64,000 nucleotides of DNA, from the NCBI RefSeq assembly GCF_019599465.1, contig NZ_RKLR01000003.1, forward strand, positions 186,001-250,000. Direction: 5' to 3'. This document shows, piece after piece, positions 1 to 64,000 of the stretch. The position numbers were made by a program, and so were the translations under genes. The notes below the pieces were generated by a model. The model was not told where the DNA came from. It searched no databases and saw nothing but the letters and a program-made list of their open reading frames with translations. Position 1 is the first letter of the stretch; every line of letters starts with the position of its first letter. The stretch comes from Haloarcula rubra. Its GTDB lineage: Archaea; Halobacteriota; Halobacteria; Halobacteriales; Haloarculaceae.

Positions 1-665
1 GGCCCGTCGTCGGTCTCGCAGACCGGCCACTCGTACGTCTCGCCGGGCGGGAGTCGAGCGGTCGCCGCGGTCTGGTCTGGGTCGACGTGGACCGTCTCGC
101 AGGGCACGGAGAGCGACGCCTCGGGGCCGACGAGCGGTTCGCCGAGCGCGACGTGTTGTAACCACGAGTAGTCGACCGGCACCTCGCCGGTGTTGGTGAC
201 GCGCTCCGAGATTTCGACGGCCGACTCGTCCGCCGAGAGCGTCACGTCACGCTCCACGTCGAAGGGGTATCTGGTGAGCGAGGCGGTCAATCGGACCGAC
301 GCTCGCTCGTCGGTGTCCGCGAGTATCTCCGTCTCGAAGGGGACGAGCGTCGACTCGCCGTGGAGTCCCAGCGGAGCGCCGTGGGCCTCCGAGGGGCCAC
401 CCGCACCCGGCAGGACGCTCTGCCACCCGCCCGGGTAGTGGTCGAGGAACGAGAACGCACCGTCGGGAGCGCCGACGGGCCCGGCGGCCGGGGACCGCCA
501 CTCGTGTGGCGCCTCGAACAGCACGTTCGTGTCCGTCCGCTTGTCGACGATGCGGGTGACGTCGCCGCCCTTGCCGGGGAGCAACTCCACACGGAGGTGG
601 TCGTTCTCCAGAAACAGCGCGTCGATGCCGCGCCGTTCGTACTCGTCGGTGACGGTGCAGGCCAT
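1..665 (-). CDS. Aldose-epimerase-fold protein (DUF4432/galactose mutarotase-like), 3' end outside the window
   Basis: The visible 221 residues begin with a short lead-in, then LENDHLRVELLPGKGGDV and a later LFEAPHEW. This is the first beta-sandwich of the aldose 1-epimerase/DUF4432 superfamily, whose members interconvert sugar anomers or bind sugars in the cytoplasm. The C-terminal catalytic part is off the left edge, so activity cannot be judged. I chose the ATG at 665 because a TATA-like TTATGTG lies about 26 bp upstream, giving a leaderless start; an in-frame GTG at 689 is the alternative. A sugar role fits the rest of the window, but no direct operon link is visible. Confidence 0.7.
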   Translation of the reverse strand, partial: MACTVTDEYERRGIDALFLENDHLRVELLPGKGGDVTRIVDKRTDTNVLFEAPHEWRSPAAGPVGAPDGAFSFLDHYPGGWQSVLPGAGGPSEAHGAPLGLHGESTLVPFETEILADTDERASVRLTASLTRYPFDVERDVTLSADESAVEISERVTNTGEVPVDYSWLQHVALGEPLVGPEASLSVPCETVHVDPDQTAATARLPPGETYEWPVCETDDG

Positions 666-719
666 GCCGCCGGTTCGGCGCTCCGACACATAAGCCTCGG
701 TGCCCCGTCGGGCTGCCGG

Positions 720-1721
720 TCACTGGAACTGTGGCGCCACTTCGTCGCCGAACAGTTCCATCCCGTGCGTGTCGGGGAAGTCCAGAAACATCAACTGGAG
801 TTTCTCGAATCCGAGGTCGCGGATACCCTCGATTTGGCTCGCCACCTGCGAGGGCGTCCCGATGAGCATACTCCCCTTCTGACGGGCGTCCTCGGCGTCG
901 TCCAGCGTCTCGTCCATGTCGGACTCCTCGCCCCACGGGAGCGGGAAGATGTCGTCGACGGCCGCCTCGACGGCGGCCTCGTCCTCGCGGACGAGGACGT
1001 GGGCGAGCCACGACCGCTCGACGTCGTCCGGGTCACGTCCCTCGTTCTCGAGGTACTCGTCGAACTTCCTAACCTTGAACTCGATTGGTTTGCCACGCGC
1101 CCGGGCGCTGATTTCGACGTTCCACTCGTCGGCGTGGCGGGCGACGAGTCTGAGCATCTTCGGGCCGGCGCCGCCGACGACGATGGGCGGGTGCGGGTCG
1201 CTGACGGGTTTGGGGTTGTTCAGCGCCTCGTCGATGGTGAAGTGCTCGCCCTCGAAGGACGGCACGTCCTCGGTGAACATCGCCTTCACGACCTGTATGC
1301 CCTCCTCCAACATCTCGATGCGGGTCCCGATGTCGGGGAAGTCGTAGCCGTAAGCCCGGTGCTCGGCTTCGTGCCACCCGGCACCGAGGCCGAGGCGGAG
1401 GCGACCCTCCGAGAGGACGTCCACCGTCGTCGCCATCTTCGCGAGCAAGGCCGGGTTCCGGTACGTGACGGCACCGACGAGCGGACCGAGGTCAACGTCG
1501 TCGGTCCGTTCGGCCAGCGCGGAGAGGAGCGTCCACACCTCGTACTCCTCGGCTTTCGGACCCAGCATGAAGTGGTCGGGTGCCCAGAGCCCGTCCAGCC
1601 CCGTATCCACCGCGGTGTCGACGCCCTGCAGTACCGTCTCGCGGTCGACAGTGTCGAGCATCGGCGTGTCCCGGTGGACGCCGGCACCCGCGTAACACTG
1701 CACCATCCAGTCGAACTGCAT
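720..1721 (-). CDS. LLM-class (luciferase-like) flavin/F420-dependent oxidoreductase
   Basis: A 333-aa TIM-barrel protein of the bacterial luciferase-like superfamily. Typical motifs are seen: GLWAPDHF early, the central VDVLSEGRLRLGLGAGWH (flavin/F420 phosphate region, about residues 100-118), and PHPPIVVGGAGPKMLRLVA near residue 175. Archaeal members usually use F420; the substrate cannot be told from sequence. The gene is monocistronic or read with the downstream epimerase-fold gene (about 55 bp gap, same strand). The length is normal for the family and the ATG at 1721 gives the conserved N-terminal beta strand. Confidence 0.85.
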   Translation of the reverse strand: MQFDWMVQCYAGAGVHRDTPMLDTVDRETVLQGVDTAVDTGLDGLWAPDHFMLGPKAEEYEVWTLLSALAERTDDVDLGPLVGAVTYRNPALLAKMATTVDVLSEGRLRLGLGAGWHEAEHRAYGYDFPDIGTRIEMLEEGIQVVKAMFTEDVPSFEGEHFTIDEALNNPKPVSDPHPPIVVGGAGPKMLRLVARHADEWNVEISARARGKPIEFKVRKFDEYLENEGRDPDDVERSWLAHVLVREDEAAVEAAVDDIFPLPWGEESDMDETLDDAEDARQKGSMLIGTPSQVASQIEGIRDLGFEKLQLMFLDFPDTHGMELFGDEVAPQFQ

Positions 1722-1782
1722 AGGCTCACTGCGGTGGCGAGTCGAATAATTGTTTGGGCGCGACGGTCGGCGCCGCCCTCAC

Positions 1783-2571
1783 TCACAGGCCGCTGTGTGC
1801 CAGCCAGCCACCGTCGACCGGGAGGTTCGCGCCGGTGATGAACCCTGCCTCCTCGCTCGCGAGGAACACGGCCGCGTCGCCAACGTCCTCCGGCGTACCG
1901 AAGCGGGGGAGCAGGGTCTGCTCGCGTGACTTGGCCATGTCCTCCTCGGTGAGGATGTCCTGCAGCGGCGTCTCGACGTACCCGGGGTTGATGCAGTTGA
2001 CGCGCACGTTCTCCTCGCCCAGTTCCATCGCCAGGTCCCGAGTCATGTTGACGACGCCGCCCTTCGCGGCGGCGTACGGCGGGCCGCCGCCACCCTCGAA
2101 CCCGCGGACGGACCCGACGTTGATTATCTGGCCCTCGCGTTCGACGATGTGCGGTATCGCGAACTTCGCGCAGTAGAACGCGCCGCTCAGGTCGACGTCG
2201 ATGGATTGCTGCCACTCCTCGACGCTGGTCGTCTGTGAATCGCCGACGATTTGGATGCCCGCGTTGTTCACGAGTACGTCGATGCCGTCGTAGGTATCGA
2301 CGACGCGTTCGACCATCGCCTCGACGCTCTCGGGGTCGCCGACGTCCGTCTCGACGTACGTCGCGTCGCCGGCCGTCTCCTCGCGGACGAGTTCGTCCGT
2401 CGGCGTGGTCACGTCGGTGTCGTACTTCTCGCCCTGTTTCGGGTCGCGGCGCAGGTCCGCGACGACGACGTTTGCGCCCTCCTCACCGAATCGTCTCGCG
2501 ATGCCGCGGCCGATACCGCTCGCCGCACCTGTCACTATCACGGTTCGGTCGGCGTGTCTGTCAGCCGCCAT
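1783..2571 (-). CDS. SDR-family NAD(P)-dependent oxidoreductase
   Basis: A classical short-chain dehydrogenase of about 262 residues. The N-terminal cofactor motif is TGAASGIGRGIA, followed by VLVNNAGI, an INVGS catalytic serine and YAAAKGG (Tyr-x3-Lys). The C-terminal FITGANLPVDGGW is typical of glucose 1-dehydrogenase/3-oxoacyl-reductase-like members. The substrate is unknown. An in-frame ATG lies three codons upstream at 2580. I favour 2571 because the TATA-like GTTAA at 2595-2599 is about 26 bp upstream, the usual leaderless spacing. It lies 61 bp upstream of the LLM oxidoreductase on the same strand, so the two may share a redox task. Confidence 0.85.
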   Translation of the reverse strand: MAADRHADRTVIVTGAASGIGRGIARRFGEEGANVVVADLRRDPKQGEKYDTDVTTPTDELVREETAGDATYVETDVGDPESVEAMVERVVDTYDGIDVLVNNAGIQIVGDSQTTSVEEWQQSIDVDLSGAFYCAKFAIPHIVEREGQIINVGSVRGFEGGGGPPYAAAKGGVVNMTRDLAMELGEENVRVNCINPGYVETPLQDILTEEDMAKSREQTLLPRFGTPEDVGDAAVFLASEEAGFITGANLPVDGGWLAHSGL

Positions 2572-2697
2572 GTGTGCCACTCACCGGCGTCCGACTTAAC
2601 AGTACGTCCCGCAGGGTTCTGTCGTATCCCGGTACGGGTCCCGACGGAGTAGGGGTCACGGTCTGTACGTCACTCGCCCGACCACACACCGACTGGG

Positions 2698-3339
2698 TCA
2701 CTCGGTGGTGACGCCAGTCGTCATCCAGCATCCGCCGTACGGTTCGGTGGTCTGGACGGTCTGCAGTTCGAGGTGCCAGCGGTACGTCGCCGACGTCTCG
2801 CCGGTGAACACCGTCACCCGCTGGTGGGCCCGGGCGCCGTCGCGTTCGAGCGGTTCGTACGTCACCGTCGACGCGTTCAACAGGGGGCGGAACTGCGTCG
2901 TGACGACGTCGACGAACGTCTCGTAGGACCCCACCGCTCGTCGGTTCGTCGGGGCGGCGAACTGCCACGTCGTGTTGATGCCCTCGTTGGTCGCCGGGTC
3001 GTTGTTGCGGAGGGCGTTGACCTGGATGTGGACGACCAGTCCCGGCGGCCGCTGACACGTCGGCCGCAGCGAGAGATACCGGGGTTGGGCCGCGCCAGTT
3101 CGGTTGTCCGGCGCGGTGATGCCACCCCAGTACTCGCGCCGGTCGGGGTCACCGGCCAGCGACCGGCCGTTCGGCTCCGGCGTCGGCGACGCCGTAGATA
3201 CCTCGGGTCGAGGGGCCGGTGTGAGGGGGTCGCCGCCCTCAGATTGCCCGCCGCCGGACCCGAAGAACGTGCCACACCCTGCCAGCGCCACGAGCGCAAC
3301 ACAGGCGACGAGGAAGAGGGGCGAGTCGGCACGTGTCAT
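2698..3339 (-). CDS. Haloarchaeal lipoprotein, function unknown
   Basis: About 213 residues. The N-terminus has a positively charged start, a hydrophobic stretch (LFLVACVALVAL) and a lipobox LAGC with Cys at position 22. This is a Sec-type lipoprotein signal without a twin-Arg motif, so the protein should be anchored outside the membrane. A Ser/Pro/Gly-rich linker and a domain with a few Cys residues follow. I do not recognise the family. A longer start at 3378 (MARPKT) is possible, but 3339 puts the lipobox at the usual distance. The AT-rich upstream region is shared with the divergent gene at 3573. Confidence 0.6.
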   Translation of the reverse strand: MTRADSPLFLVACVALVALAGCGTFFGSGGGQSEGGDPLTPAPRPEVSTASPTPEPNGRSLAGDPDRREYWGGITAPDNRTGAAQPRYLSLRPTCQRPPGLVVHIQVNALRNNDPATNEGINTTWQFAAPTNRRAVGSYETFVDVVTTQFRPLLNASTVTYEPLERDGARAHQRVTVFTGETSATYRWHLELQTVQTTEPYGGCWMTTGVTTE

Positions 3340-3572
3340 GGCCACCCACAGGGGCGCCAGCGTCTTCGGTCTTGCCATCAAGTCGCTACGAGCTGATAGT
3401 GCGTTTGAACGGTGATTTCGATTGTGATACACAAGTAATCTCCAAAAATGAAAATATAGTATTGGTATACAACGACGTAGCTCAAGTTTCAGACGATATG
3501 GTCGCTCACGACACGGTGCAATCCTTGTATGTGAAACAAACATTTTAGTTATCGGGACGCGAAGCCGTGGTA
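3340..3572. promoter_or_regulatory. AT-rich divergent intergenic promoter region
   Basis: This 233-bp gap between divergent genes is much more AT-rich than its neighbours. It contains TTTAGTTA near 3544-3551, about 26 bp before the ATG at 3573, the expected TATA spacing for a leaderless rightward transcript. Several AT-rich stretches near 3440-3475 could serve the leftward lipoprotein gene. No strong palindrome was seen. Confidence 0.5.
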
Positions 3573-4307
3573 ATGATTGACACAAACGTCCCTGCGACCC
3601 ACTACCTCCAGTCCTTCAGACAGCACGTCCTGTCTCCGGTGACGACGGCCGTGGAGGTGGTCGAACGCGAGACGGCCGAGGTGGAAGCGGAGGCCGAGGC
3701 CTTCGACGCATTCGCCGACGCCGTCGAGGACGTGCCGACCGCGGGGCCACAGGCGTGGCAACCGGTGGCGTTTCACACGTCCCGACAGGAGTGTAAGCAA
3801 CTCGAACGCGTCTGTGACGCGTACCGGGAGACGGTGATGAGCGTACCCCACTACGACGAGGTGTACGGGGAGTCGCTCGTCGAGAACGTGATGCTGGAAC
3901 TCGGCGAGGAGATGGCCGAGGGCCTCCGGACCAAACAGGGCGGGTTCACGGCGCCGTACAAACAGGCGCTCGTCAGCACCGCCCGGGACGCCGCCGCCGA
4001 GCGCCGGCGCTTCCTCGATACGCTGGCGGGCGAGGCGGAGTCGCTCTCGGACGCCCGGCAGTCGCTGTCCGACCTCGTCGTCGAACTCGACGGCATGTCG
4101 GTCCCACAGTGGTACGAGTCGACGTTCACCGAGACGCTCGACGGCGTCGTCACGACCAGACAGGAACACCTCGACAGACAGGTGTCTCTCCCGGGCGAGA
4201 ACCGGACCAGCCTCTGTTCGCTGCTCTACGACGACGAACCGTGGACGTTTCCGGTGTTGACCGCCGCGACGCGGGTCCGCGACATCATCAGCACGTCCGA
4301 CTCCTGA
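3573..4307 (+). CDS. Haloarchaeal hypothetical protein, DUF7260-like
   Basis: A 244-aa acidic, largely helical protein with no signal peptide or membrane span. It has long Glu/Ala-rich helices (residues about 25-50 and 130-165) and a conserved-looking C-terminal block LLYDDEPWTFPVLTAATRVRD. That combination matches a haloarchaea-restricted family I associate with DUF7260, whose function is unknown. The ATG at 3573 is preferred over an upstream in-frame GTG (3567) because the TATA-like TTTAGTTA is about 26 bp before it. No partner genes are evident; the next gene is convergent. Confidence 0.6.
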   Translation: MIDTNVPATHYLQSFRQHVLSPVTTAVEVVERETAEVEAEAEAFDAFADAVEDVPTAGPQAWQPVAFHTSRQECKQLERVCDAYRETVMSVPHYDEVYGESLVENVMLELGEEMAEGLRTKQGGFTAPYKQALVSTARDAAAERRRFLDTLAGEAESLSDARQSLSDLVVELDGMSVPQWYESTFTETLDGVVTTRQEHLDRQVSLPGENRTSLCSLLYDDEPWTFPVLTAATRVRDIISTSDS

Positions 4308-4379
4308 GTCGGGACCCCACGGTCCATCCCGCTGGTTCGAAAGAAAAACGAACCGTCGAGAGCCGTCGGCGGGCAGCGA

Positions 4380-6284
4380 TTACTCGTCGTCGTTCTCGGC
4401 CAGCCCCTGCGACGGACCGCCGGAGAAGACGAACTCGTGCTCGGCCTCCGTCTCGAAGCGGTTCAGGATGTCACCCAGCGGTTGGGCGTACCGCTTGAGT
4501 CGTTCCGCGCGAGTGGAGACTTCGTTGAGTTCGGCGGCCTGTTCCTCCGCGGCGCCGGCGACGGTCTCGGACTCCGCCATCATGGCTTCGCTGGTGTCGG
4601 CGGCCTCCTGCAGCGTCGTCGCCGTGGTCCGGAACTCGGCGAGCGAGTCGCCCATGTCGACCTCGGGGTTCTCGGCTTCGAGTCGTTCGAGCGTCTCGAC
4701 GAGGTGGTCTAAGTCCTCTGAGAGCGTCTGGAGGCGTTCTTTCTGGTCGTAGGCGTCGTCGGATATCTTCTGCACGGATTCGGCGACCTGTTCGGACGCG
4801 TCACGCACCGACTCGGCGCTCGTGAGGACGACGTCACCGGAGTCGGCCACGTCGTCGGCGAAGCTCCGCAACTGACCGACGGTCTTCTCGAGTTCGTTTA
4901 TCATGCCGTTGAACTCGCTGGCGATACGGTCCATCGACTCGTTCTCGCCGTCCGTCTCCATGCGCTCTGTCAGGTTGCCGGCGGCGGCCGCCTCCATCAC
5001 CTCGGAGAACTCGTCGGCCTTCTCTTGCAGGTAGTTGTTGACCTCCATCGCCTCGGCGCGAGACACCTCCGCCTCCTTGCGGGCACGCTCGGCCTCGTCT
5101 ATCTGCTGTTTGAGCGCGTTCCGCATGTCGCCGAACCCGTCGTAGAGACGGCCGATGTTGTCGATGCGGGCCGTCGAGATGTCGACGTCGAGGTTCCCCT
5201 GTCGCATCTGGTCGGTCTTGCGGGTGAGGCGGTCGATAGCCGTCGCCGTGTTGTACCCCAGCGCCGCACCGACGCCACCGATGAGGAGGACCATCAGTGC
5301 CGTTCCGACGAGTCCGTAGAGTTGGACGTTCTCGACGAATCCGAACACTGCCGAATAGGGGGCGTGGACCAGCACGACCCAGTCGGTCCCCGCTATCGGG
5401 GAGTAGCCGACGGTGTACTTCTCGTCGAGGACACTGCTCGCCGGCATGGTCGCGACGACGCCCGCCTCCTGGTCTCGACCCCGGAGGTCGTTGGCCGCGC
5501 TGATGGGCGCTGTCGCCTCGCTACCGGACGCGTACGGCTGGAGGAGGGCGTCACCGACGCCGCCGTCCGGCCCTTCGTCTAGCATCACGACGTTGGATGC
5601 GTTGACGACCTGTGTGAACCCGCCGGCGGACCGTTCGGAGCCTTGCAGTGACTCGGTGATTCCCCCCACCGCGTACTCGATGACGATGTAGCGGTTCTGG
5701 CTCGCGTCGACGGGGCTCATGAACCCGACGACTGGGCCGGTCTGTGTCTGGTAGACGCTAGAGTGGACGACTTCCCCGGCACGGTCGAACTGCGTCTCCG
5801 TCGTCCAGCCACGGTTGATCGTCGAGACGTTGGTCCCCGCCGACAGCGACGTGCTCGCGACGATGCTGGTCCCGGTTATCTCCCGCTCGACGAGGTGGAC
5901 GTTCGACACGTCGGCCGAGAGTCCTGCTTCCCGGTTCCGGAGTTCCGCACGGAGGTCCTCGGCGTCGTCGGAGGTCCAGACGTCGCTCGACGAGACGAAC
6001 TGGACGGAGAGCCGGTTCCGCTCGAACCACTGTTCGATGATGTTCCCCTCCTGTGCGGCGACACCTCGGTACTCGTCGGTCACCTGCGTCTCGGTGTAGG
6101 TCCGGACCTGGTCGGTCGCCAGCAGACCGATGGCACCGACGGACAGCGCCATCACTACGAGGACGATACCGAACTTCAGCGCGAAGTTGCGCCGAATCGC
6201 GTCCGGAACGATAGTCGCGAGGAGACCACCGCTCGCGTCGTCTGTGCCCGATGCCCCTGCCGAAGATGAATCCTGTCCACTCAT
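4380..6284 (-). CDS. Methyl-accepting transducer lacking the conserved signalling tip
   Basis: A 634-aa membrane transducer. TM1 is about residues 35-56, an extracellular Cache-like domain about 57-319, TM2 about 321-344, a HAMP domain about 345-395, and a second HAMP-like segment (AAAGNLTERM...) about 415-470. The cytoplasmic coiled coil (470-610) has recognisable N- and C-flanks of an archaeal chemoreceptor (SEQVAESVQKIS; EEQAAELNEVSTRAERL). The hyperconserved hairpin tip (QTNILALNA-IEAARAG) that contacts CheA/CheW is absent and is replaced by a short Glu-rich stretch. It lies 2 bp after a binding-protein gene and is surely co-transcribed with it, as in halobacterial BasB/BasT-type pairs. 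Confidence 0.85.
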   Translation of the reverse strand: MSGQDSSSAGASGTDDASGGLLATIVPDAIRRNFALKFGIVLVVMALSVGAIGLLATDQVRTYTETQVTDEYRGVAAQEGNIIEQWFERNRLSVQFVSSSDVWTSDDAEDLRAELRNREAGLSADVSNVHLVEREITGTSIVASTSLSAGTNVSTINRGWTTETQFDRAGEVVHSSVYQTQTGPVVGFMSPVDASQNRYIVIEYAVGGITESLQGSERSAGGFTQVVNASNVVMLDEGPDGGVGDALLQPYASGSEATAPISAANDLRGRDQEAGVVATMPASSVLDEKYTVGYSPIAGTDWVVLVHAPYSAVFGFVENVQLYGLVGTALMVLLIGGVGAALGYNTATAIDRLTRKTDQMRQGNLDVDISTARIDNIGRLYDGFGDMRNALKQQIDEAERARKEAEVSRAEAMEVNNYLQEKADEFSEVMEAAAAGNLTERMETDGENESMDRIASEFNGMINELEKTVGQLRSFADDVADSGDVVLTSAESVRDASEQVAESVQKISDDAYDQKERLQTLSEDLDHLVETLERLEAENPEVDMGDSLAEFRTTATTLQEAADTSEAMMAESETVAGAAEEQAAELNEVSTRAERLKRYAQPLGDILNRFETEAEHEFVFSGGPSQGLAENDDE

Positions 6285-6286
6285 TG

Positions 6287-7630
6287 TTAGTTACCGCCCA
6301 GCGAACACGCTGCCGCTGGTCCTTCAGAACACTCGTAGGTCGCCTCCCGCGTCGTGTCGATGAGGTCGTAGTACCGGCCGAAGTCCTGCTGGGACCCCGG
6401 TCGCCCCCTGACGATGGGTACCGGACGCATCGACTGGTGGTCACACGCCCGCATGGTCTGTGCCCCGATGCCGGCCCCGTACTCCCAGTCTTCGAGGGCG
6501 GGGATGACTTCCTCGGGGTCGAACGTCCCCGCCCGCGCCACGGCGTGTGCGTACTGGAGCGTCTGGGTGTACGCGACGTGGGCCGGACCCGAGGGTATCG
6601 ACGACGACGCCGACCCGGTCCCGCCCTCGTACTCCTTGCTGAACGCCGACTGGAACTGCTCGGAGAGCGGCGTGTCGATGGACGGGTCCCACGCGATAGT
6701 CCCGATGACGTCCTCTATGGCACCCCCCGCTGTCTGTGCCACGGCCCGAGTGTACAGCGGGATGACCACGTTCTCGTCGGGGAAGTTCTCCCGGACGGCC
6801 CGGACGGCGTTCGCGGCGTCCAGGCCACGGAGGTTCAGGACCAGCACGTCCTCGTCGGCGCTCTCGATATCGGGCATGTACTGGTCGAAGTCGCGCGTCC
6901 CGAGTTGCGCACTCAGGCTCCCCACGGGCTGCCAGCCGGCCTCGGTGAGGTGGCGCTTCATCAGTGTTCGCTGCCCCGCACCCCACTCGTCCTGCGAGAA
7001 CATCTGGAAGAAGTTGACGTCCTCCCCGTACTCCTCTACGAGGACCGGTTCGAGCGCTCGCGCAGTCATGTGCGAGTTGAAAAGCTCCCGGAACGTCCAG
7101 CGGTTGCAGTCCGACCCCGTGAGCGTGTTGAGGTGGGTCATCGTCGCCATGTAGATAGTCTCCATCTCGGCGGCCACGTCCTGCATCACGAGGCCGGTGT
7201 CGCTCGTCGACCCACCGGAGACCACGACGGCGCCGTCGCTCTCGATCATCGCCTCGGCCGAACTGCGTGCAACCTCCGGGTCGCTCTCGGTGTCGCTCAC
7301 CGTCGCTTCGACAGTCTTACCCAGTAACCCGTCCCCACCGAGTCGCGGGAAGTACCGGTTCGACACCCATCCCCCGCCTTCGTTGATGTGTTTGACGGCG
7401 AGACGGTGTCCGCGGAGTTCCTCTTCTCCCGTCGTCGAGAACGGCCCCGATCGTGCCACGTTGAATCCGAACGTGACCGTGTCACCGGTGACTGACGAAT
7501 TACCGGTCGGTGTGCCACCCCCACCGCCCCCACCACATCCAGCGAGTCCGGCGACTCCCGACACCCCTACCGCCCCGAGGAAGGAACGTCGAGAAACCGA
7601 CGGCTCGTTTCTCGCTTGCCTGCGATTCAT
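6287..7630 (-). CDS. Tat-exported lipoprotein, branched-chain amino-acid-type substrate-binding protein
   Basis: About 447 residues. A twin-arginine signal ([10 protein letters not shown]) leads to a lipobox LAGC and a Gly-rich linker, so the protein folds before export and is lipid-anchored outside. The body has the Peripla_BP_6/LivJ fold: [21 protein letters not shown] at the start, then a lobe with [10 protein letters not shown] and later [13 protein letters not shown]. No permease or ATPase genes adjoin it; the only partner is the transducer gene 2 bp downstream. This suggests it presents a ligand to a receptor rather than to an importer. The ligand is unknown, probably an amino acid or similar small molecule. 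The ATG at 7630 gives the full Tat signal. Confidence 0.85.
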
Positions 7631-7762
7631 AGCATGATGTGTATAAGATGGGTACAAAAGCCTTTGGAGGCTATTAATGAATATATACCAATTCGAAAAC
7701 AAATGTGTGGAATCGGTACACGGTCCGACCCTAAGCTACTGCACAGCGACGACTCTCAGGGA

Positions 7763-7768
7763 TTTATA
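7763..7768 (+). promoter_or_regulatory. TATA box of the KDG kinase gene
   Basis: TTTATA lies about 26 bp before the ATG at 7793, the standard archaeal distance for a leaderless transcript, and it fixes the start choice for the kinase. Confidence 0.7.
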
Positions 7769-7792
7769 CCTAACGGGCGACGAGGGGGCCAT

Positions 7793-8752
7793 ATGACCGA
7801 CCTGATTACGTTCGGAGAAACCATGCTCCGGTTGTCGCCGCCGGACGAGGAACGCCTCGAGACAGCGGACCAGTACCGGGTCCGGGCTGCCGGTGCCGAG
7901 TCGAACGTCGCCGTCGCCGCGCAGCGACTCGGACTCGACGCCGTCTGGACCTCGAAACTCCCCGAGTCCTCGGTCGGCCGGCGCGTCGTCGGCGAACTCC
8001 GGAACCACGGCGTAACCGTCGACGTAGTGTGGGACGACAGTGAGGCGGCCAGACAGGGCACCTACTACCTCGAACAGGGCCAGCCACCGCGCGGGAACGA
8101 GGTCATCTACGACCGAGCGGGAGCGAGCGTGACCACGGCGACGACGGCCGAACTACCCGTCGAAACCGTCAAGGACGCGACCGGGTTGCACACGACCGGT
8201 ATCACGCCAGCCCTCTCCGAGACGCTGGAGGCGACGACGGCCGACCTGCTCGCTCGGGCGCAGGACGCCGACACCGTGACGAGTTTCGACCTCAACTACC
8301 GGTCGAAGCTCTGGGACCCGGACGAGGCGAGAGCGGTGCTGACGGACCTGTTCCCCGACGTGGACGTCCTCGTCGCCGCCCGGCGGGACGCCGAGACGGT
8401 GCTCGGTCGGACTGGCGACGCCGAGTCGGTGGCTCGGGGACTGGCCGACGACTACGGGTTCGACGTGACGATAGTGACACGCGGGGCCGACGGTGCGCTC
8501 GCGCTCTCGAACGGCGAGGTGTACGAACAGCCGACCTACGAGGCGCCCAGCGCCCACCCGGTCGGGACCGGCGATTCCTTCGTCGGCGGCTTCCTCTCGC
8601 AGTACCTCGCCGGCGAGTCCGTCCCCGACGGGCTCGCGTGGGGTGCGGCTACCGCCGCCCTCAAGCGTTCTGTCCCCGGTGACATCGCCGTCGTCTCCCC
8701 GGACGAGGTCCGTGAAGTCATCGCCGGCGACACGGAAGCGATTTCGCGCTGA
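7793..8752 (+). CDS. kdgK: 2-keto-3-deoxygluconate kinase (PfkB family)
   Basis: A 319-aa ribokinase-fold sugar kinase. It opens with [14 protein letters not shown], has the substrate-lid region [16 protein letters not shown] and ends with the PfkB signature [10 protein letters not shown] near residue 258, which carries the catalytic Asp and anion hole. KDG kinase phosphorylates 2-keto-3-deoxygluconate to KDPG in the haloarchaeal semi-phosphorylative Entner-Doudoroff pathway. The assignment is by family resemblance and by context: pyruvate kinase follows, and gluconate-type dehydratase and glucose dehydrogenase are in the same window. The gene has its own leaderless promoter. A related sugar kinase specificity cannot be excluded. 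Confidence 0.8.
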
Positions 8753-8793
8753 AGTCGCGTGAGGGCGGCGATACTGGCGGCGTCCGGCAAGCT

Positions 8794-8799
8794 TCTTAT
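8794..8799 (+). promoter_or_regulatory. TATA-like element upstream of pykA
   Basis: CTTATC at 8794-8799 places transcription initiation near 8823. This coincides with an ATG that opens an 18-codon reading frame, not with the pykA start at 8872. The pykA message therefore probably has a 49-nt leader. Confidence 0.5.
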
Positions 8800-8822
8800 C
8801 CCTTGACTCGGTACGGTCGAGT

Positions 8823-8879
8823 ATGATTCATCGAACGGTGCGTTCACGAGAGTTGTCGGGAGTATCGACCGATGCGTAG
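8823..8879 (+). CDS. Possible 18-aa leader peptide upstream of pykA
   Basis: An ATG at the predicted transcription start opens a frame encoding MIHRTVRSRELSGVSTDA. It stops (TAG at 8877-8879) just inside the pykA coding sequence, overlapping the pykA ATG at 8872. The position fits a leaderless uORF whose termination could couple to pykA initiation, with a GGGAG purine run 11 nt before the pykA ATG. The peptide is too short to judge by composition, so it may be a chance frame in a 5' leader. Confidence 0.3.
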   Translation: MIHRTVRSRELSGVSTDA

Positions 8880-10635
8880 CGCGAAAATCGTCTGTACGCT
8901 CGGCCCGGCCAGCGAGTCGGTCGACCAGATTGCGTCGCTAGCGGAGGCGGGGATGTCCGTCGCCCGACTCAACGCCAGTCACGGGTCGCCGGAACACCGG
9001 CGCACGATGATAGAGCGCATCCGGGAGGTCGACGACATCGTCGACTCCCCGGTGGCCTCGATGCTCGACATGCCCGGCCCGGAGGTCCGGACGGCGCCCG
9101 TCCGCGAGCCTATCGACCTCGTCGAGGGGTCGACCATCCGTTTCGTGGTGGGCGACGAAGCGACTCCCGAAGAAGTCGGGCTCTCCCAGTCTATCACTAG
9201 CGTCGAGCCGGGGGACCGCGTCCTGCTGGACGACGGCCGCATCGAGACCACGGTGGACCGCGTCGAGGGCGACGTGGTGTACGCCAACGTCGAGAACGGC
9301 GGCGAACTCGGCGCTCGCAAGGGCGTCAACGTCCCCGGCGTCGAACTCGGCCTGCCGACCATCACCGAGAACGACGAGCAGGAACTCGACGTCGCCGCGG
9401 AGATGGAACCGGACTTCGTGGCCGCCTCCTTCGTCCGCGACGGCGAGGCCATCTACGAGATAAATCAGGCGCTCGAAGACCGCGGCGTCGACATCCCCAT
9501 CATCGCGAAAATCGAGCGGGCCGGGGCCGTCGAGAACCTCGACTCCATCATCGACGCCGCCTACGGTATCATGGTCGCTCGCGGTGACCTCGGCGTCGAG
9601 TGTCCGCTCGAAGACGTGCCCATCGTCCAGAAGCGCATCATCCGGAAGTGCCACCAGGCGGGCGTCCCGGTCATCACCGCGACGGAGATGCTCGACTCGA
9701 TGGTCCACTCCCGCCGGCCGACGCGAGCGGAGGCGTCGGACGTGGCCAACGCCGTCCTGGACGGTACCGACGCCGTGATGCTGTCGGGCGAGACGGCCAT
9801 CGGCGACCACCCGACTCGCGTCGTCGAGACGATGGACCGCATCGTCCGGGACGTCGAGTCCAGCGAGGAGTACGCCGAGTCCCGGGAACAGCGCGTCCCG
9901 ACGGCCGGCAACACGCGGACCGACGCGCTCGCCCGGTCTGCCCGGTTCCTCGCTCGGGACATCGGGGCGTCGGCCGTCGTCGCCGCTTCGGAGTCCGGGT
10001 ACACCGCACTGAAGGCCGCGAAGTTCCGGCCGTCGATTCCCATCGTGGCGTCGACACCAAGTGAGGACGTCCGTCGACGTCTCGCGCTCTCGTGGGGCAT
10101 CACGCCGGTCACGACGCAGTACACCACCGACGGCGCCGACGCCATCATCCAGAACGCGGTCCAGTCGGCCCTCGACACCGAGGCGGCCGAGGGCGGTGAC
10201 ACCGTCGTCGTCCTCTCCGGGATGATGACGGAACTCGAAGGGATGAACACGGCCAACATGCTGAAGGTCCACGTCGCCGCCGAGACGATAGCCAACGGCC
10301 GCTCCGTCGTCGACGGACTGGTCACCGGACAGGTGTACCACGTCGACGACGGCGACATCGCCGACGTGCCCGACGGGGCCATCGTCGCCGTCTCGGAGGA
10401 CTTCGACGGCGAGTTCACCGGCGACACCACACGCCTCGGGGGCATCGTCGATGCCCACGAAGGTATCACGAGTTACGCCGCCATCGTCGCCCGCGAACTC
10501 TCCATCCCCATGGTCTCGGACGCCAAACTGCCTGCGCACGTGGAGAACGGGACAGTAGTGACGTTAGACGCCGAACGCGGCGTCGTCTACGAGGAGGCCG
10601 TCGGACGCGAGCGACTGGACGACGACGCACGGTAA
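8872..10635 (+). CDS. pykA: Pyruvate kinase with C-terminal PEP-utiliser-like domain
   Basis: A 587-aa pyruvate kinase (PEP + ADP to pyruvate + ATP). The barrel opens with KIVCTLGPAS; MLDMPGPEVRT and the active-site loop MVARGDLGVE follow, and HSRRPTRAEASDVANAVLDG marks the end of the barrel. After the alpha/beta C-domain a linker leads to an extra domain (about 480-575, EGITSYAAIVARE) like the PEP-utiliser mobile domain of Bacillus enzymes. The position of the phosphoryl-carrier His in that motif (usually TSHAA) is Tyr, so this domain should be structural or regulatory. It is the last step of the local sugar pathway, directly downstream of KDG kinase. Confidence 0.92.
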   Translation: MRSAKIVCTLGPASESVDQIASLAEAGMSVARLNASHGSPEHRRTMIERIREVDDIVDSPVASMLDMPGPEVRTAPVREPIDLVEGSTIRFVVGDEATPEEVGLSQSITSVEPGDRVLLDDGRIETTVDRVEGDVVYANVENGGELGARKGVNVPGVELGLPTITENDEQELDVAAEMEPDFVAASFVRDGEAIYEINQALEDRGVDIPIIAKIERAGAVENLDSIIDAAYGIMVARGDLGVECPLEDVPIVQKRIIRKCHQAGVPVITATEMLDSMVHSRRPTRAEASDVANAVLDGTDAVMLSGETAIGDHPTRVVETMDRIVRDVESSEEYAESREQRVPTAGNTRTDALARSARFLARDIGASAVVAASESGYTALKAAKFRPSIPIVASTPSEDVRRRLALSWGITPVTTQYTTDGADAIIQNAVQSALDTEAAEGGDTVVVLSGMMTELEGMNTANMLKVHVAAETIANGRSVVDGLVTGQVYHVDDGDIADVPDGAIVAVSEDFDGEFTGDTTRLGGIVDAHEGITSYAAIVARELSIPMVSDAKLPAHVENGTVVTLDAERGVVYEEAVGRERLDDDAR

Positions 10636-10692
10636 CACGGGCGTACTCGAATCTGTGTTATTAAGTAGCGGAAGGGCGACCTACCCACCAAC

Positions 10693-11664
10693 ATGGCCGT
10701 ATACGCAGGGGTCGACCTCGGCGCGACACACATCCGTGCGGTCCTCGGTGACGCGTCCGGAACGCCGATAGCGTCGTTCAAGCGCGAGACGCCGCGCGGG
10801 CCGAACGGCATCGCGGTCACCGAAGCGGTGCTGGACGCGCTCCGCGAGGCGTGTGCCGCCGCCGACGTGGCACCCACGGACGTGACGGCGGCCGGTATCG
10901 GCTCGTTCGGGCCGCTGGACCTCGCGGAGGGCGTCGTCGAGAACCCGGCGAACCTCCCCGACACTATCGACCGTATCCCGCTGACCGGTCCGGTCGAGAA
11001 CCTGCTGGGCACGTCGCAGGTGTACCTCCACAACGACGCCAACGCGGGCGTCATCGGCGAGCGCTACAACTCCGACCGGAACCCCGACGACATGGTGTAC
11101 CTGACCATCTCCTCGGGTATCGGCGCTGGCGTCGCCGTCGACGGGAACATCCTCAGTGGCTGGGACGGCAACGCGGGCGAGGTCGGCCACCTGACCATCG
11201 ACCCCCACGGGTTCATGACGTGTGGCTGTGGCCACGACGGCCACTGGGAAGCGTACTGTTCCGGCGAGAACATCCCACGGTACGCCACGCAACTCCACCG
11301 CGAGGACCCCGTCGAGACGGCCCTCCCCATCGAAACCGAAGGGTTCGACGCCGCCGACGTCTTCGAGTACGCCGGCGAGGACGACTTCGCCTCGCACGTG
11401 CTGGACCAAATCTGTCACTGGAACGCCATCGGCGTCGCCAACATCGTCCACTCCTACGCTCCGCTCGTCATCTACGTCGGTGGGGCCGTCGCCATCAACA
11501 ACCCCGAACAGATTCTCGACCCGATTCGCGACCGCCTCGACCAGATGGTCATGTCGAACATCCCCGACATCCAGTTGACGACGCTCGGGGACGACGTGGT
11601 CGTCCGCGGCGCACTCGCCTCGGCGCTGACAGAGGGGACCGGCGACCCGGCCAGAGGGGTCTGA
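10693..11664 (+). CDS. ROK-family sugar kinase, probable glucokinase
   Basis: 323 residues with the ASKHA phosphate-1 motif at the N-terminus (VDLGATHIRAVLGD), LHNDANAGVIGE, ISSGIGAGV and the ROK signature GHLTIDPHG. The family's zinc site normally reads CxCGxxGCxE; here it reads CGCGHDGHWE, with His in place of the third Cys, still a plausible zinc ligand. ROK glucokinases phosphorylate glucose with ATP; related hexose kinases are possible. A TATA-like TTATTAAG about 30 bp upstream supports the ATG at 10693. It may feed polymer or trehalose synthesis, since the semi-phosphorylative pathway bypasses glucose 6-phosphate. Confidence 0.8.
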   Translation: MAVYAGVDLGATHIRAVLGDASGTPIASFKRETPRGPNGIAVTEAVLDALREACAAADVAPTDVTAAGIGSFGPLDLAEGVVENPANLPDTIDRIPLTGPVENLLGTSQVYLHNDANAGVIGERYNSDRNPDDMVYLTISSGIGAGVAVDGNILSGWDGNAGEVGHLTIDPHGFMTCGCGHDGHWEAYCSGENIPRYATQLHREDPVETALPIETEGFDAADVFEYAGEDDFASHVLDQICHWNAIGVANIVHSYAPLVIYVGGAVAINNPEQILDPIRDRLDQMVMSNIPDIQLTTLGDDVVVRGALASALTEGTGDPARGV

Positions 11665-11767
11665 AGAGCGCTCTTCCGTTCGTCTCGTGACGGTGAGCGA
11701 CGGCACCGCTCGACGGTAGTGTCGACACGAAAACGGGCGGCCGCTCGGCGTCGGGGGTCGCGCCTCG

Positions 11768-12943
11768 CTACTGTCGTAAGTCGTAGAGCCGACGGAACAC
11801 CGTCGGGGGGAACCGCGGGTCGACCCTGCTGGGTGGTCGTCCCTGCCCGCTCTGTGCCTCGGACTGGACGCGTTCGACGACGCCGGCCTCGGCCATCTCG
11901 TAGAGGAACCGTTTGACGGTCCCCGCCGAGAGGTCGACGGCGGTCGACCCGCTGATGGCTTCCGTCGTCGCCGTGACGGACGACCGGTCCTTGGGTCCAA
12001 GGTCGACCAGTTCCCTGAGGACCGCCTGCCGGTTGGGTGGCAAGGAGAGGACGATCCCCAGCGAGACGCAGGGGTCGGGCATCTCCTCGAACGCCGACTC
12101 GATGTCGGCTGGCGTCAACTGGGCCCGCCCGGCCTCGCTCGCCCGGTCGGTCGCGATGAACAGCGCCGCCAGTGCGTCGTGGGAGTCGCCGTTGGCCCAC
12201 TCGGCGATGTCGCGGGCGAGGCCGTGGTCCAGCGCTTGCTGGGCGAGACCGACCGACGCCCGAGTCATCAGGACGTCGACCAGCATCTGTCGCTGGTAGT
12301 GGTCGACGTGGATGGACTCAGCGGTGTACTCCGTGAGTACCGTCTCCGTCGGGTTCAGCCGGCCGATTGCCAGCCAGCTGACGTTGCTCGGCAGGCCGGC
12401 GAAGAGGTCGACGAGGTCGCTCTCGCTGGTGCTTCGAGGTTCGCCGACGTGGTCGACGGTGACGACGACGCCGGTTCGCGTGCCGCCGAGCACCTCGTGG
12501 AGACGCGAGCGGAGCGTCTCCGTCCCGATGCCGTGTTCCGGAACCGACTCCTCGACGAGCGCGTCCAGCACCGCGTGGTAGAACGCGAACTCGCTCGTGG
12601 TCTGGCGCGCGTCGACGTAGACGAACGCCGGCGAGGTCGGTGACTGGGCACGCGTGCTGGTGTGAATGACCGCTCGGTTCTCGGTCGGGAGTTGTTCGAG
12701 CTGTGTGAAGAGTGCCGTCACGACCGCCGACTTCCCCGACCCTTTCGGTCCGTAGACGTACGCGTTCGGCGGCAGTTTGCCGTCGAAGACGGGGTCGAGA
12801 TGGTCGAGCAGGCGCTCGAGAACCGGGCCCCGGTCCGCCGGTTCCTCGATGTGTGTGACCGGCGAGAGCGACTCGTAGTCTTGGATCAGCCGCGGCTCGC
12901 CGTCACGGCGCTGCCGACGTTTGATTCGCGCTTCGATATCCAT
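11768..12943 (-). CDS. Cdc6/Orc1-family AAA+ protein with degenerate Walker B
   Basis: 391 residues. The N-terminal block RLIQDYESLSPVTHIEEP and Walker A GPKGSGKS (residues 65-72) are those of archaeal Orc1/Cdc6 proteins, and a winged-helix domain follows (about 290-391). The Walker B stretch reads VVVTVDHVGE, so the catalytic Glu after the Asp is His; ATP may be bound but poorly hydrolysed. No clustered origin-recognition repeats are visible in the short flanking gaps, so this is probably not an origin initiator. Haloarchaea carry several such paralogues, some of unknown role. It is convergent with the ROK kinase gene. Confidence 0.75.
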   Translation of the reverse strand: MDIEARIKRRQRRDGEPRLIQDYESLSPVTHIEEPADRGPVLERLLDHLDPVFDGKLPPNAYVYGPKGSGKSAVVTALFTQLEQLPTENRAVIHTSTRAQSPTSPAFVYVDARQTTSEFAFYHAVLDALVEESVPEHGIGTETLRSRLHEVLGGTRTGVVVTVDHVGEPRSTSESDLVDLFAGLPSNVSWLAIGRLNPTETVLTEYTAESIHVDHYQRQMLVDVLMTRASVGLAQQALDHGLARDIAEWANGDSHDALAALFIATDRASEAGRAQLTPADIESAFEEMPDPCVSLGIVLSLPPNRQAVLRELVDLGPKDRSSVTATTEAISGSTAVDLSAGTVKRFLYEMAEAGVVERVQSEAQSGQGRPPSRVDPRFPPTVFRRLYDLRQ

Positions 12944-13003
12944 GCTTAGATTCGGGTGTTTCGGTATGTACCGCTCGTTTTGAGAAACAAAAAGGCGTGT
13001 GAA

Positions 13004-14080
13004 TTACGGCAGCGGGATCCAGACGGACGTCGGGAAGACGCCGACCAGAGCGAGGACGGCGATGATGAACGTCGAGACGACGATGGCCGCGGCCGGCGGG
13101 TCGAAGTGGGTGTCCGAGTGGGCGTAGAAGATACGCTGGATGGTCTCACCGGCGAGAGCGCCGATGAGTCCGAACACCCCGGCGGTGATTATCTGGATCG
13201 GTTCGCCGCCGAGCGGTGCGACCGCGAGCGCCGCCGTGCTGGCGGGCAGGGTCATGTGGTGCGTGACCGGAATCTTCTCGACGCCGAGGTTCAGGAACGT
13301 CAGCGACGCCGCGGAGATACCGAACCCGAGGAACGCGCTCCCGGTGACGATGGCTATCCAGCCGCCGAGCAGACCGGCGACGATGCCGATCATAGCGACG
13401 TTGCTCCACTTGTACTGGTGGGGGAGCCACGGTTCGACGGCCAGCCGAGTGGCACCGGCCGTACCGCCGTCGGTGGCGACGCGTTCTTCACCCTTCTCGA
13501 AGGGGGACATGTCGAGGACGCTGCGGTCGCCGGCACCCACGATGGGGTAGCCGAAGGCGAGTCGGTGAGCGACGGCCGAGAGGACCACAGCGATGGCGAT
13601 GGGGTCCCACGGCGCGCCGATGCCGGCCGAGACGCGAGTGATGACCAGACCGAGGATACCGAAGAGACCACCGACGGCGAGGATGTCCGGGCGGGTGCCC
13701 AGCGCGTACGCGATGTCCTTCGCCGGGTGGTAGTCACCGTCCGCCGGTTCCGGCATGCCGTCGTTCTTCGCGGCGTAGGCGGCCGCTGCCGCGCCGGCCG
13801 CGAACGAGACGTGCGGCCCGAACACCGGACCGAAGGCGATAGAGCCGGTCACACCGACCCCGATTTCGCCGCCGGCGATGTCGAGCACCGAGCCGAGTTC
13901 GGCGACGAGGATGTTGACGGCCTCGCCGGCGATGACCATGAACCCGGTGAAACAGAACGCCGGGAGCGCGCCGAGAGCGGCCCCGAACGCGCCGCCCGCG
14001 AAGGCGGCCAGCAGGAGCGCGATGAAGCGCGGCACCTCGACGCCGAACAGCGGAATCTGGAGGAGCAGGTCTGCCACCAT
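13004..14080 (-). CDS. GlpX-like integral membrane protein of the glycerol operon
   Basis: 358 residues with about eight to nine hydrophobic, Gly/Ala-rich spans, including LLLAAFAGGAFGAALGALPA and VGGLFGILGLVITRVSAGI. It begins 3 bp after glpK, so the two form an operon. A membrane protein in this position is known from the Haloferax glycerol operon (called glpX there) and is suspected to move glycerol across the membrane; it is unrelated to the bacterial fructose-bisphosphatase GlpX. Transport is inferred from context only. The short soluble loop near residues 185-215 (EKGEERVATDGG) has no recognised motif. Confidence 0.75.
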   Translation of the reverse strand: MVADLLLQIPLFGVEVPRFIALLLAAFAGGAFGAALGALPAFCFTGFMVIAGEAVNILVAELGSVLDIAGGEIGVGVTGSIAFGPVFGPHVSFAAGAAAAAYAAKNDGMPEPADGDYHPAKDIAYALGTRPDILAVGGLFGILGLVITRVSAGIGAPWDPIAIAVVLSAVAHRLAFGYPIVGAGDRSVLDMSPFEKGEERVATDGGTAGATRLAVEPWLPHQYKWSNVAMIGIVAGLLGGWIAIVTGSAFLGFGISAASLTFLNLGVEKIPVTHHMTLPASTAALAVAPLGGEPIQIITAGVFGLIGALAGETIQRIFYAHSDTHFDPPAAAIVVSTFIIAVLALVGVFPTSVWIPLP

Positions 14081-14083
14081 ACG

Positions 14084-15616
14084 TTATTCCTCCTGTGCCC
14101 AGTCCAGTGACTTCTCGACGGCGTCGTCCCAGCGACTGTACAGTTTGTCGACTTCCTCGGCGTCCTTCTCGGGGCTGAACTCGCGGTCGATCTGCCAGTT
14201 GTCGCGGAGTTCGTCTACGGTGTCCCAGTAGCCGACGGCCAGACCCGCGGCGTACGCGGACCCGAGCGCGGTCGTCTCGTCGACTTCCGGACGGGCGATG
14301 TCCGTCTGGATGATGTCGGACTGCAGTTGACAGAGGAAGTTGTTCTTGACCGCACCGCCGTCGACGCGCAGCGACGTCGTCTCGACGCCGGAGTCGGCCT
14401 CCATGGCCTCGGCAACGTCGCGCGTCTGGTACGCGATAGATTCGAGGGTGGCACGCACGATGTGTTCCTTCCGGGTCCCACGCGTCATGCCGACGATGGT
14501 CCCTCGGGCACGGCCGTCCCAGTGGGGGGCACCGAGGCCCGTGAAGGCCGGCACCATGTAGACGCCGTCGGTCGAGTCGACCGAGCGGGCCAGTTCCGCC
14601 GTCTGGGCGGCGTTGTTGATGAGGTCGACGTCTTCGAGCCACTCGATCGCGGCACCGGTGATGAAGATAGCGCCCTCCAGTGCGTACTGGACGGGTTCGC
14701 CGGACATCTGGAAGCCGATGGTCGTCAGGAGCCCGTGGTCGGACTTGACGGCCTCGGTCCCGGTGTTCATCAGGTAGAACGACCCGGTGCCGTACGTGTT
14801 CTTCGCGTCACCCTCGTCGAAACAGGTCTGACCGAACAGCGCGGCCTGCTGGTCACCCAGTGCGCCGGCGACGGGAATCTCCTCGCCGAGGAAGCCGTCG
14901 GCGTCGGTCGTCCCGTAGAAGTCCTCGTCGGAGGACGGGCGGACCTCCGGCACCATCGACTCGGGCACGCCGAACTCGTCTAGGAGTTCGTCGTCCCACT
15001 CTAGGTCCCGGATGTTGTACAGCATCGTCCGCGACGCGTTGGTGACGTCCGTGATGTGGTTCCCGGTGAGATTGTAGATGAGCCACGTGTCGATGGTCCC
15101 CATCATGAGCTCGCCGGCCTCGGCGCGGTCTTGCAGGTCCTCCCCACGGGAACTCTGCATCTTGAGCGGTTCGGCGTTCTCGAGGATCCACTCGGTCTTC
15201 GTCGCGGAGAAGTACGCGTCACACTCGAGCCCCGTCTTCTCTCGAATCTCTTCGACCTTGCCGGCTTCCTGAATCTCCTCGACGCGGTCGGTCGTCCGAC
15301 GGTCCTGCCAGACGAGCGCGTTGTGGACCGGCTTGCCGGTCTTCTTGTCCCACACGACCGTCGTCTCGCGCTGGTTCGTGATGCCCAGCGCCTCTATCTG
15401 ACTGGCGTCGAGGTCGGCCTCGTCGAGGCCGCGCGTGACGACTTCCTGCGTGTTCTCCCAGATTTCGAGCGGGTCGTGTTCGACCCAGCCGGGTTCCGGG
15501 TAGATCTGTTCGTGCTTCTCGTACGCGTTGGCGACGACCTGTCCGCTGTGGTCGAATACCATGAACCGCGTACCGGTCGTACCTTGGTCGATCGAGCCGA
15601 CGTATGTGTCTGCCAT
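14084..15616 (-). CDS. glpK: Glycerol kinase
   Basis: A 510-aa FGGY-family kinase that phosphorylates glycerol to sn-glycerol 3-phosphate with ATP. It has GSIDQGTTGTRFMVFD at the N-terminus, ITNQRETTVVWDKKTGKP, NASRTMLYNI, GDQQAALFGQTCF and GGAVKNNFL; the length matches GlpK exactly. It is the entry step for glycerol, a major haloarchaeal carbon source. It is read leftward with the glpX-like gene. Upstream on the same strand lies the transducer/UgpB fusion gene, and glpABC is divergent from that. The promoter contains TTTATAATG bracketed by inverted repeats. Confidence 0.96.
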   Translation of the reverse strand: MADTYVGSIDQGTTGTRFMVFDHSGQVVANAYEKHEQIYPEPGWVEHDPLEIWENTQEVVTRGLDEADLDASQIEALGITNQRETTVVWDKKTGKPVHNALVWQDRRTTDRVEEIQEAGKVEEIREKTGLECDAYFSATKTEWILENAEPLKMQSSRGEDLQDRAEAGELMMGTIDTWLIYNLTGNHITDVTNASRTMLYNIRDLEWDDELLDEFGVPESMVPEVRPSSDEDFYGTTDADGFLGEEIPVAGALGDQQAALFGQTCFDEGDAKNTYGTGSFYLMNTGTEAVKSDHGLLTTIGFQMSGEPVQYALEGAIFITGAAIEWLEDVDLINNAAQTAELARSVDSTDGVYMVPAFTGLGAPHWDGRARGTIVGMTRGTRKEHIVRATLESIAYQTRDVAEAMEADSGVETTSLRVDGGAVKNNFLCQLQSDIIQTDIARPEVDETTALGSAYAAGLAVGYWDTVDELRDNWQIDREFSPEKDAEEVDKLYSRWDDAVEKSLDWAQEE

Positions 15617-15642
15617 TGGTGTGTTCTCCGTTCGGGCGAGTC

Positions 15643-15706
15643 TTGTTTACCCAAGACCCCGCCTTGTGAGTAAACAATATAGTGAATCATTATAAAGATT
15701 ACTCAC
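15643..15706 (-). promoter_or_regulatory. glpK promoter with paired inverted repeats
   Basis: Two perfect 8-bp inverted repeats sit here: TTGTTTAC (15643-15650) with GTAAACAA (15670-15677), and GTGAGTAA (15666-15673) with TTACTCAC (15699-15706). The second pair brackets a leftward TATA-like CTTTATAATG (15688-15697), which would give a glpK leader of about 50 nt. The layout suits a repressor or activator of glycerol catabolism, but the regulator is not identified. Confidence 0.45.
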
Positions 15707-15747
15707 GACGGCCGACCGGAGATAAAAAATACGAAACGATTGTTCTT

Positions 15748-18267
15748 TCAGTTTCTAGCGTACGTTCGGAGTCGTTTCTCCACCTGTTCGTTGACGCGTG
15801 CCAACTCCTCGTCAACTTGCTCGACGTTCGTAATGTGTTCGATACCCTCCTCTATCACCGTTCGTACGGTGTCGAACGGCCCGATCTGGGCTCCCCGGGT
15901 CGCCGTCGTGTCGGTCGTGGCGACCAACTGGTCGAACGCGGTGGCGTAGTGCGGGTTCCGTTCGAACCACCCGTCCGACCGTAGCTTCGGAATCGCCGCC
16001 TCGTGGACCGGGAAGTACCCCGTCTCGCGGTGCCACCGCATCTGCTGGTCCTGTTCGGTGAGCCACGTGAGGAACTGCCCGACCGCGTCCCGCGTCGCAC
16101 GGGGTAACCCGTCACTGACCCACAGCGACGCGCCACCGACGAGGACGCCGGTCCGTTCGTCTTCGACCGGGAGCATCCCCGTGCCGACGTCGAAGTCGGC
16201 ACCGGATTCGATGGCTTGCAACGACGACGAGGACCCGACGAGCATCGCCGCGTCGCCCGCGTGGAACGCGGTTCGCGCCTCCCCACGAGCCTCGATACCG
16301 GGGTTCAGATAGAGGCCGTCGGCCTCCATGGCGACCCACCACTCGACGAGCGACCGGGCGAACTCGTCGTCGAGATGCGCCGACTGGGGGACCCCAGCAC
16401 GGCCGTTCTCCGCGTCGACTAGCAGTTCGTCGGCCTCGGCGAACCACTGCTCGACGAACCACGAGTAGTTCGCGAACGTGATGCCGTAGTCCGCACCGCT
16501 CCGTGAGACGAGTCGCTCGGCGGCGCTCCGGACCGCGTCGAACGTCCGCGGCGGTGATTCGGGGTCTAGCCCCGCCGCACGGAACGCGTCACGGTTGTAC
16601 GCGAGGACGGGGTTCGAGGCGTTGAATGGGAGCGACTGCAACTGCCCGTCCATGCGGTAGTAGTTCGACACCGGGTCTATGAGCGAGTCGACGTGGTCGG
16701 CGGGGAGCAACCGTTCGACCGGCACGAAGTGGCCACTCTCGCGTGCGCGCGTACTGCCTATCTCGAACACCTGCGCGACGGTGGGGCCGTCCCCGGTGGC
16801 CGCTGCCTCGAGCGTCGCGTCGAGCGTCCCGCGATAGCTCCCCTTCGAGGTCAGCGAGACGCTGATGCCCTCGGTCTGGGACTCGAACTCGTCGGCGAGG
16901 GATTCGAGCAACAACGCCTTCTCTCCGCCCATCGCGTGCCAGAACTCCACTACCGTCTCGTCGGCGCTCGCCGACGTCCCCGCCCCGGCGAGCTCGAACC
17001 GATCGAGCGTGGCCTCCAGCGAATCGGCCCGTTCGGTGAGCGTCGACACACGGGTCGAGACTTCCGCCAGTTCCGTCGTCTGTTCCTGTGCGGCGTCGGC
17101 CGCGGTGTCGGCCTCCGCCGTGGTCCGGTCGCTTATCTCGCCCACTTCGTCGACCATCGAGACGACCTCCTGCGTGGACTGGGCCTGCGAGTCGGTCGCG
17201 TCGTCGATCTCCTGTACGCTCGCGTCCACCTCGTCCACACGCTCGACCACGGCGTCGAGTTCGTCGAGGGCCCGCTCGACGGCCTCGTGCGTGCTCTCGA
17301 CGGTGGTCCGGGTGTGGTGCATCTCCTCGGCCGTCGCGTCGGCGTGGTCGTGCACCCTGTCGATGGAGGACGCTATCTCGTCGGTCGCCCGCTTCGTCTC
17401 GCTGGCGAGGTTCTTCACCTCGTCGGCGACGACGGTGAACCCGTCCCCCTCCGACCCGGCGCGTGCGGCCTCGATGTTGGCGTTGAGGGCCAGAATGTTG
17501 GTCTGGTCCGCCACGTCGGTGACGAACTCGACTATGTCCTCGATGTCGGTCATGCGGTCGTTCAGCCGTTCGACCTTCTGGGCCGTCTCCTCGGCGTGCC
17601 TCGTCAGTTGGTCGAGTTCCGCCATCGCGTCGCCGGCGGCCGCCTGTGCCGTCGACCCCCGACTGCTCGCCGCCTCCGAGGTGTCTGCTACCTCGTTGGC
17701 GGACGCGGCGATTTCCTCGATAGTGGCCGAGAGGCTCCGCATCTCGTCCGAGATGTCCTGAATGCGGTCACGCTGGGTCCGTGACCCCGCCGATATCTCG
17801 TCGACGGCCTCGCTGACGTCCCTGCTGGAGCCTTTCACGCTATCGATTCGGTCGTCGACGCGTTCGGTCGCCGACGACACCTGTTCACTGAACGAGGCCA
17901 TGCGGTCGACGGTCTCGCGCCACTCCGAGACGAGGTCGTCGTACGCGTCGTAGAGGTCCGCCGCACGCTCGGTCGGCGGTTCCCCGGGCGTCGCGGTCAG
18001 GTCGCCCTCCGCGTTGGCCGCCGCGACGTCGGCCAGTCGGTCGACGGCCGACTCGAGGTCGCTCCGTCTGGCGCGCTCGGCGGCGAGTTCGTCTTCGAGA
18101 CGTGCTATCTCTGCGGCTGCGCCGTCCTCCTCGTCAGGTGTGTCGGGCGTCGCCGTCGGTTTGCTCGTGTCCGTCTTCGCGCCCTGTGTGTCTGTGTCGG
18201 GAGTACGGTCCGCCGCTCCGCCGTCGGTCTCGACGGCGTCGTCTCCGAACGGGTTCCAGCCAGTCAT
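15748..18267 (-). CDS. Soluble chemoreceptor fused to a UgpB-like glycerol-3-phosphate-binding domain
   Basis: An 839-aa protein with no signal peptide and no membrane span. Residues 1-50 are a Pro/Thr/Asp-rich tail, 50-80 coiled coil, about 80-120 a HAMP-like segment, and 120-425 a full chemoreceptor signalling domain with the intact tip (QTNILALNANIEAARAG, 255-271). Residues 437-837 are a complete family-1 solute-binding protein closest to UgpB: EFWHAMGGE, FEIGS (501-505), LPFNASNPVLAYNRDAF, GGASLWV (711-717), ETGYFPV (748-754) and Arg802, matching conserved UgpB blocks by eye. It lies between glpK and glpABC. I infer a cytoplasmic taxis receptor for glycerol 3-phosphate; the ligand is unproven. 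Confidence 0.85.
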   Translation of the reverse strand: MTGWNPFGDDAVETDGGAADRTPDTDTQGAKTDTSKPTATPDTPDEEDGAAAEIARLEDELAAERARRSDLESAVDRLADVAAANAEGDLTATPGEPPTERAADLYDAYDDLVSEWRETVDRMASFSEQVSSATERVDDRIDSVKGSSRDVSEAVDEISAGSRTQRDRIQDISDEMRSLSATIEEIAASANEVADTSEAASSRGSTAQAAAGDAMAELDQLTRHAEETAQKVERLNDRMTDIEDIVEFVTDVADQTNILALNANIEAARAGSEGDGFTVVADEVKNLASETKRATDEIASSIDRVHDHADATAEEMHHTRTTVESTHEAVERALDELDAVVERVDEVDASVQEIDDATDSQAQSTQEVVSMVDEVGEISDRTTAEADTAADAAQEQTTELAEVSTRVSTLTERADSLEATLDRFELAGAGTSASADETVVEFWHAMGGEKALLLESLADEFESQTEGISVSLTSKGSYRGTLDATLEAAATGDGPTVAQVFEIGSTRARESGHFVPVERLLPADHVDSLIDPVSNYYRMDGQLQSLPFNASNPVLAYNRDAFRAAGLDPESPPRTFDAVRSAAERLVSRSGADYGITFANYSWFVEQWFAEADELLVDAENGRAGVPQSAHLDDEFARSLVEWWVAMEADGLYLNPGIEARGEARTAFHAGDAAMLVGSSSSLQAIESGADFDVGTGMLPVEDERTGVLVGGASLWVSDGLPRATRDAVGQFLTWLTEQDQQMRWHRETGYFPVHEAAIPKLRSDGWFERNPHYATAFDQLVATTDTTATRGAQIGPFDTVRTVIEEGIEHITNVEQVDEELARVNEQVEKRLRTYARN

Positions 18268-18601
18268 GTCGGCCCCTCACTCCGTAGCTCGTGTGCTATC
18301 ATGCTAATTCGTGTCCCACTAATCGCACATAATTGTACATAGTAGTTACTGAAGCCCCCCGTGCCGACAGTAACTGAGAAGTACTCCTCGTTCGCCCCTT
18401 CGAACACTGGCCAGTGACCGGATATTGGTGGTCTCAGCGGGGGGATCGGTCCAAACAGGACAAATCGTCAGAGAATTTTTACGTGCGTGGTCATCGTTCA
18501 CACGATAGTCGAGACAATCATGATTACTAATAAAATTTACTGGCGAACCCCGGTTCAACGGTAAAATAAAGTGGATGGGCTCCAAAGCGCACGTATAACA
18601 G
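18268..18601. promoter_or_regulatory. Divergent promoter region shared by the fusion receptor and glpABC
   Basis: A 334-bp gap holding only regulatory sequence. Rightward, TAAAATAA near 18562-18569 is the likely glpA TATA box (start at 18602, leader about 10 nt). Leftward, an AT-rich ATTAGCATGATAG near 18297-18309 could serve the receptor gene. Two further structures stand out: a perfect 12-bp palindrome CACTGGCCAGTG (18405-18416), and an inverted repeat AGTTACTG (18344-18351)/CAGTAACT (18368-18375). They are candidate operators; no regulator gene is adjacent. Confidence 0.5.
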
Positions 18602-20332
18602 ATGGCATCGACACCACACATCGCCGTCATCGGCGGCGGTTCGACCGGCGTTGGCATCGCCCGTGACCTCGCGATGCGAGGGCTCGACGTGACACTCGTC
18701 GAGCAGGGGAATCTCACACACGGGACGACCGGCCGGATGCACGGCCTGCTCCACAGCGGCGGGCGATACGCCGTCTCCGACCAGGCCAGCGCCACGGAGT
18801 GTATCGAAGAGAACCGCGTCCTGCGAGACATCGCCAGCCACTGCGTCGAGATGACCGGCGGGATGTTCGTCAAGCGCCCCGAGGACTCCGAGGAGTACTT
18901 TCAGGAGAAGTTACAGGGGTGTAAGGAGTGCGGCATCCCCGCGGACGTCGTCTCCGGTGCGGAAGCCCGCCAGATGGAGCCACACCTCGCGAAAGACGTC
19001 GAGAAGGCCATCACCGTCCCTGACGGCGCAATCGACCCCTTCCGTCTCGTCGTCGCGAACGCCGCCAGCGCCCAGGAACACGGCGCGCGCATCGAGACGC
19101 ACTCGAAGGTGACGGACCTCCTCGTCGAGGACGACGAAGTGGTCGGTCTGGAAGTCGAACACGCCTCCGGGCCGGGCAAGCGAGTCCACGGGACCGAAGG
19201 CGGCACCGAGGAGATTCGCGCGGACTACGTCGTCAACGCGACGGGGGCGTGGGCCGGTCGCATCGGCGACATGGCCGACCTCGACATCGCCGTCAGGCCC
19301 TCGAAGGGCGTCATGACTATCATGAACATCCGACAGGTGGACACGGTCATCAACCGCTGCCGGCCGAAGGGCGACGCCGACATCGTGGTCCCCCACGAGA
19401 CGACGGCCATCCTCGGGACCACGGACGAGGAAGTAGAAGACCCCGAAGACTACCCAGAGGAGCAGTGGGAAGTGGACCTGATGATAGAGACGCTGTCGGA
19501 ACTGATTCCGATGCTCGAAGAGGCGCGGACGATTCGCTCGTTCTGGGGCGTCCGACCGCTGTACGAACCGCCGGACGTCGGCAGCGAGGACCCGACCGAC
19601 ATCACGCGGGATTTCTTCCTGTTGGACCACGACGAGCGTGACGACTTGCCGGGCATGACCAGCATCGTCGGCGGGAAGTTCACCACCTACCGGATGATGG
19701 GCGAGCAGATATCCGACCACGTCTGCGGCAAGTTCGGTATCGACGCCGAGTGTCGAACCGCCGACGAACCGCTGCCCGGCAGCGAGGACTTCTCCGTCCT
19801 CCGGGACTACATGGACGAGTTCGGTCTCCGGTCGCCAATCGGTCGCCGGAGCGTCGAACGCCTCGGCTCCCGGGCCGACGAGGTGCTCAAGACAGAGGGC
19901 CCGAACCCCACTGTCTGTGAGTGTGAGGGCGTCACCCGCGCCGAGATTCAGGACGCTATCAGCCAGTCCGGCTCCGACCTCAACGCCGTCCGCATCCGCA
20001 CTCGCGCTTCGATGGGGAACTGTCAGGGCGGTATCTGCACGCATCGGATGGCCAGCGAACTCCACGGCGAGTACGACGAGGGAATCGTCCGCGAGGCGTG
20101 GGACGAACTCTTACAGGAGCGCTGGAAGGGCCAGCGACACGCCCTCTGGGGCGAACAACTCTCACAGGCGGCGCTGAACTACGCGCTGCACGCGACGACG
20201 CAGAACCGCGACAACGACCCCGCCGGTGGGGACCCGGTCGACTTCGCAGCCTTCGACTCCGGCGTCGACCACACCGACGACTCGGGGACGGCCGACGTCG
20301 CCGCCGACGGAGGGAAACCAGATGGCGATTGA
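18602..20332 (+). CDS. glpA: Anaerobic-type glycerol-3-phosphate dehydrogenase, subunit A
   Basis: A 576-aa FAD-dependent catalytic subunit that oxidises sn-glycerol 3-phosphate to dihydroxyacetone phosphate. It has the dinucleotide motif [18 protein letters not shown] and the [15 protein letters not shown] block. The C-terminal BFD-like [2Fe-2S] domain carries CECEG near residue 438 and GNCQGGIC near 473. GlpABC is peripheral on the membrane and passes electrons to the quinone pool via GlpC. The gene overlaps glpB by 11 nt. The start at 18602 follows a TATA-like TAAAATAA. Confidence 0.95.
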
Positions 20333-21593
20333 GTCCGAAATCCTCGTCGTCGGCGGCGGTCTCGCGGGCCTCTCCAGTGCCCTCGCGGCCGCCCGCGACG
20401 GCGCCGACGTCCGCCTCGTCTCCTACAAGCAGAGCACGCTCCGGCAGGCGTCCGGGTTGGTCGACCTCCTCGGATACACGCCCGACGGGGAGGGCCCACT
20501 GACCGACCCCTACGCCGCGATGCCCGACCTGCCCGCTTCCCACCCGTACCGGACCGTCGGTGTCGAGACGGTCAGAGAGGCGATGGCGATGTTCGACGAG
20601 GTCAGCGGCTACGAAGGGGGCCACACCGACACCAACGCCCTCCTGCCCACCCACGGCGGGACCATCAAACCCACCGCCCGCTACCCACGCGGTGCGGCGG
20701 CAGGACTGGCGAGCGACGACCGGGACACCCTGTTTGTCGGCATCGAGTCGATGACGGACTTCGACGCGCCCCACGTGGCCGACCACTTAGACGCCGCCGG
20801 CGTCCCGTTCGACGTGCGCGGCGAGACCATCCGGTTCCCGGGCGACCTGCGAGCGGACGCGAAGGTGACACGGTACGCGAAACTCCTCGACACCAACGGC
20901 GAGGTGGCGGTGCGGGGCCGAAAGGTGCCGGCACGCGAGGCGCTCGCCCAGCGAGTGAACCCACTCGTCGAGGACGCGGAGCGCGTCGGCTTCCCCGCGA
21001 TTCTGGGCGACGACAACCCCGGTGCCATCCGCGACGCCCTCGGCGACCAGATGGGCGTCGACGTGTTCGAGGTCCCGATGGGCCCGCCATCCCTGCCGGG
21101 CCTCCGACTCGAAGACAAGTTGTTCGAGGCGTTGGACGAGAGCGGTGCGAGTTTCGAGACCGGCAACCCCATCGTCGACTTCGACGGCGAGGGCCACGTA
21201 GAGCGCGTCTTCATGGAGAAGAACGGCGCACGCATCCCGCTCTCGGCCGACCAGTACGTCCTCGCGACTGGTGGCCTCGTCGGGAAAGGCGTCGAGTCCG
21301 ACCGCGACGGGGTCAGCGAACCCGTCTTCGACTGTCACGTCCCCCACAGCGACGACCGGTACGACTGGTTCGACACCGACGTCTTCGGCGACCACCCGTT
21401 CGCCGGGTTCGGCGTCGAGACGGACGACGACCTGCGACCGCTGTCTGCGGATGGCGACGTGGAGTTCGACAACCTGCGGGCCGCGGGCAGTGTGCTCGGC
21501 GGCTACGACTTCGCGGCGGAGAAATCGGGTAGCGGCGTCTCGATTGCGACAGGCTACGCGGCGGGCACGAGCGCCGCAGCGGAGGTACGATGA
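20322..21593 (+). CDS. glpB: Anaerobic-type glycerol-3-phosphate dehydrogenase, subunit B
   Basis: A 423-aa flavoprotein subunit. The N-terminal motif [21 protein letters not shown] binds the flavin. The rest matches GlpB ([17 protein letters not shown] in the middle, a final [23 protein letters not shown]). The ATG at 20322 overlaps the glpA stop, so translation is coupled; a longer in-frame start upstream would lie inside glpA and is rejected. It ends in a 4-bp overlap with glpC. It is part of the three-subunit GlpABC complex with FAD/FMN chemistry at the inner face of the membrane. Confidence 0.93.
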
Positions 21594-22957
21594 GCGACGC
21601 ACAACCTACAGACTTCGACCCAGTTGAACCGAACACGGGCGAGGGCTTCGAACCGGTCGAAGTGTTCCCCGAGAGCGACGACTTCGACCTGCGACCGGGC
21701 GCGGACTCCTGCTACAAGTGCTCGGTCTGTGATACGAACTGTCCGGTGGCGGAAGTCGACGACGACTTCCCCGGACCGAAGTTCCAGGGGCCCGAGCAGT
21801 GGCGCCTGAAACAGACCGACGACGACTACGAGATAGACGACTCGGTCATGTCGTGTTCGAACTGCATGCGCTGTGACTCGGCGTGTCCCTCGGGCGTGCC
21901 GCTGAGTCAGATGCACAACACCGCCCGCGGGGAGTACGTCGAGGAGCAGATGGACAAACTGTCCGTCGAGTACGTCCGCAACCGCATCCTCTCGAACTAC
22001 CGCCTGTCGGCGAGTATCGCCAGCAAGGTACCACGACTCGCGAACTTCGCCATGAACTTCGGACCCGCCCGGTGGGTGATGGAGAAGACGATGGGCGTCA
22101 CGAGCGAGCGTGACTTCCCCGAGTTCGCCCAGCAGACGTTCCGCGAGTGGTGGGCCGCCCGCGGCGGTGCCGACGCCTCCAGAGCGAACGCCGTCGAGAG
22201 CCGCGAACGCCGCGGCGAACCCGCCGACGCCGACAAGAAAGTCGCCTACTTCCACGGCTGTTACTCCAACTACAACACGCCGGACGTCGGCAAGGCGATG
22301 GTCCACGTCTTCGAACACTTCGGCTACGAAGTCGTCGCGCCCGAACAGAAGTGCTCGGGGACGCCGATGTTCGCAAACGGGATGCTCGACGACGCTCGCC
22401 GGCACGCCGAGGTCAACGTCTCGTCGATGTCGGACCTCGTCGACCAGGGATACGACGCCATCGCGTCCTGTACCTCCTGTTCGATGGCGCTCCGACAGGA
22501 GTACCCCGAACTGTTCGACATCGACGGCATCGAGAAAGTGGCTTCGAACACGTTCGAGGCCATCGAGTACCTCCGCATCCACGAGGACGTGAAAGGCGAG
22601 ATAGAGTCCGCCGAAGTGTCGGGCGAACTGGCACAGGAGTTCGCCTACCACGCGCCGTGTCACGCCCGGAATCAGGGGCTCGAACGGCAGGCCGTCGAAC
22701 TGTTTCGGGACCTCGACGGCGTCGGCGTCGAGGACGTCGGTGACTCCTGTTCGGGCATCTCGGGCACCTACGGCTGGAAGGAGGAGAAGTACGAGAAGTC
22801 CATGGAGATAGGTGACGAGATGTTCGAGCACATGGAACACGCCGAGGGCGAGACGGGCATGACCGAGTGCCCCACCTGTGCGATGCAGATGGAACACGGC
22901 ACCGGCTACGAGATTCGCCACCCCCTCGAACTCGTCGAGGCCGCAGTGGTGGAGTGA
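21590..22957 (+). CDS. glpC: Anaerobic-type glycerol-3-phosphate dehydrogenase, iron-sulfur subunit C
   Basis: A 455-aa subunit that anchors GlpAB and transfers electrons to quinone. Two ferredoxin-type 4Fe-4S motifs are visible: CYKCSVCDTNCP (Cys 41, 44, 47, 51) and CSNCMRCDSACP (Cys 89, 92, 95, 99). Two CCG-type domains with HGCYSNYN and HAPCHARNQG follow. Its ATG overlaps the glpB stop (ATGA), completing a tightly coupled glpABC operon of the halobacterial type. Confidence 0.94.
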   Translation: MSDAQPTDFDPVEPNTGEGFEPVEVFPESDDFDLRPGADSCYKCSVCDTNCPVAEVDDDFPGPKFQGPEQWRLKQTDDDYEIDDSVMSCSNCMRCDSACPSGVPLSQMHNTARGEYVEEQMDKLSVEYVRNRILSNYRLSASIASKVPRLANFAMNFGPARWVMEKTMGVTSERDFPEFAQQTFREWWAARGGADASRANAVESRERRGEPADADKKVAYFHGCYSNYNTPDVGKAMVHVFEHFGYEVVAPEQKCSGTPMFANGMLDDARRHAEVNVSSMSDLVDQGYDAIASCTSCSMALRQEYPELFDIDGIEKVASNTFEAIEYLRIHEDVKGEIESAEVSGELAQEFAYHAPCHARNQGLERQAVELFRDLDGVGVEDVGDSCSGISGTYGWKEEKYEKSMEIGDEMFEHMEHAEGETGMTECPTCAMQMEHGTGYEIRHPLELVEAAVVE

Positions 22958-23070
22958 CGAGACGGAGATAGTTCGGTCGGCCTCGAATTCCGATATCGGC
23001 GTCTGTCCCAGTCTCGGTTTTCACGCTGATTTTACCGGGTGTGCCGCCGACTCGCCTGGTCGTCGATAGT

Positions 23071-23085
23071 GCCGCTCTTAGCGGC
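23071..23085. terminator. Hairpin between convergent glpC and uspA ends
   Basis: GCCGCT-CTT-AGCGGC forms a 6-bp stem with a 3-nt loop in the 158-bp gap between the convergent glpC and UspA genes, about 30 nt past the UspA stop. No long T-run follows on either strand, so the terminator call is tentative. Confidence 0.25.
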
Positions 23086-23115
23086 GAGAACCGCGAAAGA
23101 ACAGGTGGTGAGCGC

Positions 23116-23565
23116 TTATTCGCCGCGGACGAAGGTGACCGGACACGGCGCGTTGAGCATGACCTCCTGTGCCGTGGACCCGAAGACCGCTTTCCCGGTC
23201 GGGGAGCGCTTGCGGCCACCGACGACGACGAGGTCCGCACCGGTCTCCTCGGCGAGGTCGACTATCTGTTCGCCGTGGTTCCCGACAGCGCCTCGAACGC
23301 TGGTGGTGATATCGGCGTCGCCGAGTCGCTTCTCCAGTTCCCGGACCGTCGTGTGCCGGTCGGCTACCTCGTCGACGTCGGCCTCTGCGGCGGAGGCGAA
23401 CTCCAGTCGGTCGACGACGTTGTCGTACTCGTCCTCGGTGAACACGTGGCCGATGACGACTTCGGCCCCGGTCGGCCCGGCGATGTCGCCCACGGTCTCG
23501 GCGAGTTCGTCGATTCGGTCTTTGTCGTTCGGCCCGACTGCGAGGAGAATCTTCTGGATTGCCAT
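23116..23565 (-). CDS. Universal stress protein (UspA family)
   Basis: 149 residues with the Usp fold. KILLAVGPNDKDR is at the N-terminus, DLVVVGGRKRSPTGKAVFGSTAQEVMLNAPCPVTFV at the C-terminus. The G-x(2)-R-x(6)-G-x(2)-like ATP-loop (GGRKRSPTGKAVFGS) suggests an ATP-binding subclass. The ATG at 23565 is chosen because a leftward TATA-like TTTACTG (23589-23595) sits 27 bp upstream. A perfect palindrome of the sugar-regulon type (23608-23621) lies just upstream of that TATA box, so expression may follow sugar availability. It is separate from PEP carboxylase, whose stop is 94 bp upstream. Confidence 0.85.
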   Translation of the reverse strand: MAIQKILLAVGPNDKDRIDELAETVGDIAGPTGAEVVIGHVFTEDEYDNVVDRLEFASAAEADVDEVADRHTTVRELEKRLGDADITTSVRGAVGNHGEQIVDLAEETGADLVVVGGRKRSPTGKAVFGSTAQEVMLNAPCPVTFVRGE

Positions 23566-23607
23566 AGCGAGTGTCCAAGTGGGACCACAGTAAAGGCTTC
23601 GGTGGAT

Positions 23608-23621
23608 ACAACAGGTGTTGT
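23608..23621. promoter_or_regulatory. GfcR-type palindrome upstream of uspA
   Basis: ACAACA-GG-TGTTGT, a perfect pair of 6-bp half-sites. It lies 12 bp upstream of the uspA TATA-like element, the position expected of an activator. It shares its core with the sites at 44224, 47733, 53673, 54797 and 57115, and fits the motif C/AACA-N5-G/TGTT that I recall for Haloferax GfcR. Confidence 0.55.
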
Positions 23622-23659
23622 TACTGAGCTCCAACCGTCGACCGGGGTGACCGGGCGGG

Positions 23660-26356
23660 TTATCCGGTGTTCTTCATCCCGGCCGCGATACCTTGCACCG
23701 TCAGGCGAAGGGTGCGTTTCTCCGTCTCGGTCAGGTGCGACTGGGCGAGCAGGCGGACCTGCAGGAGGTTGAGCGGGTCGACGTAGGGGTTCCGGCGCTC
23801 GAGGTTCTGTTCGAGCCAGTCGCGGGCGAGGAGGCCGTCACGGTCGGTAATTTCGAGGACGAGGTCGACCGTCTCCTCGTACTCGGACTCGATGCGCGGG
23901 AAGATGCGCTCGCGCAGGTCGTCGTCGGCGAGGTCGGCGTACTGCTCGGCGATGTCCATCTCCGTCCGGGCGAGCGCGAGCGACGCGTTGTCTATCTTCG
24001 TGCGGAAGAACGGCCACTCCTCGTACATCTGCTGGAGCGTCTCGACGTCGCCACCCTCGTCCAGGTACGCGTTCAGCCCCGTCGCGATGGAGTACCAGCC
24101 GGGGATGATACAGCGCGCCTGCGTCCACGAGAACACCCACGGGATGGCCCGCAGGTCGTCGACGCTCCGGTCCTCGCTCCGGGAGGCCGGGCGCGACCCC
24201 ATGTTGAGGTTCTCGATGACCGTAATCGGCGTCGCTTGCTCGAAGTAGTCGACGAAGCCGTCCGTCTCCAGCAGATCCTGATACTCGTCGCGAGCGGCGG
24301 GGGCGGCCGTCTCCATGGCCTCCATCCACTCGTCGGGAATCTCCTCGACGGGTTCGTGCATGGCGGTGTGACGGGCGCGAACCTGCGCGTTGAGCATCTG
24401 TTCGAGGTTCCGCTCCGCGATGTCGTGGTTGGCGTACTTCTCGGCGATGGCCTCGCCCTGCTCGGTGAACTTTATCTGGCCGGTCACTGTCTCGTTGGGC
24501 AGCGCCAGCATCGCGTCGTTCATCGGGCCGCCACCGCGGGAGATAGAGCCACCGCGGCCGTGGAACAGGCGCATTTCCACGTCGTAGTCGTCGGTTATCT
24601 CCGCCAGTCGCTTCTGGTTGTTGTACAGGGACCAGTTGGCGGCGAGGAACCCGTTCTCCTTGTTGGAGTCCGAGTAGCCGAGCATTATCTCCTGCACGCC
24701 GTTGCGGGCGTCCAGCGCCATCTGGTAGGCGTCGTTCTCGAACAGCGTCCCCATGATGCGACGGGCGCCGGAGAGCGCGTACTCCGATTCGAGTAGCGGA
24801 ACGATGTCGAGGCCACAGTAGCCCGGCAGGTCGACGATACCGACCTGGTCGGCGAGGAAGAGGACCTCCAGCACGTGGCTGGACTCCTCACACCAGCTGA
24901 TCGCGTAGGTGTCGATGGCGTCGACGCCGAACTCGTTCTGCCAGTCGGCCGTCTCGCGGAAGCGCCGGAGGACGCGGGTCGAGTCGTCCGAGAGGCCCTC
25001 GGTGTCTTCCATGTCGACGACGGTGCCCTCCTGCAGGATGGCCTCGGTGAGGAACTCCACGCGCTCGTCCTCGTCCATGCCGGCGTAGTCGATGCCCTGC
25101 CGGTCGACGGCCTCCGCGATGGCGTCGGTGTGCATCTTGCGGTGGTCCCGGAGGTCCAGACTGGCCAGCGAGAAGCCGAACGTGTCGACCTTCCGAATCA
25201 GGGGGTCGACCTGCGACTCGGCGATGACGCCGGCGTCGTTCTGGCGGAGGCTGTCGGCGATGGCCCGCAGGTCCTTCAGGAGCTCCTCGGGGCCGTCGTA
25301 ACCGCCCTGTCGCACGTCGCTGACCCGCAGCACCGACTCGCGCATCAGTTTGAGCTTCTGGCGGTACGGCTCGTCGGGATAGCGCTCCTCGGCCTCGGTC
25401 GCGACGCCGGGCAGGCGGTCCTTGTGGTCGCTGAGTCGCTCGTCGAAGGTAGCGTCGGTCGAGATGTTCGACGCGTCCTGACTGAGGACGCCCGAGAGGG
25501 ACTTCAGACGGTCGCGGTAGAGCGGGAGAATCGTGTCGCGCTGTCGTTCGAGCGTCTCTTCGGTGACCTCGGGCGTGACGAACGGGTTGCCGTCGCGGTC
25601 CGACCCGGCCCACGAGCGGAACTCGTACAGTCGCGGCACGTCGATGTCTTCGGCGTACTCCTCGTCGATAGCGCGTTCGAGTTCGTCGTACACCTCGTCG
25701 ATGACGTCGAACAGGACGTTCTCCAGGTACCACTGGACGTTCAGCGCCTCGTCGGTGACCTCCGGGCGGCGGTCACGGACCTGTGGGGTCTGCCAGAGGC
25801 TGGTGACCTCGGCGTCGAGGTCGCGTTCGATGCGTGCCTCTTCGCGGTCGGTCAGGCGGACCTCGTCGAGCGCTTCGAGGTCGTTGGCGACCGAGCGGAG
25901 TTTGGCTTTGACCGTCTTCCGTCGGGCCTCGGTCGGGTGGGCCGTGAACGTCGGCTGGATGAGGACGTCGTCTAAGACGTCGGCGACTTCCTCGGCGTCG
26001 GCCCCCTGGTCCGAGAGCTTCTTGACGGCGTCGAGGACGCTGTCTTCGAGGACGCCTTCCTGACTCCCTTCTCGAATCTCGCGCACGCGCTGTCGCTCCT
26101 CTGCGAGGTTGATGAGTTCGAAGTAGGTCGTGAACGCGCGAGCGACGATGTCCTGCATCTCCGGGTTGAGACGGTCGAGCGTCTCGCCGACCTCCGTACG
26201 GGTCTCGGCGTCGCCACGCCGGTACTCGATTGAGGCATTACGGATTCGTTCGACTATCTCGAACGCCTCGGTCGACGATTGCGCCTCGAGGACGTCACCC
26301 AGGAGTTCGCCCAACTCACGGACGTCCTGGTTTATCTCTCTGGCGTGCAAAGTCAT
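23660..26356 (-). CDS. ppc: Phosphoenolpyruvate carboxylase
   Basis: An 898-aa bacterial-type PEP carboxylase (PEP + bicarbonate to oxaloacetate). The catalytic His block FTAHPTEARRKTV, the MLGYSDSNKENGF block and the FHGRGGSISRGGGP glycine loop are all intact, and the C-terminus ends with ...GMKNTG like other family members. It replenishes the TCA cycle when cells grow on sugar or glycerol, competing with pyruvate kinase for PEP. The ATG at 26356 is supported by a TATA-like TTTTAGGCC about 26 bp upstream; the start 17 codons earlier is not needed. Monocistronic. Confidence 0.95.
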   Translation of the reverse strand: MTLHAREINQDVRELGELLGDVLEAQSSTEAFEIVERIRNASIEYRRGDAETRTEVGETLDRLNPEMQDIVARAFTTYFELINLAEERQRVREIREGSQEGVLEDSVLDAVKKLSDQGADAEEVADVLDDVLIQPTFTAHPTEARRKTVKAKLRSVANDLEALDEVRLTDREEARIERDLDAEVTSLWQTPQVRDRRPEVTDEALNVQWYLENVLFDVIDEVYDELERAIDEEYAEDIDVPRLYEFRSWAGSDRDGNPFVTPEVTEETLERQRDTILPLYRDRLKSLSGVLSQDASNISTDATFDERLSDHKDRLPGVATEAEERYPDEPYRQKLKLMRESVLRVSDVRQGGYDGPEELLKDLRAIADSLRQNDAGVIAESQVDPLIRKVDTFGFSLASLDLRDHRKMHTDAIAEAVDRQGIDYAGMDEDERVEFLTEAILQEGTVVDMEDTEGLSDDSTRVLRRFRETADWQNEFGVDAIDTYAISWCEESSHVLEVLFLADQVGIVDLPGYCGLDIVPLLESEYALSGARRIMGTLFENDAYQMALDARNGVQEIMLGYSDSNKENGFLAANWSLYNNQKRLAEITDDYDVEMRLFHGRGGSISRGGGPMNDAMLALPNETVTGQIKFTEQGEAIAEKYANHDIAERNLEQMLNAQVRARHTAMHEPVEEIPDEWMEAMETAAPAARDEYQDLLETDGFVDYFEQATPITVIENLNMGSRPASRSEDRSVDDLRAIPWVFSWTQARCIIPGWYSIATGLNAYLDEGGDVETLQQMYEEWPFFRTKIDNASLALARTEMDIAEQYADLADDDLRERIFPRIESEYEETVDLVLEITDRDGLLARDWLEQNLERRNPYVDPLNLLQVRLLAQSHLTETEKRTLRLTVQGIAAGMKNTG

Positions 26357-26595
26357 ACCAGTCCCTCCCGAGTGGAGGCCTAAAACACTATTGAAACGGG
26401 GTGACACGGCACCGCCGTCCTCTGTGTTCGTTCGTGATAGAATCCCAGAACGTGTCCGTTCGACCCTTCTTTCCGACGTTCCGGTAGGAGAGCGTGCGTT
26501 TTATTCCCGCATCGTGCCGCCCGACTTCTATCACACACAAAGGAAGAATCGTTTATACGTGTGGGGAGTGGGATACGTGATAACGTGGCTAACAC

Positions 26596-27300
26596 ATGAT
26601 AGATATCGCCATGGACATGGAGCAGTACGACTGCCCGTTCATCGACACGACGGCAGACCATGGTGTCGCCTTCGCGGCGGTCCACTGGGAGTTCGACAGT
26701 GCGAACCGCGAACTCGAGACGCGGATGGTCGTGGAAGCGGACGACAGAGACGTACTGGACGTCGGCCTCGACACGCTCCGGGACCACGGCAACATGAACG
26801 ACGTCGCACTGCTCCGTCGGCAGGGTGAGGTGGCACAGATTCGGACGGTCATCGACGAGACGGCGGCGATGGCGACGATTCGGGACAACGGGGGGTACAT
26901 CACCGGGCCGTTCCACATCGAGGCTGGTAGCGAGGTGTGGCACGTCGGCTTCGACAGGGGCCGAGACGCCGACGACACGCTCTCGGAACTCGACCGCGAC
27001 AACGAGTTCGACGTCATCGAACGATCCGCCGAGAGCCTCCCCCGATTACAGGATGTGGTACAGAACGCGGGCGCGGCGATGACGCTCGTCGAGGGCTGTC
27101 GTGACCTCTCGGAGACGGAGCGCGAGACGCTGGAGGAAGCCGTCTCCTCGGGCTACTTCGAGAGCCCTCGGGACACGACGCTGGGGTCGCTGGCCGACGA
27201 GTTCGGCGTCTCCAAGCCGGCGGTGTCGAAGAACCTCCGGCGAGGGGAGCGCAAGATGATAGAGCGCGCCGTCGAGGCGCTCGACGACATCGACTCCTGA
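26596..27300 (+). CDS. HTH_10 (bacterio-opsin-activator-like) regulator
   Basis: A 234-aa haloarchaeal regulator. The C-terminal helix-turn-helix (about 175-228) carries LSETERETLEEAVSSGYFESPRD and GVSKPAVSKNLRRGERK, the HTH_10 signature. The N-terminal part resembles the sensory BAT-type domain and probably binds a small ligand. A TATA-like TTTATACG at about 26553-26560 gives a short leader. It directly precedes the ABC/KASIII/acyl-CoA ligase cluster. A perfect 16-bp palindrome immediately after it and a near copy at 33614 make it the natural candidate regulator of that cluster (inference). Confidence 0.8.
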   Translation: MIDIAMDMEQYDCPFIDTTADHGVAFAAVHWEFDSANRELETRMVVEADDRDVLDVGLDTLRDHGNMNDVALLRRQGEVAQIRTVIDETAAMATIRDNGGYITGPFHIEAGSEVWHVGFDRGRDADDTLSELDRDNEFDVIERSAESLPRLQDVVQNAGAAMTLVEGCRDLSETERETLEEAVSSGYFESPRDTTLGSLADEFGVSKPAVSKNLRRGERKMIERAVEALDDIDS

Positions 27301-27317
27301 ACGGCGCTCGGCGCCGT
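27301..27317 (+). terminator. Stem-loop after the HTH_10 gene
   Basis: ACGGCGC-TCG-GCGCCGT is a perfect 7-bp stem with a 3-nt loop, starting right after the stop codon. It runs straight into the palindrome at 27315-27330. It may end the regulator transcript or form part of the control region of the next gene. Confidence 0.35.
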
Positions 27318-27330
27318 TAACATGTTAACG
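27315..27330. promoter_or_regulatory. Perfect 16-bp palindrome upstream of the ABC cluster
   Basis: CGTTAACATGTTAACG is a perfect palindrome ending 38 bp before the ATG at 27369, placing it just upstream of the weak TATA-like region. A 14/16 copy lies at 33614-33629, 36 bp before the next independent gene of the cluster. It is probably the operator of one regulator, plausibly the adjacent HTH_10 protein. Confidence 0.55.
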
Positions 27331-27368
27331 TCGGACACTATGGTCGTCGTTCGTGTAGGTATCCGTGT

Positions 27369-28796
27369 ATGAGAGACCATGTGACACGGCGCCGTGTACT
27401 CGGGTCGCTCGGGGTCGGCATCGCCGGCCTCAGTGGCTGTGTGAGCGAAGACGGCGGCGACGGCGGCAGCGACGGTGGAAGCGACGGCGGCGACGGCAAC
27501 TCCAACATGACAGACGACGGTACTGCGACGGGCGACGGGTCGGACAGTACGCAATCGGTCAGCATCGGGATGCTCCAGCCACTCTCGGGTGACCTCTCGT
27601 ACTACGGCAAGCAGTCGCTCTGGGGGTTCCTCTCGGGACTCGCCTACAAGGCCGGCGAGGACCCACCCACCGACGTCAGTACGGGGCAACTGTCGATGAC
27701 CGTCGGCGACGTAGAGTACACCATCTACGTCCGGGACTCGGAGTTCGCCGCCGATACGGCCCAGACGGCGGCGACGAACCTCGTCGAGAATCAGGACGTG
27801 GACCTGCTGGCCGGGTGTTCGTCGTCGGGGTCGGCGCGTCGGGTCATCAGTAACGTCGTCAACCAGGCCAGCGTCCCGATGATGGTCGGACCGGCCGCGT
27901 CGGCCGGCATCACGGCGAACACCGACACGTGTAGCGACCTCGTGTTCCGCGCGAGCGAGAACACGGCGATGGACGCTCGTTCGGGCGGGAAGTACGTCGC
28001 CAACGAGACGGACGTCTCAAAGGTGTACCTGTTCGGTGCCGACTACTCCTTCGGTCGTGCCGTCGTGAACAACTACCAGAACGTCCTCGAATCGGAAGGG
28101 GTCGACATCGTCGGCAAGCGGTTCGTCGAGAGCGGCTACGCCGAGTGGGAGGGCCTACTCGACAACGCCGAGGAGGCGGGCGCCGAGGGCGTCGTCGGCG
28201 GGTTCACCGTCGCGACGCTCCCGAGCATGTTCAACGCCTTCCTCTCGGGCGACTACTCCTACCGCGTCTTCGGCGGGTTCGCGACGCGTATCACCAACAG
28301 TGTCGTCGGCGGCACGATGCAGAGCGTGCTGGGGGAACCGCTGACGCAGCAGAAGATACAGAACTCCCAACTCGGTCCGTTCACGACCCGCTACCACTGG
28401 AACCAGTACGACAACGAGATAAACAACGCCTTCGTCGACAGTTACACCAGCGCCTACGGCGTCGTCCCCGACCTCTTCACGTCCGGGACGTTCACCGGTG
28501 CCTCGGCCATCCATCAGGCCATCACCGAGGGCGGGTCGACGGCCGGTGCCGACGTCGCCAGCGCCCTGAAAGGGATGACCGTCACCGACACGCCGAAAGG
28601 CGAGAACGGCTACACCTTCCAGGAGTACAACAATCAGGCCCGCTCGGCGATGACCGTCGCGAACCCCATCCCGACCACCGACGAGTGGGCCGATAGCTGG
28701 GGTGCGGCCATCATGCCCGGCCAGCCGCTCGCCCGCATCGACGGGAGCGAGGCGACGATTCCCGCGGACAGCGACCAGATGGGTTGCTCGCTGTAA
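27369..28796 (+). CDS. ABC transporter substrate-binding lipoprotein (branched-chain amino-acid/amide type)
   Basis: 475 residues. A twin-Arg-like start (TRRRVLGSLG), lipobox LSGC and a Gly/Asp/Ser linker mark a Tat-exported, lipid-anchored protein. The Peripla_BP_6 body begins SIGMLQPLSGDLSYYGKQS and includes LAGCSSSGSARRVISNVVNQASVP (first lobe) and YLFGADYSFGRAVVNNYQN. It heads a complete HAAT-type importer with two ATPases and two permeases downstream, 1 bp from the first ATPase gene. The ligand is uncertain. The CoA-ligase and KASIII-like genes that follow suggest an organic acid rather than an amino acid. Confidence 0.88.
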   Translation: MRDHVTRRRVLGSLGVGIAGLSGCVSEDGGDGGSDGGSDGGDGNSNMTDDGTATGDGSDSTQSVSIGMLQPLSGDLSYYGKQSLWGFLSGLAYKAGEDPPTDVSTGQLSMTVGDVEYTIYVRDSEFAADTAQTAATNLVENQDVDLLAGCSSSGSARRVISNVVNQASVPMMVGPAASAGITANTDTCSDLVFRASENTAMDARSGGKYVANETDVSKVYLFGADYSFGRAVVNNYQNVLESEGVDIVGKRFVESGYAEWEGLLDNAEEAGAEGVVGGFTVATLPSMFNAFLSGDYSYRVFGGFATRITNSVVGGTMQSVLGEPLTQQKIQNSQLGPFTTRYHWNQYDNEINNAFVDSYTSAYGVVPDLFTSGTFTGASAIHQAITEGGSTAGADVASALKGMTVTDTPKGENGYTFQEYNNQARSAMTVANPIPTTDEWADSWGAAIMPGQPLARIDGSEATIPADSDQMGCSL

Positions 28797-28797
28797 C

Positions 28798-29598
28798 ATG
28801 CTCCGCACGCGGGGACTGACCAAGGAGTTCGGCGGCCTCGTCGCCGTCGACGACGTCGACTTCGAACTCGGCTCGGAACTGTGTTCGCTCATCGGCCCCA
28901 ACGGCGCCGGTAAGACCACGTTCTTCAACCTCTTGACGGGGGTGCTCGAACCGACGACGGGGACCGTCGAACTCCGTCGTGGCGACACGTGGGCGGACAT
29001 CACCGACGCCTCGCCCCACGAGACGGCCCAGCGGGGCATCCACCGGTCGTATCAGGTGACGAACGTCTTCCCGAACTCCACGGTGCTAGAGAACGTGCGT
29101 ATCGCCGAGCAAGCGGCCGGCGACGACTCGACGGCGCTCTGGCGCAACGTCGACCACTTCGAGGCCTACACCGAGCGAGCGTACGCGAAACTCGACCGCG
29201 TCGGGTTGTCCGACCGGGTCGACGAACCGGCGAGTACGCTGAGCCACGGCGCGAAGCGGAAACTGGAGGTGGCCGTCGCGCTGGCCGGCGACCCGTCGGT
29301 CCTCCTGCTGGACGAACCGAACGCCGGCGTCTCCTCCGAGAGCGTCGACGAGGTCCGTGACCTCATCGAGGACGTGGCCGAGGACCACGCGGTCCTGCTG
29401 GTCGAACACAACATGGACATCGTGATGGACGTCTCCGAACGCGTCGTCGTCCTCCACCAGGGCGCCGTCATCGCCGACGGCCCCCCCGAAGCGGTCCGGG
29501 CCGACCCGGAGGTACAGTCGGCGTATCTCGGCGGCTACGAACCGGGGAGCCTCGACGACGGGGCCGAGACGGACGACCAGGAGGGCGGTGTCGCGTGA
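28798..29598 (+). CDS. ABC transporter ATPase, LivG type
   Basis: A 266-aa nucleotide-binding subunit. It has Walker A GPNGAGKTT, the LivG-type VTNVFPNSTVLENVRIA region, signature LSHGAKRKLEV (a variant of LSGGQ) and Walker B VLLLDEPNAGV, followed by a conserved His in LLVEHNMD. It works inside the cell as one half of the ATPase pair of the importer. The ATG follows the binding-protein stop by 1 bp; the TGA overlaps the GTG of the next gene. Confidence 0.9.
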   Translation: MLRTRGLTKEFGGLVAVDDVDFELGSELCSLIGPNGAGKTTFFNLLTGVLEPTTGTVELRRGDTWADITDASPHETAQRGIHRSYQVTNVFPNSTVLENVRIAEQAAGDDSTALWRNVDHFEAYTERAYAKLDRVGLSDRVDEPASTLSHGAKRKLEVAVALAGDPSVLLLDEPNAGVSSESVDEVRDLIEDVAEDHAVLLVEHNMDIVMDVSERVVVLHQGAVIADGPPEAVRADPEVQSAYLGGYEPGSLDDGAETDDQEGGVA

Positions 29599-30293
29599 GT
29601 CTCCTCGAACTCGACGGGGTCCACGCCTACTACGGCGACAGCCACATCCTGGAGGGCGTCGACCTCTCGGTCGAGGCCGGCGAAGTCGTCGCGCTCGTCG
29701 GCCGTAACGGCGTTGGCAAGACGACGACGCTGCGCTCCATTCTCCAGTTGACGCCGCCCAGAGCCGGCGAGGTTCGCTTCAGAGAGGAGTCGCTGGTCGG
29801 CCTCGAAACCCACGAGGTCGCCCAGCGCGGCGTCGGGTGGATTCCAGAGGACCGCCGTATCTTCTCGCAGTTGACCGTCGAGGAGAACCTCCGCGCGGCG
29901 ATTCCCGACGCCGACGGCGTCTCGTCGGGGCTGTCGCTCGCGTTCGACGCCTTCCCTATTCTCGAGGAGCGACGGGGACAGGACGCCGGGACGCTATCAG
30001 GCGGCCAACAGCAGATGCTCGCCATCGCCCGCGGCCTCGTCGGCGAGAACGACCTGCTCTTAGTGGACGAACCGAGCGAGGGCCTCGCCCCGCAAATCGT
30101 CGCCGACGTGGCCGAGGCGCTGTCGGCCGCCAGCGAGGACGCGACGATGCTCCTCGTCGAGCAGAACCTCCCGCTGGCGCTGGACCTCGCAGACCGGTTC
30201 TACATCGTCGACAACGGCCGCGTGGTCGACGACGGCGACGCCGACGCGGTCAGTGCCGACGACGAGCGGTTCAGGAGGTATCTCTCGGCATGA
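29595..30293 (+). CDS. ABC transporter ATPase, LivF type
   Basis: 232 residues, starting with GTG that overlaps the previous stop (GTGA). It has Walker A GRNGVGKTT, signature LSGGQQQML, Walker B LLLVDEPSEGLAP (the GLAP is typical of LivF) and a switch His equivalent at LLVEQN (Gln here, as is common in LivF). It pairs with the LivG-type subunit to drive import. Its TGA overlaps the next ATG (ATGA), so the operon is translationally coupled throughout. Confidence 0.9.
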   Translation: MSLLELDGVHAYYGDSHILEGVDLSVEAGEVVALVGRNGVGKTTTLRSILQLTPPRAGEVRFREESLVGLETHEVAQRGVGWIPEDRRIFSQLTVEENLRAAIPDADGVSSGLSLAFDAFPILEERRGQDAGTLSGGQQQMLAIARGLVGENDLLLVDEPSEGLAPQIVADVAEALSAASEDATMLLVEQNLPLALDLADRFYIVDNGRVVDDGDADAVSADDERFRRYLSA

Positions 30294-31279
30294 TAGTCGA
30301 AGCACTCGCGGACTTCCTCACGCTCTCGGAACTCGGGCGTGTCGTCGTGCAGGGCCTCGCGAAGTCAGCCCTGTACGTGATGATAGCGAGCGGGTTGACC
30401 CTCATCTTCGGCCTGATGGGCGTGCTGAACTTCGCCCACGGGTCGCTGACGATGGTCGGCGCGTACCTCGGTGGCCTCGTCATGGTCCTCACCGTGAGTC
30501 AGTCGACGGGGGTGGTCGGCCGACTCGGCCTCTTCTTCGTCGCCATCGTCGTCGTCTTCGGCGCGCTGACCATACTGGGCGGGGCCATCGAGACGACGGT
30601 CATCCGGCCGCTGTACGACCGCCCGCCCATCTACCAGATTCTCCTGACGTTCGGGCTCACCCTCGTCGTCGACGAAATCGTCCGCATCGTCCTCGGGCTG
30701 TACGGGATGCAACCGCTCTCGGACTGGCAGGCGGCGCTGGCGACGAAACCGCAGTTGCTCCGCGAACCGGCGGCGCTCGGTCCCGTCGAGGTGCGCTGGC
30801 TATCGGTCTTCGAGATTCTGCTCGGCGTGCTCACCGTCGCCGCCATCTGGGCGTTCCTCACGCGCACGCGGTACGGACTGTACATCCGTGCCGGCAGCGA
30901 GGACTCGGAGATGGCGTCGGCGCTGGGCATCGACGTCCGACAGGTGTTCACCGTCGTCTTCGCGCTGGGTATCGGACTGGCCGGGGCGGCGGGCACGCTC
31001 CTGATGTGGGACGTGGCGTGGGGTGCGAGCGTCCCCCTCGCCGCCGAGACGCTGTTGCCGGCGTTCATCGTCGTCATCGTCGGCGGCCTCGGCACCTTCC
31101 GTGGCACCGTCGTCGCCTCGCTCGTCGTCGGGATGACCGATTCGACGATGACGTGGTGGTTCCAGAACTACATCAGGTTCACCGGCCTGCCGGAACTGAC
31201 CCTGTTCCTCGTCCTCGTGGTGACGCTCGTCGTGCGACCACAGGGGCTGTTCGGCGTCGAGGAGGTGGGTGGCCATTAG
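30290..31279 (+). CDS. ABC transporter permease, LivH type
   Basis: 329 residues with about eight membrane spans. The family motif ASGLTLIFGLMGVLNFAHGSL occurs near residues 33-53 and the coupling-helix region YGLYIRAGSEDSEMASALGID near 190-210 contacts the ATPases. It ends in RPQGLFGVEEVGG, typical of LivH. The ATG at 30290 overlaps the LivF stop; a long upstream extension of the same frame lies inside livF and is rejected. It overlaps the next gene by 11 nt. Confidence 0.9.
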   Translation: MIVEALADFLTLSELGRVVVQGLAKSALYVMIASGLTLIFGLMGVLNFAHGSLTMVGAYLGGLVMVLTVSQSTGVVGRLGLFFVAIVVVFGALTILGGAIETTVIRPLYDRPPIYQILLTFGLTLVVDEIVRIVLGLYGMQPLSDWQAALATKPQLLREPAALGPVEVRWLSVFEILLGVLTVAAIWAFLTRTRYGLYIRAGSEDSEMASALGIDVRQVFTVVFALGIGLAGAAGTLLMWDVAWGASVPLAAETLLPAFIVVIVGGLGTFRGTVVASLVVGMTDSTMTWWFQNYIRFTGLPELTLFLVLVVTLVVRPQGLFGVEEVGGH

Positions 31280-32600
31280 CACAGACACCGATACCCAGTC
31301 CGCCGCCGTGACTGGGCTCGACTGGCCGACCGAGTACCTCCGTGCCCACCTGCCACACCTCGCCCTCGTCGGCCTGCTGGCGCTATACCCCTCCATCTAC
31401 CACCTGCTGGCGGAGTCGCTGAGCCTCTACGAGGCCGAAATCCTCCTGCCCGGCGTCGAGACGATGACGGCCGTGCTGTACTTCGGCCTGTTCGCGATGT
31501 CGTTCGACTTCGTCAGCGGCTACACCGGCTACCTCTCCTTCGGCCACGCGGCGTTCTACGGTACCGGCGCGTACACGGTCATCCTCGTGGCGAACGGGGC
31601 CGTGCCGCTGCTCGGCCCGGGGACGCCGTTCGTCGTGTCGCTCCTGGTCGCCGGCGTGCTCGCGGTCCTCCTGGCACTCGTCGTCGGCCTCGTCTCGTTC
31701 CGTCTCTCGGGCGTCTACTTCGCGATGATTACGCTGGGCTTCGCGCAGGTGCTGTACGTGTTCATCCGCGGGTGGGACTACGTGGCGTCGAACCCCCGGG
31801 ACGGCCCGTCGGTCGGGCCGACCCACCCCGAGGGGTTCCAAATCGGCGTCCCCGGCGTCGACCAGTTGAACGTCGCCATCGGCGTCCTCGCCGGCGAGGA
31901 GGTGACCGTACTGGGGCACACGCTCTCGGGCACCGCCGTCTCCTACTACGCCATCGGCGCGGTGGTGCTGCTCTGTTACTTCGCCATGCAACGCATCATC
32001 CACTCGCCGTTCGGCCGCGTGATGGTCGCTATCCGCGAGAACGAGGAGCGCGCCGTCGCCATCGGCTACGACACCTACCGCTACAAACTCGCGGCGTTCG
32101 CCGTCAGCGGTTTCTTCGCCGCCATCGCCGGCGGCCTGTTCGCCGGGTTCCGCCGCTCTGCCAGCCCGGAGAACTCCTTCTACTTCCTGACGACCGGCGA
32201 CGCCCTGCTGGCGAGCATCATCGGCGGGTTCGGGACGCTGGCCGGCCCGCTGTTCGGTCGTCTGTTCGACGAGACGGTCCGGGAGTTCCTCTCGAAGTCC
32301 GGGCAGGGCGGCGGCCTCCTTCCCTACCTCCGGGCCGGCCTCGGCGAGGAGACGCTAGCGACCCCCGTCGTCGGCGACACGAGCCTCGGTGTGCTCATCG
32401 ACACGCTCCTCAACGGCCACGCGAGCCTGTACGTCGGCATCGTGTTCGTCCTGTTCGTCCTCTACGTCCCCGACGGACTGCTCGGGACCGTCCGTCAGCG
32501 CGTCGGCGGGACGTTGGCCGAGGTGTCGGCCGCCCGGTTCCGCGACGCGGCCAGCGAGAGCGAGACCTCAGACGACGCGACCGGGGGTGACGAGCAGTGA
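31269..32600 (+). CDS. ABC transporter permease, LivM type
   Basis: 443 residues, GTG start inside the end of livH. About nine to ten membrane spans are seen, with the LivM motif SGYTGYLSFGHAAFYGTGAY near residue 80 and the coupling loop PFGRVMVAIRENEERAVAIGY. Compared with most LivM proteins it has a long loop near residues 340-375 (the SKSGQGGGLLPYLRAGLGEET region), and an acidic cytoplasmic tail. It completes the importer. Its TGA overlaps the GTG of the KASIII-like gene, tying transport to that enzyme. Confidence 0.88.
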   Translation: MAISTDTDTQSAAVTGLDWPTEYLRAHLPHLALVGLLALYPSIYHLLAESLSLYEAEILLPGVETMTAVLYFGLFAMSFDFVSGYTGYLSFGHAAFYGTGAYTVILVANGAVPLLGPGTPFVVSLLVAGVLAVLLALVVGLVSFRLSGVYFAMITLGFAQVLYVFIRGWDYVASNPRDGPSVGPTHPEGFQIGVPGVDQLNVAIGVLAGEEVTVLGHTLSGTAVSYYAIGAVVLLCYFAMQRIIHSPFGRVMVAIRENEERAVAIGYDTYRYKLAAFAVSGFFAAIAGGLFAGFRRSASPENSFYFLTTGDALLASIIGGFGTLAGPLFGRLFDETVREFLSKSGQGGGLLPYLRAGLGEETLATPVVGDTSLGVLIDTLLNGHASLYVGIVFVLFVLYVPDGLLGTVRQRVGGTLAEVSAARFRDAASESETSDDATGGDEQ

Positions 32601-33610
32601 CCGTCCACGTCACGGGCATGGGTACCTACGTCCCCGACGTGGTGCTCACGGGTGCGGACGTCGCCTCTCGGACCGGCATCCCCGAAGACGTGGTCGTCGA
32701 GAAGATGGGCGTCAGGCAGAAACACGTCTGTCCCCCGGACGAGGACCACCCCGCGGAGATGTGCGTCGCCGCCGCCGAGGAGGCACTCGAAGGCGCGGCC
32801 ATAGACCCCGCCGACCTCGACGCTGTCCGGTACCACGGCAGCGAGTTCAAGGACTACGTCGTCTGGAACGCCGCCGCGGCCGTCGCCAACACACTCGGCG
32901 CGGACCGGGCCTCGGCCACCGAGAGCTACGCCCTCTGTGCCGGTCTGCCCGTCGCTCTACGGGAGGCCCGGGCACTGCTCGACGCCGACGCCGGGATGGA
33001 CCGCATCCTCCTCGTCGCCGCCAGCCGCGAGGAAGACCTCGTCGACTACGACGACCCCGACACGTCGTTCATGTTCAACTTCGGGAGCGGTGCCACGGCG
33101 CTGGTGCTGGAAGCGGACACATCCGACCGCGCGCTCGCTCGCGTCCGAGAGAGTGCCTCGCTGACGGACGGGAGTTTCAGCGAGGACGTGGTGATGCCGG
33201 CCGGTGGGACCCGTAGACCACCGAGCGAGGACTCGGTCGCGAAGGGCGACCACGCGCTCCGCGTTCCGGACCACGAACGGATGAAACGCCGCCTCGGCGA
33301 CGTGAGTCTGCCGAACTTCAGGCAGGTGGCCGACGAGGCGCTCGGCCGCTCGGGGTACGACCGCGCCGACGTCGACTTCGCCGCCATCACCCACATGAAG
33401 CGGTCCTTCCACGAGACGCTGTGCGAGGACTTCGGACTCGGCCCGGACGACCACCTGTATCTCGACCAGTACGGCCACGTCCAGAGCTGTGACCAAGCGC
33501 TGGCCCTCGACGAGGTCCGTGGCGACCTCACCGCCGGCGACGTCGTCCTCTGTCTCGCCGCCGGGACCGGGTACACGTGGGCGGCGTCGGTACTGGAGTG
33601 GTGTGACTGA
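32597..33610 (+). CDS. Beta-ketoacyl-ACP synthase III / HMG-CoA-synthase-like thiolase-fold enzyme
   Basis: 337 residues of the KASIII-like thiolase superfamily. The probable nucleophile is Cys114 in ESYALCAGLP, with FGSGATALVLE (162-172) and a C-terminal AAGTGYTWAASVLEW as in FabH. The His-Asn pair is altered: His266 (THMK) may be the catalytic His, but the usual GNxSS motif is replaced by YGHVQSCDQ (His294). Haloarchaea do not make fatty acids by FabH, so a Claisen-type or acyl-transfer step on a CoA ester is more likely. It is the last gene of the coupled transport operon. Confidence 0.75.
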   Translation: MTVHVTGMGTYVPDVVLTGADVASRTGIPEDVVVEKMGVRQKHVCPPDEDHPAEMCVAAAEEALEGAAIDPADLDAVRYHGSEFKDYVVWNAAAAVANTLGADRASATESYALCAGLPVALREARALLDADAGMDRILLVAASREEDLVDYDDPDTSFMFNFGSGATALVLEADTSDRALARVRESASLTDGSFSEDVVMPAGGTRRPPSEDSVAKGDHALRVPDHERMKRRLGDVSLPNFRQVADEALGRSGYDRADVDFAAITHMKRSFHETLCEDFGLGPDDHLYLDQYGHVQSCDQALALDEVRGDLTAGDVVLCLAAGTGYTWAASVLEWCD

Positions 33611-33613
33611 CGA

Positions 33614-33629
33614 CGTTCACATGGTAACG
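33614..33629. promoter_or_regulatory. Second copy of the 16-bp palindrome, upstream of the hydrolase gene
   Basis: CGTTCACATGGTAACG matches the perfect palindrome at 27315-27330 at 14 of 16 positions and ends 36 bp before the ATG at 33666, almost the same distance as the first copy. A short hairpin CCCCTT-GA-AAGGGG (33632-33645) follows. Confidence 0.5.
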
Positions 33630-33665
33630 TCCCCCTTGAAAGGGGTTCCATGACTATCCAAACGT

Positions 33666-34469
33666 ATGCCAGACGCGTACAACGACGGGGTCCGCCTCGC
33701 CTACGAGCGGGCGGGGCCCCTCGACGCCGAGACGGTGGTGTTCGTCGAGGGACTGGGCTACGGCCGGTGGATGTGGCGCTGGACCCGCCGTGCCGTCGTC
33801 GACGACTACGACACGATTCTGTGGGACAACCGCGGCACCGGTGCGTCCAGCGAACCCGAAGGGCCTTACACCGTCGAACAGATGGCAAGCGACCTCGCGG
33901 CAGTGCTGGACGACGCCGGCGTCGACGCGGCACACGTCGTCGGGGCGAGCATGGGCGGGATGATAGCCCAGCAGTTCGCGCTGGACGACGACCGGGCCGA
34001 GTCGCTCACGCTCCTGTGTACGTCGCCGGGCGGTCCTGACGCCGTCCCGGTGCCCGAGGAGACCCAAGAGCGGATGTACGACGTTCCCGAGGAGTACGAC
34101 GACCGGGAGGCGATTCGCCACAAGATGGCCCCCGCCCTGACGGACGCGTTCGTCGACGAGAACCCGGACCTCGTGGCGCGAATCGTCGACTGGCGACTCG
34201 ACAGCGACGCCAGCGACCGGGCCAGAGAGTGGCAGGGCGCGGCCGTGGCCGAGTTCGACCTCTCGGACCGACTGGACGAGATACGGGTGCCGGCGCTGGT
34301 TCTCCACGGGACCGCCGACCGGGTCGTCCCCGTCGAGAACGGCGAACTGCTGGCAGAGCGACTGCCCGACGCGGAGTTCCACCGCCTCGACGGCGCACCG
34401 CACCTCCTCTTTCTCGAACGCGCCGAGACGGTGAACGACTACCTGACGGAGTTCCTCGACGATGTCTGA
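33666..34469 (+). CDS. Alpha/beta-hydrolase
   Basis: A 267-aa cytoplasmic alpha/beta-hydrolase of the 3-oxoadipate enol-lactonase/esterase type. The catalytic triad is visible: Ser95 in GASMGG, Asp218 in HGTADRVVP and His246 in GAPHLL. The oxyanion region VEGLGYGRWMW lies near residue 28. The substrate is likely an ester, lactone or acyl-CoA from the same pathway as the following ligase, whose ATG overlaps this stop by 8 nt. It has its own promoter with a palindrome shared with the transport operon. Confidence 0.85.
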   Translation: MPDAYNDGVRLAYERAGPLDAETVVFVEGLGYGRWMWRWTRRAVVDDYDTILWDNRGTGASSEPEGPYTVEQMASDLAAVLDDAGVDAAHVVGASMGGMIAQQFALDDDRAESLTLLCTSPGGPDAVPVPEETQERMYDVPEEYDDREAIRHKMAPALTDAFVDENPDLVARIVDWRLDSDASDRAREWQGAAVAEFDLSDRLDEIRVPALVLHGTADRVVPVENGELLAERLPDAEFHRLDGAPHLLFLERAETVNDYLTEFLDDV

Positions 34470-36024
34470 GTTCGCCAGCGGCCCGCAGGACTGGGTGGGT
34501 GCGTGGAGCGAGAAGCGCGCCGCCCTGACACCGGACCGCGACGGCCTCGTCGACGCGACGACTGGCGAGCGGTACACGTACGCCGACCTCGACCGGCGGG
34601 CCAACCGGACGGCGAGACTCCTCCGCGAGTACGGCGTCGAAGACGGCGGCCGCGTCGCCGTCGTCTCGCGGAACCGCCCCGAAGTCGTCGACCTGTTCTT
34701 CGCGACGGGGAAGACCGGCGGCGTCCTCGCGCCGCTCTCACACCGCCTCGCACCGCCGGAGTTGGGCGAACTGCTCGCACGCGTCGACCCGGGACTGCTC
34801 GTCGTCGAGACGCCGTTCCTCGGCGACGTACGGGAGGCGACGGCCGAGGCTGAGGGCCTCGAAACGGCGGTGCTCGCCGTCGAGGCAGGGGACGACGATT
34901 CAGTTGCCGAGAGCAGTCAGACCTACGCCGACGAACTCCCGGCGGACGACTCGTCGGTCGAGACGGCGACGCTCTCGCCGGAGGACCCGCACCTCCTGCT
35001 CCACACCGGCGGGTCGACGGGCACGCCGAAGGAGACGGTCGTCACCCACCGGGGCGTCGTCTGGAACTCGCTGAACACCATCACGGCGTGGGGCCTGCGC
35101 GACGACGACGTGACGCCGATGGTGTTCCCGATGTTCCACACCGGCGGGTGGAACGTCGTCACGGTCCCCCTCTGGCACATGGGCGGCACCGTGGTCGTCG
35201 CCCGCGAGTTCGACCCCGGCGAGTTGCTCCGCGTGATAGACGACGAGGGCGGGTCCGTGCTGGTGGCGGTGCCGGCCGTTCTGCGGATGATGACCGACCA
35301 CGAGGACTGGGACGAGACGGACCTCTCGACGCTGCGGTTCGTCAAGTCCGGCGGCGGCCCTTGCCGCCAGTCGGTGATGGAGACGTGGTGGGACCGGGGC
35401 GTCGACCTCTCGCAGGGGTACGGCCTCACCGAGTGTGGTCCCAACAACTTCGCGATGCCCGAGGGGTGGCCCCGCGAGAAGGCCGACGCCGTCGGGACGC
35501 CGGCGATGCACGTAGACGCCAGAATCGTCGAGGGCGGAGAACCGGTCGAACCGGGCGATATCGGCGAACTCCAGTTGCGCTCGCCCCACGCCGCCGACGG
35601 CTACCTCGACAATCCCGAGGAGACCGAGGCGACGTTCGGGTCCGGGTGGGTCGCGACCGGTGACCTCGCTCGCGTCGACGAGGACGGCTACTACTACGTC
35701 GAGGGTCGGAAGAAGGACATGTTCGTCAGCGGCGGCGAGAACGTCTACCCGGCGGAGGTAGAGGACGCTATCGCCGACCACGACGCCGTCGCCGAGTGCG
35801 TGGTCGTCCCCGTCCCCGACGACCAGTGGGGACAGGTCGGGAAGGCCGTCGTCGAACTGACCGCGGGTGCGGAGGCGTTCTCGCTGGACGCCCTGCGTTC
35901 GTTCCTCGACGGCCGTCTCGCCCGGTTCAAGCACCCCCAGCACCTCGCGTTCGTCGACGAGATGCCGACGAGCGGTCCCGAGAAGATAGACCGGCAGGCC
36001 GTCACCGAACGGTTCGGCGAGTGA
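34462..36024 (+). CDS. AMP-binding acyl-CoA synthetase (carboxylate-CoA ligase)
   Basis: A 520-aa ANL-family ligase. It has the P-loop LLLHTGGSTGTPKETV (Gly/Ser/Thr-rich, with Glu in place of the more usual Gly or Ala after the Lys), YGLTECGPN (A5 motif), GWVATGDLARVDEDGYYYVEGRKKDM (A7/A8) and the catalytic Lys in GPEKIDRQ near the C-terminus. It activates a carboxylic acid to its CoA thioester via an acyl-adenylate. Chain length or aromatic preference cannot be read from sequence. It overlaps the hydrolase gene by 8 nt; together with the importer it outlines uptake and activation of an organic acid. Confidence 0.9.
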   Translation: MSEFASGPQDWVGAWSEKRAALTPDRDGLVDATTGERYTYADLDRRANRTARLLREYGVEDGGRVAVVSRNRPEVVDLFFATGKTGGVLAPLSHRLAPPELGELLARVDPGLLVVETPFLGDVREATAEAEGLETAVLAVEAGDDDSVAESSQTYADELPADDSSVETATLSPEDPHLLLHTGGSTGTPKETVVTHRGVVWNSLNTITAWGLRDDDVTPMVFPMFHTGGWNVVTVPLWHMGGTVVVAREFDPGELLRVIDDEGGSVLVAVPAVLRMMTDHEDWDETDLSTLRFVKSGGGPCRQSVMETWWDRGVDLSQGYGLTECGPNNFAMPEGWPREKADAVGTPAMHVDARIVEGGEPVEPGDIGELQLRSPHAADGYLDNPEETEATFGSGWVATGDLARVDEDGYYYVEGRKKDMFVSGGENVYPAEVEDAIADHDAVAECVVVPVPDDQWGQVGKAVVELTAGAEAFSLDALRSFLDGRLARFKHPQHLAFVDEMPTSGPEKIDRQAVTERFGE

Positions 36025-36038
36025 CGAGACGCCACCTA

Positions 36039-36054
36039 GTTACACCGGTGCAAC
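36039..36054. promoter_or_regulatory. Near-perfect palindrome upstream of the NmrA-like gene
   Basis: GTTACACCGGTGCAAC is a 16-bp inverted repeat with one mismatched pair, about 60 bp before the ATG at 36114 and upstream of a TATA-like TGATACC. The regulator is unknown. Confidence 0.35.
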
Positions 36055-36113
36055 CGGGTGACAGCGGTTACGCCAAACGCTGATACCGACTCCCGTCGAA
36101 GTGTACGGTAGCC

Positions 36114-37025
36114 ATGACGACAGTATCCAGCGTTCTCGTGACAGGTGCGACGGGGAATCAGGGCGGGGCCGTCGTAGACCACCTTCTCGCGTCGGACGAC
36201 GACTTCGACGTGTACGGACTGACCAGAGACGCGACCAGTGAGACGGCACAGTCACTCGCCGACCGTGGCGTCACGATGGTGGAGGGTGACCTCTACGACC
36301 CGGAGAGCTTCCGGGACCACGTCGCGGCCGTCGACGCCGTCTTCGCGGTGACCAACTTCTGGACGGAAGGGTACGACAGACAGGTCGAACAGGGCCAGAA
36401 CCTAGCCGACGTGGCCGCCGAAGAGGGCGTCGACCAGTTCGTGTTCAGCGGCGTCGGCGGCCACGAGCGAGACACGGGCATCCCGCACTTCGACTCGGCG
36501 TGGGAGATAGAACAGTACGCACGGGACCTCGACCTCCCGATGACGGTCCTCCAGCCGGTGTTCTTCTACCAGAACCTCGAGGGCTTCGTCGAGAGTATCG
36601 TCGAGGACGGCACGCTCGCCTTCCCGCTGGCCGAGGGCGTCTCGCTACAGATGGTCGACGTGGCCGACGTCGGGCACGCCGCCGCCGTCGCCTTCGAGCG
36701 ACCCGACGAGTTCGTCGGCGAGCGGTACGAACTGGCCGGTGACGAGAAGACGCTCTCGGAGACGGCCGCCATCATCTCCGAGGTGTCGGGACAGGAGGTC
36801 GAACCGTATCACGTCCCCATCGAGGACGCCTACGACGACTTCGGCGAGGAGTTCACCGTGATGTGTGAGTGGTTCAACGAGGTCGGATACGACGCCGACA
36901 TCGAGGCACTCGAGTCGACGTTCGGGTTCGAGTTCACCGACCTCGAGAGTTACCTGCGGGCCCACGGCTGGGAGGACAAGACGGAGATGGCGTCGGTCCC
37001 CGGCTGGGTCAAGGCGTTCTCGTAA
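36114..37025 (+). CDS. NmrA-family NAD(P)-binding protein
   Basis: A 303-aa atypical SDR. It has the Rossmann motif VLVTGATGNQGGAV, a short VTNFWTEG stretch and VVFSGVGG-like segment FVFSGVGGHER, then TVLQPVFFYQN. NmrA-like proteins either sense the NADP/NADPH ratio or reduce small substrates; the classical Tyr-Lys pair is not obvious here, which favours a sensor or an unusual reductase. It is single-gene, convergent with the histidine kinase, with a palindrome at its promoter. Confidence 0.8.
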   Translation: MTTVSSVLVTGATGNQGGAVVDHLLASDDDFDVYGLTRDATSETAQSLADRGVTMVEGDLYDPESFRDHVAAVDAVFAVTNFWTEGYDRQVEQGQNLADVAAEEGVDQFVFSGVGGHERDTGIPHFDSAWEIEQYARDLDLPMTVLQPVFFYQNLEGFVESIVEDGTLAFPLAEGVSLQMVDVADVGHAAAVAFERPDEFVGERYELAGDEKTLSETAAIISEVSGQEVEPYHVPIEDAYDDFGEEFTVMCEWFNEVGYDADIEALESTFGFEFTDLESYLRAHGWEDKTEMASVPGWVKAFS

Positions 37026-37056
37026 GTTCGGCTGTCCGCTGACCGGCGAACGGGGG

Positions 37057-39900
37057 TCACTCCGGCCGTTCGACGCCGGTGACCTCGAACCGAGCGCCGC
37101 CGGCGTCGCTCTCGGAGATGTGGACGTCCCAGCCGTGGGCGTCGACGATTCGACCCACGATGGCGAGTCCGAAGCCGGTCCCGTCGGGGCTGTTCGAGTA
37201 CCCACTCTCGAAGACGGCCTCGCGCTCGGACGGTGGCACGCCCGACCCGTCGTCCTCGACGTAGAACCCCGATCCGTCCGGTAAGGGGCCGATACGGATG
37301 GTCACTGGCTCACCGTCAGTGCCGGCCTCGTCGTCGTCCGAGTGGCCGTGACCCCCGCCGTCGACCGACTGCGATCGACTGCTCGTGGAGGCGTGCTCGA
37401 CGCTGTTCCGTACGAGGTTCTCGAGCAGTTGCTTGAACCGACTCTCGTCGGCGTAGATACGGCCGGTCGCTTCGGTCTGGAGCGAGGCCGTCCCGGTGGC
37501 GACGTTCTGCCAGCAGTCGGCGACGACGCTGTCGACGTCGACCGGTTCCATCCCGTCGATGCTCTCGCCTTCGCGGGCCAGCGTGAGGAGTTCCTCGATG
37601 AGTTGGTCCATCCGGTCGAGCGCCCGTTCGGCACGCTCGAGGTGGCCCGTCTCACCAGTGTCTCGGGCCAGCTCGAGCGAGCCTTCGAGGACGCTGAGCG
37701 GGTTCCGCAGGTCGTGGCTGACCACGCTCGCGAACTCCTCTAGCCGCTCGTTCTGCCGCGTGAGTTCCACCTCGCGCTCGCGAAGCAGGGACTCGCGCTC
37801 GACCCGCTGGAGCGCGACGGTGAACGTCGAGGTCAGGATGTCGAGTAGCGTTCTGTCCGTCTCGTCGAAGGCGTCGGCCGCCTTGGCAGAGACGATGAAC
37901 ACGCCGTGGTCGGCGACCGGATACACGATGGCGCTCCCGGCCGGCGTGTGTCCCGCCAACCGGTCGTGGTCGGCCGTGTCCTCGATACAGAGCGGCTCCG
38001 ACCGCTCGAACACCTCCCAGATTACCGACGCCACGGGGTCCTCGCTGTCACGCTCGTACTCCGGCAACGTCTCGAACGCGGACTCCATCCCCCCGTTCTC
38101 AGTGAGCAGTCGCAGTCGCTGTCCGTCCTCACTGAGCGCGTGATAGCCGCTTATCTCGGCCTCGATGACCTCCTGAGCCGTGTCGACGGCGACCTGTGCG
38201 CTGTCCTCGACGGTCTGTGTCGTCATCAGCGTGCGCGTTCGCTGCTGGACCAACTCGAGTTTCCGGCGGTGTTCTTTCCGCTCGGTTACGTCCCGGACGA
38301 CGCAGATGAGTCCGCCGTCGTCGAGTCGCGTCAGCGACACCTCCTGCGGGAACGTCTCGCCGTCTGCCCGTACCCCGGTAGCCCCACCCAGCCACTCGCC
38401 CCGCGCTTCGAGTTCGGGGAACACCTCGCGTTTGAACCGGTCGATTTCGCTCTCCGCGTAGCACATTCGCCAGCTCTCGCCGACGAACGCGTCCGGGTCG
38501 TCGTAGCCGTACACCTCTGCGTGGGCCTGATTGACGAAGACGTACTCGTCGTTCTCGTCCAGTATCGCCATGCCGTCGGTCGCCGAAGCGATGGCCGCCG
38601 AACGGGCTTCGAGTTGTTGCTGGCGCGCCTCGCGGCCGGAGATGTCCCGGCTACTCACGACGAACTGCTCCTCGCCGTCGATACAGATACGCCGGATGTG
38701 GACTTCCACGGGGACCGTCGAGCCGTCGCGCCGCCGGAACACCGTCTCCAGTTCGTGGCGGTCACCGTTCCCGAGGCTCTCCCAGAACCGCCGCGCCGCC
38801 TCCGGTTCGATGTTCGGGTCGACCTCCCAGACGGCCATCCCGACCAGTTCCGACTTCTCGTAGTCCAGGGCTTCGCAGAGTGCCGGGTTCGCGTCGATTA
38901 TCCGCCCGTCGCCGTCGTGGACGTTTATCATGTCCGGGGAGTTCTCGAACAGGCTTTCGAGACGCGTACTCGTCCGTCTGAGTGCCGCCTCCGCGTCACG
39001 CGCCTGCATCGCGTGTGCGACGTCGTCGCCGAGTTCCGCCAGCAGGGACCGTTCGGACTCGTCGAAGACCCTCGGCCGGTCGGCGTACACCACGAGGAGA
39101 CCGTACCAGTCCCCGTCGTACGAGAGTGGGACGGCCGCCGCGGCGCGGAACCCGTGCGCCAGTGCCTGTTCGCGCCACGGTTCGAACGACGGGTCCTCAC
39201 TGACGTTCTGCGAGACCACGATCTCGCCCGTCCTGAACGCTCGGCCGGCCGGTCCCTGTCCGGTCGCCGTCTCGTCGGCGCTGATAGTCACGTCGTCCAG
39301 ATACGAGCTCTCGCCGCCCGCCCAGTTGGTCGGTTCGATGGACGCCGAGGCCGAATCGTACCGGCCGACCCAGGCGAACGTGTACGGCTCCGCGTCGCTG
39401 AGCAACTCACAGACGCGGCGCTCTATCGCCGCCCGTGAGTCGGCCCGAACCAGCGCCTGATTGACCTCGCGCACCACGCTGTCGACGCGCTCTTGCGCTG
39501 CCGCCTGTCGAACGACGCGATACTGCTCGACGGCGCTCCGAATCCGTGCTGCGAGTACACCGTACTGTTCGGTGTCGTCTCGTCCGGGCAGGTAGGCCGT
39601 CGCGCCCCGTGCCACCGCCTCGCTCGCCACCCGGTCGGACCCCTCGGCGGCGAACAGGACGAACGGCAGGTCCGGATACTCCGCGCGGACGGCGTCGAGG
39701 AGGGCCAGTCCGTCACGGTCGGTCAGTTCGAACGCCGAGACGACACAGTCGACACTGCTCCCGTCCAGCACACTCAGTGCGTCGGACGTGCTGGTGGCCG
39801 TCCGGACGGAGAACCGGTCGTCCATCCGTTCGAGTCGGTCGCCCGTCGACTCTGCGGCCCCCCGGTCGTCCACGCAGAGGACGGTGACCTCGTCTACCAT
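37057..39900 (-). CDS. Multidomain sensor histidine kinase with pseudo-receiver, GAF and PAS domains
   Basis: 947 residues, soluble. The order is: receiver-like (1-125), GAF (about 150-305), PAS (about 310-430), PAS (about 435-555), GAF (about 575-715), HisKA with FASVVSHDLRNPL (phospho-His), and HATPase with NLVRNSVEHAS and DDGSGVPPSEREAVFE. The receiver keeps the acidic pair D11/D12, but the phospho-acceptor position reads SAF (Ala56) and the conserved Lys is replaced (AYLPGR). It should therefore not accept phosphate. Such multi-sensor kinases are common in haloarchaea; no response regulator is adjacent. The signal is probably cytoplasmic redox, light or a small molecule. Confidence 0.9.
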   Translation of the reverse strand: MVDEVTVLCVDDRGAAESTGDRLERMDDRFSVRTATSTSDALSVLDGSSVDCVVSAFELTDRDGLALLDAVRAEYPDLPFVLFAAEGSDRVASEAVARGATAYLPGRDDTEQYGVLAARIRSAVEQYRVVRQAAAQERVDSVVREVNQALVRADSRAAIERRVCELLSDAEPYTFAWVGRYDSASASIEPTNWAGGESSYLDDVTISADETATGQGPAGRAFRTGEIVVSQNVSEDPSFEPWREQALAHGFRAAAAVPLSYDGDWYGLLVVYADRPRVFDESERSLLAELGDDVAHAMQARDAEAALRRTSTRLESLFENSPDMINVHDGDGRIIDANPALCEALDYEKSELVGMAVWEVDPNIEPEAARRFWESLGNGDRHELETVFRRRDGSTVPVEVHIRRICIDGEEQFVVSSRDISGREARQQQLEARSAAIASATDGMAILDENDEYVFVNQAHAEVYGYDDPDAFVGESWRMCYAESEIDRFKREVFPELEARGEWLGGATGVRADGETFPQEVSLTRLDDGGLICVVRDVTERKEHRRKLELVQQRTRTLMTTQTVEDSAQVAVDTAQEVIEAEISGYHALSEDGQRLRLLTENGGMESAFETLPEYERDSEDPVASVIWEVFERSEPLCIEDTADHDRLAGHTPAGSAIVYPVADHGVFIVSAKAADAFDETDRTLLDILTSTFTVALQRVERESLLREREVELTRQNERLEEFASVVSHDLRNPLSVLEGSLELARDTGETGHLERAERALDRMDQLIEELLTLAREGESIDGMEPVDVDSVVADCWQNVATGTASLQTEATGRIYADESRFKQLLENLVRNSVEHASTSSRSQSVDGGGHGHSDDDEAGTDGEPVTIRIGPLPDGSGFYVEDDGSGVPPSEREAVFESGYSNSPDGTGFGLAIVGRIVDAHGWDVHISESDAGGARFEVTGVERPE

Positions 39901-40073
39901 GCCCGATAATCCATTTGTACCGACAAGTAACTTCCGTCACATTATGAAACGTGATAATCCGTCGTAACGACAGTAGCCCTAGCGGTGGTCCTGTCCTCCG
40001 CTCCACGGGCCTCGAAAAGTCGGTCCGGGACGGCGCTTCACCGGAACGGTGGACGGGTGCTGTCGTCCTCTCC

Positions 40074-40106
40074 CTCGCCGAACGGCGCTGAACGTTCCTC
40101 GGCGAG
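40074..40106. terminator. Inverted repeat after the dehydratase gene
   Basis: CTCGCCGA (40074-40081) and TCGGCGAG (40099-40106) form a perfect 8-bp stem with a 17-nt loop, ending about 15 nt beyond the leftward dehydratase stop. No T-run is present, so it may be a 3' processing or termination structure, or chance. Confidence 0.25.
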
Positions 40107-40120
40107 TCCGGCGCGTCGCC

Positions 40121-41371
40121 TCACTCCTCGTCGAACAGCGTGTCGCCCTCGACCATGTGTTCCTCGACGGCGTCCATGTCGAGGGTGAGGCCGAGACCCG
40201 GTTCTTCCGGAATCTCGATGTAGCCGTCCTCGATGACGTCCTCCTCGACGAGGTCCTCCCACCAGCCGAGTTCGTAGGAGTGGTACTCGACGGCCAGCGA
40301 GTTCGGCACGGCGGCCCCGACGTGGGCGCTCGCCATCGTCGCGATGGGCGAGGAGACGTTGTGCATCGCCACCGGGATGTAGTACTGGTTGGCGACGTCT
40401 GCGACCTTCCGTGTCTCGCGCATGCCACCGACCTTCGGCATGTCGGGCGCTATCATGTCGACCGCCTGATTCTCGATGAGGCGGCGCTCCTCGGTCACGC
40501 GGTAGCGGTTCTCGCCCACCGTGATGGGCGTCGTCGTGGACTTCGTGACCTCCTCCTGCACTTCGAGGTTCTCCGGCGGGACGGGGTCCTCGAGCCACCA
40601 GACGTCGTACTCCTCGATGGCGTCGGCGAGGCGCTTGCCGGAGCCACCGGAGAACGTCCAGTGGCAGTCGAACGCCACGTCGGCGCGGTCCTTCACGCGC
40701 TCGGTGACCTTCTCGACGATTTCGGCCTTGTGTCGAATCTCGCCCGGACGGAGGTGCCGGTTCGCGCGGTCCTTCTCCAGTCCGCTCGGCACGTCGAGGT
40801 CGAACTTCAGGGCGTCGTAGCCCAGTTCCTCGACGACGCGCTCTGCCTCGTCGGCGCAGGCTTCGGCGTCGGCCTCCTCCTCCGTGTGGCAGTCACAGTA
40901 GACGCGCATCTCGTCGCGGTACTTGCCGCCGAGGAGCTGGTAGGCCGGGACCTCCAGAATCTTACCCGCGAGGTCGTGGAGTGCGACCTCGATGCCTGCG
41001 ATAGCGGTGACGGTGACGCCTTCGACGGAGCCCTCGCCGGACATCTTCTGGATGAGGTGCTCGTAGAGGCGGTCGATGTCCAGCGGGTTCTCGCCCACCA
41101 CGAACGGCTTCATTCGCTCGATGAGTTCCGGCACACCGGCCCCCCAGTAGGCCTCACCGGTCCCCACGATACCGGCGTCGGTGTAGATGCGGACGAGCGT
41201 CCACGGGAAGTTCCCGTCGACCATCGTCGTCTGGACGTCGGTAATCTCGACGTCGCGGCCACCACCGCGCTTCGCCGTGACGCCCATCGTCTCGGACGAG
41301 AGCTCTCGCATCGTGTACTCAGCGTTGGGGTCGTGCAGGTCAGCGTAGTCTACGTCGTTCGCCAATCCCAT
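40121..41371 (-). CDS. gad: Enolase-superfamily sugar-acid dehydratase, probable D-gluconate dehydratase
   Basis: A 416-aa mandelate-racemase/muconate-lactonising-type enzyme. The capping domain starts near residue 40 (VEITDVQTTMVDGNFPW). The barrel carries AFDCHWTF, WWLEDPVPPEN and TPITVGEN, the three acidic metal ligands at the ends of successive strands, and VAMHNVSSP with a likely catalytic His. Haloarchaeal relatives dehydrate D-gluconate (or D-xylonate) to the 2-keto-3-deoxy acid. With glucose dehydrogenase and KDG kinase in this window, gluconate is the best guess. The TATA-like TTTTGTAA (41394-41401) fixes the ATG at 41371. The glucose-type binding-protein gene is just upstream on the same strand. 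Confidence 0.75.
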   Translation of the reverse strand: MGLANDVDYADLHDPNAEYTMRELSSETMGVTAKRGGGRDVEITDVQTTMVDGNFPWTLVRIYTDAGIVGTGEAYWGAGVPELIERMKPFVVGENPLDIDRLYEHLIQKMSGEGSVEGVTVTAIAGIEVALHDLAGKILEVPAYQLLGGKYRDEMRVYCDCHTEEEADAEACADEAERVVEELGYDALKFDLDVPSGLEKDRANRHLRPGEIRHKAEIVEKVTERVKDRADVAFDCHWTFSGGSGKRLADAIEEYDVWWLEDPVPPENLEVQEEVTKSTTTPITVGENRYRVTEERRLIENQAVDMIAPDMPKVGGMRETRKVADVANQYYIPVAMHNVSSPIATMASAHVGAAVPNSLAVEYHSYELGWWEDLVEEDVIEDGYIEIPEEPGLGLTLDMDAVEEHMVEGDTLFDEE

Positions 41372-41421
41372 GGAGGTGGCTTGCTAGCCCCGTTACAAAA
41401 GTGTAGAGGAATCGACTCGGC

Positions 41422-42618
41422 CTACGCCGACCGGTCCAGCGCGGCGACGACGTCGTCGGCCACGGCCTCGGAGTCCCACGAGGAGACGAACGTCGACATG
41501 GCTGTCTTCAGTTCGATGAGTTGGTCCGGTCGGACACCCAGCCCGTGGGTTATCGACAGCGGTTGGCTCGCCGACTGCTGGAACGCGCTCTGTTGTTCCT
41601 GCAGGAACGGCGTGAACGCGGACGTGTCGACGTCGGTCCGGGGCGGGATGGACCCCTTCTTCTGGTTGAACCGCCGCTGACCGTCCGCAGAGCCGACGTA
41701 CGAGAGGAACGTCGAGACGGCCTCCGAGTCGTCGGTCACGCTCGCGGCGATGACCGCGTCCATGTTCATCGCGTAGAGCCCGTCGGTACCGGGGAACGGC
41801 ACGTGGTCCCAGTCGGTCCCGTAGTCGAACTCCGGGGACTCGGTGTAGGCGCCTGCCGCCCAGTCGCCCTGATGGAAGAAGACGGACTCGCCGTCGACGA
41901 ACCGCTCGTTGGCGTCGGTCAGCGACGTGTAGAGTCTGTCCTCCGTGGCCACCTCGGCGTACTGCCCGACGATGTCGAGCGCGTCGACGATGGCCCGGCG
42001 GTGGGCCGCCGCGGCGTCGTCCGTGACGCGCCTGTACGTGTCGTGGCCGTGTTCGCCCAGTAGCACCGTCTCCCACATCTGGAGGACCGTCCACGGGTTC
42101 TTCATCGGGAACAGCATCCCCGTCTGGTCGGTCTCGGCGTCGATACGCTGGAGTTCCTCGGCGAACGCCCGCGGACTGTCGATAGCGGCGGGGTCGACGC
42201 CCAGCGCCTCCGCCTGCTCGACGTCGTAGAAGAGGTTGTTGATGCGGTGGATGTTGAGCGGTACAGCGCGATAGACCCCGTCGAACTTCGCGGCGTTCCG
42301 TGGCCCGTCGAGATAGTACCGCTCCATGTCGGTGTCCTCCCAGACGGACGTGACGTCGCCGAGTACGGCGGCGTCGTCGTACGGTTGGAGGTTCTTCCCC
42401 GGCCACTCTATCCAGACGTCCGGCGGACTCTCCTTGAGGATGCGGCTCTTGACCTCGAGGCTCAGGTTCTCGTCGGCGACGTCCCGCATCGAAACCTCCG
42501 GGTGTCGCTGGCCGAAGCCGTCGAGCAACGCGTCTAACGCCGCGCCGCCGTCGCCACCGACCAACCGGTGTAGCAACTCCCCACTCTCGCCCCCACCCAC
42601 AGAGGTAGACCGTGACAT
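41422..42618 (-). CDS. Family-1 sugar-binding protein without signal peptide (cytoplasmic)
   Basis: 398 residues. The binding-protein fold begins within the first 15 residues (GELLHRLVGGDGGAALDALL), so there is no Sec, Tat or lipobox sequence. Conserved blocks resemble glucose/sugar-binding proteins of the Thermus GlcE type: VPLNIHRINNLFY (119-131), NPWTVLQMWET (174-184), GDWAAGAY (251-258) and KKGSIPPR (320-327). The N-terminal aromatic pair of those proteins is missing. No permease or ATPase gene adjoins it; a chemoreceptor gene is divergent 102 bp away. A leftward TATA (TTTCATAACG) 26 bp upstream confirms the start. I infer a cytoplasmic ligand-presenting protein. Confidence 0.8.
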   Translation of the reverse strand: MSRSTSVGGGESGELLHRLVGGDGGAALDALLDGFGQRHPEVSMRDVADENLSLEVKSRILKESPPDVWIEWPGKNLQPYDDAAVLGDVTSVWEDTDMERYYLDGPRNAAKFDGVYRAVPLNIHRINNLFYDVEQAEALGVDPAAIDSPRAFAEELQRIDAETDQTGMLFPMKNPWTVLQMWETVLLGEHGHDTYRRVTDDAAAAHRRAIVDALDIVGQYAEVATEDRLYTSLTDANERFVDGESVFFHQGDWAAGAYTESPEFDYGTDWDHVPFPGTDGLYAMNMDAVIAASVTDDSEAVSTFLSYVGSADGQRRFNQKKGSIPPRTDVDTSAFTPFLQEQQSAFQQSASQPLSITHGLGVRPDQLIELKTAMSTFVSSWDSEAVADDVVAALDRSA

Positions 42619-42720
42619 GTCGTGCAGTCGCTATCGAGTCGTTATGAAATTTCCCCGCCCGTTCTCAGTCGTGATTTTCCGGGCATGACGATTTATATCC
42701 CCCCTCTCAAATGGGCCCGT
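42619..42720. promoter_or_regulatory. Compact divergent promoter of the binding protein and chemoreceptor
   Basis: A 102-bp gap with two TATA elements: leftward TTTCATAACG (about 42638-42647) 26 bp from the ATG at 42618, and rightward TTTATATCC (about 42692-42700) 26 bp from the ATG at 42721. Both transcripts are predicted to be leaderless, and the two genes share the same short control region. Confidence 0.6.
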
Positions 42721-44205
42721 ATGGTTGACTGGCAACAACGAGGCGTGGGACTGGCCGTGGTGGGACAGTTCGGCCACGCGATATTTCAGGGGCTCGTGTT
42801 CGGGTTCGCGCCCGGGGGACTGGTACCGGTTCTCTCGGTCGTGGGGTTCGTCGTCGCTGCTACGGCGGCGGTCTACTCTGTTCGGCGCGTACGCGCCCGA
42901 CACGACCGTCTCGCGACCGAGCGGGACGCACTGGAACGCGACCGCGACCGTCTCGAAGACGAACTGGGGCGGACACGGCTGACGCGGGACGAACTCGTCG
43001 CCGACCTCGCCGCGGCGCGGGCCGAACTCCGCGACCGGGGGCCGAACTCGGTAGACACACAGCAGGCGACTCTGGCCGACGGTGGCGTCACCGAGACGAG
43101 CGGCGTGACCGTCGACGACCTGAACGGGTATCTGGACGCCTGCTGTCGGACGCTCGACGTCGCCAGCGAGGGAGACCTGCGGCAACGGATGGACGCCGAG
43201 ACGCCCTCGGCCTCGCTCAACCAACTCGCGACGGAGTTCAACGAGATGGCCGACGCCTTCGAACAGACCATCGACACGGCGAGCGAGTTCTCCGACGACG
43301 TCGCCGAATCCTCCGAGCAAGTCTCGGCCGCGACGGACGCGGTCAAAGAGGCCGCCGAGAGCGTCGCCGGGACGGTGCAGGAGATCGCGGACGTGTTCCA
43401 CGAACAGCACCAGCAGATATCGACCATCAGCGAGGAGATGTCCGATATGTCCGCGACTATCGAGGAGATAGCCGCGTCCTCGAACGAGGTCACCGAGATG
43501 GCAAAGAAGACGGAGAAACGGACCGTCGACGGCATCGAGGCGGGCCGCGAGGCCCACGAGACGATGGCGACGACGGTGGACCAGACCGACGACGTCGTCG
43601 AGACGGTCCAGACGCTCGACGACCAGATGGAGGAGGTCGGGGAGATCGTCGACCTCATCGACGACATCGCCGAGCAGACGAACATCCTCGCGCTGAACGC
43701 CTCTATCGAGGCGGCACACGCATCGTCGGGGGCAGAGAACAACGGCTTCGGCGTCGTGGCCGACGAGGTCAAGTCACTCGCCGAGGAGACGAAAGACGCG
43801 ACGAACCAGATAGAGAACCGAATCGCGGACATCCAGAACCAGACCGAGGACGCCGTCGAAGAGATAACCGAGATGCAGACCTCCGTCGAGGAGGGACAGG
43901 AAGCCGTCGACGAGGGGCTGGAGGCGCTCGAATCCATCATGGAACACGTCCAGGAGACCAGTTCCGGCGTCAAGGAGATTAGCAACGCCACCGACGACCA
44001 GGCGGCCACCTCCGAGGAAGTCGCCTCCATCGCCGACGACGTAGCGAAGACGTCCCAGCAGAACGTCGAAGAGGCCGAACACGTCGCCGCTATCGCCGAG
44101 GAACAGACCCTCGCGCTCGGCGAGATGTACGTCAACGTCCGCATGCTCACCATGCGCGCGCAGCAACTCAGCACGCTGTTCGACCGCTACGAGACCGCGG
44201 ACTGA
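42721..44205 (+). CDS. Membrane-anchored chemoreceptor without a sensory domain
   Basis: 494 residues. Two hydrophobic spans (about 8-29 and 34-53) are joined by only a few residues, so there is no extracellular ligand domain. A charged coiled coil (55-110), a HAMP-like segment (about 150-205) and a full signalling domain follow, with the intact tip IAEQTNILALNASIEAAHAS (about 313-332) and NNGFGVVADEVKSLAEET. The ATG at 42721 is set by TTTATATCC 26 bp upstream; an upstream in-frame start at 42622 is rejected. Its divergent neighbour is a signal-less sugar-binding protein, the likely ligand-sensing partner on the cytoplasmic side. Confidence 0.88.
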   Translation: MVDWQQRGVGLAVVGQFGHAIFQGLVFGFAPGGLVPVLSVVGFVVAATAAVYSVRRVRARHDRLATERDALERDRDRLEDELGRTRLTRDELVADLAAARAELRDRGPNSVDTQQATLADGGVTETSGVTVDDLNGYLDACCRTLDVASEGDLRQRMDAETPSASLNQLATEFNEMADAFEQTIDTASEFSDDVAESSEQVSAATDAVKEAAESVAGTVQEIADVFHEQHQQISTISEEMSDMSATIEEIAASSNEVTEMAKKTEKRTVDGIEAGREAHETMATTVDQTDDVVETVQTLDDQMEEVGEIVDLIDDIAEQTNILALNASIEAAHASSGAENNGFGVVADEVKSLAEETKDATNQIENRIADIQNQTEDAVEEITEMQTSVEEGQEAVDEGLEALESIMEHVQETSSGVKEISNATDDQAATSEEVASIADDVAKTSQQNVEEAEHVAAIAEEQTLALGEMYVNVRMLTMRAQQLSTLFDRYETAD

Positions 44206-44223
44206 CGTCCCCGAATTTTTATC

Positions 44224-44237
44224 GCAACACCTGTTGT
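44224..44237. promoter_or_regulatory. GfcR-type palindrome overlapping the isomerase start region
   Basis: GCAACA-CC-TGTTGT (one change from the consensus half-site) lies between the TATA-like ATTTTTAT (44215-44222) and the leaderless ATG at 44248. Binding here would block transcription initiation, so a repressor-type arrangement is expected. Confidence 0.55.
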
Positions 44238-44247
44238 AAATCGCCGT

Positions 44248-45216
44248 ATGCAAATCGGTGTGCTGACTGTCCCGCTCGGCGGCCAATCGCTCGAGGACGC
44301 GCTGTCGTATCTGGACGGCATCGGCGTCGACGCCGTGGAGTTGGGCTGTGGCGGCTATCCGGGCGACGACCACCTCCCGCGCGAGGAGTATCTGGACGAC
44401 GATGCGGCACAGGCCGCGCTCCACGACTTGTTGGACGAGTACGGGATGGAGGTGAGCGCGCTGGCGACCCACAACAACCCGCTCCACCCCGACGAGGAGC
44501 GAGCGAGCGAGGCGGACACGGAACTCCGCGAGGCCATCACGTTGGCCGACCAACTCGGCGTCGACGCGGTCACCTGTTTCTCCGGGCTCCCGGCCGGCGG
44601 GCCCAACGACGAAGTCCCGAATTGGGTGACCGCGCCGTGGCCCAGCGAACACGCCGACGCCCACGACTACCAGTGGGACGTCGCCGTCGAGTACTGGGCC
44701 GATCTCGCCGACCACGCCGCCGCCCACGACGTCGACGTCGCCATCGAGATGCACCCGAACATGCTCGTCTACGAGCCACACGGGCTGTTGAAACTCCGCG
44801 AGGCCACGAACGGCCGCATCGGCGCGAACTTCGACCCCTCGCACCTCTACTGGCAGGGCATCGACGTGACCGCGGCCATCCGCCTGCTGGGCGACCACGA
44901 CGCCATCCACCACTTCCACGCCAAAGACACCAAAGTCTACGAGGAGAACGCTCGGGAGAAGGGCGTCCTCGACACGACCGGATATACGGAGGAAGCGGAC
45001 CGCTCGTGGCTGTTCCGCTCCATCGGTTACGGCCACGGCGAACAGCACTGGAAGGACGTCGTCTCCACGCTGCGGATGGTCGGCTACGACGGCGCCCTCT
45101 CTATCGAACACGAGGACTCGCTCACCAGCGCCCGCGAGGGACTGGAGAAGGCCGTCGACGTCCTCGACCGCACCGTCTTCGAAACCCAACCCGGCGACGC
45201 CTACTGGGCCGAATAA
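44248..45216 (+). CDS. Sugar phosphate isomerase/epimerase-like TIM-barrel protein
   Basis: A 322-aa xylose-isomerase-like TIM barrel (AP-endonuclease-2 superfamily). It has GVLTVPLGG at strand 1, GVDAVELGCGG, VAIEMHPNMLVY (metal-binding Glu/His), ANFDPSHLYWQG (Asp/His) and HFHAKDTKVY, with a final SIEHEDS Glu. A divalent metal site is therefore intact. Members include epimerases, dehydratases and 3-keto-glycoside lyases that act next to Gfo/Idh dehydrogenases, as here. It is leaderless, with a GfcR-type palindrome between TATA and ATG. The substrate is unknown. Confidence 0.8.
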   Translation: MQIGVLTVPLGGQSLEDALSYLDGIGVDAVELGCGGYPGDDHLPREEYLDDDAAQAALHDLLDEYGMEVSALATHNNPLHPDEERASEADTELREAITLADQLGVDAVTCFSGLPAGGPNDEVPNWVTAPWPSEHADAHDYQWDVAVEYWADLADHAAAHDVDVAIEMHPNMLVYEPHGLLKLREATNGRIGANFDPSHLYWQGIDVTAAIRLLGDHDAIHHFHAKDTKVYEENAREKGVLDTTGYTEEADRSWLFRSIGYGHGEQHWKDVVSTLRMVGYDGALSIEHEDSLTSAREGLEKAVDVLDRTVFETQPGDAYWAE

Positions 45217-45228
45217 CCACACCACACG

Positions 45229-45271
45229 ATGACCACAGAACCACTCGACATCGGCGTACTGGGGTATCGCT
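45229..45271 (+). repeat. Direct repeat, copy 1 of the Gfo/Idh 5' end
   Basis: A 43-bp direct repeat of 45387-45429 with one mismatch (third codon ACA versus ACG). It lies on the left of the inserted element, so the pair flanks the insert like an unusually long target duplication. Confidence 0.85.
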
Positions 45272-45386
45272 CCACGGCCACCTTTTTCCGCCTCGGGTCG
45301 CCTGCGGCGACCACTCGGCGCAAAAACGTGGGCGAAAAAGGCCGCTCGCTCACGCTGTTCGCTCGCGGCACGGGAGAGACGAGCGC
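45272..45386. mobile_element. 115-bp MITE-like or haloarchaeal intergenic repeat insert
   Basis: This segment between the two 43-bp direct repeats differs in style from the genes around it. It holds a strong hairpin GGTCGCC-TGC-GGCGACC (45296-45312) and imperfect inverted ends (GGCCACCTTTTTCCGCC near the left, GGGCGAAAAAGGCCGC near the right). The final part is a CGCTCGCTCACGC-type stretch common in haloarchaeal dispersed repeats. No transposase is encoded. Mobile origin is inferred from structure. Confidence 0.45.
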
Positions 45387-45429
45387 ATGACCACGGAACC
45401 ACTCGACATCGGCGTACTGGGGTATCGCT
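45387..45429 (+). repeat. Direct repeat, copy 2 (start of the intact Gfo/Idh gene)
   Basis: Second copy of the 43-bp repeat, forming the first 14 codons of the complete dehydrogenase gene. Confidence 0.85.
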
Positions 45430-46496
45430 TCATGGGGAAGGCACACGCGAACGCGTTCGCTCGCCTCCCGATGTTCTTCGAGGACGCACCCGAGCTCAAC
45501 CGGGACGTGTTGGTCGGGCGCGACGAAGACGCGCTGGCAGACGCCGCCGACAGACTCGGGTTCGCGCGGACGGCGACCGACTGGCGCGACGTGGTAGACG
45601 ACGTGGACGTGTTCTACAACCTCGGGCCGAACCACATCCACGCCGAGCCGTCCATCGCGGCGCTGGAAGCCGGCACCCCGGTCTTCTGCGAAAAACCACT
45701 GGCGCCGACGCTGGAGACGGCCGAACAGATGGCCGAAGCCGCCGCCGACGCGGCAGTGCCGGCGGGCATCGCGTTCAACTACCGGTTCATCCCGGCCATC
45801 CAGTACGCGAAGAACCTCATCGACGCCGGGGAGTTGGGAGAGATTCGCCACTTCCGCGGGCGGTACTTACAGGACTGGCTGACCGACCCGGCGGCGCCGT
45901 GGTCGTGGCGCAACGACGCGGAGATGGCCGGGAGCGGCGCGCTCGGGGATCTGGGTGCGCACACGGTCGACCTCGCGCGGTTCCTCGTCGGGGACATCGC
46001 GGAACTGAGCGGCCACCTGCGGACGTTCGTCGACGAGCGACCGATCGAAGACGGAAGCGCGACACGGCCGGTTACGGTCGACGACGCGTACTCGGCACAG
46101 GTCGCCTTCGAGAACGGCGTGATGGGAACCTTGGAGGCCTCGCGGTTCGCCAACGGCCACAAGAACGACCACACGATAGAGATAGAGGGGACGAAGGGAA
46201 GCCTGCGGTTCTCGCTGGAGAGACTGAACGAACTGGAACTGCTACGCGAGGACGGGCGGGGCTTCGAGACGATACTGATGACAGAGGCCGAGGACCCGTA
46301 CGTCGAGCACTGGTGGCCGCCGGGCCACGTCATCGGGTGGGAACACACGTTCGTCCACGAGAACTACGAGTTCCTCTCGGCCGTCGCCGACGACGCCGCC
46401 TACGAACCCAGTTTCGCCGACGGACTGGCCGTCCAGCGGGTACTGGACGCCGTCGAACGGAGCGATGCCAGCGGCGAGTGGGTCGACGTGACCTGA
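45387..46496 (+). CDS. Gfo/Idh/MocA-family NAD(P)-dependent oxidoreductase
   Basis: A 369-aa sugar-type dehydrogenase. The Rossmann domain (1-125) starts with IGVLGYRFMGKAHANAF and contains VFCEKPLAPTLETAEQM, where EKP is the family's catalytic Lys motif. The C-terminal alpha/beta domain has GSGALGDLGAHTVDLARFLVG, with the D-x3-H catalytic pair. It likely oxidises a sugar or sugar derivative, possibly at C3 of a glucoside, and lies 170 bp downstream of the TIM-barrel gene. The start is certain from the duplicated 5' sequence and the conserved motif. Confidence 0.88.
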   Translation: MTTEPLDIGVLGYRFMGKAHANAFARLPMFFEDAPELNRDVLVGRDEDALADAADRLGFARTATDWRDVVDDVDVFYNLGPNHIHAEPSIAALEAGTPVFCEKPLAPTLETAEQMAEAAADAAVPAGIAFNYRFIPAIQYAKNLIDAGELGEIRHFRGRYLQDWLTDPAAPWSWRNDAEMAGSGALGDLGAHTVDLARFLVGDIAELSGHLRTFVDERPIEDGSATRPVTVDDAYSAQVAFENGVMGTLEASRFANGHKNDHTIEIEGTKGSLRFSLERLNELELLREDGRGFETILMTEAEDPYVEHWWPPGHVIGWEHTFVHENYEFLSAVADDAAYEPSFADGLAVQRVLDAVERSDASGEWVDVT

Positions 46497-46584
46497 TTCC
46501 GTCACGCCGGGCTACGGGGCCGGGCCGACGGTCCGCTCCCGAGTGGCCCCCCCATTTTTACTCTCCGCCCTCGGTTTGAGCGGT

Positions 46585-47664
46585 ATGTCCGAGCACTCAC
46601 GTCTCGACGCGTATCTGGCCGACGAAGGACTCGACGCCGTGTGGTTCGCGCGACCGAACAGTTTCGCGTGGCTCACCGGCGGCGACAACGTCGTCGACAG
46701 GGCGGGCGACGTCGGCGTCGCGGCCGCGGGGTACGACGGCGACGGCGTGACCGTCGTCACGGACAACATCGAGGCGCCGCGACTGCGCGACGAGGAACTC
46801 GACGCGGCCGTCGACGTCGAGACGTTCCAGTGGTACGAGGGTGGCCTCGCCGACGCCGTGCAGTCGGTGAGTCCGGCGCCCGCGGCCGCCGACTTCGACG
46901 TGCCGGGGTTCGAGCGGGTCGACGCGTCGGCGCTCCGACAACCCCTGACCGACGCGCAGGTCGACCTGTACCGCGACCTGAGCGAGGACACCGCCGCTGT
47001 CGTCGAGTCCGTCGCTCGCGACGTTGAAGCGACCGACACGGAACGGGCCGTCGCCGCCGAGTTGCGCGGCGAACTCTCGGCCCGGAACGTCGATTCGCCG
47101 GTCGCCCTCGTCGGCGGCGGTGAGCGCGCTCAGCGGTACCGCCACTACACGCCGAAAGACGAGGAACTCGGGTCGTACGCGCTCCTCTCCGTGACGGCCG
47201 AGCGCGACGGCCTGCACACGAGTTGTACCCGGGCCGTGGCGTTCGACCCGCCGGCGTGGCTCGAAGACCGGACGCAGGCGGCGATGCGCGTCGAGACGAC
47301 GGCACTGGCCGCGACACGGGCCGTCGGGTCGGTCGGTGGCACGGCAGGCGACGTGTTCGAGGCCGTCCAGACGGCCTACGACGCCGTCGGGTGGGACGGC
47401 GAGTGGCGCAACCACCACCAGGGCGGCGCCACCGGGTTCGCCGGCCGCGAGTGGATAGCGACGCCGGACAGCGAGGCCCCGGTGGTCCTGCCGCAAGCCT
47501 ACGCGTGGAACCCGACGGTACAGGGAGCGAAGAGCGAAGACACGCACCTCGTCAGTAGCGACGGCGTCGAGACGCTCTCGACTACCGGTGACTGGCCGAC
47601 GGTCACCGTCGAGGCAACGGCGTACGACCTCGAACTCGAACGGCACGCCGTCCTCGAACGGTAA
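46585..47664 (+). CDS. M24 (creatinase/aminopeptidase P-like) fold protein with degenerate metal site
   Basis: 359 residues. The N-terminal creatinase-like domain (ARPNSFAWLTGGDNVVDRAGDVG) and a pita-bread C-domain with HHQGGATGF and SEDTHLV are recognisable. Of the five metal ligands of the family (Asp, Asp, His, Glu, Glu), His and the final Glu remain. The DGLHTSCTRAVAF stretch (about 208-220) lacks the expected Asp in the D-x-TR motif, and the Glu before the last is not evident. It is probably a non-peptidase homologue. TATA-like ATTTTTACT fixes the ATG at 46585. It sits between sugar genes without an obvious link. Confidence 0.7.
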   Translation: MSEHSRLDAYLADEGLDAVWFARPNSFAWLTGGDNVVDRAGDVGVAAAGYDGDGVTVVTDNIEAPRLRDEELDAAVDVETFQWYEGGLADAVQSVSPAPAAADFDVPGFERVDASALRQPLTDAQVDLYRDLSEDTAAVVESVARDVEATDTERAVAAELRGELSARNVDSPVALVGGGERAQRYRHYTPKDEELGSYALLSVTAERDGLHTSCTRAVAFDPPAWLEDRTQAAMRVETTALAATRAVGSVGGTAGDVFEAVQTAYDAVGWDGEWRNHHQGGATGFAGREWIATPDSEAPVVLPQAYAWNPTVQGAKSEDTHLVSSDGVETLSTTGDWPTVTVEATAYDLELERHAVLER

Positions 47665-47732
47665 TCGGCAAGGTGCCCTCTGTGCGCGGTAGAGAGCGAT
47701 TCGAGCTAGAATCCACGGACGAAGAATTGTTT

Positions 47733-47746
47733 ACAACACCCGTTGT
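47733..47746. promoter_or_regulatory. GfcR-type palindrome upstream of the first alpha-glucosidase
   Basis: ACAACA-CC-CGTTGT, one change from perfect; it also reads AACA-N5-TGTT exactly. It lies 15 bp upstream of the TATA-like TTTAAG (47762-47767) that drives the leaderless gene at 47795. The upstream position suits activation. Confidence 0.6.
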
Positions 47747-47794
47747 TGTACAAAGCATAGATTTAAGTGTCGGATTAGACTACCGTGGAACTGT

Positions 47795-49450
47795 ATGGAC
47801 GAGCAACGCACGTGGTGGAAGGAGGCGGTCGTCTACCAGATCTATCCCCGGAGTTTCAACGATAGCGACGGCGACGGCGTCGGTGACCTGCAAGGCATCA
47901 TCGACCGACTGGACCACGTCGCGTCGCTCGGCGCCGACGTCATCTGGCTCAACCCCGTCTACGAGTCCCCACAGGAGGACAACGGCTACGACATCAGCGA
48001 CTACCGAGCCATCCACGAGGAGTACGGCTCCATGGCCGACTGGGAACGACTCCTCGAGGAGGTCCACGACCGGGACATGCGCCTCATCATGGACCTCGCG
48101 GTGAACCACTCCTCGACCGAACACGAGTGGTTCAAAAAGTCTCGCCGGGACGAGGACGGCTACCGCGAGTACTACTACTGGCGGGACGGCGACGTCCCCG
48201 CGAACAACTGGAAGAGCGGGTTCGGCGGGTCCGCGTGGGAGTACGACGAGGAGGTCGGGATGCAGTACCTCCACCTCTTCGACGACTCGCAGGCCGACCT
48301 GAACTGGGACAACCCCGACGTGCGCGAGGACGTCCACGACCTGATGAACTTCTGGCTGGAGAAGGGCATCGACGGCTTCCGCCTCGACGTCATCAATCTG
48401 GTCTCCAAACCCGAGGGGCTCCCGGACGGCGACCCCTCGCAGGACTGGGTCGGCATCGAACACTTCGCCGACGGGCCGCGCGCCCAGGAGTACCTCGAAG
48501 AGATGGCCGAGGCGACCTACGACGACTACGACACGATGACCGTCGGCGAGTGTATCGACATCGACGTCGAGACGGCCAGCGACTACGTCTCCCCGGACGG
48601 CCCGATGGACATGGTGTTCCACTTCGAACACATGCTCGTCGACATGGGCGACCGGTGGCTCACACCGTCGGAGTGGAACCTCACCGACCTGAAAGCCATC
48701 GTGTCCCACTGGCAGACCGAACTCGACGGCTGGAACTCGCTGTACCTCACGAACCACGACCAACCGCGCATCGTCTCGCGGTTCGCCGACGACGGCGAGT
48801 ACCGCCGCGAGTCCGGCAAACTCCTCGGGACGCTCCTCTTTACGCTCTCCGGGACGCCCTACGTGTATCAGGGCCAGGAGATAGGGATGACCAACTACCC
48901 GTGGAGCAGTCTCGACGAACTCGACGACCTCCAGTCCATCGGCAAGGTCGAGGAGGCCATCGAGGCCGGCGAGATAGACAGTTTCGAAGAGGTCCAGCAA
49001 ATCGTCCGGGACCGCTCGCGGGACAACGCCCGGACGCCGATGCAGTGGGACGACTCCGAGAACGCCGGGTTCACCGACGGCGACCCGTGGCTCTCGGTCA
49101 ACCCGAACCACGACGAGGTGAACGTAAAGCAAGCCGAGGCCGACGAGGACTCCATCCTCCACTACTACCGTGACCTCGTCGACCTGCGCGAGGACCACGA
49201 GGTGTTCGTCTACGGCGACTACACCCACCTCCTCCCCGACCACGAATCCGTCTGGGCCTACCGGATGGAACTGGACGGCGAGGCCGTCCTCGTCACGCTG
49301 AACTTCTCCGACACCGAGACGAGCGTGACCGTCGACGACGCGGCCCGGACCAACGACCTCCTCGTCGCGAACTACGACGACGCCCCGACCGTGACCGACG
49401 CGAACCTGACGCTGCGGCCGTACGAGGCCCGCGTCCACTCCCTGAACTGA
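47795..49450 (+). CDS. GH13 alpha-glucosidase, copy 1
   Basis: A 551-aa cytoplasmic GH13 enzyme (no signal peptide). It has VVYQIYPRSFNDSDGDGVGD, the catalytic nucleophile Asp198 in GFRLDVI, acid/base Glu252 in TVGEC and the third carboxylate Asp322 in NHDQPR. A calcium-binding-like DSDGDGVGD loop is near residue 23. Val199 after the nucleophile is the type associated with alpha-1,6-linkage preference (oligo-1,6-glucosidase group). It hydrolyses short oligosaccharides to glucose for the local pathway. First of a tandem of three; the next gene starts 3 bp after the stop. Confidence 0.92.
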   Translation: MDEQRTWWKEAVVYQIYPRSFNDSDGDGVGDLQGIIDRLDHVASLGADVIWLNPVYESPQEDNGYDISDYRAIHEEYGSMADWERLLEEVHDRDMRLIMDLAVNHSSTEHEWFKKSRRDEDGYREYYYWRDGDVPANNWKSGFGGSAWEYDEEVGMQYLHLFDDSQADLNWDNPDVREDVHDLMNFWLEKGIDGFRLDVINLVSKPEGLPDGDPSQDWVGIEHFADGPRAQEYLEEMAEATYDDYDTMTVGECIDIDVETASDYVSPDGPMDMVFHFEHMLVDMGDRWLTPSEWNLTDLKAIVSHWQTELDGWNSLYLTNHDQPRIVSRFADDGEYRRESGKLLGTLLFTLSGTPYVYQGQEIGMTNYPWSSLDELDDLQSIGKVEEAIEAGEIDSFEEVQQIVRDRSRDNARTPMQWDDSENAGFTDGDPWLSVNPNHDEVNVKQAEADEDSILHYYRDLVDLREDHEVFVYGDYTHLLPDHESVWAYRMELDGEAVLVTLNFSDTETSVTVDDAARTNDLLVANYDDAPTVTDANLTLRPYEARVHSLN

Positions 49451-49453
49451 CCC

Positions 49454-51169
49454 ATGCCTATCCAACGGACGAAACCCGAAGACACAGTATCGGACGACGA
49501 ACGAGCGTGGTGGAAAGAATCCGTCGTGTATCAGGTGTATCCGCGCAGTTTCAACGACAGCGACGGCGACGGCGTCGGCGACCTGCGAGGGCTGGCCGAC
49601 CGACTCGACTACATCGCCTCGCTCGGCGTCGACGTCATCTGGCTCAACCCCGTCTACGACTCCCCGCAGGAGGACAACGGCTACGACATCAGCGACTATC
49701 GGGCCATCTACGAGGAGTTCGGGACGATGGCCGACTGGGAACGACTCCTCGAGGAGGTCCACGACCGGGACATGCGTCTCATCATGGACCTCGTCGTCAA
49801 CCACACCTCCCGGGACCACGAGTGGTTCGTCGAATCCCGGCAGGGCAACCCCGAGTACGAGGACTACTACATCTGGCGCGAGGGCGACGGCGAGGACCCG
49901 CCGAACAACTGGGAGTCTTTCTTCGGTGGCTCCGCGTGGGAGTACGACGAGGAGCGCGAGGCGTACTACCTCCACCTCTACGACACCTCACAGCCAGACC
50001 TCGACTGGGCGAACGAAGACGTGCGACAGGACGTCTTCGACACCATCGAGTGGTGGCTGGAGAAGGGCATCGACGGCTTCCGGATGGACGTCATCAACCT
50101 CCTCTCGAAGGCCGACGGGCTCCCGGACGGCGACCCCGACAGCGAGTGGGTCGGCTCGGAGCACTTCATCGACGGTCCCGAGATGACCGCGTATCTGGAG
50201 GCGATGGACGAGCAGGTCCTCTCGAACTACGACATCATGACCGTCGGCGAGATGCCCCAGTTGACGGTCGACGAGGCCAGCACGTACGTCAGCGCCGACG
50301 GACCGCTGGACATGGCCTTCCACTTCCAGCACACCAAACTCGACTACGACGGCGACGAGCGCTGGGCCGTCGGCGACTGGGACCTGACCGAACTCAAGGA
50401 GATCGTCGGCCGCTGGCAGACCGGCCTCGAAGGCGAGGGGTGGAACGCCCTGTACTGGGAGAACCACGACCAGCCACGCGTCGTCTCGCGGTACGGTGAC
50501 CCCGTGAACTACCGCCGCGAGTCGGCGAAACTCCTCGGGACGTTCATGCTCACCCTGCGCGGGACGCCCTACATCTATCAGGGGCAGGAACTGGGTATGA
50601 CCAACGCGCCGTGGGAGTCGATGGACGACCTGCGCGACGTCGACGCCATCAACCACGCCGAGGAACTCCTCGAATCCGAGGACCACGAGGGCTACGACGA
50701 CGTGCGAGACGTCGTCGCCTACCGCTCGCGTGACAACGCTCGGACGCCGATGCAGTGGGACGACTCCGAGCACGCCGGCTTCACCGACGCCGACCCGTGG
50801 ATTCAGGTCAACCCGAACCACGACGAGGTGAACGTCGAGGCGGCAGAGGCAGACGAGGACTCGGTGCTGAACTACTACCGCGACCTCGTCGACCTGCGCG
50901 AGCGAAAGGACACCCTCGTCTACGGGGAGTACGACGACCTCCTCCCGGACCACGAGTCCGTGTACGCGTACACGCGCACGATGACCGAGGACGGGGAGAC
51001 CGAACAGGTCCTCGTCGTCCTGAACTTCTTCGGCGACCGGCCGACCGTCGACCTGCCCGTGCAGTACGACGAGGCCACGCTGCTCCTGTCGAACTACGAC
51101 CGGAGCGACGACGCTCCCGAGTCGGTCACGCTCGCGCCGTACGAGGCGCGAATCTATCAACTCGACTGA
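49454..51169 (+). CDS. GH13 alpha-glucosidase, copy 2
   Basis: 571 residues, paralogous to copy 1 with a 15-residue N-terminal extension. Catalytic residues are Asp212 (GFRMDVI), Glu266 (TVGEM) and Asp339 (NHDQPR). Val213 again suggests the alpha-1,6 type. A 50-nt stretch (49727-49776) is identical to copy 1 (48032-48081), pointing to recent duplication or gene conversion. It starts 3 bp after copy 1 and is co-transcribed with it. Confidence 0.92.
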   Translation: MPIQRTKPEDTVSDDERAWWKESVVYQVYPRSFNDSDGDGVGDLRGLADRLDYIASLGVDVIWLNPVYDSPQEDNGYDISDYRAIYEEFGTMADWERLLEEVHDRDMRLIMDLVVNHTSRDHEWFVESRQGNPEYEDYYIWREGDGEDPPNNWESFFGGSAWEYDEEREAYYLHLYDTSQPDLDWANEDVRQDVFDTIEWWLEKGIDGFRMDVINLLSKADGLPDGDPDSEWVGSEHFIDGPEMTAYLEAMDEQVLSNYDIMTVGEMPQLTVDEASTYVSADGPLDMAFHFQHTKLDYDGDERWAVGDWDLTELKEIVGRWQTGLEGEGWNALYWENHDQPRVVSRYGDPVNYRRESAKLLGTFMLTLRGTPYIYQGQELGMTNAPWESMDDLRDVDAINHAEELLESEDHEGYDDVRDVVAYRSRDNARTPMQWDDSEHAGFTDADPWIQVNPNHDEVNVEAAEADEDSVLNYYRDLVDLRERKDTLVYGEYDDLLPDHESVYAYTRTMTEDGETEQVLVVLNFFGDRPTVDLPVQYDEATLLLSNYDRSDDAPESVTLAPYEARIYQLD

Positions 51170-51245
51170 GTGCAGTTTTTTCGGTTAGCCACTCCAGGTT
51201 CAGTACAGACACCGAATATGACACACGCTCACATCCACACTGACA

Positions 51246-52955
51246 ATGAGTAACGAACCCGACCGCGCGTGGTGGAAGGAGGCGTCCGTCTATCAGGTGT
51301 ACCCGCGGAGCTTCAACGACAGCGACGGCGACGGTATCGGTGACCTGCAGGGTATCCGGAACCGCGTCGACTACTTCGACGAACTCGGCGTCGACGTCGT
51401 CTGGCTCTGTCCCGTCTACGACTCCCCGAACGTCGACATGGGGTACGACATCCGTGACTACCGCTCCGTCATGGACGAGATGGGGACGATGGGCGACTGG
51501 GAGGGCCTCCTCGACGACGTCCACGACCGGGGCATGAAACTGGTGATGGACCTCGTCGTCAACCACACCTCCGACGAACACGAGTGGTTCCAGCAGTCCC
51601 GCGACCCAGACGGCGAGAAGGACGACTGGTACATCTGGCGCGAGGGCGACCCGGACGAACCCCCGAACAACTGGATATCGCTGTTCGGCGGTCCGGCGTG
51701 GACGTACGACGAGGGTCGCGAAGCGTGGTACCTCCACCTCTTCGACGAGAAGCAACCCGACCTCAACTGGGAGAACCCCGACGTCCGCGAGGCCATCTAC
51801 GACATGATGAACTTCTGGCTGGAGAAGGGCATCGACGGCTTCCGGATGGATGCCATCTCCTGTATCTCGAAGCCACACGGCCTGCCGGACGCCGACACCG
51901 GCGAGGACTGGTTCGACATGGACCTGTACTTCAACGGGCCGCGAATCCACGAGTTCATGCAGGAGATGGCCGCCGAGACGTACGAGAACTACGACGTCAT
52001 GCTCATCGGCGAGACGCCCGGCGCCGACCCCGAGGAGGCGAAGAAGTACTACGACGACGGCGTCGACATGGTGGTCCACTTCGACCACATGGACGTCACG
52101 TACGGACCCGGCGGGAAGTGGAGTCCCGACTACGTCGGGATGGAGACGCTCGCCAGCGCCGGCGACGACGCACTCGACGAGATGCTGAACACGATGGACC
52201 TCGCCGACCTGCAGGAGGCCATCCGCTACTGGGACGAGGGCGTCGGCGACGAGTGGAACTGCCTCTACATGGGGAGTCACGACCAGACCCGGGCCGTCTC
52301 CCGGTTCGGCGACGCGCACGACTACCACCGCGAGTCGGCGACACTCGTCGCCACCTTCCTCCTGACCCAGCGAGCGACCCCGTTCCTCTATCAAGGCGAC
52401 GAGATAGGGATGACCAACGCCGACTGGGACAGAGAGGATATACGAGACGTCGAGGCCCGGGGACAGGTCGACATCCTGATGGAAGAGCACGACGTGCCGT
52501 ACGAGACCATCGCCCCGTTCGTCCGGAACCGGTCTCGGGACAACGCCCGGACGCCGATGCAGTGGGACGACTCCGAGCACGCCGGCTTCACCGACGGCGA
52601 CCCGTGGATTCAGGTCAACGACGACTACGAGCGAATCAACGCCGAGCGAGCGATGGCGGACCCGGACTCAATCTTCCACTACTACCGGCGACTGCTCGAC
52701 CTCCGGTCCGAATCTGAGGTGCTGGTCTACGGCGACACGGAGTACGTCCTGCCCGACGAGACGTACCCGAACGTCTGGGCCCACCGGCGGACGCTGGGGG
52801 ACGAGGCGGTGTTGGTGGTGTTGAACTGGCAGGACGAACCGCGAGACGTGTCGGGCGTCGAGGGCGTCGAGAGTCCGGTCCTGTTCGGCAACTACGAACA
52901 GCGAGACGGGACGACGCTCCAGCCCTACGAGGCGCGAATCTGCGACCTCGGATAG
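51246..52955 (+). CDS. GH13 alpha-glucosidase, copy 3
   Basis: 569 residues, more diverged. Catalytic residues are Asp202 (GFRMDAI), Glu256 (LIGETPG) and Asp346 (SHDQTR). Ala203 in place of Val suggests alpha-1,4 rather than alpha-1,6 preference, complementing the first two copies. A separate promoter is likely: a TATA-like GAATATGAC in the 76-bp gap lies about 26 bp before the ATG. Its stop is adjacent to the stop of the convergent gfcR gene, so the ends abut. Confidence 0.92.
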   Translation: MSNEPDRAWWKEASVYQVYPRSFNDSDGDGIGDLQGIRNRVDYFDELGVDVVWLCPVYDSPNVDMGYDIRDYRSVMDEMGTMGDWEGLLDDVHDRGMKLVMDLVVNHTSDEHEWFQQSRDPDGEKDDWYIWREGDPDEPPNNWISLFGGPAWTYDEGREAWYLHLFDEKQPDLNWENPDVREAIYDMMNFWLEKGIDGFRMDAISCISKPHGLPDADTGEDWFDMDLYFNGPRIHEFMQEMAAETYENYDVMLIGETPGADPEEAKKYYDDGVDMVVHFDHMDVTYGPGGKWSPDYVGMETLASAGDDALDEMLNTMDLADLQEAIRYWDEGVGDEWNCLYMGSHDQTRAVSRFGDAHDYHRESATLVATFLLTQRATPFLYQGDEIGMTNADWDREDIRDVEARGQVDILMEEHDVPYETIAPFVRNRSRDNARTPMQWDDSEHAGFTDGDPWIQVNDDYERINAERAMADPDSIFHYYRRLLDLRSESEVLVYGDTEYVLPDETYPNVWAHRRTLGDEAVLVVLNWQDEPRDVSGVEGVESPVLFGNYEQRDGTTLQPYEARICDLG

Positions 52956-53603
52956 TTACTCTTCGACTTCTTCGTCGTCGCTCCCGACGCGGATGACCTG
53001 CAGGAGCGAGTACACCGGGACGCCGCGGATGTCCTCCAGACCGCGCTTGTCCGCGAGGACGACGCAGGCGACGGGGTTGCCGCCCTGTTCGCGAATCGCG
53101 TCCACCGTCTCTGTCATGGTGTTGCCGCTCGTTATCGTGTCGTCGACGACGTAGCAGTCGCGGTCGCGAATCTGAGCGAAGTTCCGGGAGAACGTCCCGT
53201 CGCTGGTGCCGCTATCGTCGTCGTCCCACTGGTGTTTGGTCGGCGCGTAGGTGCCGAGGTCGGTGTCGAGTTGTCGTGCCACCGTCGTCGCCAGCGGTGC
53301 GCCCGCCTTCTCGATGCCGATTGTCAGGTCGACGTCCTCGCCCTGCTTCGAGAGCAGGTCGGCCATCGCACACCCGACGTGGTGCAGTCGGTTGCTGTCG
53401 CGGCCGACGGCCGACCAGTCGACGTGGATGTCGTGGGGGCCGCTGGTGGTCGTGCTCTTCGGCGTCGCTCCGGTACCGCTCCGCTCGACCAACCAACTGG
53501 CAGTCTCCCGGGAGACGTTCAGTTCGTCGGCGATTTCGCCCTTCGACAGGCCGCGCTCGGCGAGGTCGGCGGCGCTGTCGACGAGGTCGTCGATGTTCTT
53601 CAT
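52956..53603 (-). CDS. gfcR: GfcR-type transcriptional regulator (HTH plus phosphoribosyltransferase fold)
   Basis: 215 residues. An N-terminal helix-turn-helix (GLSKGEIADELNVSRETASWLV, about 19-40) is joined to an orotate-phosphoribosyltransferase-like domain with GIEKAGAPLAT and the PRPP loop VVDDTITSGNTMTE. This is the architecture of GfcR, described in Haloferax as an activator of glucose and fructose catabolism; PRTase-fold ligand sensing is inferred. The ATG at 53603 has a TATA-like CTATTAAG 26 bp upstream. A related palindrome at 53673-53686 further upstream suggests autoregulation. Its place beside the glucosidases makes it the likely regulator of the local sugar regulon. Confidence 0.85.
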   Translation of the reverse strand: MKNIDDLVDSAADLAERGLSKGEIADELNVSRETASWLVERSGTGATPKSTTTSGPHDIHVDWSAVGRDSNRLHHVGCAMADLLSKQGEDVDLTIGIEKAGAPLATTVARQLDTDLGTYAPTKHQWDDDDSGTSDGTFSRNFAQIRDRDCYVVDDTITSGNTMTETVDAIREQGGNPVACVVLADKRGLEDIRGVPVYSLLQVIRVGSDDEEVEE

Positions 53604-53672
53604 ACTGGTCACTCCGGGTGGCACGACTTAATAGGCAATGCTACCGGCCCGTTTGCCCGCCGAAAACTTTTT

Positions 53673-53686
53673 ACAACGGGCGTTGT
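53673..53686. promoter_or_regulatory. GfcR-type palindrome between gfcR and an orphan promoter
   Basis: ACAACG-GG-CGTTGT is a perfect palindrome of half-sites. It is upstream of the leftward gfcR TATA (gap about 38 bp) and directly downstream of a rightward TTTTTA. That is the same TATA-operator arrangement as at 44224 and 54797. Confidence 0.55.
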
Positions 53687-53694
53687 TACCCATT

Positions 53695-53907
53695 GCTGGC
53701 TGGGTCGTATCCGTCGTTCGTGGCCGAACGGCGCAGACGGCACCACTGAGGGCGACTGCGAACGCCATCGCACCCCCACACGCCCTCACTTCCCACCACC
53801 GTCGTACGCCCGGCCAACCCCCCACCACCCACCTTCGCCCGGTTGTCAGACCGGCGAGCATGGTTGTCACCAGTCGACGTATGGCGGGACACCTTCCCGC
53901 CGATTTT
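53695..53907 (+). ncRNA. Candidate small RNA from the orphan promoter next to gfcR
   Basis: A rightward TATA-like TTTTTA followed by the GfcR-type operator predicts a transcript from about 53695, but no ATG or GTG lies at the leaderless position. About 190 nt downstream is a perfect stem-loop GGCGGGA-CACCT-TCCCGCC (53883-53901) followed by GATTTT, like a transcription terminator. The simplest reading is a roughly 210-nt non-coding transcript. It is a prediction from promoter and terminator signals only; homology is unknown. Confidence 0.3.
53883..53901 (+). terminator. Stem-loop with short T-run
   Basis: A perfect 7-bp stem GGCGGGA/TCCCGCC with a 5-nt loop, followed by GATTTT on the + strand. 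It would end a rightward transcript from 53695. It lies 18 bp past the stop of the leftward membrane-protein gene, so it could also serve that gene. Confidence 0.45.
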
Positions 53908-53918
53908 GAACCGACCGC

Positions 53919-54719
53919 TCACTCGCTCGGGAACGTGAAGAGTCGCTGCTCACACGCCGGACAGACGAGGATGTCGTCCGGCGACTGGTTCGGTTTGGTG
54001 TAGCCACCACAGCACGAGACTTCGGACGACTCCGCTAAGGGGGTCTCACACACCGGACACTCGTCGAGGAACATCCGGAACGACGCTGCACCGGCCAGTC
54101 TGACCGACTCGTCGTCGACGTACTCGTCGAGGACGCGATAGGCCGCCAGTTCGGCGACGACGACCGGGCGACCCACCAGTTCACCGTCTATGACGACCCA
54201 CTCGGCCCCGTCGGTGAACGTGTCTGTCTCCGAGACGGTGTCCAGCGTCCGCCGCGTCTCGTCGGCGAGGGCCGACAGCGAGAGGGTCGACAGGTGGGCC
54301 ATCTCCTCGTGCCACGCGTCGTCGACGTCCTCTGTCAGCAGGAGCATCTCGCCGTCGGCCTCGACGACGCCGGCCGCCGCGAGTTCCGACAGCACCGTCT
54401 CGCCGTCGAGGTCCGTCTCGGCGAGCGACTCGCGCTCTGACTCGGGGTCCCGAACGTCGGCGTCGTGGAACAGTTCGTTCGGGAGGGGCGACGCCGCGAC
54501 GAGTCGTGGCGCGAACTGCGGCGTGTACGGCACGACGTAGCCACGGAGGTATATCGCCGCGACACCCACTGTCGCGACGGCGAGACTCGCCAGCCGCCTG
54601 TTCCGGACGCGCAACCAGAGGACGAAGAGCACGACGAGGCAGGCGTTCACGAGCGTACACGGCCAGCATCTGTTCGACCCGGTGTGGTCGGGTTCGCGGA
54701 GCGAGTCCAGTTCGGCCAT
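53919..54719 (-). CDS. Haloarchaeal membrane protein with C-terminal zinc-ribbon-like Cys motifs
   Basis: 266 residues. A conserved-looking N-terminus with HTGSNRCWPCTLVN leads into one or two hydrophobic spans (about 22-60). A helical soluble domain follows. The C-terminus carries three pairs or near-pairs of Cys (CPVC, SCCGGY, CPAC), a zinc-ribbon-like arrangement. I do not recognise the family; the architecture suggests a membrane-tethered protein with a metal-stabilised cytoplasmic tail. The ATG at 54719 is preferred over 54800 because the TATA-like CTAATACTG is about 26 bp upstream of it. Confidence 0.6.
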   Translation of the reverse strand: MAELDSLREPDHTGSNRCWPCTLVNACLVVLFVLWLRVRNRRLASLAVATVGVAAIYLRGYVVPYTPQFAPRLVAASPLPNELFHDADVRDPESERESLAETDLDGETVLSELAAAGVVEADGEMLLLTEDVDDAWHEEMAHLSTLSLSALADETRRTLDTVSETDTFTDGAEWVVIDGELVGRPVVVAELAAYRVLDEYVDDESVRLAGAASFRMFLDECPVCETPLAESSEVSCCGGYTKPNQSPDDILVCPACEQRLFTFPSE

Positions 54720-54796
54720 CAGGAGGTCGTATCGCTCCCACAGTATTAGCCTTCCCTTCAGGCGGAGAGTCTTGTTACTACCCAACAAACTTTTTA

Positions 54797-54810
54797 ACAA
54801 CAGGTGTTGT
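54797..54810. promoter_or_regulatory. GfcR-type palindrome in the aldo/keto reductase promoter
   Basis: ACAACA-GG-TGTTGT, perfect, directly after the TATA-like TTTTTA (54791-54796) and before the ATG at 54822. Binding would overlap the transcription start, so repression is expected. Confidence 0.6.
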
Positions 54811-54821
54811 TAGATACCCTC

Positions 54822-55811
54822 ATGAACGACGGGGAGATGTCGTACACGACGCTGGGTTCGACGGGACTGGAGGTTTCCGAACTCTGTCTCGGGACGATGA
54901 ACTTCGGCAGTAGTGAACCGTGGATGCTGAACGACGTCGAACGGAGTCGAGACATCGTCGAACGGGCCCTGGACCTCGGTATCAACTTCCTCGATACGGC
55001 CAACGCCTACTCCGCTGGCGAGAGCGAGGAGATAGTCGGGAGCGTCGTCGACTCGCACCGACGGTCGGAACTCGTCCTCGCGACGAAGGTGTACTTCGAC
55101 ATGTTCGACGGCCCGAACGGCGGTGGCCTCTCGAAGAAGCACGTCATCGACCAGTGTCACGCGAGCATGGACCGACTCGGCGTCGACCACATCGACCTCT
55201 ATCAGATACACCGCTGGGACGACGACACGCCCATCGAGGAGACGCTCGACGCGCTCTCGTACCTCGTCGACGAGGGGTACGTCCGGTACATCGGCGCGAG
55301 CACGATGGCCAACTGGCAGTTCCAGAGAGCGCTCTACACCGCCGACATCGAGGACTACGAGCGGTTCGCCTGTATGCAACCGGAGTACAACGCCGTCGAC
55401 AGGCACGAGGAGGCGAACCTGTTGCCCGTGTGTGCCGAGGAGGGTATCGGCGTCATCCCGTGGTCGCCGCTGGCGGGCGGATTCCTCGCCGGCAAGTACG
55501 ACCGTGAGAGCGCGCCAGCGTCCGGGCGCGCGAGCGAGGACGAGTACACTGCGAACCGCTTCACCGAGGAGAACTGGGCGGTGCTGGACGAGATACGGGC
55601 TATCGCGGCGGACAGAGACGCGACGGCCGCACAGGTCAGTCTGGCGTGGCTCCTCCACAAGGAGGTCGTCGACGCGCCGATAATCGGCCCGCGGACTATG
55701 GACCACCTCGAAGAGAACGTCGCCGCGGTCGACCTCGACCTCGCCGCCGACGAACTCGACCGTATCGAAGCGCCGAAGTACCCCCAATGGCCTGTGAAAG
55801 GCAAGGACTGA
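54822..55811 (+). CDS. Aldo/keto reductase
   Basis: A 329-aa (beta/alpha)8 NADP-dependent oxidoreductase. The catalytic set is visible: Asp and Tyr in FLDTANAYS, Lys in VLATKVYF and His in LYQIHRWD. GVIPWSPLAGGFLAGKY and a C-terminal IIGPRTMDHLEENV complete the family pattern, closest to YajO/Tas-like members that reduce sugar-derived aldehydes or ketones. The ATG at 54822 follows TATA and operator; a second Met 5 codons later is possible. It is 51 bp before the TrmB-family regulator gene on the same strand. Confidence 0.9.
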   Translation: MNDGEMSYTTLGSTGLEVSELCLGTMNFGSSEPWMLNDVERSRDIVERALDLGINFLDTANAYSAGESEEIVGSVVDSHRRSELVLATKVYFDMFDGPNGGGLSKKHVIDQCHASMDRLGVDHIDLYQIHRWDDDTPIEETLDALSYLVDEGYVRYIGASTMANWQFQRALYTADIEDYERFACMQPEYNAVDRHEEANLLPVCAEEGIGVIPWSPLAGGFLAGKYDRESAPASGRASEDEYTANRFTEENWAVLDEIRAIAADRDATAAQVSLAWLLHKEVVDAPIIGPRTMDHLEENVAAVDLDLAADELDRIEAPKYPQWPVKGKD

Positions 55812-55862
55812 CAGGCTTCGACCGATGGACACACAACCCGAACCCAGACGCTCCCCACACCC

Positions 55863-56939
55863 ATGGACGACGACGAACTGACGACGATACTAGAGGACGC
55901 CGGCCTCTCCCCCTATCAGGCCGAGGCGTACGTGGCCTTGCTCGAACTCGGCACGGCGTCGGCCACCGACGTCGCCGAGTCGTGCGACGTGCCGGACCCT
56001 CGAATCTACGACGTTCTCCGCGACCTCGAATCGAAAGACTACATCGAGACGTTCCAACAGGACAGCCTCACGGCCCGCGCTCGCAACCCCGACGGCGTCC
56101 TCGAAGACCTACGCTCCCGGTCGAACAAGTACCTCGACGCCGCGGAGACGATAGAGGACCGGTGGAACCAACCGGAGATTTCCGACCACGAGGTGAGCAT
56201 CGTCAAGCGGTTCGATACGGTCCTCAACCGCGCCCGCGAACTCATCGAGTCGGCGGAGAACCAGATACAACTGGGCGTCGACCCGACGCAGTTCTACGAA
56301 CTGCGGCCCGAACTCGAGGCCGCCTACGAACGCGGCGTCAACATCAAACTGAGCATCTGTACGGAACCCGGCGAGGATGCGCCGAACGTGGCCGACCTCG
56401 AGGGGACGTGTACGGAGGTGCGCCACCGTGACATCCCCGCACCCTTCCTCGTGCTCGTCGACCGCACGTGGACCTGTTTCGCACCGCACCGGCACTCCGT
56501 CAACGAGTACGGCGTCCTCGTGAACGACCGGACCCACACCTACCTCTTCCACTGGTTCTTCCTCACCTGCCTCTGGGAGATATGGGACACCCTCCACACC
56601 GAGCGGAGCCCCGAGACGCCGACGACGTACGTCGACCTCCGGCACGCGGTCAGAGACATCGAACCGCTCCTGCAGGAGGGGGCGTCGATAGAAGCGACGG
56701 TCAGAGGCCGCGAGACCGACACGAAGGCCGAGGTGGAGTTGACCGGCTACATCACCGACGTCGACTACACCGGCAGTTCCCTCGGCCGGACCGAACCCGT
56801 TCCGCTGGCCCAACTCGCCGGCCGAATCAGCGCCACGCTCGACGTCGACGGCGAGACGTACGACATCGGTGGCTGGGGAGCGGTCCTCGAGCAGATCGAA
56901 GTCACCGAGATTACGATAGAGAGCGTCGAGTACGAGTAG
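55863..56939 (+). CDS. TrmB-family sugar-responsive transcriptional regulator
   Basis: 358 residues. The N-terminal winged helix (about 8-72) has LSPYQAEAYVALLELGTASATDVAE and VPDPRIYDVLRDLESKDYIE, the TrmB signature. A coiled-coil dimerisation helix (95-135) and the phospholipase-D-like sugar-binding domain follow. Known family members bind maltose, trehalose or glucose and act as repressor or activator depending on operator position. It lies between the aldo/keto reductase and the sugar ABC operon. The repeated palindrome nearby does not look like the TACT-N7-GAGTA motif of Halobacterium TrmB, so its own sites remain unknown. Confidence 0.88.
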   Translation: MDDDELTTILEDAGLSPYQAEAYVALLELGTASATDVAESCDVPDPRIYDVLRDLESKDYIETFQQDSLTARARNPDGVLEDLRSRSNKYLDAAETIEDRWNQPEISDHEVSIVKRFDTVLNRARELIESAENQIQLGVDPTQFYELRPELEAAYERGVNIKLSICTEPGEDAPNVADLEGTCTEVRHRDIPAPFLVLVDRTWTCFAPHRHSVNEYGVLVNDRTHTYLFHWFFLTCLWEIWDTLHTERSPETPTTYVDLRHAVRDIEPLLQEGASIEATVRGRETDTKAEVELTGYITDVDYTGSSLGRTEPVPLAQLAGRISATLDVDGETYDIGGWGAVLEQIEVTEITIESVEYE

Positions 56940-57114
56940 GGACTCACTGCCGGTCGATCCACGGCCGAATAAACAGTACCTCAGTTTGCGCGTTTAAGAC
57001 GGCTGCAGTCACAAATAACCGTTTGTCATTACCAAAAAGTTAAGTTGAACCTCTTCGCCGAGCACGGTATCTGTCAGGAATTTTTGTGTTTGACGGCGGG
57101 TTCACAGGCTATTA

Positions 57115-57128
57115 ACAACACCTGTGGT
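57115..57128. promoter_or_regulatory. GfcR-type palindrome upstream of the sugar ABC operon
   Basis: ACAACA-CC-TGTGGT, embedded in a longer inverted repeat with TTAAC (57112-57116) and GTTAA (57127-57131). It lies 15 bp upstream of TTTAAG (57144-57149), the TATA element of the operon, in the activator position; it also fits AACA-N5-GGTT. Confidence 0.6.
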
Positions 57129-57176
57129 TAATTATGGATAACCTTTAAGTGCTGCCCCTGCAACCACAGATTAGAC

Positions 57177-58697
57177 ATGTCGGACAATGGCACGAGAGAC
57201 GGCGACAGCTCATCAGGCGTTTCCCGGCGACGGTTCGTTCGGGCAGCAGGTGCGACAGGTGTCGCAGCAGGGATAGCGGGGTGTGCAGACTTCGTCGGCG
57301 GCGGCGGTGGCGGCGACGGTGGCTCGACCGGCGACGGCGGCGGCGGTGGCGGCGATACGACGACGGTCCGCTGGGGCTTCGACCCGGTCGCAGTCCAGAA
57401 CAACGGTCCAGCTATCAAGGAAGCCCTCCGTGAGAACGGGCTTCCCGAGGACATCGAAGTCGAGTTCGTCCCGCGTAACCAGGACACCGGGCAGGCCCGG
57501 GCCAACTACAACCGGCTCCTGAACGCCGGCGAGACGGACCCGGACATGTTCCTGATGGACAACGGCTGGACGAACATCTTCATCCAGCGCGGTCAGCTCC
57601 AGAACCTCTCGGAGTCGCTCCCGGAGGAACTCCTCTCGGACGTCTCCGATAACTACTTCACTGCGTTCACCGACACCGCACGAGACCCCGGCAGCGGGGA
57701 CCTCTACGGTGTCCCGGTGTTCCCGGACTTCCCGACGATGCAGTACCGCAAGGACCTCGTCGAGGAAGCCGGCTACAGTCCCGAGTCCGAGAACTGGGCC
57801 ACGGAACCGATGACGTGGGAGAAGTGGTCGAACATCGCCGCCGACGTCCACGACAACTCCGACACGGACTTCGGCTTCACCACCCAGTGGGACATCTACG
57901 AGGGGACCTCCTGCTGTACGTTCAACGAGGTCATGTCCTCGTGGGGCGGCGCCTACTTCGGCGGCCGCGACAACCTCTTCGGGCCGGTCGGCGAGCGACC
58001 TATCACGGTCAACCGCCCGGAGGTCATCAACTCGCTGAACATGATGCGGAAGTTCGTCCACGACGAAGACTTCGGCGGGCAGTTCAGCAGCTACGGCGGC
58101 GGCTTCACGCCGACCAACATCCTCGGCTGGACCGAGGAATCCGCCCGTGCGCCGTTTGCAGAGGGCAACGCGGTCTTCCACCGCAACTGGCCCTACTCGC
58201 TCGCGCTCACCGGTCGGAACCCGGAGGAGACCGAAGACCCCGCCCTCGGCGAGAACCTCGGCGCGATGCCCATCCCGTACGCCGTGCCCGAGAGCGAGGC
58301 CGCACAGCCCGGCACCGGCGGTACGACGGCCGCACTCGGTGGCTGGCACATGACGGTCAACCCGAACAGCGGCCAGAAGGACGCCGTCACCGAGGTCATC
58401 CGCGCCGCGATGCAGCCGGACTTCCAGCTCAGGCTGCTGTCCATCCAGGGCTGGCTGCCGCCGCGGCCCGAACTGTTCAACTCCGACGAGGCGCGGAACG
58501 TGCCCGTCGTCGGCCGCTACATGGACACGCTGCAGGTCGCCGGTAACAACACGATGCCGCGCCCGGTGACCGCCGTCTGGAGCGACCAGTCGAGCAAGAT
58601 CGCCCAGCAGGCCAACCGGGCGGTCGGGCAGGAGACGTCCTCCGAGAGCGCGATGCAGACGCTCGAGTCGGACCTCCAGGCCACCGAGTCCTCGTAA
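57177..58697 (+). CDS. CUT1 sugar ABC transporter substrate-binding lipoprotein
   Basis: 506 residues. A Tat signal (SRRRFVRAAG) and lipobox IAGC lead to a Gly/Asp-rich linker, so the protein is lipid-anchored outside. The family-1 binding fold has RLLNAGETDPDMFLMDNGWTNIF, YGVPVFPDFPTMQYRKDLV and a late GGTTAALGGWHMTVNPNSG. It heads a complete importer operon that ends in sugar dehydrogenases, so glucose or a glucoside is the likely cargo. The leaderless start follows TTTAAG with a GfcR-type site just upstream. Confidence 0.92.
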   Translation: MSDNGTRDGDSSSGVSRRRFVRAAGATGVAAGIAGCADFVGGGGGGDGGSTGDGGGGGGDTTTVRWGFDPVAVQNNGPAIKEALRENGLPEDIEVEFVPRNQDTGQARANYNRLLNAGETDPDMFLMDNGWTNIFIQRGQLQNLSESLPEELLSDVSDNYFTAFTDTARDPGSGDLYGVPVFPDFPTMQYRKDLVEEAGYSPESENWATEPMTWEKWSNIAADVHDNSDTDFGFTTQWDIYEGTSCCTFNEVMSSWGGAYFGGRDNLFGPVGERPITVNRPEVINSLNMMRKFVHDEDFGGQFSSYGGGFTPTNILGWTEESARAPFAEGNAVFHRNWPYSLALTGRNPEETEDPALGENLGAMPIPYAVPESEAAQPGTGGTTAALGGWHMTVNPNSGQKDAVTEVIRAAMQPDFQLRLLSIQGWLPPRPELFNSDEARNVPVVGRYMDTLQVAGNNTMPRPVTAVWSDQSSKIAQQANRAVGQETSSESAMQTLESDLQATESS

Positions 58698-58776
58698 GAC
58701 TCACAGCCTAGTTTTACAACAGACCTAAGTTATTATTGATTATGGAGCGGACCCCAGCCAGGAGGGAGATGCATAG

Positions 58777-59757
58777 ATGAGTACAGAAACAGGGAGGGAG
58801 TCACAACGTTCGGGTGCGCTCGTCGATCTGATGCGGTGGATGGAGAACCTGAGCGACACGCAGTACGCGTACCTGTTGCTGATACCCGTATTCGTACTGC
58901 TCGGCGTCGTCGCCCTCTATCCGCTGTTGCGGACGTTCGAACTGTCGCTGTACGCCGTCTCGACGGACCTGACCAGCACCAGTTTCGTCGGCATCGACAA
59001 CTACGTCGGGCTGTTCACGGGAGAGAAGAACCGCTACCTCCCGGGTGGGACGACGTTCCTGCCGAGTAGTTTCGAGTTCACGAGCCTGCTCAACAGCGCG
59101 CTGGTCATCACGATAATCTTCGCCGTCGTGAGTGTCCTGTTCGAGACCCTCATCGGCCTCGGACAGGCGCTCATCCTCGACCAGGACTTCTACGGGCGAC
59201 GGTGGGTCCGTGCGGCAATCATCATCCCGTGGGCGGTGCCAATCGTCATTCAGGGGATGATATTCTTCCTGATGTTCAACTCGAACGTCGGGTTCGCGAC
59301 GCCGCCGCTGGCCGACCTCGGCCTGCTGGCACCCACCAACACGCTGAACGACACAGCGAGTGCGACGTTCATCATCATCGTCGCGGACATCTGGAAGACG
59401 TCGGCGTTCATGGCCCTGCTGATACTGGCGGGCCTCCAGAGCATCGACCGCGGCCTCTACGACGTCGCGAAGGTCGCGGGCGCGACGAAGTGGCAACAGT
59501 TCAAACTCATCACGTTCCCGCTCATCCTGCCGACCATCGGCGTCGCGGTGCTGTTCCGCTCCGTGCAGGCGATGCGGGTGTACGGTATCATCGACACGGT
59601 GTCGAGTTGTGCCGTGGTCCCGTCACTGTCCTGCATGGTCGTCGCGACGTTCAACACCCGTGAGGGCACCTCGGCGGCCATCGCGTTCGTGACGGCCGCC
59701 ATCATCGGTCTCGTCGTGATGGGCATCATCGTGTGGCAGGGGGAGGACGCGATATAA
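58777..59757 (+). CDS. Sugar ABC transporter permease, MalF/UgpA type
   Basis: 326 residues with six predicted membrane spans. The conserved EAA-loop region lies near residues 230-250 (YDVAKVAGATKWQQFKLITFPLILP), where the permease meets the ATPase. The ATG at 58777 is preceded by a purine-rich GGAGGGAG, an SD-like sequence unusual among the leaderless genes here, fitting an internal operon position. A half-palindrome ACAACA near 58716 is not counted as an operator. Confidence 0.92.
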   Translation: MSTETGRESQRSGALVDLMRWMENLSDTQYAYLLLIPVFVLLGVVALYPLLRTFELSLYAVSTDLTSTSFVGIDNYVGLFTGEKNRYLPGGTTFLPSSFEFTSLLNSALVITIIFAVVSVLFETLIGLGQALILDQDFYGRRWVRAAIIIPWAVPIVIQGMIFFLMFNSNVGFATPPLADLGLLAPTNTLNDTASATFIIIVADIWKTSAFMALLILAGLQSIDRGLYDVAKVAGATKWQQFKLITFPLILPTIGVAVLFRSVQAMRVYGIIDTVSSCAVVPSLSCMVVATFNTREGTSAAIAFVTAAIIGLVVMGIIVWQGEDAI

Positions 59758-59758
59758 C

Positions 59759-60757
59759 ATGGCTACGACGACCCAAGAACCGGAAGACAGCGACGGACCG
59801 CTCGCACGGTGGACGCAGGGAGCCATCCAGAACCCGGAGAGAGTGTACCGGGCGCTGTTCTACGCAGCGATGGTGTTCTTCCTCGTCACGACGCTGTTCC
59901 CGTTCTACTGGCTCGCCGTTCTCGCGGTGACGCCCGAAGGGAACCTGCTGGCCGGGAGTTTCCTCCCGACCGTCAACCTGTTCGGCGTCAGCGGGACCTT
60001 CCCGCTGCCGGTCCCGAAAGGGTTCAACCCCGCGGCGTTCGTCACGGTGTTCGAACAGGTGCCGTTCCACCTCTACATGCTGAACAGTTTCGCGCTGGCC
60101 GTCACGACGACGGTCATCGTCCTGTTCGTCGCGAGTCTGGCTGGCTACGTGTTCGGTCGACTCCGCTTCCCCGGCCGCGCACTGCTGATGCTGGGCATCC
60201 TCGCGATCAGCTACTTCCCGCCCGCCGCGTTCGTCATCCCGCTGTTCCAGGCGTTCGCCGGGAACGAGGCCATCACCATCCCGTTCACGAGCATCCCGCT
60301 GTTCACGCCGCCGCGCCTGCTGAACACGCCGGGGTCGATGGTGCTGCCGTTCAGCGCGCTGTTCATGCCGCTGTCCATCTTCATCCTGACGACGTTCTAC
60401 GGGCAGATTCCGGACGGTCTGGAGGACGCCGCCCGTGTCGAAGGGACCACGCGACTGGGTGCGCTGTTCCGGGTCATCATGCCGCTGTCGGCACCCGGTG
60501 TGGCGACGGCATCCGTGCTAACCTTTATCGCGGTGTACAACGAGTACTTCTTCAGTTCCATCATGGCGACGTCGCCTGAGGCGGCGAAGTGGTCGCCCAT
60601 CGTCGGTGGGATTCTGAGCTACCAGACCCAGTACACCACGCAGTTCAACCTCATGGCGGCGGCGAGCATCGTCGGGGTGCTCCCCGTCGTCATCCTCGTC
60701 ATCGTCGCACAGGAACGCATCGTCAGCGGACTGACCTCAGGCGCACTCAAGGAGTAA
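59759..60757 (+). CDS. Sugar ABC transporter permease, MalG/UgpE type
   Basis: 332 residues with six predicted spans and the EAA motif region IPDGLEDAARVEGTTRLGALFRVIMPL near residues 218-245. The start is 1 bp after the upstream permease stop. It pairs with that permease to form the channel of the sugar importer. Confidence 0.92.
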   Translation: MATTTQEPEDSDGPLARWTQGAIQNPERVYRALFYAAMVFFLVTTLFPFYWLAVLAVTPEGNLLAGSFLPTVNLFGVSGTFPLPVPKGFNPAAFVTVFEQVPFHLYMLNSFALAVTTTVIVLFVASLAGYVFGRLRFPGRALLMLGILAISYFPPAAFVIPLFQAFAGNEAITIPFTSIPLFTPPRLLNTPGSMVLPFSALFMPLSIFILTTFYGQIPDGLEDAARVEGTTRLGALFRVIMPLSAPGVATASVLTFIAVYNEYFFSSIMATSPEAAKWSPIVGGILSYQTQYTTQFNLMAAASIVGVLPVVILVIVAQERIVSGLTSGALKE

Positions 60758-60764
60758 TACAACA

Positions 60765-61961
60765 ATGGCAGGAGTCAAACTCGAACACGTCACGAAACGC
60801 TACGACGACCAGGGTGAAATCGTCACCGCGGTCGACGACATGAACCTCGACATCGACCACGGTGAGTTCATCTGCTTCGTCGGTCCCTCCGGGTGTGGGA
60901 AGTCGACGACGATGGAGACCATCGCCGGCCTCACCATCCCCAGCGAGGGCGAAGTGTACATCGGCGACCGCGAGGTGACGAACCTCCCACCGAAAGACCG
61001 GGGTATCGCGATGGTGTTCCAGAACATCGCGCTGTTCCCCCACATGGACGTCTACGACAACATCTCCTTCGGCCTGCGCCTGCGGGACTACCCGCAGGAC
61101 GAAATCGACCGGCGGGTCGAACGGGCTTCGGAAATCGTCCAGCTAGAGGGGATGTTGGACCGGATGCCCGACGAGATGTCCGGCGGTCAGCGTCAGCGTG
61201 TCGCCATCGCCCGTGCAATCGTCCGTGAACCGGACGTGTTCCTCATGGACGAGCCGCTGGCGAACCTGGACGCGAAGCTCAAGGTCCACATGCGGACCGA
61301 ACTCCAGCGCCTGCACAAGGAACTGGACACCACCATCATCTACGTCACCCACGACCAGGAGGAGGCGATGACGCTCTCTGACCGCATCGCCGTCCTCAAC
61401 AGCGGGAGTCTCCAGCAGATAGACCCGCCGCTGACCTGTTACAACGAGCCAGACAACCTGTTCGTCGCGGGCTTCATCGGGTCGCCGTCGATGAACTTCG
61501 TCTCCGGGACCGTCTCGGAGAACACCATCGAGACGCCGAACTTCTCGCTGGCGTTCGACCCCGCGACGGTCGAGGGACTCGGCGTCGGCGACGAGGTGAC
61601 CATCGGCATTCGCCCGGAAGACATCTACCCCGGCGAACTCCGGAGCGAAATCAGAGACCCGTCCTCGCTCATCTCCGCGCGGGTCGACATCCTCGAACCG
61701 ATGGGCGACGAGATATTCGCCTACATGCTGTTGGACGAGAGCGAGACGTCGATGGACCAGGAACAGACGACGAACAACCAACTCCTGATGAGCATCGAAC
61801 CGGATTCGGATATTCGGGAGGAAGAGGACATCGAGGTGGCAATCGACCGCCGCAACGTCCACATCTTCGACAGCGCGACGGGTGAGGCGCTCGTCCACAA
61901 ACTCGAGCCTGTCGACACCGGTGCCGGGGCGGCGGGCAGCGAGGCCGAATCCGACGACTGA
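60765..61961 (+). CDS. Sugar ABC transporter ATPase, MalK/UgpC type
   Basis: 398 residues. It has Walker A GPSGCGKSTT, signature MSGGQRQRVAIARAI, Walker B VFLMDEPLANLDAKL and switch His in VTHDQEEAMTLSDRI. The C-terminal regulatory TOBE domain (about 240-385, GIRPEDIYPGELRSE) has an acidic haloarchaeal insertion near 325-350. It powers the two permeases. It starts 7 bp after the second permease gene. Confidence 0.95.
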   Translation: MAGVKLEHVTKRYDDQGEIVTAVDDMNLDIDHGEFICFVGPSGCGKSTTMETIAGLTIPSEGEVYIGDREVTNLPPKDRGIAMVFQNIALFPHMDVYDNISFGLRLRDYPQDEIDRRVERASEIVQLEGMLDRMPDEMSGGQRQRVAIARAIVREPDVFLMDEPLANLDAKLKVHMRTELQRLHKELDTTIIYVTHDQEEAMTLSDRIAVLNSGSLQQIDPPLTCYNEPDNLFVAGFIGSPSMNFVSGTVSENTIETPNFSLAFDPATVEGLGVGDEVTIGIRPEDIYPGELRSEIRDPSSLISARVDILEPMGDEIFAYMLLDESETSMDQEQTTNNQLLMSIEPDSDIREEEDIEVAIDRRNVHIFDSATGEALVHKLEPVDTGAGAAGSEAESDD

Positions 61962-61969
61962 GTCCCACG

Positions 61970-62176
61970 ATGTTAGACCAGCTACCCGGACTCGTCTGGT
62001 TCAGCCTCATGCTGGTCCTGTTCTTCTTCTGGGCGTACGGCATCGGGTCGTTCGTACTGGACCTGAAGAACAAGATAATCCCGGGCATCGTCGAGTACCG
62101 GCGCGGCAGGCGTGCACAGAAGGCCAAGCAGGAACGCGAAGAAGAGCGCGAAGAACGCGAGAAGCAGTTGTACTGA
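61970..62176 (+). CDS. Small single-span membrane protein of the sugar ABC operon
   Basis: 68 residues. One hydrophobic span (about 9-30, VWFSLMLVLFFFWAYGIGSFV) is followed by a strongly charged Arg/Lys/Glu helix (42-66) that should lie in the cytoplasm. It begins 8 bp after the ATPase stop, clearly within the operon. I know no function; it could stabilise or regulate the importer. The coding call rests on position, composition and a coherent membrane-protein pattern despite the small size. Confidence 0.7.
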   Translation: MLDQLPGLVWFSLMLVLFFFWAYGIGSFVLDLKNKIIPGIVEYRRGRRAQKAKQEREEEREEREKQLY

Positions 62177-62230
62177 CCCGGGACCCTTTTCTCGTCTCGT
62201 CCGCTGTCATCCATCAGTGACAGCAGATAT

Positions 62231-63301
62231 ATGACCGACATCTCGACAGTCCGTCTCGGTTTCGTCGGACTCGGCAACATCGCCCACCTCCACTGCGACC
62301 GACTCCAGCAAGCGGGTCTCGGCGACATCGTCACTGCGGGTATGGACGTCGACCCTGACGCCCGACAGTCGTTCGCCGAGGCGTACGACGCGACGGTGTA
62401 CGAGGACCCCGCCGAGCTGTACGCGAACGTCGACGCCGTCCTCGTGACCACGCCGAACAAGTTCCACGAGGAGTACGTCGTCGGTGCGCTCGAATCGGGA
62501 CTCGACGTGTTCGTCGAGAAACCGCTCGCACACTCGCTCGCGAGCGCCGAACGTATCGCCGCGGCTGCCGCCGACGCACCGGGGTTCTGTATGGTCGGGT
62601 TCCACAATCGGTTCGCGAACCCCGTACAGGCCCTCGTCGGGTACGCCGAGGACGGGACGCTGGGCGAGGTGACACACGTCGAAGCCGACTACATCCGCCG
62701 CCGCGGCGTCCCGGGACGGGGGTCGTGGTTCACACAGCAACCCATCGCTGGCGGTGGCTCGCTCATCGACATCGGCGCACACGCCATCGACCTCTCGCTG
62801 TATCTGCTCGGCTACCCAGACGTGGTCGAAGTCTCGGGCGAGACGCGGGCCCAGTTCGGGACCGACGACGACTACGCGTACGTGACGATGTGGGGCGAAG
62901 ACCAGGGGGCAGACGAGTTCAGCGTCGACGACTCGGCGAGCGCGTTCATCCGCTGTGCCGACGGGTCGACGGTCACCCTCGAAGTGGCGTGGGCGACCAA
63001 CCGACCGGACAGCCAGCAGTACTACGTCCGGGGCGACGAGGCCGGCGCGGGGTTGGACCTCGCCGACAGCTCGCTGGAACTGTACGAGACGGCGTCGACC
63101 GGTGTGATGCACCACCGGACCAGCGAGATAGAGACTCGTGACGAGGAAGCGCACGCCATCGAACAGCAGCGGTTCGTCGAGGCTGTCGCGGCCGGCGAGC
63201 CACCGGAGACGAACACCGTCGAACAGGCGCTGACCGTCCAGCGAGTGATGGACGCCATCTACCGGTCCAGCGAGCAGGGCCGTGCGATATCGCTCGACTA
63301 G
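62231..63301 (+). CDS. Gfo/Idh/MocA-family oxidoreductase, second copy
   Basis: 356 residues. The Rossmann start is RLGFVGLGNIAHLHCDRL; FVEKPLAHSLASAERIA carries the catalytic EKP Lys, and GGSLIDIGAHAIDLSLYLLG the Asp/His pair. It is only distantly similar to the enzyme at 45387. It lies 54 bp after the small membrane gene and before glucose dehydrogenase, so it probably oxidises the imported sugar or a derivative. Confidence 0.88.
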   Translation: MTDISTVRLGFVGLGNIAHLHCDRLQQAGLGDIVTAGMDVDPDARQSFAEAYDATVYEDPAELYANVDAVLVTTPNKFHEEYVVGALESGLDVFVEKPLAHSLASAERIAAAAADAPGFCMVGFHNRFANPVQALVGYAEDGTLGEVTHVEADYIRRRGVPGRGSWFTQQPIAGGGSLIDIGAHAIDLSLYLLGYPDVVEVSGETRAQFGTDDDYAYVTMWGEDQGADEFSVDDSASAFIRCADGSTVTLEVAWATNRPDSQQYYVRGDEAGAGLDLADSSLELYETASTGVMHHRTSEIETRDEEAHAIEQQRFVEAVAAGEPPETNTVEQALTVQRVMDAIYRSSEQGRAISLD

Positions 63302-63359
63302 TCGCCGAATAATGGTGAAGAAAGACTTAATCCCGAGTACTCTCACAGTCCGGTAGGTT

Positions 63360-64000
63360 ATGAAAGCGATTGGTGTGACACGGGACGGTGACGAACCCGA
63401 GTTACTCGATATAGAGCGGCCCGAACCGGCCCACGGGGAGGCTCTCGTCAAGACTCTTCGCGTGGGCGTCGACGGCACAGACCACGAAGTTATCGCCGGG
63501 GCACATGGTGGGTACCCCGAGGGCGAGGACTACATGATTCTGGGTCACGAGGCGGTTGGTGTCGTCGAGGACCCGAACGGGACCGGACTGGAGGAGGGGC
63601 AGGTCGTCGTCCCGACGGTCCGTCGGAAACCCGACGGCGAGACGAACGAGTACTTCCGCCGCGGCGAACCGGACATGGCACCCGACGGCGAGTACTTCGA
63701 GCGCGGTATCGTGGGCGCACACGGCTACATGGCCGAGTACTTCACTTCGCCGGCCGATTTCCTCGTCCCCATCGCTGCCGACCTCGCCGAGTACGGCCTG
63801 TTCGTCGAACCCGTCTCCATCACCGAGAAGGCGAACGAGCACGCGTTCGCGACGCGCGAGCCGTTCGAGTGGCGGCCCGAGGCGGCCTGCGTGCTGGGTA
63901 ACGGCTCGCTCGGCCTGCTGACGCTGTGGATGCTGGGTCAGACGTTCGACCGAACGTACTGCGTCGGGCGCCGCGACCGACCGGACCCGACCGTCGACAT
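63360..64000 (+). CDS. gdh: Glucose 1-dehydrogenase, 3' end outside the window
   Basis: The 213 visible residues match the halophilic glucose dehydrogenase of the zinc-dependent medium-chain family. MKAIGVTRDGDEPELLDIERPEP is followed by VGVDGTDHEVIAGAHGGYPEGED and LGHEAVGVVEDP with catalytic-zinc His/Glu, while the Cys of many MDRs is Asp here (VDGTD), as is known for the Haloferax enzyme. FVEPVSITEKANEHA and the Rossmann VLGNGSLGLLTLWML follow. It oxidises glucose to gluconolactone, the first step of the Entner-Doudoroff route. A TATA-like ACTTAATC lies about 30 bp upstream. Confidence 0.93.
   Translation, partial: MKAIGVTRDGDEPELLDIERPEPAHGEALVKTLRVGVDGTDHEVIAGAHGGYPEGEDYMILGHEAVGVVEDPNGTGLEEGQVVVPTVRRKPDGETNEYFRRGEPDMAPDGEYFERGIVGAHGYMAEYFTSPADFLVPIAADLAEYGLFVEPVSITEKANEHAFATREPFEWRPEAACVLGNGSLGLLTLWMLGQTFDRTYCVGRRDRPDPTVD

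Follow-up and report, generated by a model that had tools for sequence, protein, structure and literature searches.

The locus analysed here, in Haloarcula rubra, raises the question of why a chemoreceptor gene lying among glycerol-catabolism genes should carry a domain resembling the binding protein of a glycerol 3-phosphate (G3P) importer, and what such a domain would sense. Within the window (the whole stretch of 64,000 nucleotides that was analysed), an MCP-UgpB fusion receptor of 839 aa is encoded at 15748..18267 on the minus strand; the coordinates agree with those of a preliminary description of this DNA, from which the strand was absent. The single open frame, with Pfam and NCBIfam matches, runs from an ATG at 18267 to 15748 and comprises 839 codons without an internal stop. 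MCPsignal (residues 214-378, E 2.7e-41) and SBP_bac_8 (residues 457-776, E 6.8e-39) were both found in this frame, as expected from the earlier proposal that a chemoreceptor and a solute-binding domain are fused. In the AlphaFold2 model of the full-length protein (mean pLDDT 78), about 45 disordered residues precede a predicted, coiled-coil-like N-terminal helix (residues 46-86; 18010..18132, minus strand). A GDLT motif after this helix resembles HAMP domains as judged by eye; no Pfam HAMP match was obtained for the receptor. The long helical MCP signalling bundle follows (residues 103-421; 17005..17961, minus strand; AlphaFold2 secondary structure), and a flexible linker (residues 422-436; 16960..17004, minus strand; pLDDT <50 at residues 426-434) leads to the UgpB-like type II solute-binding domain (residues 437-837; 15757..16959, minus strand), recognised by sequence alignment, structure comparison and an alignment of 34 fusions.

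The CheA/CheW-contacting tip QTNILALNANIEAARAG (residues 255-271; 17455..17505, minus strand) begins at residue 255, as previously claimed, and is invariant or nearly so across the 34 aligned fusions, with most positions invariant. With an MCPsignal domain and this conserved tip, the protein belongs to the MCP family. Both ends of an MCP hairpin sit opposite the tip, and a C-terminal Venus-flytrap domain can therefore push on the bundle there. Chemotaxis and archaellum genes are present in the window's genome, which contains CheW-family domains in three genes (one of them inside a 798-aa frame) and four archaellin-family matches. CheW-family domains were detected in 36/36 genomes with the fusion versus 71/110 other genomes of the family (p 2e-6, uncorrected for the relatedness of the genomes). 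The window also encodes a second MCP-type protein (42622-44205, plus strand; 527 aa) without a recognised input domain, near genes for a 543-aa protein without a Pfam match (40049-41680), an alpha-amylase and a xylose-isomerase-like protein.

The highest Kyte-Doolittle mean of the receptor in 19-residue windows was only 0.79, which argues against a membrane span, and no Tat, Sec or lipobox motif was found at the N-terminus (MTGWNPFGDDAVETDGG). The absence of a signal peptide and of a membrane span noted in the preliminary description was thus confirmed, and the cytoplasmic location proposed there is predicted for what appears to be one soluble polypeptide without export or membrane signals. 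A hidden signal peptide or span was rejected for most relatives as well. Fusions of the Halohasta/Halonotius group (L089, L095 and L096, more weakly L093 and L097) have an N-terminal hydrophobic stretch, which may form a short hairpin in the membrane and so anchor a receptor that is otherwise cytosolic. In these proteins no span separates the MCP domain from the binding domain that follows it, and the latter should therefore stay cytosolic.

UgpB is the sn-glycerol-3-phosphate-binding protein of a CUT1 ABC importer; it is exported and feeds the transporter. The best NCBIfam model for the C-terminal half of the receptor, above all other models, was UgpB (residues 432-818), and since its 225.8 bits fall short of the equivalog cutoff of 411, the domain is described as UgpB-like, not as UgpB proper. 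The best PDB sequence matches were the UgpB proteins of Phaeobacter (9lff, E 1e-57) and E. coli (4aq4, E 9e-57). Modelled alone with AlphaFold2 (pLDDT 92.1, pTM 0.89), the domain was structurally closest to UgpB 6x84 (rank 1; Z 52.0, rmsd 1.7, 400 aligned). Z scores were 46.5 for UgpB 4aq4 (rmsd 3.4, 400 aligned) and 45.9 for 9lff (rmsd 3.2, 397 aligned), and 41.0 for the closest non-UgpB family. The kinship with UgpB asserted earlier for residues 437-837 holds at the levels of sequence, profile and structure, and the model indicates a complete solute-binding domain with a type II fold closest to that of UgpB.

In UgpB structures with glycerol 1-phosphate (G1P) and G3P, the ligand hydroxyls are contacted by Gly303, Arg393 and Glu88, the phosphate by Tyr64, Ser143, Ser266 and Tyr342, and Trp188 and Trp191 form a clamp (PMC12718374). 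The receptor equivalents in an alignment to UgpB are Y478 (Y64), E502 (E88), S551 (S143), W603 (W191), S679 (S266), G712 (G303), Y751 (Y342), R802 (R393) and N600 (Trp188). All seven hydrogen-bonding residues (Y, E, S, S, G, Y and R) are kept, and eight of the nine contacts are invariant across the 34 aligned fusions, position 600 being the exception. Arg802, singled out in the preliminary description for its place near the end of the domain, is aligned with a true ligand contact, and the comparison with UgpB complexes suggested there gave 8/9 contacts conserved; a loss of ligand residues was accordingly rejected, with Trp188->Asn as the sole exception. The two-tryptophan clamp is incomplete, with Trp191 kept and Trp188 replaced by Asn600, and the pocket may therefore be wider or its affinity lower. 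Position 600 is Asn or Thr in fusions, and because the tabulated free haloarchaeal proteins also have Asn, the substitution probably predates the fusion. Asn was observed at this position in the exported haloarchaeal UgpB-like proteins L080, L081, L098 and L102, where it may alter selectivity among glycerol phosphates.

All inspected free haloarchaeal UgpB-like proteins have Tat-lipobox-like (twin-arginine) leaders. The free relative in the window's own genome (L081) is encoded beside ABC permease, ATPase and glycerophosphodiester phosphodiesterase genes, and ATPase and phosphodiesterase genes also adjoin L098. These ABC-transporter and phosphodiesterase neighbours tie the UgpB-like family to glycerol phosphates.

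Fusion-length frames were found in 36 of the 146 genomes searched in the window's family, with binding domains 53-85% identical to that of the window protein (own genome excluded), and an order-wide search added fusions in further Halobacteriales families. Dozens of genomes across Halobacteriales contain collinear fusions, including those of Haloarcula (H. argentinensis, H. rara), Halorubrum (H. yunnanense, H. xinjiangense), Haloferax (H. larsenii, H. mucosum), Halohasta (H. salina), Halonotius (H. pteroides) and Halobiforma (H. nitratireducens). Among the bacterial relatives listed, no fusion was found outside Halobacteriales, and those relatives are free proteins. Phylogenetic analysis of 79 binding domains placed the 45 fusions in one clade against 34 free proteins (SH-aLRT 100), and the clade was recovered with bootstrap/SH-aLRT values of 100/100 in a tree of 75 rows from which four long-branch rows were omitted. 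The simplest reading of this single clade would be that the fusion arose once in haloarchaea. Both domains are under purifying selection (dN/dS 0.11-0.31, window gene versus five relatives). The fusion receptor is real and conserved, and it is probably functional.

The surroundings of about 60 loci were extracted and their frames re-read. A 2395-aa frame at L116 was rejected as a product of scaffold gaps. The candidate L078 (G135, 8439-9671) has a binding domain of 38% identity but did not align as an MCP fusion; it is a divergent UgpB-like protein with E88->S and R393->Q, and these substitutions suggest that its ligand probably differs. At L079 (G010, 8007-9547), a decayed fusion copy lies at the glp site, with the MCP core missing and the frame broken.

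In the window, the receptor gene is the first of a leftward set that continues with glpK, encoding glycerol kinase (14084..15616, minus strand; TIGR01311), 131 bases downstream on the same strand, and, directly after it, a gene for a 358-aa hydrophobic, predicted membrane protein (13004..14080, minus strand; no Pfam match). Locus comparison also identified a 391-aa AAA ATPase-like protein (11768..12943, minus strand). On the other side, glpA, encoding a subunit of anaerobic glycerol-3-phosphate dehydrogenase (18602..20332, plus strand; TIGR03377), is divergent from the receptor gene across an intergenic region of 334 bases and is followed by glpB (20322..21593, plus strand; NF003722; start placed at 20322 on the basis of its profile match) and glpC (21590..22957, plus strand; NF008369 and TIGR03379). 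All of these glp genes, named as neighbours in the preliminary description, match their NCBIfam models above cutoff. The 358-aa protein is encoded next to glpK at most of the glp-linked loci, across several families, and is a candidate glycerol facilitator or uptake protein. The gene for the ATPase-like protein accompanies glpK and the receptor gene across several families, and also at L063, L089, L093 and L095-L097.

The receptor gene lies between glpK and glpA in 22/22 close orthologues (the window and L042-L062), and linkage to glp genes recurs at L063, L089, L093, L095, L096, L097, L116, L121 and L130, the linkage label requiring 4 changes on the fusion tree. This tight and repeated linkage to glpK and glpA points to G3P. 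Fusions away from glp genes were found in a second Haloarcula group, Halorubrum, Natrialbaceae and some Haloferax. In the Haloarcula genomes with the unlinked type, as in several genomes without any fusion, glpK and glpA face each other with no receptor between them. Presence of glpK (33/36 genomes with the fusion versus 87/110 others of the family, p 0.07) does not discriminate, as the gene is nearly universal in the family. The preliminary description had proposed searching for further fusions and for their co-occurrence with glp genes: fusions were found, and every locus in the window's own clade is linked, but many other loci are unlinked and presence or absence of glpK is uninformative.

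We consider it somewhat better than an even chance that the protein is a cytosolic receptor for the G3P pool, giving metabolism-dependent glycerol taxis. Its input module would be a Venus-flytrap domain of the UgpB type that was relocated from the cell exterior to the cytosol. Glycerol would enter and be phosphorylated by GlpK to G3P, and G3P, possibly together with other glycerol phosphates, would close the two lobes of the C-terminal domain, which is predicted to hang by its short linker from the last helix of the MCP bundle. Lobe closure would then alter the bundle and, via CheW and the conserved tip, CheA activity, so that the cell would monitor the compound formed by its own breakdown of glycerol and move toward glycerol. 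Ligand identity, lobe closure as the signal and the sign of the response are what we infer here, and cells would probably steer by the amount of glycerol already being metabolised. Archaeal lipids are built on G1P; haloarchaeal G3P should therefore mainly report glycerol breakdown, which makes it an attractive ligand candidate. The chances are about equal for and against the wider reading, in which the binding protein of an importer was internalised once in haloarchaea and became a chemoreceptor that senses, in the cytosol, the first intermediate of the glycerol-degrading pathway, with taxis on a metabolic pool, not on an external nutrient.

The main caveat is the poor discrimination between G1P and G3P in UgpB pockets. 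Phaeobacter UgpB binds them almost equally (Kd 2.36 uM for G1P and 0.80 uM for G3P), so the pocket supports a glycerol phosphate and not G3P alone. A UgpB-type micromolar Kd might also be saturated by the catabolic G3P pool unless the affinity is lower, and the many fusions away from glp genes count against G3P as well. The main rival, that the receptor reads another cytosolic glycerol phosphate (G1P, or a glycerophosphodiester released by lipid turnover) and so signals the status of the membrane or of phosphate, not glycerol catabolism, draws on this low selectivity and on the unlinked fusions, and we regard it as unlikely but worth keeping in view. Glycerophosphocholine is bound by the UgpB of M. 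tuberculosis, which has a related fold, according to the title of 6r1b; the exported haloarchaeal UgpBs likewise have Asn in place of Trp188, and two inspected loci of such proteins adjoin a glycerophosphodiesterase gene. However, the glpK/glpA linkage favours G3P, and G1P, a lipid precursor made constitutively, would give the cell little to steer by.

In lineages away from glp genes, the ligand could instead be a different one such as a sugar phosphate, and the family a general carbon-status receptor. At L071-L075, all from one genus, the fusion adjoins genes for a glycan phosphorylase, an alpha-amylase and phosphoglucose isomerase and not glp genes; yet the eight UgpB contact residues are identical in glp-linked and unlinked fusions, and we hold this reading to be improbable. 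More doubtful still is a binding domain that has lost ligand sensing and now serves as a protein-docking or structural module. Its model is in an open-like state, nearest to the open mutant UgpB 6x84, which fits such a role, but the full invariance of the eight pocket contacts and the strong purifying selection argue against it. A frameshift or misassembly joining two genes, raised beforehand in the preliminary description as fatal to the fusion, is practically ruled out by collinear fusions in dozens of independent assemblies from several families, all in one clade.

Taxis that depends on metabolism is a long-established phenomenon, but few receptors are, to our knowledge, assigned a defined metabolite inside the cell as ligand, and glycerol is a major carbon source of hypersaline waters. 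If the cytosolic G3P reading is correct, this protein would be a molecularly defined receptor for metabolism-dependent taxis toward that carbon source. A specific ligand can be proposed for it, its pocket is mapped, and one operon ties the receptor to the enzyme, in hosts that use the opposite glycerol-phosphate enantiomer in their lipids. It also opens a separate question to experiment, namely whether tuning can make a UgpB pocket distinguish G3P from G1P within archaeal cells. An importer component would have been reused as an internal sensor, by an apparently single ancient fusion.

Among known systems, UgpB itself (4aq4, 6x84, 9lff, 9lfj) shares with the receptor domain its fold, its length, 8/9 ligand contacts and about 30-34% identity. 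UgpB is, however, an exported transporter partner, whereas the receptor domain has no signal, forms the C-terminal half of a chemoreceptor and has Asn in place of Trp188; ugpAEC-type transporter partners would be expected for UgpB, whereas the receptor's neighbours are glp genes. No paper on the fusion receptor, its ligand or its glp linkage was found in the open-access literature. The earlier statement that no receptor with this architecture had been described was nevertheless too strong: in its accessible part, a 2022 census of archaeal chemoreceptors lists SBP_bac among the input-domain families (about 9% together with PilJ, HBM and 4HB) and includes cytoplasmic receptors with C-terminal input domains (PMC9680633). 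The MCP-SBP kind is therefore already known at the level of domain counts, at which that part of the census names no protein, ligand or gene context. Car of Halobacterium salinarum, a cytoplasmic arginine transducer that is also soluble and without a membrane span (PMC3579733), is an earlier example of a cytosolic haloarchaeal transducer for an internal metabolite; its ligand is arginine, and the likeness is one of class. In BasT/BasB and CosT/CosB of the same species, a substrate-binding protein is also the sensing part of haloarchaeal taxis, but there a separate extracellular binding protein works with a membrane transducer, whereas here the two are fused in one soluble protein predicted to lie inside the cell.
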